Origin: Aquila chrysaetos chrysaetos
Taxonomy: Eukaryota; Chordata; Aves; Accipitriformes; Accipitridae
Direction of reading: 5' to 3'
NCBI RefSeq assembly: GCF_900496995.4
Contig: NC_044024.1
Coordinates: forward strand, 2,170,001 to 2,234,000
DNA: 64,000 nt
This document shows, piece by piece, positions 1 through 64,000 of this stretch; positions within the stretch are counted from its first letter, which is position 1, and every line of letters begins with the position of its first letter. Position numbers and translations under genes: made by a program. The notes under the pieces were generated by a model. It had not been told where the DNA came from, ran no database searches, and saw only the letters and a program-made list of their open reading frames with translations.

Positions 1-242
1 GCTTTTGGTTGTCTCCACAAAGACAAGGCAGTTTTCACTCTGCTGCCAGCCCAGGGCTTGGAAGAAATGCGCGCAGCAGGACACGGACCCTAACAAATAT
101 GGCAAGAAATCCTGAAAAGTGAAACATTTGAATAAATCAGTGTTCCCCTGAGACTCCGGGAGCACTTGGAAGTGGGACAGGGAGCTCTGCACCCCGTCCC
201 TGCCCACCCCGAAGCCGCAGTGTCCTGCAGCAACTCCCACCG

Positions 243-265
243 CCCCCCCCCCCCCCCCCCCCCCC
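243..265. repeat. C23 homopolymer
   Basis: An uninterrupted run of 23 C residues. Runs like this are common in avian GC-rich DNA and prone to length errors in assemblies. Confidence 0.95.
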
Positions 266-869
266 GCGCAACCTGCTTTCTCAGCTGGCCTGTGAATTTT
301 ATCCCTTTCCACGTTTTTTTTCCGTTAAGGCTCATCTATCCTATGACCTCCCTGGTGCAGGGAAAGGCAGCAGGGCGAGGGGTGCACAGAGGATGAGCGG
401 GTGGGGGGGGGCGGACACCCACCCTGCTCAGTGTGAATACCACCGCTCCCCCCCCCCAAAAAAAAAAAAGACTGAACCCCGGAATCCCCTTTGGTGCTGG
501 GTCTGGGGAGGACGCCTGGATGGAAAATAAATCAGTGCAGTGCGTTCAAGCCTTTGCAGGGTGGGGAGGTCCCCGGTGGGGGCCCAAAAGCCACAGCGCA
601 AATCCAGCGCAGCTCTTTCCCTGCACACCTGCGGGTCCCGGCTGGAGCCCCCCCCTGCCCCAAACCCGGCCCGGAGCCCCCCCCCCGGCCCCAGCCCCGG
701 CCCTGCCCGGCCGCGCAGGAGCTCCCAGGAACTGCCCGAGTGGAAAACTGGGATTTCTGCCTCTAATTCAGCGCAGCTGCCGCTGCGGGGCCGCGCTTTG
801 AAGCGGAGCCGTGGAAACATCCCGGGGGTGATGCCAGAGCGGGCGGGCGGGGGCGGGTTTGCTGCCTTT

Positions 870-985
870 AAAAAAAAAAACAAAAAAACCCCCACCAAAA
901 AACCCCAACCAACAAACACACAAAAAACCAACCAAACAAAAAAACCACACACACACACACAAAAAAAAAACCCAAAACCAAACCC
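870..985. repeat. 116-base A/C-only low-complexity tract
   Basis: Every base from 870 to 985 is A or C. The tract includes an (AC)n dinucleotide run at about 946-960 and an A10 run at 961-970. It separates GC-rich blocks in the TBX22 5' flank and gives spurious Lys/Thr/Pro-rich open frames. Confidence 0.9.
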
Positions 986-1126
986 GGGGGTCAAGCCGGA
1001 ATGCCTGTCTGGCGCTGTCCCACAGCCCGGGGGGGACCAGCCGGGGACACTGGCAAAACCCCCCCCGTACCCAGGCCTGGAGCTCGCCGGGGCGGCCCGG
1101 GCAGACACGGCTCTCCCTCTCTTTTA

Positions 1127-1199
1127 TCCCCCCCCCCCCCTTTTTTTTTCCCTTTTTCTTCTCCCCCCCCCCCCTTTTCCTTTCTTTTTTTTTCTTTTT
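1127..1199. repeat. 73-base uninterrupted pyrimidine tract
   Basis: Only C and T from 1127 to 1199, with runs of C13, T9 and C12. This is a candidate triplex (H-DNA) former about 0.5 kb before the TBX22 start codon. Confidence 0.9.
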
Positions 1200-1672
1200 G
1201 TGCTGGTTCTGGTTAAACGTTATTTGCACTTTTGTTGGAAAAGTGGCCCCTAGTGTGCAATTATGTCAAATTTCTTTGAGTTTTACAATTTAATGGAGAA
1301 CAGTAACTCTTTTATTGATCCTAGACGGGGCCGGCTCCTCTTCCCCCGCTCTTCCCCTCCACCTCCCGCTCTCCCCTCCCTCCCCCCCCCCCCCCCCCCG
1401 CCCCGTTACTCCTATGAAATGTCACTCAATGTTTCTTATGCTCCCACCAGTTTCCAAAACAAACAGTGGAAGCTGCAGCCGGCTATTGATTCAGTTGGAT
1501 GCAAGAAGATCTCGCCGTGGTCTCTACCCCCCGACGGCAACCGACCGAGGGTCGTTGGGTACCGACCGCGATGGAACCGCCACCTCCACCCGCCTGAACC
1601 CCTCTACCGCCCGGGGAAAGGGGGGGGGGGACGACGGGGACACCCCCCGACCCGGGGTAGAGGCGGGGGGAG

Positions 1673-1808
1673 ATGGCTCTCAGCTCCCGGGCTCACGCTT
1701 TCTCGGTGGAAGCCTTGGTGGGACGCTCCACCAAGAGGAAGGCAACGGATGGTCGCGACGAAGAGAGCGGGCTCGCTTGCCGGCAGAACCGCAGAGTCCC
1801 GGAGCCGG
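1673..1808 (+). CDS. TBX22: TBX22 coding exon 1
   Basis: Encodes [18 protein letters not shown] and the variable linker, residues 1-45 plus one base of codon 46. The ATG gives the same [16 protein letters not shown] start as human TBX22. The donor is placed at 1809 (CCGG|GTTGGT) because it is the one in-phase GT whose junction reads PEP-EKRPKTG, matching human EPL-EKQPKTE. As a donor sequence it is weak. The in-phase GT at 1752 is a poorer fit. Confidence 0.78.
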
Positions 1809-4800
1809 GTTGGTACCGGTGGGGGCCTCCCCCCCCCATACCTACCCCCCCAACCCCAAGCCACCCCCCTCCCGGCCCGGCAGCCTCCCGAGCCGTCCCC
1901 CTCCCGTTTCTTTTTCCCGCAGAAAAGCGGCCTAAAACCGGCACCGAGAGCCGGGAGGCGGGGGCCGGGGTGCAGGTGGAGTTGCAGGGCTCCGAGCTCT
2001 GGAGGAGGTTCCATGAGATCGGCACCGAGATGATCATCACCAAGGCCGGCAGGTACCGGCTGCACGGCCGCCCCTCTGCCCCCCCCTTCCCAGCGCCGAC
2101 GGCCCCTTTGCCCCCTCGCTCGTTCGGTTTTTCTTTTTTTTTTTTTTTCATCGTGGCTTTGCTTTTTCTTTGTGGTTTTTTCTTTTTTATTTTTTGGTTG
2201 GGATATTTTTCTTTGTTTGCCTTTTTTTTCTTTCCCCCGCTATTTTTGTTGAGTTTGATTTTTTTTTTTCCCTCCCCATGGACGTTTAGCTGTTGTTTTT
2301 TTTTTTTTCAACCCCTTTTCGCCGTTTAACCGGCAACTTTTGCTCAGGACCTTCCCCCTCTGCCCGCAGGAGGATGTTCCCGTCGGTCAGGGTGAAGGTG
2401 AAGGGGCTGGAGCCGCTGAAGCAATACTACATCGCCATCGACGTCGTGCCGGTGGACTCCAAAAGATACAGGTACGGGCCCGGGGAGGGGGGGGGACACA
2501 CACCGGCGGGGCAGCCCCCCCCCACCCCACCCACGAACACCCCCCGTACCCACGAACACCCCCCCCACCCACGCGGGATCCCTCCTGCTGCCGTCTGCTC
2601 AGTCCCATCAGTGCGCCTATGTGAAATAGGGGTTGCACAGACATGGGGAGAGGGAGGGGGGGGAACTGCCGGGCTGGCATGGACGTATAGAATCTATAGG
2701 TGTGCGGGGGGGGGGTGTCGGGGAAGGGGTCTCCGCCGGCTGACCGCGGTCCGGCCCGGGCCAGGTACGTCTATCACAGCTCGCAGTGGATGGTGGCGGG
2801 GAACACGGATCACTCCTGCATCACCCCCCGGCTCTACATCCACCCCGACTCCCCCTGCTCGGGGGAGACCTGGATGAGGCAAATCATCAGTTTCGACCGG
2901 GTGAAGCTCACCAACAACGAGATGGACGACAAGGGGCACGTAGGTGTGGGGGGGGTCGGGGCAGAGCATCACCCCAGCCAAGGCGGGGGACCGGTCCCTC
3001 TTGCCCCGGGGCTGAGGGCTGGCTCCCACCCGAGTCTCCCATCGGGTTTTCCTCCTGCCTTTCTCCCTCTGGGGGGGGGGCTCAGCCTGCCTTTCCCCCC
3101 CCCCCCCCCGCACAGATCATCCTGCAGTCCATGCACAAGTACAAGCCCCGCGTCCACGTTATCGCCCAGGACTCCCGCTTCGATCTAGCGCAGATCCAGT
3201 CGCTGCCGGCCGAGGGGGTGCACACCTTCTCCTTCCAGGAGACCGAGTTCACCACCGTGACGGCTTACCAAAACCAGCAGGTACCGGGGGGGGGCCGGGA
3301 TGGACACCCCCGACGGTCCCGGGGACCGGGAGGAATGGAGAACCCCGACGGTCCCGGGATCCGGGAGGGATGGAGAACCTCGACGGTCCCGGGAGGGATG
3401 GAGACCCCGACGGTCCCGGGATCCGGGGGAGGATGGAGACCCCCGACAGTCCCGGGGACCGGGAGGGATGGAGACCCCGACGGTCCCGGGATCCGGGGGA
3501 GGATGGAGACCCCCGACAGTCCCGGGGACCGGGAGGGATGGAGACACCGACGGTCGCGGGGCTCTGGGGGGGGGGATGGAGAGCCCCGACGGCTGCGGCG
3601 GTCGGTGCCGGCCCCCCCGCACCCCAATGGCCCTTTATCCCCCCCCCTCCCCAGATCACGAAGCTGAAAATCGACAGGAATCCCTTCGCCAAAGGTTTTC
3701 GGGATCCCGGCAGGAACAGGTAAGGGCCGGGACCACCATCCCCCCTCCTCGTCGGGCCGCCGGCCGCGCCGCGGCGCTTAGCCCGGTCTTCCCCCCCCCC
3801 GTAGGGGGGTCCTGGACGGGCTCCTGGACACCTACCCGTGGCGGCCCCCCCTCGCCCTGGATTTCAAGGCTTTCGGCGCAGACAGCCAGGGTAAGTCCCT
3901 CTTGCTGCCATTTCTCCTACCCCGCCTCTCCCCGCCGCCTCGGGGCTGCGCCGCGGCCGCACGGCCGGAGCTCTCCGAGGGACCGGGGGGTCTTAAACCA
4001 TTAAGATGACAGAGGTGGGTCCAGAAAAAACGAACCGGCGGCCAGCGTAACGTTTTGGGAAGCCAATTCTACGTGTTTTCAGGCAAAACTCCTGTTAAAA
4101 TGGATTTGGGGAGCGGAGGACTCGGCCCGGGAAGAGAAGGGTACCGGCGCGGTCTGCCTTCGTCGCCTGGCAGAAATCGGATTTAGCGGGGCAGAAAAAA
4201 AAATCTGAGTATGCAGGAGGCTGGTTTAGAGTCGGGTTGTTACGGCTTTGATCCCGTTACACTAATTGTTTCTAACAATTTTGAGAATATTAGCTAAAAC
4301 CGCGGTCATAATGACCGCCGGGGTCCTCTGCAGCCGGCGGCTTCGGTGCGAGCAAACGCGTTGTGCGCCAGAAAATAAAATTATCAGCTCTTTAGGATGG
4401 AGCAGTCCCACAGTCTGTTAACTCCGCAGGAATGCAGGGAAGAGGGAAAAGTTTTTCAGGGAAAACCATCTCCCGCTGCCTGACAAGCGCCCGTCGGTCT
4501 CTTACAGGACTTTTTGCAGAAAAAAAAGGCTTTTGGAAGTATTATTTGAAAACTGATTATTCATAGCGCTGAAGGAAAAAACTAACAGGGCATTTGCAAG
4601 CTGGAGCGCTCCAGTTTGGGTTTAAAGTCGCTGGTTTAACTCCCATTTCTGTTAGGAACTCTTCAAAATATTGGGGCACACCAAATCACTCCTGTCTCTG
4701 CGGGGAAATACTGCAAAAATCCCAGCAGAAATCCATGTGGTACAGGCGCAGAAATGTGGAGACATTAAAAAAAAACAGACTTGGGAGAAATTAAGAGGTT

Positions 4801-7409
4801 TATCAGGTTGTAAAGAGAACTAGATTTTTTTTTTCTTTTTTTCTTTTTTTTTTATTTAGAAAACACTTTATGCAAAAAAGCGCCTTTGAACCCGTTTTGC
4901 AGGCTGGGATGCAGTACCGAGGAGCGGAGCTGATGGATGATGGGCTGCAGTGGGGAATGAGAGAACAGCAACTGCCTTGATTATTGTACAGATGCTACAA
5001 TAATAGGGTTCCCTGGGATATTTTTTTTTTTTTTTGCTAGTCTTAATGCAATTGGTATTTTTCTTCAGAGTTAATTTTCTGGACCAATGTATATATAACA
5101 AAATCTCCAATTCCACTAATAATAAAACTGTATTTCTGAAGAAGAGCTGAAAAACAGAAATCCTGAAGCCCCAAAACCAGAAGGTAAATTAAAAGAAAGC
5201 ATGAACAATATGCTAAAGGAAGAACTGGCCATAAATTTGGGATTTTTAAGCCTAATAGAAACAGCAGAAAGAATCTGCTCTTTGAGCTGCTCTGTCCTCC
5301 CCACGGTGATCCCCATTCCCAAACTTGTACTGACAATCCTGTGCTATTTTTGCTTAGGATACCTTGAAGCAAATACTAACACTCCTTTGCTCTGCTACAG
5401 CTAGCTGCACAGGGATTCATTTGCTGCCTCGCACTCACACATATCGCCTCAATCACATCATTTTACATGACCCAGAGTCCCTGAGTCCTGGGAGGACGTC
5501 AGGACGTGTACATCGGGAGATGACCGGATCCCTGCCCTGCATCCACTCCTGCTGATGTCAGTAGTGAAACAGCCGCTGACATCAGCGGGGAAGGGTGAGA
5601 CGTTGGAGCCGTAAAATATTCCTGGATTATTGCAACTAGGTGCTGCCTGCGTGTTACCCAACCTGTAAGATACTCCGTTTGCTGGGACTTTGCAAACTTA
5701 ATTTGCACCACGTCCAAAATCTTTCTGGTTTTTTAAGGTTTGATGTACTAGCAGATATGGCTTGGTTACACAGTTGATTCTGTGTTGCTGATTGCATGTA
5801 AAGTCTGACCAGACCACATCCAGACAGTGCATCACTTGGAATTAAATGTAAATAGAGAAAAACACAGAGGAAAAATGGATCTGCATTCCCTTCCTTCCTT
5901 TCCCAGTGACTTTGGTAAGAAATGAAAATAAAGGGGGGAAAAAAAACCCAACCAACCCTCTGGAAGAATGTGGTAATGAATGTGCAGCAGAGACATACGG
6001 CTCTTAAATGCAGTTAGATGAAACCAGCATCTGTTTAGCACCAGGGCCGGCCGCTCCAGAGCACCATTCCCACGCCAGAGCAGCCGCTGCTTCTTCGTTT
6101 TTGCTCTTGATGTTGCTCCGGAGGAGCAGCGAGCCAGTGCTGAACAGTGATGTTATACACCAGTGGCCTCGGCAGCGCTCACACGTGTGTCGCTTTTCTA
6201 CAAAATTATGAAAGTGTTCATTGATTCATTTCAGAAAGGAGAATGTTAAAATGACATGTGCATTTGAAGTTTCTGGAGACACCTCTAGTATTCAAGGGTA
6301 TGTTTCAAATTGCATGGGAAGCCAAGTCAAATTAGTCGATTCCTGTGAGCAGGAAAGTACAAAAAAATTCTCCATCAGGCTGAATATGTTTTTTTGTTCT
6401 TGCGTACGAGGGGAAAAAGCTGCCTGTAATTTGCACGAAAAATAGGGAACCTAAAATAGCAATGGTGTATGTATAACAGGAGAAGGTTATCGGTCATACA
6501 GCGAGGCACAGACGCGGCAGGTACCTGTATGTGTAGAGCTGAACTTCATAGTTGTCCCGCTCTAGTGAATGGGATTAGATATGTGTGGATATTGTTCTTA
6601 AACAAGTGTCAAGTAACAACGACATATAATTTACAGACAGATCTTCCCATTTTCCAGGAGCTGATTCTTGGGGCGGGTTTGTGCTTGGATGGACACCGGC
6701 AGCAGGGCGCTGAGGAGCGGGCGCAGGAGTCCTCCAGGGGCTCCTTGGCTGCGAACATCAGCTAGCCCAGCCTGGCCGATTTCTCTTTTTGCTTTCAGGT
6801 GGGAGCTCCAGTTCTTCGCCGGTGACCTCCAGCGGCGGGACGCCCTCTCCTCTCAACCCCCTGCTCTCTCCATCGTGCTCACCTCCTGCGTTTCACTTGT
6901 CGGCGAGCAACATTGGCGTGTCGTGCCCCGAGACCTACCTACACAACCTCAACGTGCCCCTCTACTACAAGATTTGTCCTACGGGCTTCTTAAGACAACA
7001 GTCTCTCATCTTTCCAAGCCACGAAAAACTGGGAGGCACCAACGCGCATCTTTTACCCCACGTCATGGTGGATATGCCAAAACTATCTTCCCTCGGCATA
7101 ACCAATCTGAAAAATGCTAAAGCTGAAGACTTAAACGGGCAATGTCTACAAGTACCCAATTCTGCTAGTCAAATGCTGTATGGATTACATGCATCTGGAA
7201 ACATTTTCCCATCAAGTCCCATTGCTCGGGAAGCACTTAATTGTTCTTTACATCCTCCATATGGCTTGTATGGTTATAACTTCTCTGTGCCATCTAGACT
7301 GATGAATGCAGCAAGCCATTTCAAAGTGAGTGACAGCATTCCGGCTTCTTTGAGAGATGGCAGATGTAATCACTCTAACTGGCACCCGACAATTAACCAT
7401 TGCCTTTAG
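1673..7409 (+). CDS. TBX22: T-box transcription factor TBX22 (8 coding exons)
   Basis: TBX22 is a nuclear DNA-binding repressor of the TBX1 subfamily (with TBX15 and TBX18). In mammals it is needed for palate and tongue-frenulum development, and its loss causes X-linked cleft palate with ankyloglossia. The joined CDS is 1673-1808, 1923-2052, 2370-2471, 2765-2939, 3116-3280, 3655-3719, 3805-3890 and 6799-7409: 1470 bases, 489 residues plus TAG, against 520 in human. The N-terminus carries an eh1-like AFSVEALVG motif (residues 9-17), the kind that recruits Groucho/TLE, and a KRK basic patch (21-23). The T-box domain runs from about residue 64 to 258, with the family signatures [27 protein letters not shown] and NPFAKGFRD. 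The C-terminal third is Ser/Pro-rich and ends INHCL, where human ends INHYL. All splice phases agree across exons. Exons 1-7 are extremely GC-rich and exon 8 turns AT-rich part-way. The identification is near certain; the exon 1 donor is the weakest boundary. Confidence 0.93.
1809..1922 (+). other. TBX22: TBX22 intron 1, 114 bases, frame-open
   Basis: The intron has a weak donor (GTTGGT) and a good acceptor (pyrimidine tract, then CCCGCAG). Its length is a multiple of three and it contains no in-frame stop, so retaining it would add a 38-residue proline-rich segment to the protein. Confidence 0.7.
1923..2052 (+). CDS. TBX22: TBX22 coding exon 2
   Basis: Encodes residues 46 to 88 plus two bases of Arg89: the EKRPKTG linker, the start of the T-box ([19 protein letters not shown]) and IITKAG. 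Acceptor CCCGCAG|AAAAG, donor GGCAG|GTACCG. The Arg codon is split AG|G, as at the next two internal T-box junctions. Lys50 lines up with the human SUMO-acceptor lysine. Confidence 0.93.
2053..2369 (+). other. TBX22: TBX22 intron 2, T-rich
   Basis: The 317-base intron is dominated between 2127 and 2330 by T runs interrupted by single G or C residues. It ends in CTGCCCGCAG. This low-complexity DNA makes a long spurious Phe-rich open frame. Confidence 0.9.
2370..2471 (+). CDS. TBX22: TBX22 coding exon 3
   Basis: Encodes [20 protein letters not shown] and continues to [11 protein letters not shown] (residues 89-123), the second block of the T-box domain. Acceptor CCCGCAG|GAGG, donor TACAG|GTACGG. 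Confidence 0.95.
2765..2939 (+). CDS. TBX22: TBX22 coding exon 4
   Basis: Encodes [18 protein letters not shown] through [12 protein letters not shown] (residues 124-181), the central T-box including the [16 protein letters not shown] signature. Acceptor GGGCCAG|GTAC, donor GGGCAC|GTAGGT, phase 0. Confidence 0.96.
3116..3280 (+). CDS. TBX22: TBX22 coding exon 5
   Basis: Encodes [16 protein letters not shown] through [14 protein letters not shown] (residues 182-236, exactly 55 codons). Acceptor CGCACAG|ATCATC, donor CAGCAG|GTACCG. Confidence 0.96.
3281..3654 (+). other. TBX22: TBX22 intron 5, almost entirely minisatellite
   Basis: This 374-base intron between exons encoding TAYQNQQ and ITKLKI is filled by a tandem array (see the repeat entry). 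Its acceptor is a C-rich tract ending CCCCAG. Confidence 0.93.
3312..3590 (+). repeat. Approx. 35-bp minisatellite with 70-bp higher-order copy
   Basis: Units start with GACGGTCCCGG or GACAGTCCCGG at 3312, 3347, 3382, 3409, 3445, 3479, 3515, 3549 and 3588, giving spacings of 35, 35, 27, 36, 34, 36, 34 and 39. The blocks 3411-3480 and 3481-3550 match at 69 of 70 positions, so a two-unit block was duplicated recently. The unit is rich in G runs on the transcribed sense strand. The array lies wholly inside TBX22 intron 5. Confidence 0.92.
3655..3719 (+). CDS. TBX22: TBX22 coding exon 6
   Basis: Encodes [21 protein letters not shown] plus two bases of Arg258, the end of the T-box domain. Acceptor CTCCCCAG|ATCACG, donor AACAG|GTAAGG. 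Confidence 0.95.
3805..3890 (+). CDS. TBX22: TBX22 coding exon 7
   Basis: Encodes [20 protein letters not shown] and KAFGADSQ (residues 259-286), the conserved segment just after the T-box. Acceptor CCCCCGTAG|GGGGG, donor CCAGG|GTAAGT, phase 1. The preceding intron is only 85 bases. Confidence 0.94.
3891..6798 (+). other. TBX22: TBX22 intron 7, 2.9 kb
   Basis: The donor GTAAGT and acceptor TTTGCTTTCAG are strong. The base composition is ordinary, unlike the preceding introns. It contains a candidate regulatory cluster at 4264-4316, an 11-bp inverted repeat at 5551-5586 and T-rich or A-rich runs at about 4826-4856 and 5020-5034. No other exon was recognised. Confidence 0.85.
4304..4316. promoter_or_regulatory. 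Perfect ERE-type palindrome, GGTCAnnnTGACC
   Basis: GGTCA-TAA-TGACC is an exact match to the core consensus of an estrogen-receptor-type inverted repeat with 3-base spacing. The arms extend to seven paired bases (GCGGTCA/TGACCGC). Binding is untested. Confidence 0.4.
6799..7409 (+). CDS. TBX22: TBX22 coding exon 8 (last)
   Basis: Encodes the C-terminal 202 residues plus two bases of Gly287. It starts [20 protein letters not shown], continues through [20 protein letters not shown] and [13 protein letters not shown], and ends [13 protein letters not shown] followed by TAG at 7407-7409. Human TBX22 has the same landmarks ([32 protein letters not shown]). GC content falls along the exon, from a GC-rich first 160 bases to AT-rich codons later. 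Confidence 0.96.
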
Positions 7410-8580
7410 TGGAATTATGTAATATTTCTAAGCATTGATATGTAAAGCAAGCCTTTCCTTCCTTCATACCCAAGGGCTTGCTAGTTATCGACTATGAAAT
7501 ACTGCATGGTACAGGAGCGGTATGTCTAGGCATTTAACTTTTTTTGGGGGCAAACGCGTCGTGTTGTTGGGAGGGTGGAGAATCTGGGAGCGTGGAGGGT
7601 CTGAGATAATCCACAGCAAGGTGATACCTTTTGGTAGTATTTATGTCATGGTTGTAGGTTAAAAGCAAACTGTACAGTCACCTTTTTAATATTTGCACTC
7701 TGAAGTGGGAAAGTAGCCGTATACATTTCTACAAATATGTTTTCCTGAAACTCTTTATCTAGCTTGCCTTTAGTTAGCTCAAAGCCCTAGTGAGCTTCTG
7801 CTCACCCACTTGAGATTTTCCACTTATTTCAAAGGGACTATTTGAGACCTTGAGTCAGCAAAGGAGCCATATTTGGCCAAGTGCTCGAGCATGTTCTCAA
7901 GTTCCCTTGGCTTTAATGGGTCCTAATTAATGACAAGGAAGTGCCTTGTTCTCCGGGACCCAGATGACTCGGTTATCAGAGTGGGGATGTAAATCCAAGT
8001 ATCCGCTGCCAAGGTAAAGAAAGACAGGGTAAAAGATGGATGTGTTCCTACCTTGTGGGGATGAGAAAGTGGAGTCTGATGCAGGGGTGCCCCAAGAGCC
8101 CTCCTCTCCGTGCTCCTGCTTCTGGCGATCTCCAGGAGGTGGTAGTGCAGAGCAGCACCAGCATTGACGGCGTGGTGGGAAGGAACAGGGGATGGGGAGT
8201 CACACATCTCCCCCATGGTGAGACGGATCCATGCTGGGGGACCGTGGGGGATACACCTCGGAGAGCCGTGTGGGATGAAACACCTCCAGGAGCCCCGCAG
8301 GACACCCCTCCTGCCCAGCGCTTTCAGCCCCAGGGGACACGGAAGATCCACCTGGGATCGCATCCGCCAGCCTGTGCCCGAGGGAAGGGGCAGGGATGCT
8401 CCTTGGCAGAGCTTTTCTGGAGAGTTACAACACTATGGGCCCCAAAACATGAGATTTTTCTATTCCTTCCAAAAGTCCTCTTTGTTTTATTATAACCTGT
8501 GGATATTCTTGTTATTCCTGTAAATAATCTCTAGCTCCCAAGGGCACAATATAACTCGCAATAAATTGGGGCACAGCTTT
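7410..8580 (+). other. TBX22: Probable TBX22 3' UTR
   Basis: Non-coding sequence after the stop. The first canonical AATAAA I find is at 8560-8565, which would give a UTR of about 1.17 kb. A GC-richer patch at about 8040-8400 yields overlapping open frames on both strands that match nothing I recognise. Confidence 0.5.
8560..8565 (+). terminator. AATAAA polyadenylation signal, candidate
   Basis: First canonical hexamer downstream of the TBX22 stop, followed by T-rich sequence. Confidence 0.4.
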
Positions 8581-9392
8581 TATTCTTTATTTGATTGATG
8601 CTCAGTCCCTACCTGAAGCCAAATTTATTATTTGATATATGACAGAGATTTGAAAATAATGCTTGACTGGGACTGGCCGCATTTCGGGATTAAGATAAGA
8701 GAATCCTGTATTTACAAATGTAATGCAGCACTATATAGGGATTAAGTGCAGGTTTAAAACTCAAAATTGGTATCAGAATTTTGGTTTTACTTTCACCCGT
8801 AACAGACAACAAATTAAGAACAGAACAAGTCGTGTCAAAAGCTGTTAAAATAACAAAAACTCACACTTTTACTTTCATCAGACTTTGCTAAAAATCAGAC
8901 AACATTGGTTTCCCTAATTTACCTGCTTTGAGCGTTCAGAGCCCCCAACGATACCAGTATGAAGCGGTGGGCCAAGCTTGCCTTGCTAAACGGTCTGTAC
9001 AACTGTAAAAATGAACAAACCTGCTTTCTTGTGCTGTTTCTTAGCAGTTTATCTCACTATTTTTATTAAAAAGAAAAGAAACTTTTTTTTTTCATTCGGG
9101 AGTCCTTCTTTCCAAGCCATCCCTCATCATCGGTGGTGGCCGAGTTCCCGCGGGCGAGCTCGCTGCAGGCGCTGGGAACGGGCTCTGCAAAGCGCTGCGG
9201 ATCTCTGAGCACTCCCCTCGGGCTGAGGGACCGAGTACCGGCCCCCACATGTGGTTATACTTTGGGGGAACTGGAAGACTCTTCCAGATCAGTCACGGAT
9301 TTGTGGGTGGATGCAATGGGTAACTTCCAATTTTCCAAATATTTGCGGTTGTATAAGATATTCCAGAGTTGCTGGCCATGAGCTGGTGATCC

Positions 9393-9398
9393 AATAAA
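9393..9398 (+). terminator. AATAAA polyadenylation signal, alternative
   Basis: Second canonical hexamer on the same strand, followed within 10 bases by the GT-rich GTGTTGGTCT. It is a reasonable distal site if the TBX22 3' UTR extends to about 2 kb. Confidence 0.35.
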
Positions 9399-9419
9399 TC
9401 AGTGTTGGTCTAGTTAAAA

Positions 9420-12400
9420 ACATGACCGATAATGACTAGAATAGATATTTCCAGTACGGACAATTTTACAGCCATAGATATTTAAATTGAGATCAGATAA
9501 ATTCCATCTACTACAGCTGAGCAAATGCTTTCTTTGACGGGACCCATCTCATTCCTACTCGGAGCATGTCTGCAAACGGGCACGGGATTTCCCAGAGCTG
9601 CCTGTTTATTCTGTGCCTTTTGGCATGAAACTACAAACCCAGCATCTGGGGGGTATGCTCCAACAGCGATGCTCAGCGAATTCCAGTGGAATTGGGTTGG
9701 GTTTTGATGCGCCTGGTCCCGTAAGAGCCCAATTTTCGCCACCCTCGCCGATCACAGCCACATGGAAAACACACCCAGAGCCTGGTGCCTGCAAGGGATG
9801 CGTGACACCGGCACCCGTGTCCCTCGGGTGCTGGCACCAAGCTCCAGGGAGGACGCAGTGCTCATCAGCGTGGGTGAGGCAGACGTATAAATACCAGTTT
9901 GCTCCATACGAGAGGTCAGCACGGCATGAAGCTGTCAGGTCTGGGTTCTCTGAGGTTCATTTCTATTTCCTTTGCCTTTACCGCCTGATTTTATCCTTTC
10001 AAAAATCATTGTAACGAATGAAAAAGATGTGGGGATATTTTCAGGCAGTCATAGCTCTCTGTCCTGGTGCCCCCGTGGTCACTTCAGACCCAGCCAAGGC
10101 TTCTTGACCGTCCCGGCAGGGGAGTATTTTCCATACCAGCAATGGTAATTTATCTGAGTCGCTCACATTATAACAGATAGTTCTGCTTATATGAGAAAAA
10201 CTGTGCTCAAAACAGTGGATAACCTGCACACTGCTTTCTAGGGGTGCTTGCGAAAACGGCTGCTGGTGGGAGGTGAGTGGCAGAACCCGAGAGAGTAAGT
10301 CAGTATAATAAATAATAATTTATTAAATATGAAACTGGGGGAATTGAGGTCAATATTTCAAGCCGGACCACGTGCCTGTAAATACAAATACATTACATGC
10401 TGCTTTGGACTTCCTCCCATTAACATTATTTGGAAACCTGTGGCAATGGCAAAAGTTCACAGTTCTTTAGACGTAGTGGATGAATACAAACATAAACCCA
10501 GTATTACGGTGCTATTTTTAAAGGGGAACAGGGAGAAAATAATCAAAGATTTTTTTTTTAAAGATTAAACCTGCTGAACAATCTTAGCTGGTAGTCATTT
10601 GACTTTTCCCAAGAGGAGTTTGAAGTTACTTGGGAATATCTGATCCCATTTACAGCACTTGGCAAATAAAACTGGCCGTACCAAGGGCACCGCGTCCGTA
10701 CTTGACACTGGGACATGGGACAGGCTCGGTGCTCCGACACTGGGAAGCTGATTTAAAAATCAAGGAGACAAAAAATCCCCCAGCGATAATGTTTTTAATC
10801 AAGGTGCAGTTTACTATCCAGTTTCACACCCAAATTTAATACATCTATTGTAGAAGCCAAACGTGTAAGGGGAGCATGGGACGTAGCTTTTTCTGATCGA
10901 AGTGCCTCGGTTCACATTTGATCTTCTGAGGTTTGGTCTGTAATTAGATGATAATTTGTATCACAATTATGCAAAACAAACGAGGATTGGATAGCAAGAT
11001 AGACCAGAACAAATAAGCACCCAGAACATTTGAAATGCATCCAGTGTTAAAACGATGTACATGTGTGGCTGGGGCCAGGGGGGACATGCTGTTCCAATAA
11101 AGCTGCAGAAAGGGAAAAGGCCAGTATCGGTTCCTACAAAAGTTTCAAATGCTCATGTTTACAAATTTGTATTGCACATTAATATGTAAACACACGCTAT
11201 TGGAAACAGATGACTCCGCAATATTTACGTGTCCTTTCTTCTTAGTTTTGGGTGTCTGTTTGTCTCCCAGAATACACAAAATGTGCAGTGACTCTTTTAA
11301 AACATGCCTCAGAAAGCTAAATAAGAGGTACAGCATCTGAAGGCACAATTTTAAAATCTCTGGCGCCGCGGCCGCTCTCCCGGCCCCTCGATGTATTTTG
11401 GGTACTGGGTACAGGGGGATGCGTCCCCCGACTCCTCCCGGGGCTGTGCTACGAGCACTCGATGGCTGGGGCCGCACTTCGCAGTCCCTGGCGTTTAAAC
11501 TAAAGTAATTTTGCAAAGGACAAGAAAAAACACCTTCCTTGCAATCTGTATAAAAGCTTGGGACTTGTCAATCACCTTTTCTTTCGCCCGTTGATCTGCA
11601 TTTTAGGATGCAAGCTCGGGGCACCCCTTTCTGCGCTCGGCCGTGTCTGGGCAAATGGCAGCCCCCCGGCCCCCGTGGAGTTAAAGCCGGTGTCAGAGAG
11701 CCTGTGCGCAGCAATCGCGGCTGTTGGGAATTAAACTGGCTGCAAGGACTTTTGCAGATGTTGGGTATTGCACTACAAGCTGCTCGTGCTCAACAGAGCT
11801 CTGCTCTCACCGAGCTCGTGTAGTTTCTGAATTTTACAGTTATTTATAAACCCAATTCTCCTCTGCATCCCCTCGGTGACATTCCCAAGAAGGACCTACC
11901 GTCTACTTCCATACATCAAACAATTTCCTCCCAGATTGCTTATTCTAAAGCACCAAGTTTTAATTTTATTGTAGCAATTAAGTACAAGAAGTAGTCCAGG
12001 TTTTGTGAAGGACCCCGTGAGCTTATAAATCAAATGACACAAACCAGCAAGTAAAACTCAAGACCTTTCTGGAGAGGAAAACACCAGCGATAAGGGAGAA
12101 CCCCCAGGAAAAATAATATTTGCTGTCTAAGGAGGCAGATCCTGAACAAAACCAGAGATGGGGGCAGGGGCTTAGGATGCCTTCTAGCTCTCTGAAGTCT
12201 GAAGATATATTAGATGCACTAAAGAGGTTTTCAGACATTTTCTCTTATTTTAAAAGCCTCGCTCGTTCAGGTTTTTAGAGAATGGCTTTTTGGAGAAATT
12301 CACTTTTTCCTTCTTGGCGCTGGCTCCAGATCTCCTCTCCGAGCTGGGTCCCAGCTCCAACAATTTCCTCCGGGCCCTGCCCAGCAGCTGGGAGCACTTA

Positions 12401-13480
12401 GCAGCTCATCCGCCCCATCGGGCTCACCTGCGTGAGCGAGCCCTGACAGGTCCATCTGCTTCCAGTCAGGCCTGCAAATAAAACGGGGCCTCGACTCCAA
12501 AGGAAGAAAAGAGTAATGGACTCGCACGGTTACTTAGAGTTACTCTTGCTATTACTCAGATGATGCTCTGGGGATGGATGCTGCCTTCTGCTCCGGCAAT
12601 GAGCTGCTGCATCCCTTCACCATGGACCTGTAGCCTGAAACCAGCAGAAATACCCTTTTTTATTCAGGTTTGGGAGAAGATGCTCGTCGCCGTTGCACTC
12701 GCCGGGAAGGTTGCAAATACACGATATTAAACACCAGTCAGCATCGCCGTGGGAAGGACGGCGATACCTGTTTGTACAGTCGGATGCTGCCCTGGCTGTG
12801 CCCACCTCACCCCAAGCACTCGGTGGCTTTAACCATCATCTTCCATCTTAGGTTACTTTAAACATCTTGGAGATTCTGCTTTTGATGGGATGCTAAACAC
12901 ACTGCAGAAAAAGCCCTGTATATTTAAGGCAGTTGGGTAAATTTTGGGGGTGGGATTGTGTTTCATGGGGGTCTTCAATACCAGGACAAAGTGGACAGAT
13001 CTAGGAGGCTGGACTGGTTTATCCTCAACCGGCACCATGATGCCCTCCATGCAGACTGCCATTTTAAATTAAAAAAAAAACAAAAAACAAAGAAGAGCAT
13101 AAATCCAGATACAGAGGAACATTTCAAGTGCTAAACTGTTCATAATACAGCAATACAGTGTTTAAACTAAGAATTAATATCAGACGATGGAGGGAAGGCT
13201 GGCAGCTTGGAAAGCTCCCACACGCCCCAAAGCTGCAGGGATGCTCGAAGGCAAAACCTCCCTATCTCAAAGGTGCCTTCAAGTGAGTCAAGTAAGAGCT
13301 GATCTTCTTGCAGGACTTGAGGTTTAGGGGCTGGAATTAGGGTTTTTTCTCCCTGCAATGAGAGCTTTTCACATGTCTTTCCCTATGAATATTTGCCCGG
13401 GGCTTTAAAAGGAGGAGTGTGAGCTACAGGCACCACTGCCTGTGTGCAACAAACAGATTTAATTTAGGTTCATCACAAAT
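9420..13480. other. Intergenic, no gene seen
   Basis: Open frames are short, overlap on both strands and resemble no family I know. A GC-richer patch lies at about 11,360-11,480. At 11,549-11,574 a TATAAAAG sequence is followed by TTGTCAATCA, a near match to the inverted PBX-MEIS motif. AATAAA also occurs at 11,096-11,101 without an associated gene. Confidence 0.6.
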
Positions 13481-13489
13481 ATCTTCATT

Positions 13490-16150
13490 TCTACAGTCTC
13501 GCAGTAATCATTACGTAGGAAAGTGTTAATAAACTTAAAGCGGAGAACAAATGGTCTTTAAAAAAAAATTGATCGCCAACTATTTTTCTTCCATGGAGTA
13601 AAAACCATGCTGACTATCCAGCTGCCCCGCTCAGGACGTGCAGGTACCGCATGTCTCCCTTTACCAGCAACGCTGTTAGCTTCAGCCCTTTGCCGAATTC
13701 TTCTTTTATCTTCATTAAAAGTCTTACTGTAAAATTAATCAAAGTTGATAAGTTATTTCCTGTATCGTATTTCTTCTAACGTTATCAATATTGCTAATAA
13801 AAATATAGATTGAAACAATATGTTGTAATGTCCAGGATATAAGCCAGATTCTGCTGCAGCTCAAATAAATATGAATTTGGCCTTTGGCTTTCATAAAAGC
13901 AGAATAATGTCTCTATCTGGGCTATTCTAATGGATAACATCAGCCCTTTTGCTTCTCAATACTACCAGAATTTAAGAATTTAGACTGGTAGAAGACATAC
14001 AACTCTGTTTCCTGAAGATTTTCAAGATTAAACCAAATCAAAGCAAAGCAAAGCCCCAAACTTCGTTTCCAAGTGAAACGAAACCCAACGTTTCAAAAGC
14101 CTTCGTGCTTTGAAAGCGCTGACGCTTGCCACGTTGGACGTTGCAATTGCATGAGAAGCTCTTGAGGCAAGGGATGTCGAGGAGAGGACAGGGAAGAGCT
14201 CATCTGGACCCGGCCAGGTCCGGGTGCTTCATCCCCGCTGCCGTTCCTCCTTCCCAAGCCGACGTCCCCCCTTTCTGAGATGGTTTTTGGTCAAATGGGT
14301 TTGGACGGTGTTTGAGAGCCGCGTGTGCCAGTGCGGACCTCTCCCCTTTGCCGGGCTCCTCTCGCCGCTTCGAAGACCCTATGGACAGTTGGGATTTCTT
14401 CAATCCAGCGTGTATGAAAGGTCCATCTGAGAAACGCATCCTATTAACTGCTGATCTGAGGAGCGTGGTTGCCGGGTCTGGCTGGTGAGACAGCCGCAGC
14501 ACCCTGCTCCAAACTTGAGCTTCCCAAATGACCAAAAGATCACTTATTTTTAAATTGTTTTCGAGTATCATTCATGCAGCTGGAATCATGGGCCATAAAA
14601 AGTAGGAATTTCACTGGGTAGGTCTCCTGGACACAGAACAGAGCAGAGGATGGAAATGAGATCCAGCTCTGCTCAAGCTGAAATTTTCGGAGGAGATGGC
14701 GAGCACCTCTGCTAGCCATCACGCATCAGGCTCGCAGGGCAGGGATGCTCCTGCATCTGCTGACGGTTCCCATCACCCCGCGTCGGATCCAGACCCTGCT
14801 CTTGCTCCCGGTGGGAAAACTGTCTCCAAAATTTGGAAGCTTCTGGGAATCCCCGGGGATGCATCCCTCACCAGCCAGGGCCACGGTTTGGAGGTAGCAG
14901 GGACCAGGTCGGTGTCCCCGGAGCTCTCCCCGTGGATTTGCTTCACAGCAGGTGAAAGCACAGATGAGTGATTTTCAGATAATTTGTCAGTTTAAAAAAA
15001 ATTAATCAAAACATCCCTGGGGTAAGGGAAAGCTTTTTGAGCGGTTTATTTGCAGTAATTGGGCTTGGTCAGTTTTGATCTCGGCATTTCTGCCCTGACA
15101 GCCACACTCGCCCCAGCGCCAGCCCCCGCGCTTTAATTCCTCTTTTTTTTTTTTCTTAAAATAGGACACACCTGTGAGGAAGGCAAGTTTCTTCAAGACA
15201 TTCCTGATCTGGAGCGTATTAAACCGATATTTTTGTTTTGTATTTTTGATGATTTGCTCCAGTGATAACATAATAGCATGATATTTTGCCTGGGACTGAT
15301 TAAAACATTTCTTTTGATCAGCGCAGCAGATTGAAACAGTTGTTTATTACTGGACAAAGCTTCGAGAAAAAGCAGAAAAAAAAAAAAGGCAGAAAAAAGA
15401 AACGTCTCTGGGTGGTTGTTTGGTCTGCTTTACGCCAGGGGTATTTCCTTCACTTTGGGAAAATTCTCTGTTCCAGCCGGGGTTGGGGTTTGGGAAGTGA
15501 GAGGAGGGAAGGACGATCCATCACGCTGATGGACAACGGCTGAAAACCTGGGCATTGGTTGTTAAAACTACATGTGTGCTGAATAAAACTCATTTCTCCC
15601 TCGCAGGACACACCAGTTGCCCAGATCATAACTAATGAATTTCTATAACCAAATGTAACGTTTCCTAGAAAGGTTGTCCTTTTAAGCTGTTTCAACCACT
15701 GCACGTTTCAAAGCTGCCTAAATTTTAAAATGTAACACTTAAGTTAAAAAAAACCTTCTTTTTTTGCTTTATTAACTGAAGGCAGCATCATATTGTTATG
15801 AACCCACAACATCTGAATGCAAATGTGTTATTTTGGTTTAACTCCAGTTCCTATAAAGGCTTTCAAGACTATAGATTTTAATTACATGAATATTTTTAAT
15901 AAAATCCCCGATTTAACTGCTGGCAAGACTGTAAGGGAAAAAACAATAATATCTGGCTCTGTCTCTTTGACAGAATAATTCTTCAAGTTACATTTGCCAC
16001 ATTCACGCAGCTGCGACCAATAACCCTGCTGTCTTTATTATTCTCCTACGATATGAAATTAAAATGAACTGGAAATGTTTATGCCGCAAATGGCGTGCAA
16101 CACATTAAACAGATAACGCCAGCGAAGGTTTTGCTTAAAACAGGGGGTTT
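13490..16150. other. Intergenic, AT-rich stretches resembling conserved non-coding elements
   Basis: No coding evidence. Two stretches of complex AT-rich sequence free of simple repeats (about 13,490-13,960 and 15,760-16,140) have the texture of vertebrate conserved non-coding elements. They are dense in homeodomain-like TAAT cores, with an ATGCAAAT octamer at 15,817-15,824. This is inferred from composition only. Confidence 0.35.
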
Positions 16151-19100
16151 CTCCTCCAGCAGAGCCGGTCTGTAACTTAATCCCCTCTTTTCCCAGGCAG
16201 CGGAGATTGCTGCTCTGCCGAAAGCCTCAGACACATAACAATATCTTCATTAAAGAGGAATTACTTCCATCTCGCCATCCCCAGGTGCCACTGAAAGCGG
16301 AGCTTTGTTTCATGTGGCCAGTTTCAATTCCTGTGTTTATATCAGCAGATTCCTTGGCTTCACGGGACGTTTGGAGATAAATCTATTTTGGGTTTTGTTT
16401 GCTTCCCCTTGACTTTTCCCCGCAGCATGTTTAGAAGCTGCATGTTAATTCCTCGGTCATGGCTTTGGTATTTTTCACCGGTTTCACAAAAAAAAAAAAA
16501 AAAAAGACCCCATCGCATTTAATCATCTCAACCCGACATACTTTTTGCTTGTTTGCACCGATCGATAAATTGAGCTCCATCAAATTCTTTCAGGTTGTTA
16601 ATTCTGAAGGGCTCTATTCCCAACACGCGCACCTGCCCCGTGTTTTCCTTGCAAGGGGATACCTCTCCCCCAGCAGACGCGCGCCGCTCAGGCAGCTTCG
16701 CCGGGAAATGCCGGGGCTGCGCCGCGGCCACTCGCTGGCATGCGTCTGCAAATCCATCTTCAGGACGCGGAGAGCCCCGGGGGGAAACGAGGGAGGCAGA
16801 GCTGCGATTTGGTAATTTGTTTCATTTGCCCCGCCACGTCCCCGTGGCGCAGGCTGAGCACCGTGCTAGTACGCCGAAAGTGTTAAGAATTAGCACGTAC
16901 TTCATTTGTGGGTGTTTCCAACGCTCCCAACACAACCGCCGCGATTTCCACCCCGTGCTGCTCCCTGGATGCCACCACCACGTCCCGGCGGTGGATCCCC
17001 ATCCTTGCCGTCCCACTCCTCCTCTCCCATCCGGCGAGCACTGCTCTCCCCCGGTGCCGCAGGGCTGGAGGTCACGGCTCTCCGGTGGTCCCTCCGGGTT
17101 GCAGCGAGCCCCTTCGAAACCCCCAAGCCCTTATCGATGAAGAAACCCTCTTCCCATGGACGGCACGTGGCTTCTGCACCCTGTGCACCCAGCGTCCCTC
17201 CTGGGGCTTCAGCAGCATCCCCTCGTGGCATGCTCTGTGCTGGGATGCAGGTCCTGTGCCCTGATATTTAAAAGTTATTACATAAAAAGCCCTTTAGTGG
17301 CCTTGGTAGCATTTTGTTTCACGCGTGATGCACTGAGCGCTGGTTCCCTCTGAGATGATGCAAAAAAATAATTCAACACCTTCTCTAGGGCCAGGTCAGT
17401 TCTGCCTGTCCGTTTGCTTTTCACAACAGCAACATCACTTCGTTAACAGCCTTCACTGACATGACTAAATCTATCAACCGTTTCATTAATTGGTTAATAT
17501 TTATTATCCGTCAATTTAGTGCCCTTCTCTTTCCAGCTCTGTGCCCTCTTCCCTCCCTCCCAGCATCCCGATCCCACCCTACTAACACACCTCTTCCCTG
17601 AAGTAGTGGAAACAATTTATTAAGATATCGTTTTGCACTGATGGTATTGAGAGATAATTATCCACATTTCTAGAAAATAAAAGATAAAATCGATTTGTTT
17701 GTTCAGAGGGTTAAAGCAAGAGGAAGTTTTCTTTGGTTTTGAAATACAGGCTTGAAGTTAAAGTTCATTGATTTATTGATTTTAGCTTACAGCATTGATT
17801 TTCCATAGAGGATTTTTACCTTCTGTGACACAGGAATGCAGAGATGACTATTTCTCTGATTTATGCGCTTTACCACCACAGATTTCGAGGCATTAGACTT
17901 GAACGGCCATCAAGGTGAGAGCAAGGACTGCTGAAAGCAGCCTGGGCCAGCTCACACCTTACCTCCCTTTGGCTTCCAGCACTCACATGAGCAATTTTAG
18001 TTTAAAAAAGCAATCAGAAAAATAGCATCAAAAGGACAAAACAGAGAAAGCCGGGATGGGGGAGCGGAGCAGCTTCCTCACCTCCCCGCTCCGTGCGGGT
18101 ACACCGGGAGCGTCCATCGTGCTGCCAGGGCACCTTTGTGGGGAGCTCCCAGATCTGGAATTGGGATTTCGGGAGGAATCTTGCTCCCTCCCGGGCAGTG
18201 CCGGGGCTGCCGCTGCCCGCAGCCCTTAGCAAACAGCCCTGCCCCGGCGAGGGGCTGCCATCTGGCCCTTTTGTTTTTCCAGTAACCTGTAGACACCGAT
18301 AACATTTAACAATGAGATCTGGGTTATCACAGACCATTTGCTTCTTTTTTTTTTCTTTTTTTTCTTTTTTTTTTCCTGTTCGTTTTGTTTTGTTAATCTC
18401 ACTTTGTATTTTGCTTTGCTCCCGGTGCAAACCAAGGAGCTCCTCCGGGAAATCCCACGCCACCTCGTTTCCCCTCAGCCACAGCCCTTTTTGTCTCCTT
18501 TTGGCTTGCCTTTAAACCATTTTGATGCTGAAGGATTGTAGCAGAAGGCAGAAGCAGGACCTGCTTCCTCCCTATCTTTCCATGATTTTTTTTCCATCGC
18601 ACTTACAAGCGTGGACAGATGACAGCCACCGCGAGCTGAGGTGACATCCCACTTTGGAAGTGTCACCCCACAGCCGCTCCTGGGCTGCAGATGGTCAGCA
18701 CTGCCCAAAATCAAGCCCAGTGCGAGCAGAATTGAGCTAAAACACGGTGACGCCGGTGTTTCCTTTGGCGTGGAAGTAGAAATCACCTGGAGGGGGTTTG
18801 GAAGAAACCCTGCCTTGGTCTCTGCGAGGGCAGGGTGCAGGCAGACCTGCCCAGGGCACGACTGATGCTTTGCATTTGCAGCCTGGCCAGGATACGGCCG
18901 AAAGCCAATAACTTTAACAGAAGCGTACAGGACTGAAGCAGTGAAGGGTTTTTTCAGTGATCTCGGCTTTTCCTTTCTTCCCGGAGTCAGAGGTGGGAGC
19001 AGGAGGTCAGCGTTCTCCGTTCGGAGGCGGCTGGTCACGGAGAGGGGTGATGATGGATCAGTGCCGTCAGTGCATCGAGCCTTTTTTTGGCTGCCTGTCG

Positions 19101-19590
19101 TGCTCTGCCCCTTTTCACCGTAAAGTTGACATTTCACAACATATCGTACTATTTCAGCTTTTAATGTGCCAGACTAGTAGAAGGCTAAAAAGTTTGGCTG
19201 CTGTGAGTTATTCATTTAATACTAACTTATCGTTTGATTCTGGCAGGACAGTCCCAAAGACAGCGGCTCCCGTTAACCATTAATCCATGGATTAATCTGT
19301 TTTGGGAAGCAATTCTGTCCATTCCACCGCCGCATATAGGCACCATACTGTCTGTGACACACCCGTGGAGTGTATTCCCAGGGGATTTCTGCTGCTCTGG
19401 AAGAGCCCGGAGGCCATGCACAGTGTCCGTGTCCTTTTGGCGCTCTAAATTGCACTTGGGTGGGAAACCAAGAGCTCCTCGTAGTATGGCTCTGCCTCGG
19501 CCAGCCCGGGAGCTGCCGGAGAGCCAGCCCACATCAGGCATGTCCCGATATCACCTCTCCCAGTCAATAAGCAGCTTTCTGAGCTGATTG
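16151..19590. other. Intergenic, mixed composition
   Basis: A GC-richer block at about 16,620-17,260 and a T-rich run near 18,340-18,375 separate AT-rich DNA. A perfect T-box half-site TCACACCT lies at 17,952-17,959. The longest open frame (220 codons, minus, 18,475-19,137) has no recognisable domain. Confidence 0.5.
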
Positions 19591-20480
19591 CTAATTATCT
19601 GCTGAGAAACGCTGTTTGCTGCTATACGGTGCTGGCTTGAGGAATGCAAACTCACATCAACTTTGCTTTAATATTTTGAAGCGTTAGGAAGCATTGCTAA
19701 TTGTTCCTCCAGCAAAACCCAACGACCTCTAGATAGCACCTGCAGAAGGAAAAATTAGATTTAAAGGAGCACATAGTAATTTGGGAGAGTTTTGTTTTGT
19801 TTTTTTTTTACCAGGCTCTTCTAAGCAAAGCGAACTTTAATTAGCACCCTCCGAATTGCAGCATAAATCTTGCTGGCGAGGGAAGGAAGCGAACTGCGGC
19901 GCGAGCTGTCAGCAGCTCCCTATGATCTGACAGGGTCCAGCAAATGCTCCCCCCATCCTGACCCTGCCTGTCAATCAGCTTTCGGGGCAGAAGCCCCTTC
20001 TCACCTGCCTCTTGTCTCTTTGGCGAGGAGCAACAGCCAGCTACAATTTTGACTAGCTGTCATTTATCATTATTTGGGAGAGGAAGGAGCCAGGGAGGCA
20101 CTCTTCACCCCGAAGGTGCAGGCAGAGCAGAATTTGAGATGATGGGTGGGGATTTCCACTGGCACAAATGGGAATAAGACTCGGAGCTTTCCAGGCTGTA
20201 CCAAAAATAGCGGACCAATTTCAATCTCAATTATAGCTTGGTAACCCCAGAGTATAATTCAGAAGTCAGCTTCTAATATTTCAATTCAGGATAAAGAATA
20301 ATATTCCACTTCCCCCTCCGCACCCCAAGCGATTTTCATTTCATAGGGGCTAATCTCGACTTGAACATGTGTTTCGGTGTGATACTGAAGGATATGAGTG
20401 TGCTAAAGAAAATATGCAAAAGAGTTATGTTGAAATGCCTGTGTTAAGATCTGCAGAGGAGTCAGCTTAATAATAGGGCT
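19591..20480. promoter_or_regulatory. Candidate enhancer with MEIS/PBX-type sites
   Basis: This is complex non-repetitive sequence with TAATTAG and CTAATTA homeobox cores. Three CTGTCA/TGACAG sites (19,906-19,911, 19,928-19,933, 19,969-19,974) lie within 70 bases. The last is part of CTGTCAATCA (19,968-19,977), the reverse complement of the PBX-MEIS composite TGATTGACAG. Enhancer function and the link to TBX22 are inference. Confidence 0.35.
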
Positions 20481-23400
20481 CCTTGCAACAAAATATTCCA
20501 TTTATCACAGTAAAATGTGACAAATTACTTATTTCATGTCTGCTGCACTCAGGACAGCAGGAACCTCTTTCTCTCATTGGAGCGAACATGCTTTCAGGTT
20601 TCCAATTCCTGCAAACACCAACACGGGCAACGTGTCCAGTTAAAGTCTCCCGTCACCTATTAGGGACTCGGTCCTCGCAACGGGCTGTGCCAGCAGTGCC
20701 TGTGCTGACATCTCATCTGATTGGAGCTAGCATTTTTAAAACACCCCAGCAAAACTAATAGTAGACAGTGGTTTTATCTTCCTCACATGTACATTAGGGT
20801 CCCAGGACAGGAAATAATTGGTATTTTGGACGTAAGCGTAAGCGGGGTTCTAAGTGCTTTGCTGGAGCCAAGCTTTTGGGGAGATGTCCAGGCTGTTCCC
20901 AGCGGCCAGAGCTCTTTGGCTTCACTGAAACCACCTACGCCGAGCTTTGCTGAACGTGCCCGTTTAACCTGCACGGTTGTACATAGAAGATGAGCGGTGC
21001 TGCTGGCGTTTACAAGAAGATACACGTAAGCCTCCTGCCCTCACCGCTGAGATTCAAGCTCTTCCCTGGAAACCTTGCGAAGGCATCAGGGAGAGAAGCG
21101 AAGGACGATGGCTTCTTAGTTAAAAGTCTCGTTTGCATGGTGCTTCTCTGGAAATACCCACCCCAGCGGGCCGTCACCCCTGGAAGAGCGAGCCTGGCAC
21201 CGGGATACAGCCCGAAACACGGCCCCTCCGCCGCACCGTGCTCCTCGCTCCCCGACGAGCAGGTCGTCTTATAGGTGATGATAAAAGTTCGCTTGTGACT
21301 AACAAGGGCCTTGTTGTTCTCATCGTTACGATCCCATGCTTTGCAAATGAACACCTTTCATTCATTTATGTCTGTCAGCCTGACAGCTGCTTGGATGTCT
21401 CTATTACCATGAAGGTCCTGCCAGCAGGACTTGTGGAGAAGAAAAAAAATGAAAAAAAACCCCCCCCCCATATTTATTCTTTATTTTGGAAAACACTCCC
21501 TTTCTTAGGCTTCCAGTCAATATTACTGTTCTAATAATAAATTGCTTTAAGAATGAATATTTTAAAAAGACTACCTGAAGAATATTTTCCATTTTAGAAG
21601 ATGAGTCTTAATCTTCTCTCATTCTGATGACAACGGAAATTGGCTTTATTATTTAAATTAACAACGCTATTTAGAAATACATCACATTTATCATATACAT
21701 GGTTCACCTGTGAGCACTTCTATGCAATGCTTTGCATTTAAAAGCACAAATTTGAATGAAGAGATTGATCCCTTGGGTGGGAAGAGGGGCATGCTGGAGG
21801 TACAATCCAGGTATGTGCTCTTCCAACAGCAAAATACTGATTTTGCAGCCCTTTTTTAGTCTGTCACTGGAGATTCCCGGGGTAGAAAGGCTCCTTTGGG
21901 GTTTCTGCCCACCCATAGACCTTCCTGCAGCTTTGGCTCATCCCTCCAGGAGAAAGGGACGGCACATGAAGAAATGCCCCTTCCCTGCACGGCGGGCTTT
22001 TCCCCTTTGCTGTAGGAATTATTTCTTTGTTACTTAATCATCTGTAATTATCTCCTGGAGTAAATTCTGTTGGTGCATCAATTTTCAAACACAACAGTCA
22101 TTTTTATCAGTCATGTTTATTTAATTTTAGCTGATTAGCACAGAACCTAACAAGTGGCTTAGACTAACAGTGTGTCACTGCCCAAGTATTTTGTAGGTAA
22201 CGAGAAGACATGGAATAGCGCACATGTTGCTTTGTCTGCATTAATCTATTTACATTGTAATTCTTCAACTGTTTTTAATGGCTGGTTCAGCTGGAAGCGA
22301 TTAGTTGTCTAAATTAAAGCCACATTTCTCACTTTATGCACTGGGAAGGTTTTTAGCTGTTGTCTTTTCCTTGCTTTTTGTTTTCCAACTCAAGACGGAT
22401 ACCATTTGAAAATGCATGAAATCTTATTGAGGGGATTGATCCGGGTGTTTGGAGCCGTGTTCCCATGTATTTGTCTTGAAGCCAAACACTTGGATGGGCC
22501 ACAAAATTGTGTGTTGGAAGTTGAACTCTGCAGCACGGCTGTCAGCACGGCGTTGTCTCGGGCTGCGCAGGAGCTGACCCAGCAGCCGGGCTTCAGAGGG
22601 AAACCTCTGAAAGGCGGAGAGGAGGAAAGCAAGGAGAAGAGAAAGCCCTGCAGACACGGCGCAGGACTTTCTGGGCTGTTCTGCATGGGCAGTAGCCCTT
22701 TGTTTAAAAATTAATGAAATTAGCAAGCATGTGTTACGTACAATGTAATTTATATAGAACTTCAGAGCATCAGCGCGTGCTGGGTCTCACCCTCTTTTTT
22801 TCAGTGCTTTATGGTAAAAAAAAAGTCACATTTGCAAAGCAGTCATGAAACACTTGGAGTCAGCTCCAGGACCTTGCTCCGAGACTTGCACCTGAGCAGC
22901 TCGATGTTGCTCGCCCCATCTCCTCTCATCTGCCTGGCTGAGGATTTTCCAGGTCTGGCCTGAACACCACGCTCTTCTCCCAACACTACAGCCAGATACA
23001 AGATGTGCCAAGTCTCACAAGAGTTTTTCAGCTCAGCTGTGGAGACTCAGAAGACACTCATAGCTGTGGGACAGTGCAGTCAAATGTCTCCTATGAGATC
23101 TGGACCCTCCGTGCAAGGTGAAGATAGATCGCTTCCCACCCCAGTGCCTCTTCTGGGAATTATTTCTCCGTACGAGATCGGCGTGGTGGCCGTGCCCACA
23201 TTCATTCACAGTGACAACGGCACTGCACCTTCTTGCTGCACAACTCCGGGGGTTTAGATGAGTTTTTGCCTGTTGGGAGCTGACGGGAGCCTTCCAGCTG
23301 GCATTAAGAGCAGGCTGAGGTTGCCAGGAACTGCAGCCTCGGGTGAGATGTATTCCTGACGTGCAGACCTGGGACTGCCCAAGACGACCTTCAGCCAAAA

Positions 23401-26400
23401 CCGCCTTCTCCTGACGGCACAGCCACGGTCTCTCTTGGTAAGTATCAAGTGAGACCTGTTAGCTTTGTCCTTTCCCAGAGCAACGTGTGGGTGCTGCAAG
23501 GTGATGCCTACCTTGAGGGAAGGGGTGACTTTAACTCTGCAAAAAGCTAAGAATGCTAGACAGGCTCCCACATCCATGGGAAATGTGGGGCGAGTAGATG
23601 AAGATTTGGCTGAGGACACAGCGCCAGCTTCTCCACACTATCCTCTTATGAAGGCAAGGAAAGCAAAGCCCTGCTACGCCCTATATTGACTCTAGAACAT
23701 CCCGTAAGGTGGCATCCAGGGCACCAGCCTGGGAAGGTGGATACAGGGGAGGAACCCCCCAGAGAAAACAAGGGTTTTTATCACAGTCTCCCATGGCAGT
23801 GCCTGCAAGGGCTGTTGGACTGGTTTCTGTACGGGCGTCGTTGAACTCAACACATTTTCTTTTCATTTCAGCAATTAAAAAAAAAATAAAAATTCACATG
23901 TGGTATAGTCCAAACTGAGTCTTCACTTAAGTCAATATTCAAACCAAATAAATCAAGTGTTTGCACAAATTTACTCCTGAGGAAGCGCTTATCTGGTCGT
24001 CCAGCAAAACAGAGTGAAAGGAAGGAAGGCTAACGCGCTGCGTGCTCCTCTTCCTCCCCTCTTCCCACCCACCCCCAAACCCAAAGACAGCAGCCCCAAT
24101 CAAGAGTTTGCTGCCTTCATCAGTTGGTCACAACCTGAAAGTCCCTCAAATATTTGTGTGTATTTAATTATCCTATCTGTCGCATCTGTACCTCATTACA
24201 TGCTCTAGCTGAACGGTGCACGGAGTCGGGTTGCGACGAGGCAAAGGTCAGAGGAACCTCCAGCCTGCATTTTGCCATAGGTTGATTATTCAGATAACAA
24301 ACAACCATCCAAAAGACTGAGGGCTTCTCTGTGGCTAGACAGGGCCCTATCACTGTAGCAAAAGAAAAGAAGATAGCTAATTCCTCTTGGCTACTCACTA
24401 CCTTGAACATCTGAAAAATAATAAAGCAAATAGATGGTACTTCTTACAGCTTGGTGCATAGATGCAGAGCTGGTACTTGGCAGGAGCCTCCTTGCTCCGC
24501 TGCATCTTGCTTTTAATATATTGCCCAGCATTAATCACGCAGTTTAGAAGCATCCTATATCAGTTCTGCAAAACAGAGCTTAAATGATTTACTGTCAGAT
24601 TCTTTCAGCTCCTGTTAGACTCCTGTTTTTCTTTCATGTGGGTAGCAGAGGTCAGCAGCGGCAGGAGATGCATGCTTTCGCTTTGTCTCACATTTGCTGC
24701 TGTCATTCTGATCCCGCTCCGGTCCCTGCAGAGCACCAGGATGTGTTCATGCTCACAGCCCTAGATGCTAATTGATTTTAAGGAGCCCATTCATCAGTTA
24801 AATTTAGTAGATCACCCACCAGGTTTGCTGTTCACTGTCAAAGGTAATTCAATTAAAACTCCAGAAGTGTGACTAACTATTCGACGGTAAATATGTTTAG
24901 CAGCTGTGTTGCTGTATCTTCTCCATCCTATTGTGTCTGTGAACCAGCGCCGGCGTAGCATGTACCAAGCCATACACCTTGGCTGATTAACATATACAAC
25001 AGTTTTGTAGCAGTGCCAAAAATTAAGTCCAAATGTATTCTTTGGTATGCAATGACATGCAAATGTCTAAATGTAATAGCTTCAGCAAAGAGAAAAGCCT
25101 CAAAGTGTTGAAAGACAGCAGTGGCTACAATGGTTGAATTAACTCTGTGCATCTATAGGGTTTCAGGTTTGTTTTGGGTTTTTTGTGGGGTTTTTTTTTG
25201 TTTGTTTGGTTTTTTTTGTTTGGTTTTTTTTACTAACTTTCAAAAGAATCCAATTTGGATTTTCAAATCCATTGATAGTTTGGGATCTCCTCATTCCTGC
25301 TTCTAAATACATAGTTTCCCCTTAGCCATCAGAGCTCATATGAAAGCCATCCAATATGACTTTATCCCATCCCTGAAGCTGTCTGTAAATCAGGCAGACT
25401 TTGCAGTGCTCTTGTGGAAAGATGTTTCTATTAAACACTGGAGGTGGGGGAAGCCTTGCTGAATTCCTCCTGGCTGACAAACGGGGCTTTGACTCTTCTT
25501 GTCTGCTCGCATCAGTCACTCATATGTGGTTTGGTAGTAATTAAGCGCATCGTTAGTGATCCCATTGTACGCCATGGGACAAAATGGTGTGTCTGCTTAA
25601 TAGATTAAAGGAAAACATTATCTGAAAAGCACAGGTAAACAAGACACACATCCCTCAACCTTTCACCCTTGAAGACCAAGGTTCACATCCCACTAGGGCA
25701 CAAACAAATAGGAGACGGGACTCTCTTGAGTCACTGCTGGCGAGTTTATATTCACGGTGAGACTATCGCAGAGCCCAACAGACTGGTCGGCCACGGGGAT
25801 GGGAGAAGACGGGTGGGATGCAGGCTTGGAAGGGGCTGGGAGCAGAGTTGCACAAAGAAACTCCCCAAATCACTGCCCGTACAGAAAGTGGCATGTATTT
25901 ACTTCCAGTGACTGCCTAGAATTATTCTTATAAAATTAACTAGGCATTGAAATGCGGAGTTTCTAACAGCTACCATTGAACAGGTCCCAATTCATTAACT
26001 TACTCTGCAAGAGTCAAAGCCCACACAAACACCAAGATTTCCCGATTTCTGTCTGGTTGGATAAAATAAATGAGATCCAGTGACTCTGCAAACCACTGGT
26101 CTTCCTGCACGTCTTTTATAGAGCAGGAGGAGGAATATTTGTGCGGTTCAGTAAATAGTATCCTGAGAAAACATCCAGATTTCCCAAACCTCACTATAAA
26201 CCTTTACGAAGAGCTTGGGAGTACCTGGTCTATTTAATACTCTAACCACAGGCTAACTGAAATTGTAAAACTTCAACAAAAGCCTTACGTTTGAAAGAGA
26301 ACCAGGATATTCTACATTTGCTGCTTTAAACACACTATACACGAGACAACCCGGGGTTTGGTAAGTATTAACCTTTGCTGTACAGTGTGTTTTTTAAATA

Positions 26401-27640
26401 CTTGGATGAAAAAGTAGTGCCATTGTTAAATGTAATAGCAGAAGTATTGACGTATATTAATGGCAATCTCTATAAATAGAATTATCTCTGCAGAAGAGGT
26501 TGTTAGAAGTATACATTTTGTACAGAGATACCAACTTTTTATGCGGTGGTCAAATACTTACAGCAACGTAACTGGATAAGGAACGGCTTTGATATACGGT
26601 TGCTGCCAGGAATCCTTTTTTTGTTGTTGCTGTTGAATCTCTCCCTTCTTCTGGCATTAATAAATTAAGGCACCTGCTATACAAATCAGCAGAAATCTGG
26701 AAAATCATTATCACTTCAATGCGGAAACAATGCCCATCACAAAAGAACAAATGGGGAATGTAGCCTATGCGGGACTTTAAAAAAAAGGTTCTATTTGTCA
26801 AATTACTAGAGGAAAAGTTGATCTTACTGTTATGGACTTTATCCACTTCCAGGTCATATCAATTAGTTACAGCAGTCTCTTGGAGACTGGAACTAATTTA
26901 CAACACTCTGAATGGGACTGCCTGCTTCTCCTATGCATTTCAAGTCAAATGTTGGGGCTTCATACTGGTACCTGGAACTGAAAAATCACCAGCAACAGAA
27001 ATAGAGCTCAAAGGTTCCAATATTAACCCATTTTGCAGCAAGAGAAGCAAAGCCCTGACTGCAATAAGAACGAATGAAATATCTTGTATGGAGACTCCAG
27101 GATTCTGTTAAACTAATCATTGAAAAAAGAAATAATTCTTAAAAAATTAAATACGAAAAATATTGAGTGTCTTTAAAGGAAGTTTTAAAATGTTTTACTA
27201 CCCCTGACAGCTCATTTTGACAGAAACTGATTGTAATAAAGAATTATGAATCAGATAGTAGGGAAATTAAATTAAGCTGATTATTATCTTGTCAGATACA
27301 CATATTAGTTGGTACGTAATATTTATTGCTTCAGACTTCCACAAAAAGATTGTTTCACTCAAGAGTTAACAAGTTTAGAATATCCTAAGCAATCCGCACA
27401 AGTTGTCGCAACAGCAAACCATCCTTTAGATTAGAAATATGTGATACTTAAGTACTTTTATTCTCCCAAATCACCCTTGTCTAGATAAGAGCTTGAAAGC
27501 AGCCTGTCTGCTGCGAGATGGTCTGGTTCTGGCTGCTTCTCATGGCAGCCAGCACCGTCGGAAGACGTTGGAAAGCTTTCCAAAGAACTGGAAAGAGCTG
27601 GGATCCCACGGCCCATTGATTTTCTATCTTGAACTGTGTA
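20481..27640. other. Intergenic, no gene seen
   Basis: Mostly AT-rich. Open frames around 22,390-22,730 and 23,000-23,690 overlap on both strands and look random. The stretch about 24,900-25,140 is complex sequence with an ATGCAAAT octamer (25,057-25,064) and an ACAATGG SOX-like site (25,127-25,133). T/G low complexity follows at about 25,170-25,230. Confidence 0.55.
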
Positions 27641-30600
27641 TCACAGCTGATTCAGCATGACTTTCTTAATAAAGAGTAGTAAAGGTCAAGCAAGAGCCTG
27701 TAAGACTCACTTACTGCATCTTCTCCCAAGTTAAAAAGGCTCAATTGGCACTTGAAATTAGTTACAGATTGTTCGCATCGGTCTTTTCCTTTATTTGAAT
27801 GGTAATGAAGAGAGCTGCTTCCGATACAAGTAAGGCCACTGACCCTTCTTGGGATTTCATTGAAAAAATATTGTTTGATGAAAAAGAAAGTACTGAGCAG
27901 TATGCTGCTGTTAGTCCAAACCAGGCCTTTGCAACAGATGAATGCTAACGCTAAAGCCAAAAAATGCAATACACTATACAGACAGAGAGAATCCTGAAAC
28001 CAAAATAAATACTTCATCAAATCAAATCTCAACATGGGCAATATTTCTAATAAGAAAATGAAATTTTCTACTAAAATACATTTCCCACCAGTACACAGTG
28101 TACGTTTCCTTCTGTATAAAATAATTATCACAGGACAAAAAATAAGAACAACACGACAGCTAAAGAAACCCCAAAGGACTTAACTAAAAACTAAACAATT
28201 TAAAACAAGCCTTAAGCACAAAGTTACTCACTATCATACTCATAACAGCAGATCTCAAAGTCCCAAATTAATGCCTAAAGACCACAGAAAACCGTTTTGA
28301 AGTGCATTTAGCAAAGATGGCCAGGTGTTGACACAAATTAGCTGATGGCCCTGTGCAACACGTTTCCAGGTTGTATTTTGTGCAACAAAGCAGCTTTTAG
28401 GCACAGATCAAAGTCCCGATACAGGCACGTCCTTCTGAGACTTGACACTGCCCAGAACCAAAGGTTCCACAGGAGACAGAGTTCCTTAAACCAGCTAGTG
28501 AGGACTCTGTGAAAGTCCTCTTTCAGAATTCCAAAAAAGAGAATTTATGTAGGACCTATGCAAAAACAAAGCTTGAGGCTCCCTCTGCTGGTTCCCAAAC
28601 AACAATGGAAGGGGAAAATAAAAATGGAAGGGTTTTAGCTCTGGGGAGGACAAACTCAAAACCACACCGTCTCCTGCCAGTTTTCCACATGACCCCTTGT
28701 TATATATGGCAAGGACAGAAAACCCTCTTAGATGCTTAAGCATGAGGGATACACTCCACACCAGACTAGACTAAACATTAAAAAAAAAAAAACAACCAAA
28801 CTATAAAATTTTAAATAGATTGTATTTTATGTTGCTATACTTAATTACTCCCCTAAACTGTTCTCCCAAACCTTTCTGAATTTTTTACTTTCTTCTTGTC
28901 TGCATAAAGATTTTATTTTCTGATTATCTTCTCACAGGAAAATATTGATGGCATCATGACTTCTGCTTGTTTATCCATGTACTAAGCCCCACCAGCAAGC
29001 AGCCATATAACCTAGGAACACATCTGAAATAAGTTGTCTGTACAATTTTATTTACCACTTGCAGTTACATTTACAAATTGTCCCATACAAGTAAAGCAGT
29101 TTTCAAAATGAACTCTACTAGAGCTCCAAAAATTATTCTCTTCTCTACACATGTCACCAGCTTCAGAATTTATTTCTGTACACAACTGCTGATTATATTT
29201 AACAAAATTTCACTATATTTTGGCTCTGAGGATCTCCACAAAGGCAACTTGATCATTTTATCCCGTTGCAATCAAGAACGTTAAAGTTCTTGTTCTTCCT
29301 TTCCTTCCCTCTCCTTTCATCTGAAGCTCTTCATGGCTTTCAGTTTTGCAATTCAAATGAATGAAGACTAATACTACCAAACACTAGCAGTTTTAGTAAC
29401 CAAGGAAAAAAATGTTGAGCAAAACCATCTTGCAACATTTCAAGCAATGTTTCACTTTAGATGTGCCTGCTCATAAGCATAAATATTGAAATAGTATCTG
29501 GTAATAAGGTTACATAAAAGTGCATACAATTTATTTAACATGAAATTAACTTCCACAAACACATACAGTCAACTTACAAGAAACACTAGCAACGTAGGAG
29601 TGAGGAGGCAGAGTTGTTCAGAAAAGAGCAAAAGTTTTGAGGAAAGCCTGAATGGAGGAAGGACGTGAAACTCAAATATTGCTCTAAGAGTAACTTTCAG
29701 TTGTAAGCATTTCCAAAAGACTTGAGAAAAATATATACATTCAAAATGTAAGTGTTAAAACTTTCTGAATGCCAGCTCTCATACACAAGTGCTTCTAAAG
29801 AGAAAAGAAATCATTTTCCCCAGGAGAGGGCAGGAGATCTATACACAGAAGTAACCGATACAAAATCCTGGCCCTGCTGAAATACGCAGCAATTCTGAGA
29901 GTGAAGTCAGCAGGGCAAAAACTCATTGTTTCAAACACGTATTTCTTCCACAAGTCAGATAAACCTGCCTACCTCTTTGCACCATAGTCCCACAGAGGAA
30001 GTCAATCAAGCCTTTATGTTTACTTGTTAATCCCTTTAAAAGAATGGTACTGGAAATCTATTCCGGTACTGGAGTGAGCAAGTTTGGGACAAAATCAGAA
30101 CTATGAAACAGGCTATGTATAGCCAGTAAGATAAGCTTATTTAAAATTTACCTTGCAGCAATCTAATCAGTCTCATCTCTCTCTATTTTTAAATTCCTCC
30201 AAAGCCCCAAGGCTCACAGCAAGGCAACATACTCAGAAAATCAAATACATGGGATCTCAGAATCCCTGTCTACCCCCTCAAATAGTTTAAGAATGGCCAG
30301 GAACAGTCTAAAAGCAGCATAATCTTTAACAGCAAAATAAGCCACACAAGCTAGCTGAAGTTGTCTAATATCAAACACTGAAAACCTCAGTGCTTTGTGG
30401 TACAGGTCCATCAACAAGCAACCACAAAGTAAACTCAGATGCGGATCTATTGCACAACAGAAAGTGTTCAATCCTATCATGATATGAAGTAACTGAGGAT
30501 CAAAAAAATGGAATTAAGTTCAGCAAGGCAAAGGCACACACACAAGCAGTTACCAGTTGTGGGTAACCTGGTTGCATAGATATACCATTATACAATTTGT

Positions 30601-31980
30601 TATATTGTTCAGAAGGAGCTAGGGAAAAAAAACCCAACATGTAGTATATAGCCCCTTTCCCAAGATGTTTTATTAATAATTTGAAAGGATTGTACCAAGA
30701 CCACAGCTGTGAGTACATGTTTTTTAAACATCTTCCCATTTCTCCTATTTACAGGAGGAACATTCAAGGTGTTTAAAAGAAAGCTGCATTGAAAATAAAT
30801 GTAAACAAGTGAAAAGACCACATTTTAAACATACTGGTTTAGTTTAGGCTGCCAGTATGAGAGAGACAACTCCACAACAATTTAGGTTGTTTTGTGTATC
30901 TTATTTTCCTTATCTTATTTTTACAGTAGCCTTGAATACTTCAGTATGTAATATCCTGCTAAACCTTCAAAGCGATTTGAGTAACACATTAAAAATAGAG
31001 TTTGAAACTGCTCTGAAATGTTTCACCATTTTTGCACATTTTCACTGAAAAAATCCTGCTTGACTAAAAAAGTGGTTTGTTTTTTTTTCTTATATCCAAC
31101 ACTGGAAAACCCACGTGATCCTGAACACCAGCAAATTAAGAACTAATTCCAAGTCTAGTGCTTCACACCTTCCCTCACCCCTACAAAGACAGAACAAAAA
31201 AAAAGAGCCCAAAAAGTCCAAAAGAGAATTTTAACATCACTATTTATCACAACACATCACAAGTAGTCTCAGCTACAGATTTCTATAACCATTTCTTTAC
31301 TTTACAACTGCAGGAAGAGTTTGAAGCTACTGAAAGCAGCCAGTAGATTCTCTTACTGTGCAGAAATACAAAGGGATCACTAAAACAAACTAGCTTCTCC
31401 ATACAACTGCAATATTACAAATCACGTTATTTTACGTGTAGAGAGCAACATTATACCTTAAAAAATAAAGCAGCTGTTCTTAATCCAACATAACTCCCTT
31501 TGACCGAGCTGGCCTACGCTACTCATCCACTTCTCACCCGCTGTGAGGTGCAGAGGAGGAAAAGCTGATCTAAGGGAGTGTCCCGGTTAGAGAAGACAGG
31601 GCTGGGACCTTGACTCATGAAAGGAGGACTGTGAAGATCTGAACCCGAGGGAGAGCAATGCTGTGTCTTTCATGTATGGAAGAACACTGAAGTGTGGAAT
31701 ATGATCACAAGACTTGTCCTTACGTATAAAAAGGTGACTAGATTAAAAGCAAAGACAGAGTAAGAAGGAATGGAGAAGAGCAGGCTTCAGTTACTTCATG
31801 TAAGGCTTCTCAGCTTGAATCTATAAAAATGGATAGCGTGAATCCCCTATTAACAGGAACTAGATGTTATGTTGATAGAATAGAGCTGTGAGTGGCATAA
31901 CTGGCTGCACACCAGGATACTGAGAAGAAAGGAAAATGGAGAAGCTACAGCACTTGACGTTGAACAACGAGCAAGCTGCA
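27641..31980. other. AT-rich intergenic or distal 3' UTR of CHMP1B
   Basis: No exon recognised. Several minus-strand AATAAA hexamers (TTTATT on the plus strand, for example at 29,530-29,535, 29,047-29,052 and 27,790-27,795) would allow longer CHMP1B transcripts, but the sequence alone cannot show their use. The minus-strand frame of 159 codons at 27,652-28,131 is hydrophobic, AT-rich and unsupported. Confidence 0.45.
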
Positions 31981-31994
31981 ACAGTCAACAGAAC

Positions 31995-32662
31995 TGACAA
32001 AAAGTTGAAAAATATTTTTTATTCCTCCTGTACTAAAGTGATGACACTGTACAAGTTCCTAATTATATGAAAACAGCTTTTGGTAACTCATTTTTTAACT
32101 AAACCCCTAACTTCAGCACAATTACCCTAGCTTTAAAAGACTAAAAAACTCAGACTGAAGTCCACTACTTTGTTTTAACAAGCATATTTTCCATGAAGTC
32201 CACACTGCCCAATTTTGCGTGTTCCAGGAGTTTGGCTGTGTAAGAAAGTTATCTGCAACAATCATCTGAACTGACTACATCAGTTCTCCAACCATAAACA
32301 GTTTGCATAATTTAAAAAAATCACTTCATAATTCAAAATATATATCAACGACACTCTGCTTTTCTTTTAGCTAGAATGTACCAACATTACTAGCTGACTT
32401 AGAATATCAACTTGATTTTGTGAAAAAAAGCTTGCAAAAAATATATCAACTTCAAATTGTACAGAAAAAGACATTAGAGAGCAGAAATTTTTGGGTTACT
32501 TAATGTATTTTAGAAAGAGTAGCAAGCTAGGAGTGAAGTACCCTATATTACAAATATTCAAACACCTAAGCCATACTGTATACACCTTTCTAGTGCAGTG
32601 AAGGGTTAGTTACAGAAAGGGTATTCTGAAAGCATGTACAAAGAACCGCAGCTTTGTTCAAC
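31995..32662 (-). other. CHMP1B: Probable proximal CHMP1B 3' UTR
   Basis: Sequence directly after the CHMP1B stop, to just past the first canonical minus-strand AATAAA. It is AT-rich with no other gene signal. The real end may be further left. Confidence 0.45.
32018..32023 (-). terminator. CHMP1B: AATAAA polyadenylation signal for CHMP1B, candidate
   Basis: First canonical hexamer found on the minus strand, about 640 bases after the stop. It is followed on that strand by the GT-rich TTGTCAGTTCTGTTGACTG, a plausible downstream element. Confidence 0.45.
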
Positions 32663-32707
32663 TTAAACTTGATCACGTAGGCGGGCCAGTCTCTGTGACA
32701 ACTCATC
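32663..32707 (-). CDS. CHMP1B: CHMP1B coding exon 8 (last)
   Basis: Encodes [14 protein letters not shown] and TAA (stop at 32,663-32,665). Acceptor CTGCAG|GATGAG. Holds the whole MIM1 motif. Confidence 0.96.
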   Translation of the reverse strand, partial: DELSQRLARLRDQV

Positions 32708-35700
32708 CTGCAGAATTGTAAAACACAAAGAAACCACCTGTCAGTAATATGAAAATTAACTTTTGCAAAGTTCTGCAATGGTCAAGCAATCTCATGTTCA
32801 GATGATATGAAATTATCTCATGTGCAAGTCTTAACAAGATTTGCTTAAGACCTCAAGAATGGCTGTACCAGCTGAGACCAGAGTCCATACAGCTATATTA
32901 TCTCCAGCAGTGGATACCTAGGAAGGAGTTTAAGAACATGGCAAGTAGAGATAGGGTTGGGTTTGTTTTTTTCTTAATATATCATCTTTGCAAGTGCAAA
33001 TCAGCTCTTACAGAACTGCATCCTTATTTGGGTGCAGCCTTGACTGACCAAGGCTGGTATCCAACTGAACTGCTACAGCGAGATAGCAGTAGGTCTAACT
33101 GTTTTAGGGGGCCTAGTACAAGGTGAAACTGGACTTTTCAAAGAATGGGGAATATATGGGGCTTCCCAAAGATTGGTCAGTTAAGACAAGGCTTCCTAAA
33201 GCCTTCTCTGCAAAGATGGGATGACAGGAATAAACTGTACTTTTTCCATTCCCTCAAATATATTCCCCTAGAATGGAAAAAGCAACTCACCAAAAGATTT
33301 GTGCAACCTTGACATCAGGATCCGCTCATACACAAGAAATTCTAAGCCATTCATCTAGAGCAAATGTGGAATTCTTTGCACTAGTCCCGTAAGACCTTTC
33401 ACACGTTAAAGGGAAGGAAAATAAGACCCCAAAGGCCTCGTGTATGCTATGGGAGATAGCTGGATTCATTAAATTTGGAGTAGGTAGGAGAGCCAACTGT
33501 TTGCAACTCCGTGAAATAACCATGCAAAAATACACCTCAAACAGCTAAACTTTCTGGATTTACCAAGCAGACAAATGTATTGTTAAAATTATTTTGATTG
33601 CAAGACTGTTTTAACTACACACTATTTCTTTTGGACACCTTATATCTAATTACAATTTAGCAAGTCTGTTTTGACCGAGCGAAGCATTAATTCTCACACC
33701 ACTTTTCTCTAGAAAACACTGATTTCAATTGAATCTAATGTTTACCTGTTCTGCTGAGGCAACACTTGTACCAACAGAACCTGTCTGTCCTTGAGGTAGT
33801 TCCATGTTCAGATCAAGACTAATAGGAGAAAACAAAACAAAACCAAACCCAAGTCAGGCATACATGGCTAAAGGAAGAAGCACAATAATTGACAAGCAGG
33901 GGAATAGTGAGGTAGCATGAGGCCACCAGCATCCCATGAATGCTGTACTCCAGCTAGTTAGACAACTTGATCAGTAAATTTGACTCATTACCAAGAAAAC
34001 AAGTCATATATTATAATTAACAATAGCTAAACGAATTCTGCTTAATCAGGACTCAGCAAGATTGCTGTTTAACAGAGGTATATCAGACATGGCATACATA
34101 TGAATGACAAAAAGTTCACTCATGGAAAAAAAAAGTTTTACTAAAAAATTTGTCACAAGTATTTATCCTCAAGCCAACAGAGCGACACTTCCAACTTATG
34201 CGTCACCAAGAAGGCAAGTAAAATTCTCTGAAATAATTCAGTATATCCCCAAAGGCTTAAATATGTCATGACAACCTGTTTTGCAATGTCTAGCTTGTGA
34301 GAGCAGAACTACAGGAAGTTTTAATGTGGTAAGAGGGGAAAAAAGGAAAAGTGTGCAGAAACATGGCAAGGACTGCTAATGCTAAAGCCAATCCAAGTAA
34401 ATAATAAAATGCTACCCTGACATGACAAGTGACATATGATTTTAGGCTCGTGCACAACCATCCCTGCATCCTGACATTCACAGTAGCTTTGAGTGAAAAC
34501 AGAATGAAATACTGGCAACTAAACTATTACGAGAATAATGTCCACAGGTGAAAGGAAAATGGTGATTCTGCTCTGCTTCCAAGAGACACACATATAAAAC
34601 AACGGTATCTGACCTTCAAGTTGACCAGGAATGGTTATTGGGACCAAGATTTATTCAAGAAATAGTCACTCAAAATTTTACCTACCCTGCTTCATCTGCC
34701 ATTTCCTGTAGAAGCATATCCACTTGGTTCTAGAGTAAAGAAAACAAAATTGATCGTTGCATGTTGTAGTTTCTGACAACCTTTTCTGTTAAATCTTGAG
34801 AGAGCAGAAATTATTTTAACAAAACTGATTTAAAGGTAAATGGCTTTTACAGAACATTTTTGTGCTTAACCACCAGAGGGCCCTGTATGAACTCAAAAGT
34901 AACGTGTAGAGGAGCTCAGCCTGTTAAAATCCCATTAATTGAACTCTAGCTTCTGAAATAATGCTTCTGAAGAATTAAAACTTATCTGTAAAAAAACCCA
35001 AACATATACCTGAATATTTCAAGTGTTGCCTACTAGCTACTAAAACACTGCTTTGCACAACATGGGAAAAAGCCCATCTCCAAATAGATTTGGTTTATTG
35101 GATTTGGCTTTAGGTTTGTTTGTTTATTTTATTCACAAAGCACTATCTCCAGTAACTTTCTCTCTCTGACAAAACTTCTGTTGGAATAGCTCCTTGTGGA
35201 ATAGCACAAGGGGATAGGTGCTAGGAATTTTCTTAACTATGTCAAGCACTGTTTAAAAGATTTATTTTAGTAAACACGTCCATAAATTGAAAGTAGGTAA
35301 TTAACAACCTTTCTATTCCATATACTACTACTAATTTGGTGGTGACTAATGTCTTTTTGTTAATATCAGTGAGTTAGAACTATTGATTTTCTCACAGCAT
35401 ATCCTGCTTTGATAATTAATGCTGCAGTGTGTTCTGGTTCAGAAGTTCATTGAGAACTCATCAAAACGCTGCTTATTCAGTAAGAGGATTAAAGTTTTCA
35501 ACATATAATATAAAATAAAGCCTGCTATAAGAGTGAAATAGACTGAAATACATATACATGGATCCTCTGTGCTTGTGACTGTCATTTTAAAGTCTCTTCA
35601 TCACAAAGAAGCACAAAGGAAAAGTAAAAAGGCTTCAGTTGCTGCTATGTCTCAAAGTAGGCAGAAAGAAGAGAATCACACATTTCCATGCAGTTTAGAC

Positions 35701-38700
35701 ACATAATTTAAGATCACCCTTTTTAAAAAAAATGTACTATTCTTACTTGTGGTGTTGTCAGCGTAGTAGTGTTGCTCATTGTGTCTTCCATCTGTTGTGT
35801 CTGAACATCTAGTGTTTCAAACTGATGCTCAAATTTATCCATTAGTGCAGATATCTATAAAAAAAAATTGAATCAAATCAATGATCTGCAGATAATGGAA
35901 CGAGAAATATATCTCAACTGGCAAAGAAAGAATCACACTACAAGGGCAAGCAGCTTCTGGAGATCAGAAGCTTGTCCCCATCCCCTCCCAGCATCAACTC
36001 TGAAGTTGATCTAACACAGTTCAAGCACATTGGTCAGGGCCCTGCCCAGGTTCCAGGATCTACCAACCTCACTGCAAAACCTTTTCTCTCGATTGGAATT
36101 TCCCTTTTCAAAACTTGTGTCCATTGCCCTTTCTGCTTTTTGGTGTGCAGCTCCAAGAAAAGTAAGACTATTTACCTTTTCCAAGTTCATGCTCTTGAGC
36201 GTGGCATCCATAGACTTAACTACCCCTGCCATCGACTTCGTTACCTGAAATGAGGTAAAGGAAATTATTACAAAGAAAGAAAAATGACCAGTTTCTTACC
36301 AAGCTCTCTTATGTCTATCCACAGAGTTTCTAAAGTATCAAATAGCAGGGCACACACGATTGCCATCTAGAACACCTTTTTTATAGCTCCTATCATTTCA
36401 AATTCTATAAATTAACTCAACCACTTGAAATATGCATTCTGAGCTGAAATTTGCTACGAACCGAGGTATATATGGCATTAACTGTTGTAGGTCTCGAGAC
36501 CTGTCAAGTGTTAAGGTATATATTTGGCATACAGATCATATGGCAGAATAAACTCTCTGGCTGAAGAGCAGTACAGTAGCATACCTTAAAAAACTACCTG
36601 AGCTAAAAAAGGTTTCTGGAATCACAAGTCCTACACCATGACTTTTTGCAAAGATACTGCTCCCCTTCAAAATACATGATAATCTTAAATGTAACCAGTA
36701 AAACACACTGTATCCTTACGAGCATGAGTAATAACAGCTCACAGAAGTTACTAGCTACAAAACATAGTGGATAGCAATCTACTTTTAAAGAGCAGCTGCT
36801 GGGGCAGGGGGGATTCCAGTACCTGATTTACTGTTGGTTACATCTGAAACCAAATGAGCTGAAAAGTTTCAGTTTATAGATAGAATTAAGTCACTTCTAA
36901 GAAGAACAGAGGTCTCATCCTTGCAACAGATTTGTGAAAACAGACTTACCTTGCCCATTGTCACTGCAGTCTGAACTCTTGCTGCTACAGCATCTACCCG
37001 GGCACTCATGCGCAAGAAATTGATGGCTTGATTCTTCTGGCGGATTGCATTTTCCGCATGTATTCGTGCGACTTCCATGTTGCCCTTCTGAATTGCCTAT
37101 TGAAAAAAAGAAAAGAAAAAAAAAAGGAAAAAGAAAAAGCATTTTAACCTTCCCTGCTCTTGTAAACATGATTTCTGAATAGCCTATTTCATTTTTTAAA
37201 TAAGCATCAATTCATCACAATATCTTTTCTATTAAAAGATAAAATAAAACCCGCCCTCCTCCCCCAATAGTTCCCAAACTTTTTCATTATGTGAACCCCT
37301 AGCTTCTTTCCAAGGAAGGTATCTAGCATGCACTTCAAGTAGAAGGTTTTACAGAGCTATAGAAACATACTTTTCTCATTCATAAAAACATTTTCAGTAT
37401 CAAGACCCCAAAAGATACAGTTGGTATGGTTGTATCTCATGGACAAAAATACAGTCAAATAAATTTAGCCTCTCTTTACTACTTCAAGGACTCAAAAACT
37501 ATTTTCAAGTTCCTCTTCATAAGTTCTTTTAATACAAGATGATAAACATTAAGATTAAATATTTTTAACTTTGAGAACAACAGTCTCTAACAAAATACAT
37601 ACAAGACAAGCTTCTCAGGAAGCAAATGCCACAAGCTGTACAAAAGGATACACAAGAACATATCCTCACATTTATTAATAAGTATGGGAAGATTTACAGT
37701 CATGTATTTTAAATCACAAGCATCTATCATGGTATTATTAGCATGCATACCAGGAAAATGGCAAAACCACCAGATATCTTCCTGCTACAATATGTAAACA
37801 ACAGACCCAAAGAGCTTGTTTCAGAGCCACTGCTTACCTTCTTAATTTTAGCTTTCTCAGCCTTTTCTTCTTTGTCGCATTTTTTTGAGTTCCTGTTGAG
37901 TTCCTTTGCAGCAAACTTCAAATTAAACAGATGTTCTGCAGCACAAGTTAAGGGCTCAAGAACAGGATCTATCCTTTCATCGTAGTATTTTGCTCTCCTG
38001 TTTGAAGTGCTACCAAACCTAGCGTATACTGTGTTTCCCCATCAGTGGTATTAAAACTTGGAAAATGTTATTTAAGTAAGCCCTTGAAATTCTCACAATA
38101 AGGAGACCTACTAAGCTGCTTTACAATTATAATGCCACTTACCATCTGAGTTCTAAAATGTGAGGCCATAAAAAGTAAGTTCAGATCCCAAACTGGCTCC
38201 ATTTAACATCAAACCTACTTCAGACTGATAAACACAACAAACCAAACATCGCTGAAGAGGAACTGCAAGCCTTACTCTACCGCCTACTTTCACTTACACA
38301 CCCAGAGTCCTTGACTCTCAGTGAAATGGAAGTGCAGTTTGCTGGCCTGCCTGGAACCTCCCCATCCAAAAAAAAAAAGCCACTGAGGAACAAGCCAAAT
38401 TAACAGTGTAATAGCAAACTGGCTTGACTGACCATGCCCAGGTACAAACCAGGAGGCAGGGCTGCCCTTTCAAGCCACAGTATGATCTTGGGTTTAAATT
38501 GCTCATGCAGCTCCTTTACAGAGCAGCCTCCCAGCCCTGGGTCATGTGAGCGATTCTGGGGTCCCTGACAGCTCTGTCATCTGACTTTTGGGGAGAGAAT
38601 ACTTAAGTCAGCAAGAGAAACTTTTCTTTTTGTAAAGCTCAAGTCCTGCTTAAGCTGAAAGCTCTAAGAAGACAGTAGAACAAGCCTTCACAGTGACTTA

Positions 38701-40453
38701 GAATGATTGCATTAAACTGTTACTGACAAAGTATGTGCTGTAAAAATAACAATTAAAAAACCATACTCTTAAAATACTGTTGATGAAAGCTTCCAAATAA
38801 TAATATCAGTCTTTCTCAAACAAAATAGAAGTACAAAGCTTTATAGGCTTCTTTCATGCCACCTTCTGATATCCCAAGAGGAAGATGCAGCAAGTACTAA
38901 GATGCTTAACAGTTAAGTGGAAGCACATAAAGCTAAACATTATAAGGTACTTGAGGCTTCTTTAATATTTCAAGTATATAAATTATTCCAGAACTGTTTG
39001 GGTTTTTTTTTCCCTCTAAAGCCCAGCCATGCATCTCAGAGCTCTGACAGCAATCTGAAGACATTAGGAAGTCTGTTGATGCATTTGTTATCCTATCCTA
39101 TAAACATCACAAGCAGGCTACAAAAAGGCAACAGCTGTGCCTATACACCTAGGACATCTAGTAAGGTAGCTACCAGTAACGCTAAAATTGCTGCTTGTGT
39201 TTACATTTCTTTGCTTTAAAGCCTAGGTCACCATCTCTTTCAGCAGCAGTAAGCGTACTGCACTGAGCCACAGATTAGGTAATTTGCCAAACAGGAAAAC
39301 ACCTTTAAGTTGTTCATTGAACAGTACACTTCAGGTCAGAGACCAGACCAACCAGGTAAAACATGACATCACCTATTTACAGCCATTGCACTGAAACAGC
39401 ATTTCAGAGCACTTTATTCTGAAATAACTTCCTCAGTTACTCACTTGGGACATTTACCTCTGACATTACAATAGCTCGCCCCGCCACCTCCACAGCCCTC
39501 CCACCCCATGATGAGCACTTACTCGCTCCTCCCTTGAAGTGCCTTTCTCAATGTGCCATAACCCGAGTGAAACCAGACTCCACCATCAACCGTGACTCAC
39601 AGTCACCTGCTCCAGCACTGCTACTGGTCCCTGCCATAACAACTGGCAATGCCGAGCACTGCCAGCTCATTTAAACCACACCGAGACCTCTGTAATCTTT
39701 AAGGCTTTTTTTGCCCCAGCGCATTACGATAGTTTTATACAGCAAGGAAGTTTAAATTTGCCCACAAGGGTTTTCCCCACGTGCAACTTCTTTTCTACAG
39801 CAGGAAACAGCTGGGTTTATTCAGCTGACAGCAGCTGCTATTTGGGGGGACGGCTGACGAGTCAGCCTTACTGACATCATTCCAGTCTGTACAGAGCGCT
39901 GGATGTATGGCATGTCAGATGTCCGCGGTGCACGCTTTGCACTGCTCTACGCTGTAAATTGCTTTTTCTGCCCCAGGGGCTGGGCTGTCCCTCCGTGCAC
40001 CACAGCCTTCCCACCCCAGCTGAGGTTAGCTGATCTTGCCTTGGAAAGTGAAACCGAATTTCCCATTTTCTTCTCCATCCACGCAGAGAGGACAACCCCC
40101 CAGTTTATGAAAGCGCAGCTCCTGTCCCTGTCACGCCCGTCACTCCCACCCTCCTCCTCCTCCTCCTCCTTCTCCTCCCTCAGGAGCCAGGCCTCCGTCC
40201 CCCACCGACCCCCGCGGTCAGGGAAGGGACTCCCTTCCTCCTTCCCCCTCACCCCGGGCGGAGAGGCCTCGCATCCCACCCCCGCCCCAGGGCCAGACCG
40301 GCTCTCACCTCGACCCGGCCCCCGCCGAGCCCAGGCCAGGCCGGGCCGGGCCGGGCCGGGCCCTCGCCCCCAGCCCAACCCAGGCCGCACCGCCTCACGG
40401 CGGGGCCACAAGGACAAGACCTGCGCCCCGAGGATACTCTCCATGTTGGACAT
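32663..40453 (-). CDS. CHMP1B: Charged multivesicular body protein 1b, CHMP1B (8 coding exons)
   Basis: CHMP1B is an ESCRT-III subunit that polymerises on membranes in multivesicular-body sorting, cytokinetic abscission and tubule scission. It also recruits MIT-domain proteins such as VPS4, spastin and LIP5. The joined minus-strand CDS is 40453-40438, 37935-37838, 37096-36950, 36244-36176, 35854-35747, 34729-34686, 33818-33746 and 32707-32663: 600 bases, 199 residues plus TAA, the same length as the human protein. Visible are the basic N-terminus [18 protein letters not shown], the charged ESCRT-III core (about residues 1-145) and the C-terminal MIM1 helix [14 protein letters not shown] (186-199) that docks on MIT domains. 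Only a handful of residues differ from the human protein as I remember it. All phases agree, and every donor and acceptor is GT/AG. The functional human CHMP1B is a single-exon retrogene elsewhere, so this is the ancestral intron-containing locus. It lies tail to tail with TBX22. Confidence 0.96.
32860..33000 (+). mobile_element. Decayed CR1-like LINE 3' fragment, tentative
   Basis: The stretch from AGAATGGCTGTACCAGCTGA through AGTGGATACCTAGGAAGGAG and AAGAACATGGCAAG resembles, from memory, an old sauropsid repeat. That repeat is seen in turtles and crocodilians with wording close to 'atggccatactgggtcagacc ... agtggccag'. It lies in CHMP1B intron 7. It is heavily diverged, and the family is not certain. 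Confidence 0.4.
33746..33818 (-). CDS. CHMP1B: CHMP1B coding exon 7
   Basis: Completes Gly161 and encodes [15 protein letters not shown] and GTSVASAEQ (162-185). Acceptor CTATTAG|TCTTG, donor GAACAG|GTAAAC. Confidence 0.96.
34686..34729 (-). CDS. CHMP1B: CHMP1B coding exon 6
   Basis: Encodes [14 protein letters not shown] (147-160) plus two bases of Gly161. Acceptor CTCTAG|AACCAA, donor GCAGG|GTAGGT. A 44-base exon; the phase matches exon 7. Confidence 0.95.
35747..35854 (-). CDS. CHMP1B: CHMP1B coding exon 5
   Basis: Encodes [18 protein letters not shown] through [11 protein letters not shown] (111-146, 36 codons). Acceptor TTATAG|ATATCT, donor CCACAA|GTAAGA. Confidence 0.96.
36176..36244 (-). 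CDS. CHMP1B: CHMP1B coding exon 4
   Basis: Encodes [20 protein letters not shown] and LEK (88-110, 23 codons). Acceptor TTTCAG|GTAACG, donor GAAAAG|GTAAAT. A GTAA immediately inside the exon start also looks donor-like but is coding. Confidence 0.96.
36950..37096 (-). CDS. CHMP1B: CHMP1B coding exon 3
   Basis: Encodes [20 protein letters not shown] through [13 protein letters not shown] (39-87, 49 codons). It is preceded by a long pyrimidine tract and TCAATAG. Donor GGCAAG|GTAAGT. Confidence 0.97.
37838..37935 (-). CDS. CHMP1B: CHMP1B coding exon 2
   Basis: Completes Lys6 and encodes [20 protein letters not shown] and [12 protein letters not shown] (7-38). Acceptor TGCTGCAG|AACATC. There is no pyrimidine tract before it, but a U12-type branch motif lies 12 bases upstream. 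Donor AAGAAG|GTAAGC. Confidence 0.97.
37947..37953 (-). promoter_or_regulatory. CHMP1B: U12-type branch-site motif CCTTAAC
   Basis: On the minus strand CCTTAAC matches the core of the minor-spliceosome branch consensus TTCCTTAAC. The branch A would be at 37,948, 12 bases from the intron end, which is the tight spacing expected of U12 introns. Confidence 0.75.
40148..40180. repeat. (TCC)n trinucleotide tract
   Basis: An imperfect run of TCC units in CHMP1B intron 1, near the CpG island. Confidence 0.85.
40334..40363. repeat. GGCCR pentanucleotide repeat, 6 copies
   Basis: Six tandem 5-mers (GGCCA, four GGCCG, GGCCC) inside CHMP1B intron 1, about 70-100 bases downstream of exon 1 on the minus strand. 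Confidence 0.9.
40430..40437 (-). promoter_or_regulatory. CHMP1B: U12-type splice donor GTATCCTC
   Basis: The CHMP1B exon 1 donor reads GAGA|GTATCCTC. The U12 GT-AG consensus is GTATCCTT, so seven of eight bases match. As a U2 donor it would be poor. Confidence 0.78.
40438..40453 (-). CDS. CHMP1B: CHMP1B coding exon 1
   Basis: Only 16 coding bases: ATG (complement of 40,451-40,453), S, N, M, E and one base of Lys6. Joined to exon 2 it gives MSNMEKHLFNLKF, as in human. The start codon has a strong GCCGCC context. Its short length explains why it cannot be found as an open frame on its own. Confidence 0.95.
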
Positions 40454-40900
40454 GGCGGCGGCGGGCGGCTCCGCGGCGCTGGCTCCGGCCGAGCCCGGGG
40501 AGGGGACCGGGAACGGTGCGGCCGGCGCTCGTCCCCTCACCCGGTACTACCGCCACTTCCGGCTTCCGGCCACCCCGCCACGCTATACGCAGCCGCGCCG
40601 GGGCGGGGCGGGGCGTACGCGCGGAGCCGCCGCCGCCTTCCGGTCACGGGACCGGGGCGGGAGCGCGGTGGCAGTTGGTCACCTCAGGGCGGGTTATGGC
40701 CGCCTCAGGCTGAGGGGCTGTGCTCTGCGCTTCTTTCCCTCTCCTTCCCTCAGCCGGCTCGGTCAGCTGGCACCGGGGAAGGGCCGGGCTGGGTTGTGCA
40801 GCCTCTGGGCTGGACGGGCAGGGCGCTTGCTTGGCGGGGGGGGGGCTCGGGCTCGGCTGCCTGAGGGGTGAGGTGGAAGAGCCCCTCGCAGCAGCAGGCC

Positions 40901-43900
40901 CAGCAGTGGAGAGCACAAACGCCAAGCACAAACGCCGTGGGGTTAGAGGATGACGGGTGGGAAAGCGGTAGGACGGTGGCGTGAGGGGTTTGCTTTGGCT
41001 TTGGCGGCTGTGCGGCCGCAGCCTGGAAGCGCCAGCAGGTAGAAGTGATTTCCTGCGGCAGCAGTCTTAGCTCTTGTCTATCAATTTACAAAGAGATTAA
41101 GAACAGTAAATTTTGCTTTGTAATATTTGAGGGCTGCTTAGTGGGTATCTAGAGCAACTATGGGAGCTCGAGTGAGTTACTAGTGCATTTCAGAGAGTGA
41201 GATGTTAGCAGTCATTAAGGAAACACAAAGGATGTTAGTAACTTTTTGAGGACAGATACTGATATTAGATCTGAGGTCGAGAAAACTGTTGTATAACTTT
41301 GAACTGGTTACACGTGCATCTGCGTGATAATTCATACCGTAGGAATGTCAGAGCGAGCACGCCAAGCCACAGCAGTACCCACGTCTGGCTGGCTGTCCGG
41401 AGAGCAGTGTAAGGACAGGGCAAGCAGAGGGTGGCATTTCCCCAGGGGACTCTCCAAGCAGAAATTGGTGATGTAGGTACCTCCTGTGCCACACGTTTCT
41501 GTGCCATCCTGAATATGAGTTGTGTTCCCTGTTGAATTGCTGGAGATGTCATTTTATAAGCTCATGACAGTCTGCTTTAATAAGTGGTTAAGTCCTCCAG
41601 CAAGTTAAATTATTTTCCTGAGTCACCTTGCTGAGTCACTCTGATATCTTGAGATGCAGGTTTTTTCCTGATGTTGTATCTTTCAGGCAGAAGCTGTTAA
41701 AGTCCTGTGCTGTCTAATTATTAAAAGATCAAGAGTCTGAACCAGTAATTTTGAAAGAACTAAGGAGCGCGCTCTCTCATTTATTGTATTGTATGTTAAC
41801 AACAGCATAACATGTACAGACCTCTTCTAAGACAAAGACCCCCACCCAAAGCCCTCCTCTCCAAAAAAGAAAGAACAAAATGACAGCAGCGTTCATCATA
41901 TCTAATAAACTGTTTGACACCCAGAAAAGAATGAAAAAATAAGATCTTCTGTCTTTGAATTTGCTGCAAGATAGAACATAATTATAGGAACAGAACTTCC
42001 AAAAATAAAGTTCACAAGCATATCGTTAGCTGAAGGGCTTTTTTCACCCTTCAAATCACTTTAAGAGATTTCTGATTGCCTCCAGCTTTTAATTAAATAA
42101 CTATTTTTATCAGGATGAAGTAAAATGAATACTTTTAGTAGGAAGTTATACATCCTAGTTAGATATAAAATACAGGTTATATGTTTTAAGATGCAATTTT
42201 TTTTTCGTTGCCTTCTTTCGATAAATAGGGCTAGAGTCTCACCTGCTGGCATTCCAAACAACGTCAGCCATTTACAGCAACTGAGGAGTTGGGCTCTAAT
42301 CTTTTATGATACTAAAAGACCTCTTGAGTCAATCATTTATTAACTTTCAGCTAAGCATAAAGCAAATCTCCATGTCTGTCACTGTCCCAGAAGAACGCTG
42401 GGGTAGTTAATAATCCTCTCAGTACCATTCCCAGAAGCAGAGCTGCCATCACTACTGTTTGACTCGCATCTCGTCTGGCAGTGGCAATTGGGAAAAAATC
42501 AGCTGTCTGGTGATTGAAAGTGATAGAGTCTTGACATCCCACATCTGAGAAGTGTCATAAGCTTAATTTCTGATAACATTTGACTTATTCAAAACTGACA
42601 GCTACTCAATCTAAAAGCTAAAAGTATTGTTATTCCTACTGAACATGTTCTGCTCCCTAAGTTCAAACTCTAACTTTTTCATGGTCAGACTTTGCTTGCT
42701 ACAGAGTAAATGTAACAATGGTTCTCAGAGTTAAACGCACCATATTTTAGAGGAGTATAGCTTGCAGTTAGACTTAGGCCAAGATCCTTTTCTCTTCAAG
42801 ACCTGGTCTTCCATGGCAGGTTTTAGGTTTCATTCATCATTAAATTTAGATGAAATAAACTATTAGACTAGGGCTTTTTTTCTTTAACAAATCTTTCTAG
42901 CTAACATAACTAGATTAATCCCGCTAAAACCTGAAGAACATTCTTGCTGGTTTATTGACTGATTCACTTTGAGTGCCATTAGCCGTCAGAATAGGGAAGG
43001 GATGGCATTTTTCAAATGGAATGTATAAAACTCTATAGTGTACAAATAGTCCTTTTTACTGCAAAGTCATCTGTTTGTTACACAAATAGATATTAAGACT
43101 CTGATTTTTCTTCCGAAGTGAGTGTAGTCTTTCAATGTCTTAAGGCTGGTAATTGGAAGCTGTTAGAAGCGGTGAAAATTGGACAATGCTAAGAAGGTTG
43201 CTCTTCACTGCTTCCGTCAGAGGAGGCTTTCTTCAGATACCAGAATGCTTTGGAAAAAATGCTGATTTATTACTTCATAGCTAGCTAAGCTTTCAAACAT
43301 GAAATCACATTTTTTCTTCATGAGAATGAACTTATCTCTCAGTCCTAAACACGGGTATCTGTATTCTTCCTGAACAGGGTGTTCAGAAAAGGTATTGGAA
43401 CAGGAAATTTAATCCTGCTTTATGATAATTCAAGTCTGTATTTATTTATTAGGATCAATCTGTATGCCTTTTAAATTCTTGACATAGTGAATAAGATTTC
43501 TTAGATATGCCTAGGAGCATTATTTAGCTGTTGCTTTTTATCGGAAGACAGCAGGAATAAATCACTTCCTTCATTTTGTTACTTCTGAAAAGACCATATA
43601 AAAACAATTATAAATGAAAACCTTTCATTCCTGGAGTTGGGGCCAGAACACGAAGTTTGAGATTGGGTCGAGGAGTCCAGAGGACTTCCCTGACTTACTT
43701 TCGTACGTGATGGTGGGAGCTTCTGGGTGGGCAGCGGAGGAGTGATGGCCCCGCAGGCTGGGCACGGGCACAGCAGCGCCAGGAAAGGCAGCTCACTTGC
43801 TGCATTTTCAGTGTTGTGTTCTGCTGAAGCATCTCAGCCAAAGCCCTGCCAGTAAAGTGATGTATCTGAACTGACAGCTTCTTCATTTACCCCCACTGTG

Positions 43901-45350
43901 CGAAATTCATATATGAATAGCTTGTAGATACGGTAATAATGTAGGAGTACTTATAGCAAATGAACTGTAATAAGTGTGGCAGAAGACACTTCTGAGCAAA
44001 GCTAGTAACAGTAATTATTCTAGCTTGTGTCTCGGGAGTCTGAATTCATAATGATAAAGATTGCTGAATCCTGACTGTAAAAGCTTTAAATACCTACCGG
44101 TGACAGACATGCGGTGACTAGCAGCTGCACTGCTCTTGTGTTTTTAACAGGAGAGGTCTATGTAAAGTACCTTTTCAGGAGATGGGAAAAGATGCAATTA
44201 TGGTGTATGACTTTCAGGATCTCATCCACTTTGGTAGATAAGTCTCAGTATCACAAGTTCACAGAAGCAGGTATTATTGTCTATGGTTTTAAAACCAAAT
44301 CTGTGAAGAGATGTAGCAGAGATTTAACATGTTTAATAGAGACCTAACTGTGAGCAGACTGCTCCTGCATGAACAGTCCTACTGAAATCAACCTCCTAGA
44401 AGCCTGCACAATAATTCTCATGAGTAATAGTTACTTAAATGAATAAGGTTTTCCAGGGTCAGAAACAGACACTAGATCATTGAATATCCACATTTTTTTC
44501 TATAATATTACTGGAACTCATTAATTAGGATGTGATTTGGAGGTGGCAGCAACATTAGATAGGAACTATTAGAGTGATCATCTCCTTTGAAAAAAAAAGA
44601 TTCATTTCAGTGATGTCAAAGAGAAGTAAGACTGACCTAATTATCCACAACAATGCTAGAGAACAAAGCAGCAAAAACTGCTCAGAAATAGGAGCATACA
44701 ATGCTTTACCTCAATCAAACCTGAAAAAGTATAAATCAGATTCACACAGCTGACACAGGAGGGAGCCAACTAGGCTACAACCTCTTCAGCGCTGCTCAGG
44801 ACATAAAGCTAACAGAGCCAAATTCCAACTTAAATCCCTCTTCCCTTTCAACTGCTGAAAAAATACCCTTCTGGTGATGGGCTCCTCCTTGTCTTTCCCA
44901 TTTTCTCGAGAATACAAACCTGCAAAGCTGAGCAATTACAAACAAACGCATGGCAACTGCTTTCCTCTCTTTTCTCTTACGTCATTCGCAGCAGCAGACA
45001 TAGCTTGGACACTGTTTCATATCCTTCGTCTAACAACCTGCATGGGCATTAGAAGGAAAAACAAAGGCAGGAGGGAGAGGACTTTATGGATGCCCCCAAG
45101 AAATCAGTCTGTTTGCCTCTGACTTCACTGCTAGCTTCTCCTATTAAAGAGCCAGAGGAAATTTAGAAAGATACAATCAAGCTGTGAAATCCTTGCAGGT
45201 TGAAAAACATGTTAGTACCGTGACATCACCAATAGAGAAGATATTCTTTAAAAGCTGGGTGTTAGTGCAAGTGAAATTTAACATCACAAAGTTCAGAAGG
45301 CTGGCCAGTTGAACAGTTTGAAGAATAAGCTTAACCAGGTATCACACCTA
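40901..45350. other. Intergenic, no gene seen
   Basis: AT-rich sequence beyond the CHMP1B CpG island. Open frames are short and unremarkable. No transposon end or RNA gene was recognised. Confidence 0.6.
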
Positions 45351-45359
45351 TAAAGAATG

Positions 45360-45870
45360 GCAAATTATTGCTTTCTAATTTTAAAGTAGTAAATGTCTAG
45401 AGAAAGTAGCCTAATTTTTTTTTTTTTTGACTCGCACTATCATTTATTCATTTTTTTGGAAAAAACCTTTAAATGGCTGGAAGATTGTAAATGAAATATT
45501 GCCAATGAAGCTCAATCATTGCCATGGCAACATTGTGGTTGCGGTTGTGTCACAAGAAAAATAGATTTTATTGCTTTGCAATTACTTGGTCGGCTATATG
45601 TCAGTATAGAGTATGTGAAGTACTAGAATTTCTGTTGACTCAATGGGAGATGCATTTCACCCCAAGCATCACGCTGTTTAAGTAGAGTTATGCTAGAGTA
45701 CAGCATTTAACTGCAGAAGGGAACGCTTTAGGTGGTCTCCACTCTTTCATCCACCTATTATTTTTGATCTTATCTGCAGATGGTGTCGCTTATTCTCTAC
45801 AGAGTCCTGTTGCTTTTAAGAAGATTAAACTGCAGAGAAGATTTTAAGGATTATTGACCTGTTTATTATC
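45360..45870. promoter_or_regulatory. Candidate conserved element with RFX-type X-box
   Basis: Complex AT-rich sequence containing ATTGCCATGGCAAC at 45,518-45,531, one base from the symmetric RFX consensus GTTRCCATGGYAAC. The 12-base core TTGCCATGGCAA is a perfect palindrome. Function is inferred. Confidence 0.3.
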
Positions 45871-48800
45871 AAATCCTATCAGTGTTGCAGTGATTAAGAG
45901 ACAAGCAGCATTACTAGGGAAATATATTTTATTGTTTTTTTCCTGACATACATCACTGAGTTTTCATGAGTAAAAAAACCACAAAGAAATTTGGAAGAAA
46001 CACATTACCCAGCATTTGTCTTCAGCAACCTAAGTTAAATATTTTGTCTACTGTTGGATGCAGATGTAGAGACATACCAAGATGTTAGCAGAGATTGCAA
46101 TGGCACTTATGTATTTTATATATTTGTAAACATTTTCATTATAACAACATACTGAAGGTACATTAAAATATATAAATTGCATATTCTCTGCATGCTTTCA
46201 TTTGAAATTTACTATTTCACGGAGAAGGAATAAATATTGCAGGACAAATTATATCAACTGAGACTTCTTAAGATGCTGATCTTGCAGCTTGGGGGAATCT
46301 GCAGATACACAGTCGGGTGCCGTTGCCAGGAGCGTGGGGATAATTCTGATCTCCGTTCCACCTGCACGTTCCTGCAGGGAATTGCGCATGGAAGAGGCAG
46401 AGTTTGAACCATTTTGGTTCTCCGCTTTAAAGGTCCAAGTGCAGGGACTGATGCAAGGGGAGCACAACTCTTCACTGCATAGGAAGACAGGGAGACTTCT
46501 TCCCCGGTTCTTGCAAGCAGCTGCTACCTCCTCTCCCCTCCTCCCTGGCTCACATGGAGGGAACCTCATCCTCTTTCAGTCTACTTTGACGGATACATTT
46601 TCCTCAGCAAAAATGGGACAACTTCTGTTTCTCCTCGCACTGCTGTCAACCAAAGGTCATTCTGTCGCTGCCATTGCAGTTGGAGTTGTTTGCACAAAAG
46701 CTACAGCACTGGGAATCTGCTTCTGAATTTATTTTTTTTTTTAATTAATTGGGGGTCCAAGTAAAAACCCAGTGCTTAGAAGACAGTAAGGACTCTTTGT
46801 CGTAGCAGGATAGCAGTGTGGTGCTGCTTATCCAGATTAAAAGGTTGGAAGGGGACTGGAAAAAGCCAGTATGTCTTAAATGCCCAGTCTTCCTTGAAAG
46901 ATCCAGTGAAAGCAAACTCCTTCAATTGTATTACCACTTTGATTTGATTTACTCCCTTGGCACAGCCAGCTTGCACTGCAGAGTGCTGCAAGAAGACTCA
47001 TAGCTTCTCTTCCATCCTCTTAGCAGCATCCCTGATGCCAGGAATACAACGACAGCCAGCCCCCGAGAGCACCGCACGTGGAAGGCAGCGGGGGACCCTC
47101 CTTGCGAGACTTCTCCCTGCTGGTGTCTGGAAAGCTGTAATACTGTCACAGGTGTGGAAGGGAAATGGCCCTACTTTGGCAAGTTTCCCCGCAACATAAA
47201 TGCCTTGTACGTAACATACCTAAACAGAATACCTGTGCTGTGCAGCTGGGTTGCCTTTGGGCTTTTCCATTTCAGCTCCATTTTAGTAACTCTTCAGCTG
47301 GCCAGAAGCTGTATTTTGGGGGCAGAATGAGACGTCACTTAGGTTAAGTCAGTGCTAAGACCCTCCAGCCTGTCTCATCTAGAAAAAAGGAACAGTGATA
47401 ATTTTGACATTTGAGTCACTGTTATTTGGCATCTGAATGACCTTCTCTTTGAGATGAATAAAGCTGTTGACTAATCTCTGAACTATCAGTACAGACCTTC
47501 TGCCTCTGTAAAATGAGGAGGAGTTTGCTGTATCCTGTGTTTTTGAAATATGAAAATGCAGTTGTTGGTTTTTTCCAGCCAATAAAATTGTAAACAAAAG
47601 GGTTTACCTTACTTGAGACGAATCATAGATTTCCAGTACTGAGTGCTTACTTCTCATTAGGCTGAAATCACCTTGCACAGCCACTATTTCTGAATGCTTT
47701 CCTCCTGCTTTTTGCATTTGAATTCTTGATATGTCCATTTTAGAGCCTCAGCCATTTTGTACTGTGAGTTACCAACTCTCAATTCTCAAACCTCTTCCAA
47801 AAGAAGCAATTTAAAGTCTACCTCCTGCTTCCTCCCCTTCCCTTCCCTCCTACACAATCTCCATCTCATCTTTGATGCAGCAAACATTTATTTTTCCTTA
47901 AATTTTATTGAGTTGTGAATTATATGTTGCTCCCTCCATAGCACTTTTGAGAAATAAAACTGACAAACTAAGCTGCACAAGAGGATGAGCTAGAAAAGAA
48001 GTGAACTGAAAATATGAAAAAAAAATTATTAAATGAGTGCTGAAAAACTACAGTAGAATTCAATTTCCAGACACGACGCAGGTGTATGGATTTGGCGTTT
48101 TAATGCATACACTTACAGGTGGTGATGGCTTTTAGGACAGGAGTGAGGCAGTGAGGCTTAAAACATTCGTTACATAAACAAAATTCTCCCTCTCTGTCCA
48201 TGGTGTTTCAGCTCAATCTTTCTCTTCCTCTTATTCTTCCTTTGCCCCTTTTCTGTCTCTTTTTCCCCTTTCCTATGTGCTTTAACATGCAGGTATAGAC
48301 CAATATAGTAGCTGTCACAGGTTGGTTGTTTATAATGAGCTCGTAATGCAGTGTGTTACAAATAGTTAGCATTTGTTTGATGCCTTTCGGCTAAGCCTAC
48401 AGAAATAGGTGTTACTCTTCATGTTTTGTAAGAGGAAACAAAGGCACATTTTATTTTCATGATACCTGAGGTCCCATATTGCATAAACCTCCCAAACATT
48501 GGCTCTTGCTATAAAATAGCTCATTTCTAAAATGCATTCAAAACCAAATACAACTTTACCACTAGGTATAAAGTACATAAGCACAGCTTGCTTTTTATTC
48601 TCCTGATGATCAAATACTGTAATTTCAACATAGTAATAATTCTTTTGACTCAATTAAATTCTCACCATATGTAATGGTTGCAAGACCAAGCCAAATGAGC
48701 TCATGTGCGTTCGTTTGTGAACTGTGACGCCAGGAGTGCGTTGCAGTGAGGATCAATTTTAATCACAATAATTGATCTGTACCCTTAGTCAGTCCTAATG

Positions 48801-51800
48801 TCAGTCACGCGTGATGTGCAAAAGAAAGTAACCGTTAAAAAGAAATTCAGGGGATAGAACGTTAGAACAAGTAAATCCAGGTACGATACAAACACTACTG
48901 AGAACTTTAAAAGTAATGCTGTGGAGAACACTGTTGTAATTAAAATGCAGTTTTCTTAGCAGATGCCAAGTAAAAGCAATACAAGGATTTGACTCACATT
49001 GTGTTGAAAGTCTACATATAGCAGAAAGAAATTAAAGTGATAAAGACATTAGGTAATGTGGGATATTCGCTAGCCAATGCATTTGTACATCTCTGAAGCA
49101 AAAGCAGCTGGCTACAGAAGGCTGAATGATGTTAGCCGTTGGGGTGAGCCAGGCAGCTTGGCCTCCTCGGTCTTTTCTGGTGGAGGAACACTGGCACAGG
49201 AACGTGCACGCGTTGCCCACTGTCTACTTTGCTCTTCTACCTGCAGCAATATTCATTACAGCAGATGGACTCTGAAACAGTGAGAATTACTGATGGCCCG
49301 AAACGTTGGTGACACACCAGATTTCCATTGCAAATGGTCGGCAGCTGCAGTGAGTCAAGTTCAAAGAGTTAACGACAGTGCAATTAGTCCTGGTTGAGTG
49401 TGGAGAGATGATGGCAAAATATAGGTCTGCCCACTTTCTATACTTGGGTAAATGCAGATGTTCTGACTATAGGGGACCATGTACCTGTGGATGTAAAAAG
49501 GCTTGTTAATCCAGGCAATTTTTTGCACCACACGCTGTGTGATTATAAATCACAAAATAAGCGTTTCCATGATTCAATACAATCGCTAGTAGTACAAGGC
49601 AACAACAGGAGACAATGAGGTTGCTACTGATGGTGACTTAATATGAATGTTGCTTCGTTCAGTACTGAAGTACTGGTTCTTCTTTCACAGAGATACTTCC
49701 GTATTATTTTGACTTAAAAGATGCCACTGAAACTGGACAAAACTAAGAGTTTCTGTTCCACAGAAAATTCACCAAAAATTGTTCTCATTTAGAGTGAATA
49801 CTGGAAACTGTGAAACTTTCTATGGAAAGGAGCGTCCAACAATTCATGTTTTAGAAAAAGCTCATTTTCTGTTATCTTTTTTATTTTTATAAATAAATCT
49901 TTATATATATATATATATGTATTTCAAAAACTCCTCTTAGTCATATTTCATGCTCTTAAAACATTGTAGACTTTCTTGTTGAGGGAAACACAACACCAAA
50001 AGCAACCTGAAGAAGGAAAGTGCCCGCAGCCACCTGGCTTCCCTTTTGCATGCTCTGATGAAGAGAGAGGAAGGGCGATGCTGTAACTTGGAGAGGAGGC
50101 AGCACTGTATGCCCTGTACAACTGGGCTATTCTGGATGACGCTCAAGAGGAGAAAGAAACTTAGGCGGAGAGGTGCAGAGAGGTGTTCTGTCTTGGCCTT
50201 TTCTGCGCCAGCTGAAGTAAAGAGTGGAAGGATGCAGAATGGAAAATAACAAAGTCGGGAACAGGAGAACTTTCTGTGCTTTGTGAGTCAAATTGGTCAT
50301 GCAGCAGAGTTTTATTTTGTCACAGCTGGTATTAATTTAATAACAAGCTGCATAAATTTAATCAGGAGACCCTGGAGTACATAGCATCAGTGCTAAGCAA
50401 ACAAATAACTCCCCAAATCCCTGGATTGCTATGTAGTAGTTCTTCTAGAAGACCAGAGTGCTGTTGACAGACCTGGTGACCACAAACAGCTTTTCTTTTA
50501 TGTGACACGCTGTAAATAACTGCACATCTTGATCCATAATTCACACACAACCAAACTGTATTTTTGTGGCTGAAGAACAAATTACAAAATTACAATTGGG
50601 AGACTCTACAGATGTCAAGATTTCGTGCACGTAAGAATTTAGTCCTTCAAGCCTGCAAAAATCGCTGGTAGTAGACCCAGGCTGATGATTGCTCAGATAC
50701 TTTTCCCTTTGGGATATGCCCAGCAGCCCTTGTGGGAGCCTCTGTGGGGTGTGCAATCTCCGGCTTTTCCTGAGAAATCCACCTCCTCCTTGGGGCACTG
50801 TTCATTGGCGTGAAGCGATGTATAGCCAAGGATCAACACTGAAAAACAGAATTTATCTACTCATACTGCCCAGCTTGTGCTTTTACAGATAAGTTTATAT
50901 ACGATATCTTTAACGCTGGGCTAGAGGCAGCAGCAAATGAGTGCTTGGACTATTGATGTCCAGTGATTTCCTATCACTTCAATAATTCATACAGGTGACA
51001 TGAGGATGGGCGATAACACAGTATGGGGAACATGCTTATGGTAGACGCTAAGGCAGCACTTCGTGTTACTGGTTCAGAGGTGCCTGGTGTCCCTTCCCGA
51101 CACCCTTCTGTGCCAGCTTCTCCCTCTTTCTCCTTCTGGCTCTCCTTTGAAGTGTCACCCTCTCCTTCAAAGTTTCATGGAAAGAAAACTCCTTCCAATA
51201 TGGGCATTATTTATATGAAGTAGCAGAGGGATTTCTCCTGTCTCTTTGGAGAACAAGAAGGAAAACAGGAATGTAAAACCTTTGTAACTGGATATACTGT
51301 TTGGGTATTCAGACCTAACCTGCCAGGATCTGAAAAGTGGCAGCCAGAGGGCATAAAAGAATCAGTTCAATAAAACCATTTAACTGTCCAATACTGGCAT
51401 TAATTATCTGATTCTCTACCTCTGAGGTCCACCAGAACAATGCACTTGATTTGAAAATGAAAACAGGTCACTCTTTTAAAGTATAAATAAGGTAATATGG
51501 GAAATTACCGGGGAATAACCTGCCTGCTAACATATGGGAAGGCTGCTCAGGCCCTTGAGAGCCGCTCGCTCTTCCCCAGAGCTCGTTCCACAGCTCGTTC
51601 CAGCTACAGGAGCTTGCTTGTAGGTCACATCGGGGGTATAAAAAACAAGCCGTGCTGACTTGCAGGGTGTGGGTATACATGTTCTTGCCATGATAATTGC
51701 AGTCAAGGTTTTTCATGCTCCCAGATTATGTAGTTTTCAGAAGAATTGGTGTAAATCTAAGCCAGATCCTTTTGAAAGTCAATGATACAGTGAAAACCAA

Positions 51801-53000
51801 GGGACCTTACATCACGGGGGTGATTTTTTTTTTTAATAAATTTTGCCCCTGCTCTATTACCATGAATTTATTGAATAAGCTTCATTTCCAGCTTATCTCT
51901 GCCAGTAAGACTGACACAACCTTCTACAGAGCTGTCGTGTTCTGTAATGGGATGTTGATAGTCAATTTAAAATAAGGACATGGGGTTTCACTCAAATCAG
52001 AAAGAGATTGAAGAAAATAGACTGCTGGTTCTGAAAAAGATCTGCAAGTTTATTTTTTCCCCCAAAATGCTTCATTTCTTTTCTTAAATGGATTAATATT
52101 TAGACTTTGAAAATACTCTGTCAACCACTGAACAAATGAGAAGCCTGGGACAGATTTAAGGAGAAAATTAAACTCAGTTAATGTGGCAGGGAAGTGATTT
52201 TTCTTCTGGAAAAAGACTAGAGGAGATAGGCAGTTAAAAGAACCTGTGTAGAAGTAAAAACTATAAAAATATTTATTTAAAGAAATTAATGCTCCTTACA
52301 ATAATAAATCAATACAATACCCAGGAGTGGCCCTACCAGCTTAACAGGTTGTGTAGCTGTGGTTAAATACAGCCACTGCCTCGGAGGAAGACAAGGACCT
52401 CCAAAGGCTCATGGAGACTGCAGGACGCAAAAGCTTTTATCTGGAATAGCATATTTTTTCAAATGACAAAGATATTTTAATGTCCTTGCTTTACATTTTT
52501 GCATTTTGGGCCACTTTTGAGAAATAATCATATGCAATACTTTTAGGTTTTTTCCCCCTTTTTTCACAGCTGAAACTACATTTTCCCAGCTAGCTGTCTC
52601 CTCTGCGAGGCGAATGACACTGTAAAGCTAGGCTGACTAAATTAGCCGAAGTTTTTTGAAGTTTCAGTAATTTTTAATCTGTAATTACTTGCTCGGGGGG
52701 GAAAAAAAGATTGTTATATATTTCTAAAATCAATTTTAAAACAGCTGAAATTGGTTGCCTTAAGAAAAAAGCCGTTGTTTTTGCAGCAGAGGTATCATTG
52801 ACAGAGCAGAGGGTAGACTGGGACAAGACCCGAAGATCCTTCAGGACTGCCTTTTCAGAGGTGGTGATTTCCTCAGCTCCTAGTGACTGGGAAACCTCAG
52901 AAATCTCCGTCAGTGCCATCTTCAGACCCAGGTCCATAAGCTACTGTTGAGAGTGGTGGATGCCCTGTATAGTATGGTTTTTCTCACATAACACACTCAC
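45871..53000. other. Intergenic, no gene seen
   Basis: Long AT-rich non-coding DNA with a short (TA)n run at about 49,903-49,918. A 145-codon plus-strand frame at 46,289-46,726 has no recognisable domain or splice context. No RNA gene, LTR or LINE end was identified. Confidence 0.55.
49903..49918. repeat. (TA)n microsatellite
   Basis: A short alternating TA run in AT-rich DNA. Confidence 0.85.
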
Positions 53001-56000
53001 ATTTTGTTCTTTGTGGAAAGGCACAGCCTTTCCTCATCCGCGTGGCACCACTGCTTCCCTGGACACCTGGGAGCAGCAGGACAAGCAGCAGTTCACGTCG
53101 GTGGAGGCATCGTACGTGCAGGCTGGGTGTGTTACGGGACACGTCTGCGTATCCAGGGGCCAGTCCTGCCAGGCTGGATCTGCTGCAGGGTGACCTGTCC
53201 TTCCTAAGACGCCTCTCCATCCCGTGCTCAGTGGATCTGATCGTTTGAGCGTGGGACGGAGAGCATCATTCATAGTTTATTTGTCTTGTGCTCTCCCAGG
53301 CTTTGCCATTACAAATCTGGTTTGTAGCTGTGGGGAGAGACCTGTAATCAGAGCTGTGCTCAGTGCCTCTCTCATCCTTGAGGCAGCCTTGATGTCAGCG
53401 TAATAGAAAGAACAAGCCAACACAATCCAGGTCGCATCAGCTTTTGATCCTTGCTTTCATCAGCCTTCCTGTTTTCAACTCCCTGATAGAAGAAAATACC
53501 TATATGAAAAAAACAAAGTGTACCTTGACAATGTCAATGCAACTGGTGTTAATATTACCGGTGCCTTCCTGCATAATTAAATGCTGAGTGGTTTCAAACA
53601 ATGCTAGAGATTTCTAACCATGCACAAGCCAGAAATCCCAAGCCTTCATTTTGCAGATTTACAATAAACATAGCACCATTTAGTTGGACTCTTCTGGATT
53701 CTCCTAAGCAACTTTTATGTTTGCTTGCTCTACAGGTGAAAAGCAATACCTGGTGGTAATAAAAAATCAAATTTATTTTTATATATAAATTTATGCACCA
53801 GATGGTATTTACTACTGGTTTTTGAAGAACAGCTTTTAAAACCTTAATTTCAAGTGACACCTAAACAATACTCCAGGACTCCAGCTTTCTACAAAGCATT
53901 TCTTGGTGGTTATCTGGCTTCTAGCTGGAAGACTGTACCAGAAGGCAAAAAGTGTATTCAATAGTTCATTATTTTCCCTCCTCTGGTGAATAGCACAGAG
54001 ATGTTACACGGTTGCGGCTGGCAAGGTAGCTACCAGAACAGGATTTAGCACGGTAGGTGCCCTCCAATGCAAGCTCTCAACAAGGAAGTGTAACTAAGAA
54101 AACACTATCACACCATTTCTCAGTGGCCCGAGGATTATGTAGTTGTATTATTGAAAGCTTGTGTTACAGTTGTGTCTCTTGAGCTCTGGGAGGTTGTTTG
54201 GACTCTCCAAGCTACTAAAACTGCTATTTTGAGAAGTCACACAGGTATTTCACGTGATGCAGCTCACATCACCTACCTTCAGCTCCTGTGCTGAAAGTGA
54301 TTTACTTTCAAAGGAGTTTGTTTTTTTTGCAAGAGTTTCTGAAAATGTGGGGGTGAAAGCAATATAACAAAAATGAACAAATATGCCCCTTGCATCCACC
54401 AGAACACAATATATTGCTTAGTAACTGCTTGGGGCACATAGTGGTATCGTGGTTCTGACCGGTCAGTGATGCTTCACACAACCTCTGCTTAACGAAACAA
54501 GCCAGGTCAACCTGGCTTGTGCCAGCACCTCCTAAAATTCCTCACAGATGGCATGATAGCTTCATCATTATGATCAGCCTTTTCTATTAGAAATAAGTGT
54601 TATTGCTTAACAGTCAGTTAAGATCCCATTCTGTAGCCTCTTCGTAGGATATTTCTGCTTGTTAAGGAAGCTGCAGATTTCTGTTATGTGCAGACAGCCA
54701 CTGGTGGGGATCGATGAAAAGCAGGAATCTTTACAGTTAAATCAAATAAGAACATCCTAAACCAACTCGCCAGCTCCCCATAGAGCAATTGCTCTGTGAT
54801 CAGTCTCAGAAATCATATAGGAATTCTTACAGTGAAAGGACAGAGCATCTGGACTTTTATTCTCCTCTCAAGCTCTTTAAGGTTTGATGGTTGGGTTCTT
54901 TCTTGCTGGGTGAAGCAATAAACCTATTTTACAGTTCTGTCAGCTTCACTGCAACAGGTTGCAGCCTGTAAGACAAGAGCTGTGAAAGTAGCTTGCAAGT
55001 ATTACAGATCTCTCCTTTCTGCACAATGCAATATATTTGTTTCAGATTTGGAGGCCTTGGTGAGCAGGAAGCCCTGCTTAGGCATCTCATGGCTTGGGAA
55101 AAGACCAGAGAGGGCAAGGGAAGAAAAAGGCATAGCCTGACTTGTGCTACAGCTGCCCCATCCTGCAGCTCAAAGTGCCCCACTGAGCTGGAGATAGCTC
55201 CGGCTACCCCCGGCCGCTTTGGCGCTTGAGTTAACATTTGCTGCCCTTGTAGCCTACTGCCAATTTTAAAAGATTCATACTCTCCAAGAGATAAGTCTTC
55301 AAGGAGTTATGTAGGGGCTGGTCCCAGTGCAAGACATCTCCCGCGTTCCCTGGTCCTCTCATGTTCAAGCAGGAGATAGACATGTGGCTCAGAAAGAGAA
55401 GGATTGTTGTATCCCTACAGGGCCAACACATTATTCATGTGCAGCGTGGAAGAGAAGACCCTTTCTTTCCTTATCATTTTCGGAAGGGAAAAGACAGTGG
55501 GACGCAGGAGGCCTAGAAGACCTTCTCCTCTTCCAGCTTCCCCGGCAGAGCAGTAGGACACAGCAGATGTGATCCTCACCGCTCCATGCCGTACATTTTA
55601 GCTCTCAGCCGAAACTACCAAACTTCTACCAGATTTGGGGCCGAGCTGGCAGTTTCCCTATCCTGCAAGGAGTCCTGCCGCAGCTGGCACTGGCCCCCGC
55701 TGCAGTTGGCACGGCAGCTCCGATGCCCGGGGTTGCTGACAGCTCGCGAGTTAGGATGCTGTGACAGGGTACCGCCAAGAAGCCTGTGTGACTGCTCTCT
55801 TGCTCTGGGGATTAAGAGAGTTTTGCTACCGAGCCTGCCTGTGCTTTACTGAGTATTTAAAAGATGTTTTCTCAATGGTCATCAAAACAAATCTTTACTC
55901 TCTGCACAGTATGTGTCAGAATGGTTTATTCTCTAAGGGAATCGCTTTTGCTCTGTATTTGTCTTTCTTTTTGATTGCTACAATATTGCACAACATAGTA

Positions 56001-58960
56001 AGTAATAATATCAAGCTCCAATATAGCTCTTTTCATACAAAGCCCATGTAACGATCCTTTGTAGCACACGAATACTACTAAGGAGCCTTGCTGCTTCACT
56101 AAGCCGTTCCTCTGTTAAAAATACCATGAAATCTGATGTAAGCTTTTTCCGCTTTGTAAATGTGGAAACTACTAACATTGTTCCTGTCTACCCCGGGTGA
56201 ATCATGCGCTGCTGGCGTCATGCACCGAAGCGGCAGCTGAGCCCCGAAGTCAGTGCGTGCAGCCCAGCTGCATACCTGTCACCTCCGATTGACCGCCCGC
56301 TCCGTCACGCCGCAGTCCCTCGGGCACGAGTGCCATCGTCACCCGCGGCCGCTGCTCCGGGGCTGGGGCCGGGGCACAGGCTAGCCCCCAGCCTCTGCCC
56401 CGCTCCTGTGCTGCCTGCGGGGAGAGCTCGGAGGGGCCATCTGGACTCTTTTTCCCCTCTCCATACAAAGTAGCTGTTAGGACATGCATTACTCAGACGG
56501 GAGCAGATCTTGCTCCAAGTCATCTTCTAAATCAGCAGCTGCTTCCTTCCTTACACATTCACTACTCCTAATTTCTTTGTATGCCTTCCTATACTCCCTG
56601 CCTGCTTTTACTGCTGCCTTTTTGCGCAGGTACCCTTTGGGGCTGTATCCTCTTCTCCTCCTCTGTCCCTCTTGTAGGAAGAAAACTTTAAGAGGCTGCT
56701 TGACTCCGGAGTCATGAGCCTGCAGATCCCGTGAAGTCACCATCAGTGCTTCAGAAATCATGGACCTTGAGGCATTTTTATGGGACCTTTAGTCTTGCTC
56801 CTAATCTTTGTGCCAGAGGACAGGCAAAGGCTGAGAGGGTATGCCATCCCGTGATTCCCAAGGATCTTTTTCTGCAAGAGAAACCTTTCAGTGGATAATG
56901 TGAATTTACAGCCAGTTAATGCTGTTATAACAGCACAAATGAGTAGAGGCTGCTACGAAATGTGCAGCAAGATGTGCAGCCGGGCGTTACCACATTTGGG
57001 GACATTTCCTGCTTTTAGTCCGTAGCTGAAGTGCACGGTCCAGGTTGCAGAACAGTCCCCAGGGCAGAAGCAGCCCGTCTGGAGTTTGAGGGTGACCAGC
57101 AGAAATTTCATGATATCATTCGAGTACTGATGCAGGAGGGCCTTTCAGTAGCTTCTCTGCTAGTCTACAGTATTTAGGCAGGATTTCATTCTCATCCCTC
57201 AGGTGCTCCAGCGTGCCCTACACACGCAAACAAATTATTTGAGCTTTACTAGGAGAGAAGATTGGATTAGCTAAACAAGCCAGATCAGGTTATACATTTC
57301 CGTGCAGTTTTATTTTCTTCCCTGCCACCACTGGGATATGTCCAAAGGGGCACATCTATAAAACCACCAGCATTTGCCATGCAGGGAGACCTTGTTATAA
57401 GGACCAAACATTTCTTAAGTGTGAACAGTTTTATTTGGGAGTCAGAGGTGAAAGGCACACACAGTGCTTGTCTTGCCTTCTGACAGGACAGTCAGGAAAT
57501 AGCATTTCTCTGAGCTTCCCAGCTGTCTGTCGATGATGAATGACTGCTTGTTTCCATTTAGCTCAGCTTCAGCTGGTCTGAATATATTCTATTTACAAGT
57601 GCCATGAGATTAGTTCAAGTTGCTCCAGACTTCAGTGTGCTGACGTTGGAGGAGATAAACAGAAGTAATTTGCTGATTCACGGTAATAATTTTCATAAAA
57701 TATGAGTCAGGATTTTCTTCTGTCATGTAATGATGAAATTAGGTTAGCATGCTTTGCTGAGCACTTAGCTCTACTCTGTGTGTTCCCAGTGGCATCTAAT
57801 GTTCCTACGGTATATTTTTGGAAGTATAACCAGATTTATGAGGCCACATCTTCTTCTGTTTCCCTTGGCTTCCCAATAAACTAACGTTCACTACTCTGTG
57901 TCTTGAATTAGAAGCCTCTTCTTCACTCCAACGTATAGTAACGATACCAAGTGGATTTTCTGCAGGCTCTCACCTGTTGGACTATTAAATCTCCATTTAA
58001 ATTCTATGCTTATGTGAGCTTCTCCAAAACTGGACAGCTGGAGCAAAGTTTGCTGAATGTCCCAGGATCCACCTCGAATTACAAAGTAGGGAGATGCCTC
58101 TTTCCTCAGATTGCTCATTCATCTCAGAGCCGGGTCTTCTTCACATCCCTTCCACATGGGACCTTGCACATGCATTACTCCTTCAACATGTCTCACAGTG
58201 TGTCTGCTGTCGCGTCGGCAAACCTTCCTCTCCTTATGATTCTGGCGGTGCCTTTCTAGTTTCCCACAGTTAAAGAAGCTATTTCAGATTGAAGTAGTTA
58301 CTGTAGAAAATGACATCAGCATTTAAATAGATTTCCTGAGGAAATGTTTTAATGGTCATTTTTATAGCTTATTTTGCGCTTTTTAACTTTTTCCTCTCTG
58401 GCCAAAGGTCGAGAAATTACTTCATGCAGACCAGAGCTTGAGCATCAGTACAGGAAAAGAGCTAATTCTGACTAATCTCATGGTTTTGATTGTTTTGATT
58501 CATTTTCATTCTGAGCACCGATGGCAGAAGAAAAAGTGAATTGCATTCTGTCTTCAGAGAGACCTTTTTGGATGAATGAAAGCATTCTCCACTTCTAGGT
58601 TCAGGCAATAAATAAACCTAACAAGTCTCTTCACATTTAAGAGTAAAACTCCATAAAGGGTAGCAGGAGCTATAAAAACCCTGACCTCAGTGGACTTCTC
58701 TCCTTCCACTTCCTTTAAGAGGAATTTGCACATCAAGTAGTTCGCAGTAGTTTTTTTTACTCAGTAAGATCCAATTATCCCGCTATGGCTACCAAATGGA
58801 AAAAAACAGGCAGGGACAGTTTAAATTCCTCCAGAATCTGCCGAGCACTCAATGCAAGGTGCCTGGTGATGAGAGAAAGAGCTTACAGTGCTCTGAAGTC
58901 GTTTGTGCAATCTTCTGGCTTCACCCTGGCAGGAGGGAAAGGAAAATTTCTTACGGTTGT
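53001..58960. other. Intergenic, no gene seen
   Basis: Mixed composition with locally GC-richer patches at about 53,030-53,230 and 56,200-56,440. Overlapping frames on both strands argue against coding. A near-perfect 24-base palindrome lies at 54,497-54,520. A basic 90-codon minus-strand frame at 56,489-56,761 could not be matched to any family. Confidence 0.5.
54497..54520. repeat. 24-base near-perfect palindrome
   Basis: Arms ACAAGCCAGGT and ACCTGGCTTGT are exact reverse complements separated by only two bases (CA). Confidence 0.9.
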
Positions 58961-58966
58961 GTTTCT

Positions 58967-58972
<6 letters not shown>

Positions 58973-59000
<28 letters not shown>
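58973..59000. repeat. (GT)14 microsatellite
   Basis: Fourteen uninterrupted GT dinucleotides in intergenic DNA. Confidence 0.95.
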
Positions 59001-59001
<1 letters not shown>

Positions 59002-62000
59002 CAAAAGTGAATGCCTAGTTAACCTGAAAAGTGCACTTTCCCCGCCATGTTGTCTCACAAGCATACACTGAAAATCAAGGCCCTGGGGCTTTTTTTTTTT
59101 CTCAGATGATTTCCTTTGAGACAGAATATGCATCATTCATGATATGAAATTCTGGAGTTTTGGAAGGAAAAGGTAGTCCTGTGATGGAATTTTCCAAAGG
59201 TAAAGATGATTTTCTTCCACCCTGCTGAACTGCAGAATGGAGAGCTAAATGTGCAGGATATCTCAGATCTAAATACACGTGAGAATTGGGGAAGTGTAGA
59301 TCAGGATCTGACCTTTACAGTTCCAAGCTTGGTAATCTTCAGCATTTTGCAACTGCCTTTATTGCTATCACAGTTCGGACTTGTTCTGCACATCAAAATC
59401 CCTATGAAATTTGATAAAATCTGAAATTAGGGCTGGACCTCATCGTCGCAGTTGAGGATTTAGGTGCTGTTATTCTAGCAAAACATGACCTTGCATTAGG
59501 TTATCCACTGCATGCTACGAACCTTGAGCTTTGCATTCATAAAACCCGATAAAGGGCACAGTTCCAAGCCTCTGTGAAAAATTGGCTGTGCTTCTAAAAT
59601 TTTATTCAGCAAGAAATCAGTGCTGTGCGTCACTGGTCAAAAGATGACTAAGCTCTGGTTATAAATGATATAACGATAAAGATTTACAGCTAGATTATCC
59701 CACTTTTTACTCCTCCCAAGTAATACCTTACTTCTTAACCAATGAATTAGAGATAAGCGAATCTTTAAACTAGGTGTTTGCCCCAAAGCTTTGCTGATGA
59801 GAAATGTATTTATGTATATGTTAATTGCTTTCTTGAATTAGGGCCAAAGTAGGAGGGGGCAGCCACAGTCCAGGCTTTAGAGAGCGTTTCTTGTACATCA
59901 CATCGGCAGAGAAGACCTGTCCTCAGAGGTTACCTTTAAAATCCTTATTTCCCAAACAAAGTGCTCTGGGTGAGATCCCGGCTTTACCGAAGTCAGTAGC
60001 AATAGTCCCAGCAACGTCAGTGGCCCCAGGATGTCCTCATACAGACCTCCTTCTCCTTCGTTCAGTCTCCTGCCACTTTTCTACGTGTTGAAAAATATAT
60101 TGCTGCCAGCCTTGTGACCACGTCCCTGGCCTGCCTGCCTGTGGCCATTCACAGCAGCCTGGTGACATCATGATGGCACAGACTTACATCCGCCTCCCCC
60201 AAAATGCGCAAAGAGGTAAAGGCACAATTCCAAGAAAAGCCAGCTCTCCCTGCCTGACATTAAATTAGGTTTATCAGCTGTCGAACATAAGCTTTTCTCT
60301 GTATATTAAACACTATTCCCTTATCCAGCCATGCCATGGGGCTGGCAATTACCTAGTGATATGGAGTGAAAAAAAAAAAAAAAGATAGATATGTAGCTTT
60401 TACTTAGTAATTCACTGTTTTCAAAGCCCAGTAGAACCATTAACTAATTAATTTGCCCAATTAATCACTCAATAGCTAGATATACAATGGTTGGGCAGAG
60501 CTGCGGGCTTCATCCTGGCACAGGTTGAGTGTGCGCACTCCCTCCTTGTTCATCTCTCTGGCAGTGTGCTGCTTGTTCAGGGCCACTGGCCTCTGGCTCG
60601 GCTGCGGTGGCCCAGAGCCAGGCAACCGGAAAATACAGTTGTTGTAGCTGACATTTGGGTTGTGTTTGGAGTTTCTTAGGATTTGCGAGTTACAAAAGTC
60701 TCGTCACCTTTTTTTTTTTCTATTTTGACAACTAGGAATATAAGTTAATATAATAAATAATAAACTAAGAAAAGAAATAATAAACTACTATAATACTATA
60801 ATCTAATTTAAATATAAATACTTTTCAGAACTAGGAATATAAAATAATATAAACTAACTCGGTGTCTATGACATAAAATGAGGTTGGCTCATGAGTGGGA
60901 TTCTTTAATTGTGAAGTGCTTTGTAATTGCTGGAATTGCTCTATCACTAGAGTCATAAAAATGTTCTCAAGAGGAAAGAGACATTGAAGATGTTTTTAAA
61001 GGCCCTAAAGAATAACAGCTGGTTTGGGGATTTTTATGTTTAACCAGGGTCGTATATCATTGCTGTAGATTCTTTTGAGATAAACGGTTAAAATCTTGCT
61101 TTGACATAATACCAAAGAGCCAGCCTAGAAGTATCTGGGTGCTCTAAGTTGAAGTACAGACACTGCTATTTAAGTTTATTATATATATTTGCCTATGATA
61201 AAACTCAGCTTAAAATACTTGCAGAACCTTTTTGTGCCAAGGTATGCTTATCGTTATGAGTCGCCGTAGCACTAAATCTGCACTTTTTCAAAAATAATCA
61301 TGGCTTACCCATTCAGCATAGGTTCTCAGAACAGTAAAGTAAATTATCTCTCATTTAGTTCTGTGTAGTGGCAAAAAGCAAACTTAGACACTGTACAACA
61401 GCAAATGTAAGGTGTTTAGTACTACAGTGGGATGGAAATGACCAAAAAAGGCACAAATGCCAAAACCTCATCCCATGCAGGGTTTTATTACATCCATCCA
61501 GTTAAGTAATTGATCAAAGATAATACATTTTGGAAGCCCACGGCTGGAAAGCCTGGTTTTCTAAATCTGCCATGTAAAACTAGAACCGAGTCAGTGACAT
61601 CACATATCGCACATAAAGGAGCATATGGAACGTGTCGAGAGGGACCGTCTCCTGGCAAAGCCGTGGTGGAGGGAAAGCCTGGTCCAACAGCTTGGAGGCC
61701 ACGCAGCGGCCGAGCGCCTCTCCGCTGCGGGAAGGACTGTGCTGCAGGTCAGGCAGAATTCGGGGGTTTGAGTGACCAAACCGCAGGTGCTGGTGCTCAC
61801 GTCGCCGATTTCTTGCATGAGTTTAGCTAAGTCACCTTAATCCTTCTGTTTGCATCCCTGGAACTTCAGATTTCCTTACTGAGATTCCCTCGGCAACGTT
61901 ATGTCCTCTTGCTATGCGTATGTATGTATGCAGAGTGTATCTGTCTATTTATCTCCAGCGTATAACCAGGCGAGGGTCCGACCTCGGCCGAGCCTTCCCA

Positions 62001-62100
62001 GTGCTCCAGTAATACCAATAACGGGGCCAGACCCACCAGCTTTTCCTGCAGGAAGGCTCTCGAAACTCAAGCAAGTTTTGTTCTGTCATTTCTCGGGGCG
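59001..62100. other. Intergenic, AT-rich
   Basis: No exon recognised. A low-complexity TAATA/AAATAA patch lies at about 60,729-60,860, flanked by two copies of AACTAGGAATATAA about 100 bases apart. Confidence 0.6.
60729..60860. repeat. AT-rich low-complexity patch with ~100-bp direct repeat
   Basis: AACTAGGAATATAA occurs near 60,730 and again at 60,829. The DNA between is built from TAATA and AATAAA-like words. Confidence 0.7.
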
Positions 62101-62565
62101 AATGAGCTGAGAAATGGGTCACCAGAGGATGAAACCGTCTGCCACCAAGCGACTGGGACCTTCCTTCCCCGGGCCGCTGAGGTGACGGGACCTCCGATCC
62201 CACTGCCCGAGGGCCGGTGGCCGCCACGTCCCTGCCTCAGGGGTCTGCACCCCGCCGGGTCGTGGCAGAGAAAAACCGTGCCGTAAAGTCGATGGCTTCG
62301 TTAAAATACCACGGTCCCGCTTCTCCCGCCCAACCGCCGCGCCTCGGGCCTCCCCCGCCCGAGCTGCGCCTCACCTCCCGCCGCAACGACCCGCGGGGCT
62401 TGGGGGAGGCCTCGGAGGGAGCGGGGGAGGGCTGAAGACGGAGGTCGCCGGCGGCAGCCCCGGTGGGACGGGGACCCTCGGCTGAGGAGAAGCCCGCCGT
62501 GAGGCGGCGGCGCGCGGCCTCCCCCGTCAGGCGGCGGGCGGGAGCGCGGTCGGTCGGCGGGAGCC

Positions 62566-62567
<2 letters not shown>

Positions 62568-62600
<33 letters not shown>
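62568..62600. repeat. (GGC)11 trinucleotide repeat
   Basis: Eleven uninterrupted GGC units in the CpG island. On the plus strand they would fall in a 5' UTR if the promoter fires rightward. Confidence 0.95.
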
Positions 62601-62667
62601 CCCACCTCGGGCTGTGTGACGCGGGTTGCCATGGCCACTGGTTTACGCTACAAGGGCCGGCGGGGGC

Positions 62668-62703
62668 GGGAAGGAAGGAAGGAGGGAGGGAGGGAGGGAA
62701 GGG
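62668..62703. repeat. 36-base purine-only GGAA/GGGA tract
   Basis: G and A only, built from GGAA then GGGA units. GGAA arrays can bind ETS factors. Confidence 0.9.
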
Positions 62704-62810
62704 CGGACCGCTTCAGCACCAGGGCGGCCGCGGACAGCAGCGGCGGCGGCTCTCCCGTGAGGGGGAGCAGCGCCGGGGCCTGCGGCGGAGGAGAGGGGCT
62801 TCCCTGTACG
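62700..62810 (+). other. Possible end of a non-coding first exon
   Basis: CCTGTACG|GTACGTGT at 62,810/62,811 is a good U2 donor (GTACGT) in the CpG island, suited to a plus-strand 5' UTR exon. The exon start is not visible. The open frame running through it (62,463-63,194) is low-complexity Gly/Arg-rich sequence and not credible as protein. Confidence 0.3.
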
Positions 62811-62812
62811 GT

Positions 62813-62814
<2 letters not shown>

Positions 62815-62848
<34 letters not shown>
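62815..62848. repeat. (GT)17 microsatellite
   Basis: Seventeen uninterrupted GT units beginning four bases after the candidate donor's GT. Confidence 0.95.
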
Positions 62849-62851
<3 letters not shown>

Positions 62852-63120
62852 GGCGGCCACCCAGGGCCCGAGGGTGCCCACCCCACGGCGGGGGTGTGGG
62901 GTGACCTGCGTGGGCCCCTCGGTGAGGGAGGAGGGAAGCGGGACGGGGAGCGCTGGGCGGGCGGAGCTGCCGGAGGTCGGCGGGTCCGGCTGCCTCAGAA
63001 CTGGAAGGAGAGAGGCGGGAAGGGAGCGGGTGGAGCGTCTGAGGGATCGGTCCGTTCCGCGTCCGCCGGCGTCAGTTATAAAACTTTGCAAAACCGGGCA
63101 CGGTCGCCTCGGGTTTGGCC

Positions 63121-64000
63121 TTTCGCCTCTCTTTGGAAGGCGTTTTCCAGGGAAACTTGTATCAGCTGGTAAAAAGAGCAGTTTGGCGAATTGACAGTGC
63201 TTTGGGGGGGGGGGGGGGGATTCTCGTTGCACACGAGCTCTGTCTCACTACGGGCGTTCGTTTGCACGAATCCTAAAAACTTCTTGAATTCTGGGCAAGA
63301 GCTTCCCACCAAATTAATAGGAGAAGCGGTAGAAGCGTAGTATTCCCTACTCACTGTCCGATTAGGTGGTGGAAGCTGTATCATCCTAGCTGGATGCCAT
63401 CAAGCAGCCCTAGCATCTCAGGCCTTTTCCAGGTGTTCAGAAAGGGCCATCCGCGTCCCCCGGGGAGGGGAGAGCCCGGCGGTGACAGACAGCGAGCTGG
63501 GATTGTCTGCCCTAAACTATTTGCAAGTGCTCTTCAAACGAGTATGCCTGCACGCAGAGCAAAACCGGTTTCCAGCAACTCAGGGCTGGTATTCTGTGTC
63601 TTCCCAGCCAGGAAATCGCTCTCCTGTGCTCACTGCCTTCTCCCATCCACAAGCATGTCTGTTTGATACGTCTGTTAAGCCGCTGCAAATCTTTAACCAT
63701 TTTTATTACTCCATCAAAAAGAGCATGGTTGACTACACAGGCGTACACATTGTCTTCCGCGTGCTGCATTAACAGTAATAGTTTGTTCATGGCTCCCATA
63801 AAAAGCAACAAGGTAGGTATGAATGATGATGTGCATCACTGTTAAAGGCCAAGAAATGAATAACAAATGAAAGCGAATCGAGAGCAGGGACTCTCCCACA
63901 CTTTATGCTCTTGTGTTCTCCTTAAGCTGTAGAGTCAGATGTGATTTGTGTATGTCCCATTCAGAAGTGTCAAAACGATCCCCTCGTCCTTTCATCCTCC
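63121..64000. other. Probable first intron of the next gene, non-coding
   Basis: GC falls to average. A G16 run lies at 63,204-63,219. No exon was recognised up to the window edge, and the overlapping frames at 63,480-63,900 are short and unmatched. Confidence 0.4.

Follow-up and report, generated by a model that had tools for sequence, protein, structure and literature searches.

The CHMP1B locus

The window, that is, the whole 64-kb stretch of Aquila chrysaetos chrysaetos DNA that was analyzed, carries CHMP1B on its minus strand as eight coding exons, running from 40453 down to 32663 and encoding a product of 199 residues (Table 1; slashes in nucleotide strings mark splice positions). The predicted protein aligned with solved CHMP1B chains over residues 1-199 to 1-199 without a gap (E ~1e-117), hence a full-length match, and it contains a Snf7 domain (Pfam, 57.7 bits). 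At the left of the window, a T-box domain (Pfam PF00907) lies on the plus strand at about 2700-3188. We take this neighbor of CHMP1B to be TBX22-like, and the human counterpart of the neighborhood is presumably at Xq21. Rfam at gathering thresholds returned no match within the 64-kb window, and tblastn searches for CHMP1 relatives in viral and genome contig collections without vertebrate relatives returned none.

Intron 1 splits the sixth codon of CHMP1B (A/AA, Lys) after its first base, and is the only phase 1 intron among the seven introns of the gene. We joined, in turn, each GT between the start codon and a point near the 3' end of intron 1 (167 sites) to the exon 2 acceptor, and a single site, at 40437, yielded the known N-terminus MSNMEKHLF. 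We also searched the genome (1.23 Gb in 144 contigs) with an 87-residue query. The best candidates scored gave three matches, two of which were exons of CHMP1B and one CHMP1A; there was one CHMP1B locus, and no intronless CHMP1B copy was found among these matches.

Table 1. Coding exons of CHMP1B and putative splice signals of its first intron, in window positions.
Feature	Position	Strand	Remark
CHMP1B coding exon 1, ATGTCCAACATGGAGA (MSNME + first base of Lys6)	40438..40453	-	N-terminus identical to solved CHMP1B chains
CHMP1B intron 1, 2502 nt, phase 1, putative U12-type GT-AG	37936..40437	-	
Putative U12-type 5' splice site GTATCCTC	40430..40437	-	7/8 to GTATCCTT
Possible competing U2-type donor GAG/GTGAGA	40303..40308	-	same phase, open frame, 129 nt downstream of U12 donor
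Putative U12-type branch core CCTTAAC	37947..37953	-	branch A 12 nt from last intron base
3' splice site AG of intron 1, CTGCAG/AACATCTG	37936..37937	-	
CHMP1B exon 2	37838..37935	-	
CHMP1B exon 3	36950..37096	-	
CHMP1B exon 4	36176..36244	-	
CHMP1B exon 5	35747..35854	-	
CHMP1B exon 6	34686..34729	-	
CHMP1B exon 7	33746..33818	-	
CHMP1B exon 8, through stop codon	32663..32707	-	

Splice signals of CHMP1B intron 1

The initial annotation had proposed that intron 1 is a minor-spliceosome (U12-type) intron whose donor matches seven of the eight consensus bases. This match was confirmed, and the position of the intron, from 40437 down to 37936, proved exact. The sole departure of the donor, A/GTATCCTC, from RTATCCTT is a C for T at +8. 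Scored as a U2 donor, the same site obtained -1.0 bits, and the donors of introns 2 to 7 obtained 11.0, 12.7, 9.4, 8.2, 8.0, and 7.8 bits, respectively; all six are ordinary, as had been claimed for the remainder of the gene (neither the U2 donor matrix nor the U12 consensus GTATCCTT was taken from a published matrix file). Towards the 3' end, the branch region reads GCCCTTAAC, then TTGTGCTGCAG. Here the CCTTAAC core of the initial annotation is present, and its second A, the putative branch A, is 12 nt from the last intron base, and thus in the ~10-20 nt range from the AG expected of a U12-type branch. The match to the full branch consensus TTCCTTRAY is 7/9, with an exact core preceded by GC, versus TT in the consensus. 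The intron ends with CCTTAACTTGTGCTGCAG, the last bases being GAGCCCTTAACTTGTGCTGCAG, and its acceptor has a weak pyrimidine tract. A loose branch count alone is not discriminating since the U2-type intron 3 contains TTCCTTTAC, which matches 8/9 of the branch consensus versus 7/9 for intron 1. In the list of the seven best branch matches, the CCTTAAC core is exact in that of intron 1 only. Minor introns are described as avoiding phase 0 (PMC7367187, PMC10639083), and those in phase 1 as tending not to have a purine at -1 (PMC7367187); contrary to the latter bias, CHMP1B intron 1 has A at -1.

The genome also holds genes for U12 (149.5 bits), U6atac (134.4 bits), and U11 (110.7 bits), each over cut-off. 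Its U12 gene has GAGTAAGGA, of which GTAAGG is complementary to CCTT(A)AC at 6/6 positions with one bulged A, while the preceding base (C) is unpaired. Its U11 gene begins with AAAAAGGGC, and AAGGG near this 5' end can pair with four of the five bases of the donor TCCTC, with one wobble. Two weaker U6atac matches (L006 and L007, on G000:C2 and C13; 39.9 and 35.5 bits) are perhaps pseudogene copies.

Next, we estimated how often such signals arise by chance. Counting both window strands, 41 of 6396 GT sites, CHMP1B intron 1 included, matched the donor at 7/8 or better; the figure for first-order Markov sequence was 322 of 64513. The CCTTAAC core lay 9-21 nt upstream at 4 of 8923 AGs in the window, again with CHMP1B intron 1 included, as compared with 72 of 89182 for the Markov sequence. 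Assuming that donor and branch are independent, their joint chance is ~4e-6 per intron and ~3e-5 over seven introns, under a null of random GT/AG sites, not of real U2 introns; the chance was counted per intron because the protein fixes the intron ends. Genome-wide, a relaxed short-intron pattern, GTATCCTC..CCTTAAC..AG, was not enriched (11 places vs 32 in a backwards control). We therefore rejected the motif pair as proof by itself, and regard the gene context and the gene model as essential to the U12 call. One of the 11 places (L024) passed a crude coding check that asked for at least 35 open codons before and at least 20 after the pattern in one phase; it has 90 and 30 open codons, and by eye its translation resembles no recognized protein. 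A strict U12 pattern, used as an in-genome positive control, occurred at two places vs none in the backwards control. One of these (L011) is at no coding junction, and the other (L012) joins open frames of 436 and 115 codons at the predicted junction. The latter (G000:C101:127993-128072, minus strand) is probably a U12-type GT-AG intron of 80 nt, contains TTCCTTAAC, and sits at a coding junction of a gene that we take to be SET/NAP-like.

Collectively, the donor, the branch, their spacing, the reading frame, and the finding of three of the four minor-spliceosome snRNAs support the proposed class well, and CHMP1B intron 1 is very probably a genuine U12-type GT-AG intron. It resembles other vertebrate introns of this type in its GTATCCTY donor, its CCTTAAC near the AG, its phase 1, and its place as one minor intron among major ones.

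Upon inspection of the downstream sequence, we noted a U2-type donor, GAG/GTGAGA at 40308, that scores 9.7 bits with the same U2 matrix and would add 43 residues after MSNME. Of the 11 donors of at least 6 bits that were listed for the stretch, no other is both in phase and open in frame. An equal or better in-phase open donor occurred in 30 of 2000 Markov-generated versions of this sequence. The score, the matching phase, and the open frame would suit a reading in which the major spliceosome removes intron 1 from 40308, CHMP1B carries the 43 extra residues, and the U12-like donor is a coincidence. The additional stretch, however, is 81% GC, and the solved chains of CHMP1B and CHMP1A lack it, hence this donor is probably unused; we rejected U2 splicing from 40308 as the main reading. 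That reading would also have to accommodate an acceptor whose pyrimidine tract is weak and whose U12 branch core is exact, and a U12-junction protein that matches the N-terminus residue by residue; we consider it extremely improbable. Both donors are in frame with the one acceptor, and both could be used, as in a twintron, so that the nested U2 donor would give a minor, N-terminally extended isoform and soften the dependence on minor splicing. Vertebrate twintrons are described (PMC3564746), and CHMP1B resembles the spliceosomal twintrons of prospero and of vertebrates in having an in-frame U2 donor inside a U12 intron. A twintron uses both site classes at one intron position, whereas the U2 donor of CHMP1B is a candidate site, and its extension is GC-rich; we judge such dual use to be very unlikely. 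Were it used, the in-frame donor 129 nt downstream might permit a partial bypass of minor splicing.

The same intron position in CHMP1A

We then compared intron 1 with its counterpart in the paralog CHMP1A (L002; G000:C9). The product of a six-exon CHMP1A model matched a solved CHMP1A chain over residues 1-189, gapless from the first residue (MDDTLFQLK), the last coding part lying outside the model. Exon 1 of CHMP1A ends with ATGGACG and exon 2 begins with ACACGCTCTTCCAG. Asp3 of CHMP1A and Lys6 of CHMP1B occupy one alignment column, and both introns follow the first base of the codon (phase 1), so the junctions in this column read ATGGACG/AC (CHMP1A, U2) vs ATGGAGA/AA (CHMP1B, U12-like). Two more intron positions are common to the paralogs, after AKIKK/AKVKK and after TVTMGK/TVTMKG, and the others differ. 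The CHMP1A exon that follows intron 1 is only 20 nt long. The donor of CHMP1A intron 1, G/GTAAGG, scored 9.2 bits as a U2 donor with this matrix and 3/8 in the U12 donor count. The intron itself (L002 322-532, 211 nt) contains the pyrimidine tract CTCCTTCCCTTCCAG, and CCTTRAY is absent from all 211 nt. Thus, CHMP1A shares the position of intron 1 and is of the U2 class; as a paralog, it neither refutes nor confirms the U12 assignment that the initial annotation made for CHMP1B. Since CHMP1B intron 1 has minor signals and its CHMP1A counterpart ordinary ones, removal of intron 1 probably calls for a different spliceosome in each of the two genes.

Because the CHMP1A intron sits in the same codon and the same phase, intron 1 probably predates the CHMP1A/CHMP1B duplication, with one copy having switched class. 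For the direction of this switch, we infer as the likeliest course that an ancestral U12 intron became U2-type in CHMP1A and was kept as U12-type in CHMP1B. The reverse history, in which the ancestral intron was U2-type, CHMP1A kept the ancestral state, and CHMP1B acquired U12 signals, would bear on the past of the intron only, not on its present class. A difference in class between paralogs at one position is what such a gain would leave, and one U2-to-U12 case, in flies, is reported in print (PMC2831892). The same source, however, treats U12-to-U2 as the likelier direction of conversion, mainly among GT-AG introns (PMC2831892), and a gain would need two signals, donor and branch, to arise; we regard it as unlikely. 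Conversion of a U12-type ancestor in CHMP1A may also be viewed in light of a proposal for phase 0 introns, according to which G at -1 eases conversion to U2 (PMC7367187). The Asp codon of CHMP1A places G at -1 of intron 1, which recalls this proposal, its application to the phase 1 intron of CHMP1A being our own extension. The pair resembles known homologous introns that converted from U12 to U2 in sharing codon and phase while differing in class, and differs from them in that here both classes occur in paralogs of one genome and the direction is our reading.

Proposed minor-spliceosome dependence and the human retrogene

In the mechanism that we propose, U11 and U6atac would recognize the donor GTATCCTC of CHMP1B intron 1, and CCTTAAC would base-pair with U12. 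Splicing to the AG 12 nt past the branch A would link MSNME with KHLFNLKF. With a U12-type intron 1, full-length CHMP1B should need the minor spliceosome, and it is reasonable to suppose, in line with the initial annotation, that CHMP1B production depends on this machinery in this lineage; intron 1 of CHMP1A would impose no such need. Among the papers listed by literature searches, none was on the topic of CHMP1 genes and minor introns; U12DB, IAOD, or MIDB may have a row for bird CHMP1B.

The initial annotation had further suggested that the intronless human copy escaped this dependence. Human CHMP1B is described as an orphan retrogene whose parent became a pseudogene in the lineage ancestral to Old and New World monkeys, the multi-exon parent being still active in rodents (PMC5408686); mouse Chmp1b is elsewhere treated as a retrogene (PMC3080381). 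The escape is consistent with this published account (PMC5408686) and may reasonably be supposed: if intron 1 of the mammalian parent was U12-type, the retrogene did away with the dependence, and mammals in which CHMP1B exists only as the retrogene would have no need of the minor spliceosome to make it. The gene is the same in both lineages. In the human line, the multi-exon parent has given way to its intronless copy, whereas the eagle genome keeps the multi-exon gene with its putative minor intron, and an intronless copy was not found among the best candidates scored.

Two routes of minor intron loss are named in print: a cDNA may recombine with the locus, or the intron may convert to the major class (PMC6865273). 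We lean towards the view that a retrogene replacing its minor-intron parent is a route of shedding the dependence that surveys of orthologous introns miss. Birds would represent the state with the U12 intron, mouse the state with both parent and retrogene, and monkeys and apes the state with the intronless copy only. CHMP1A would have shed its U12 signals by class conversion, so that one ancestral minor intron would have been escaped by two routes across this pair of ESCRT-III genes.

If these proposals are true, a bird ESCRT-III subunit would be under the control of the minor spliceosome and its human form would not. Human cell models of minor-spliceosome disease would consequently miss the CHMP1B dependence. 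Similarly, since human CHMP1B has no introns, catalogs and conservation figures built up from human minor introns presumably cannot include this intron, whereas a mouse or per-species catalog of minor introns could include that of the CHMP1B parent. CHMP1B intron 1 would then be a further U12-type case, given added interest by its class-discordant paralog and by the retrogene, and CHMP1A and CHMP1B would form a natural pair in which, within a single genome, a single ancestral intron is served by two spliceosomes.
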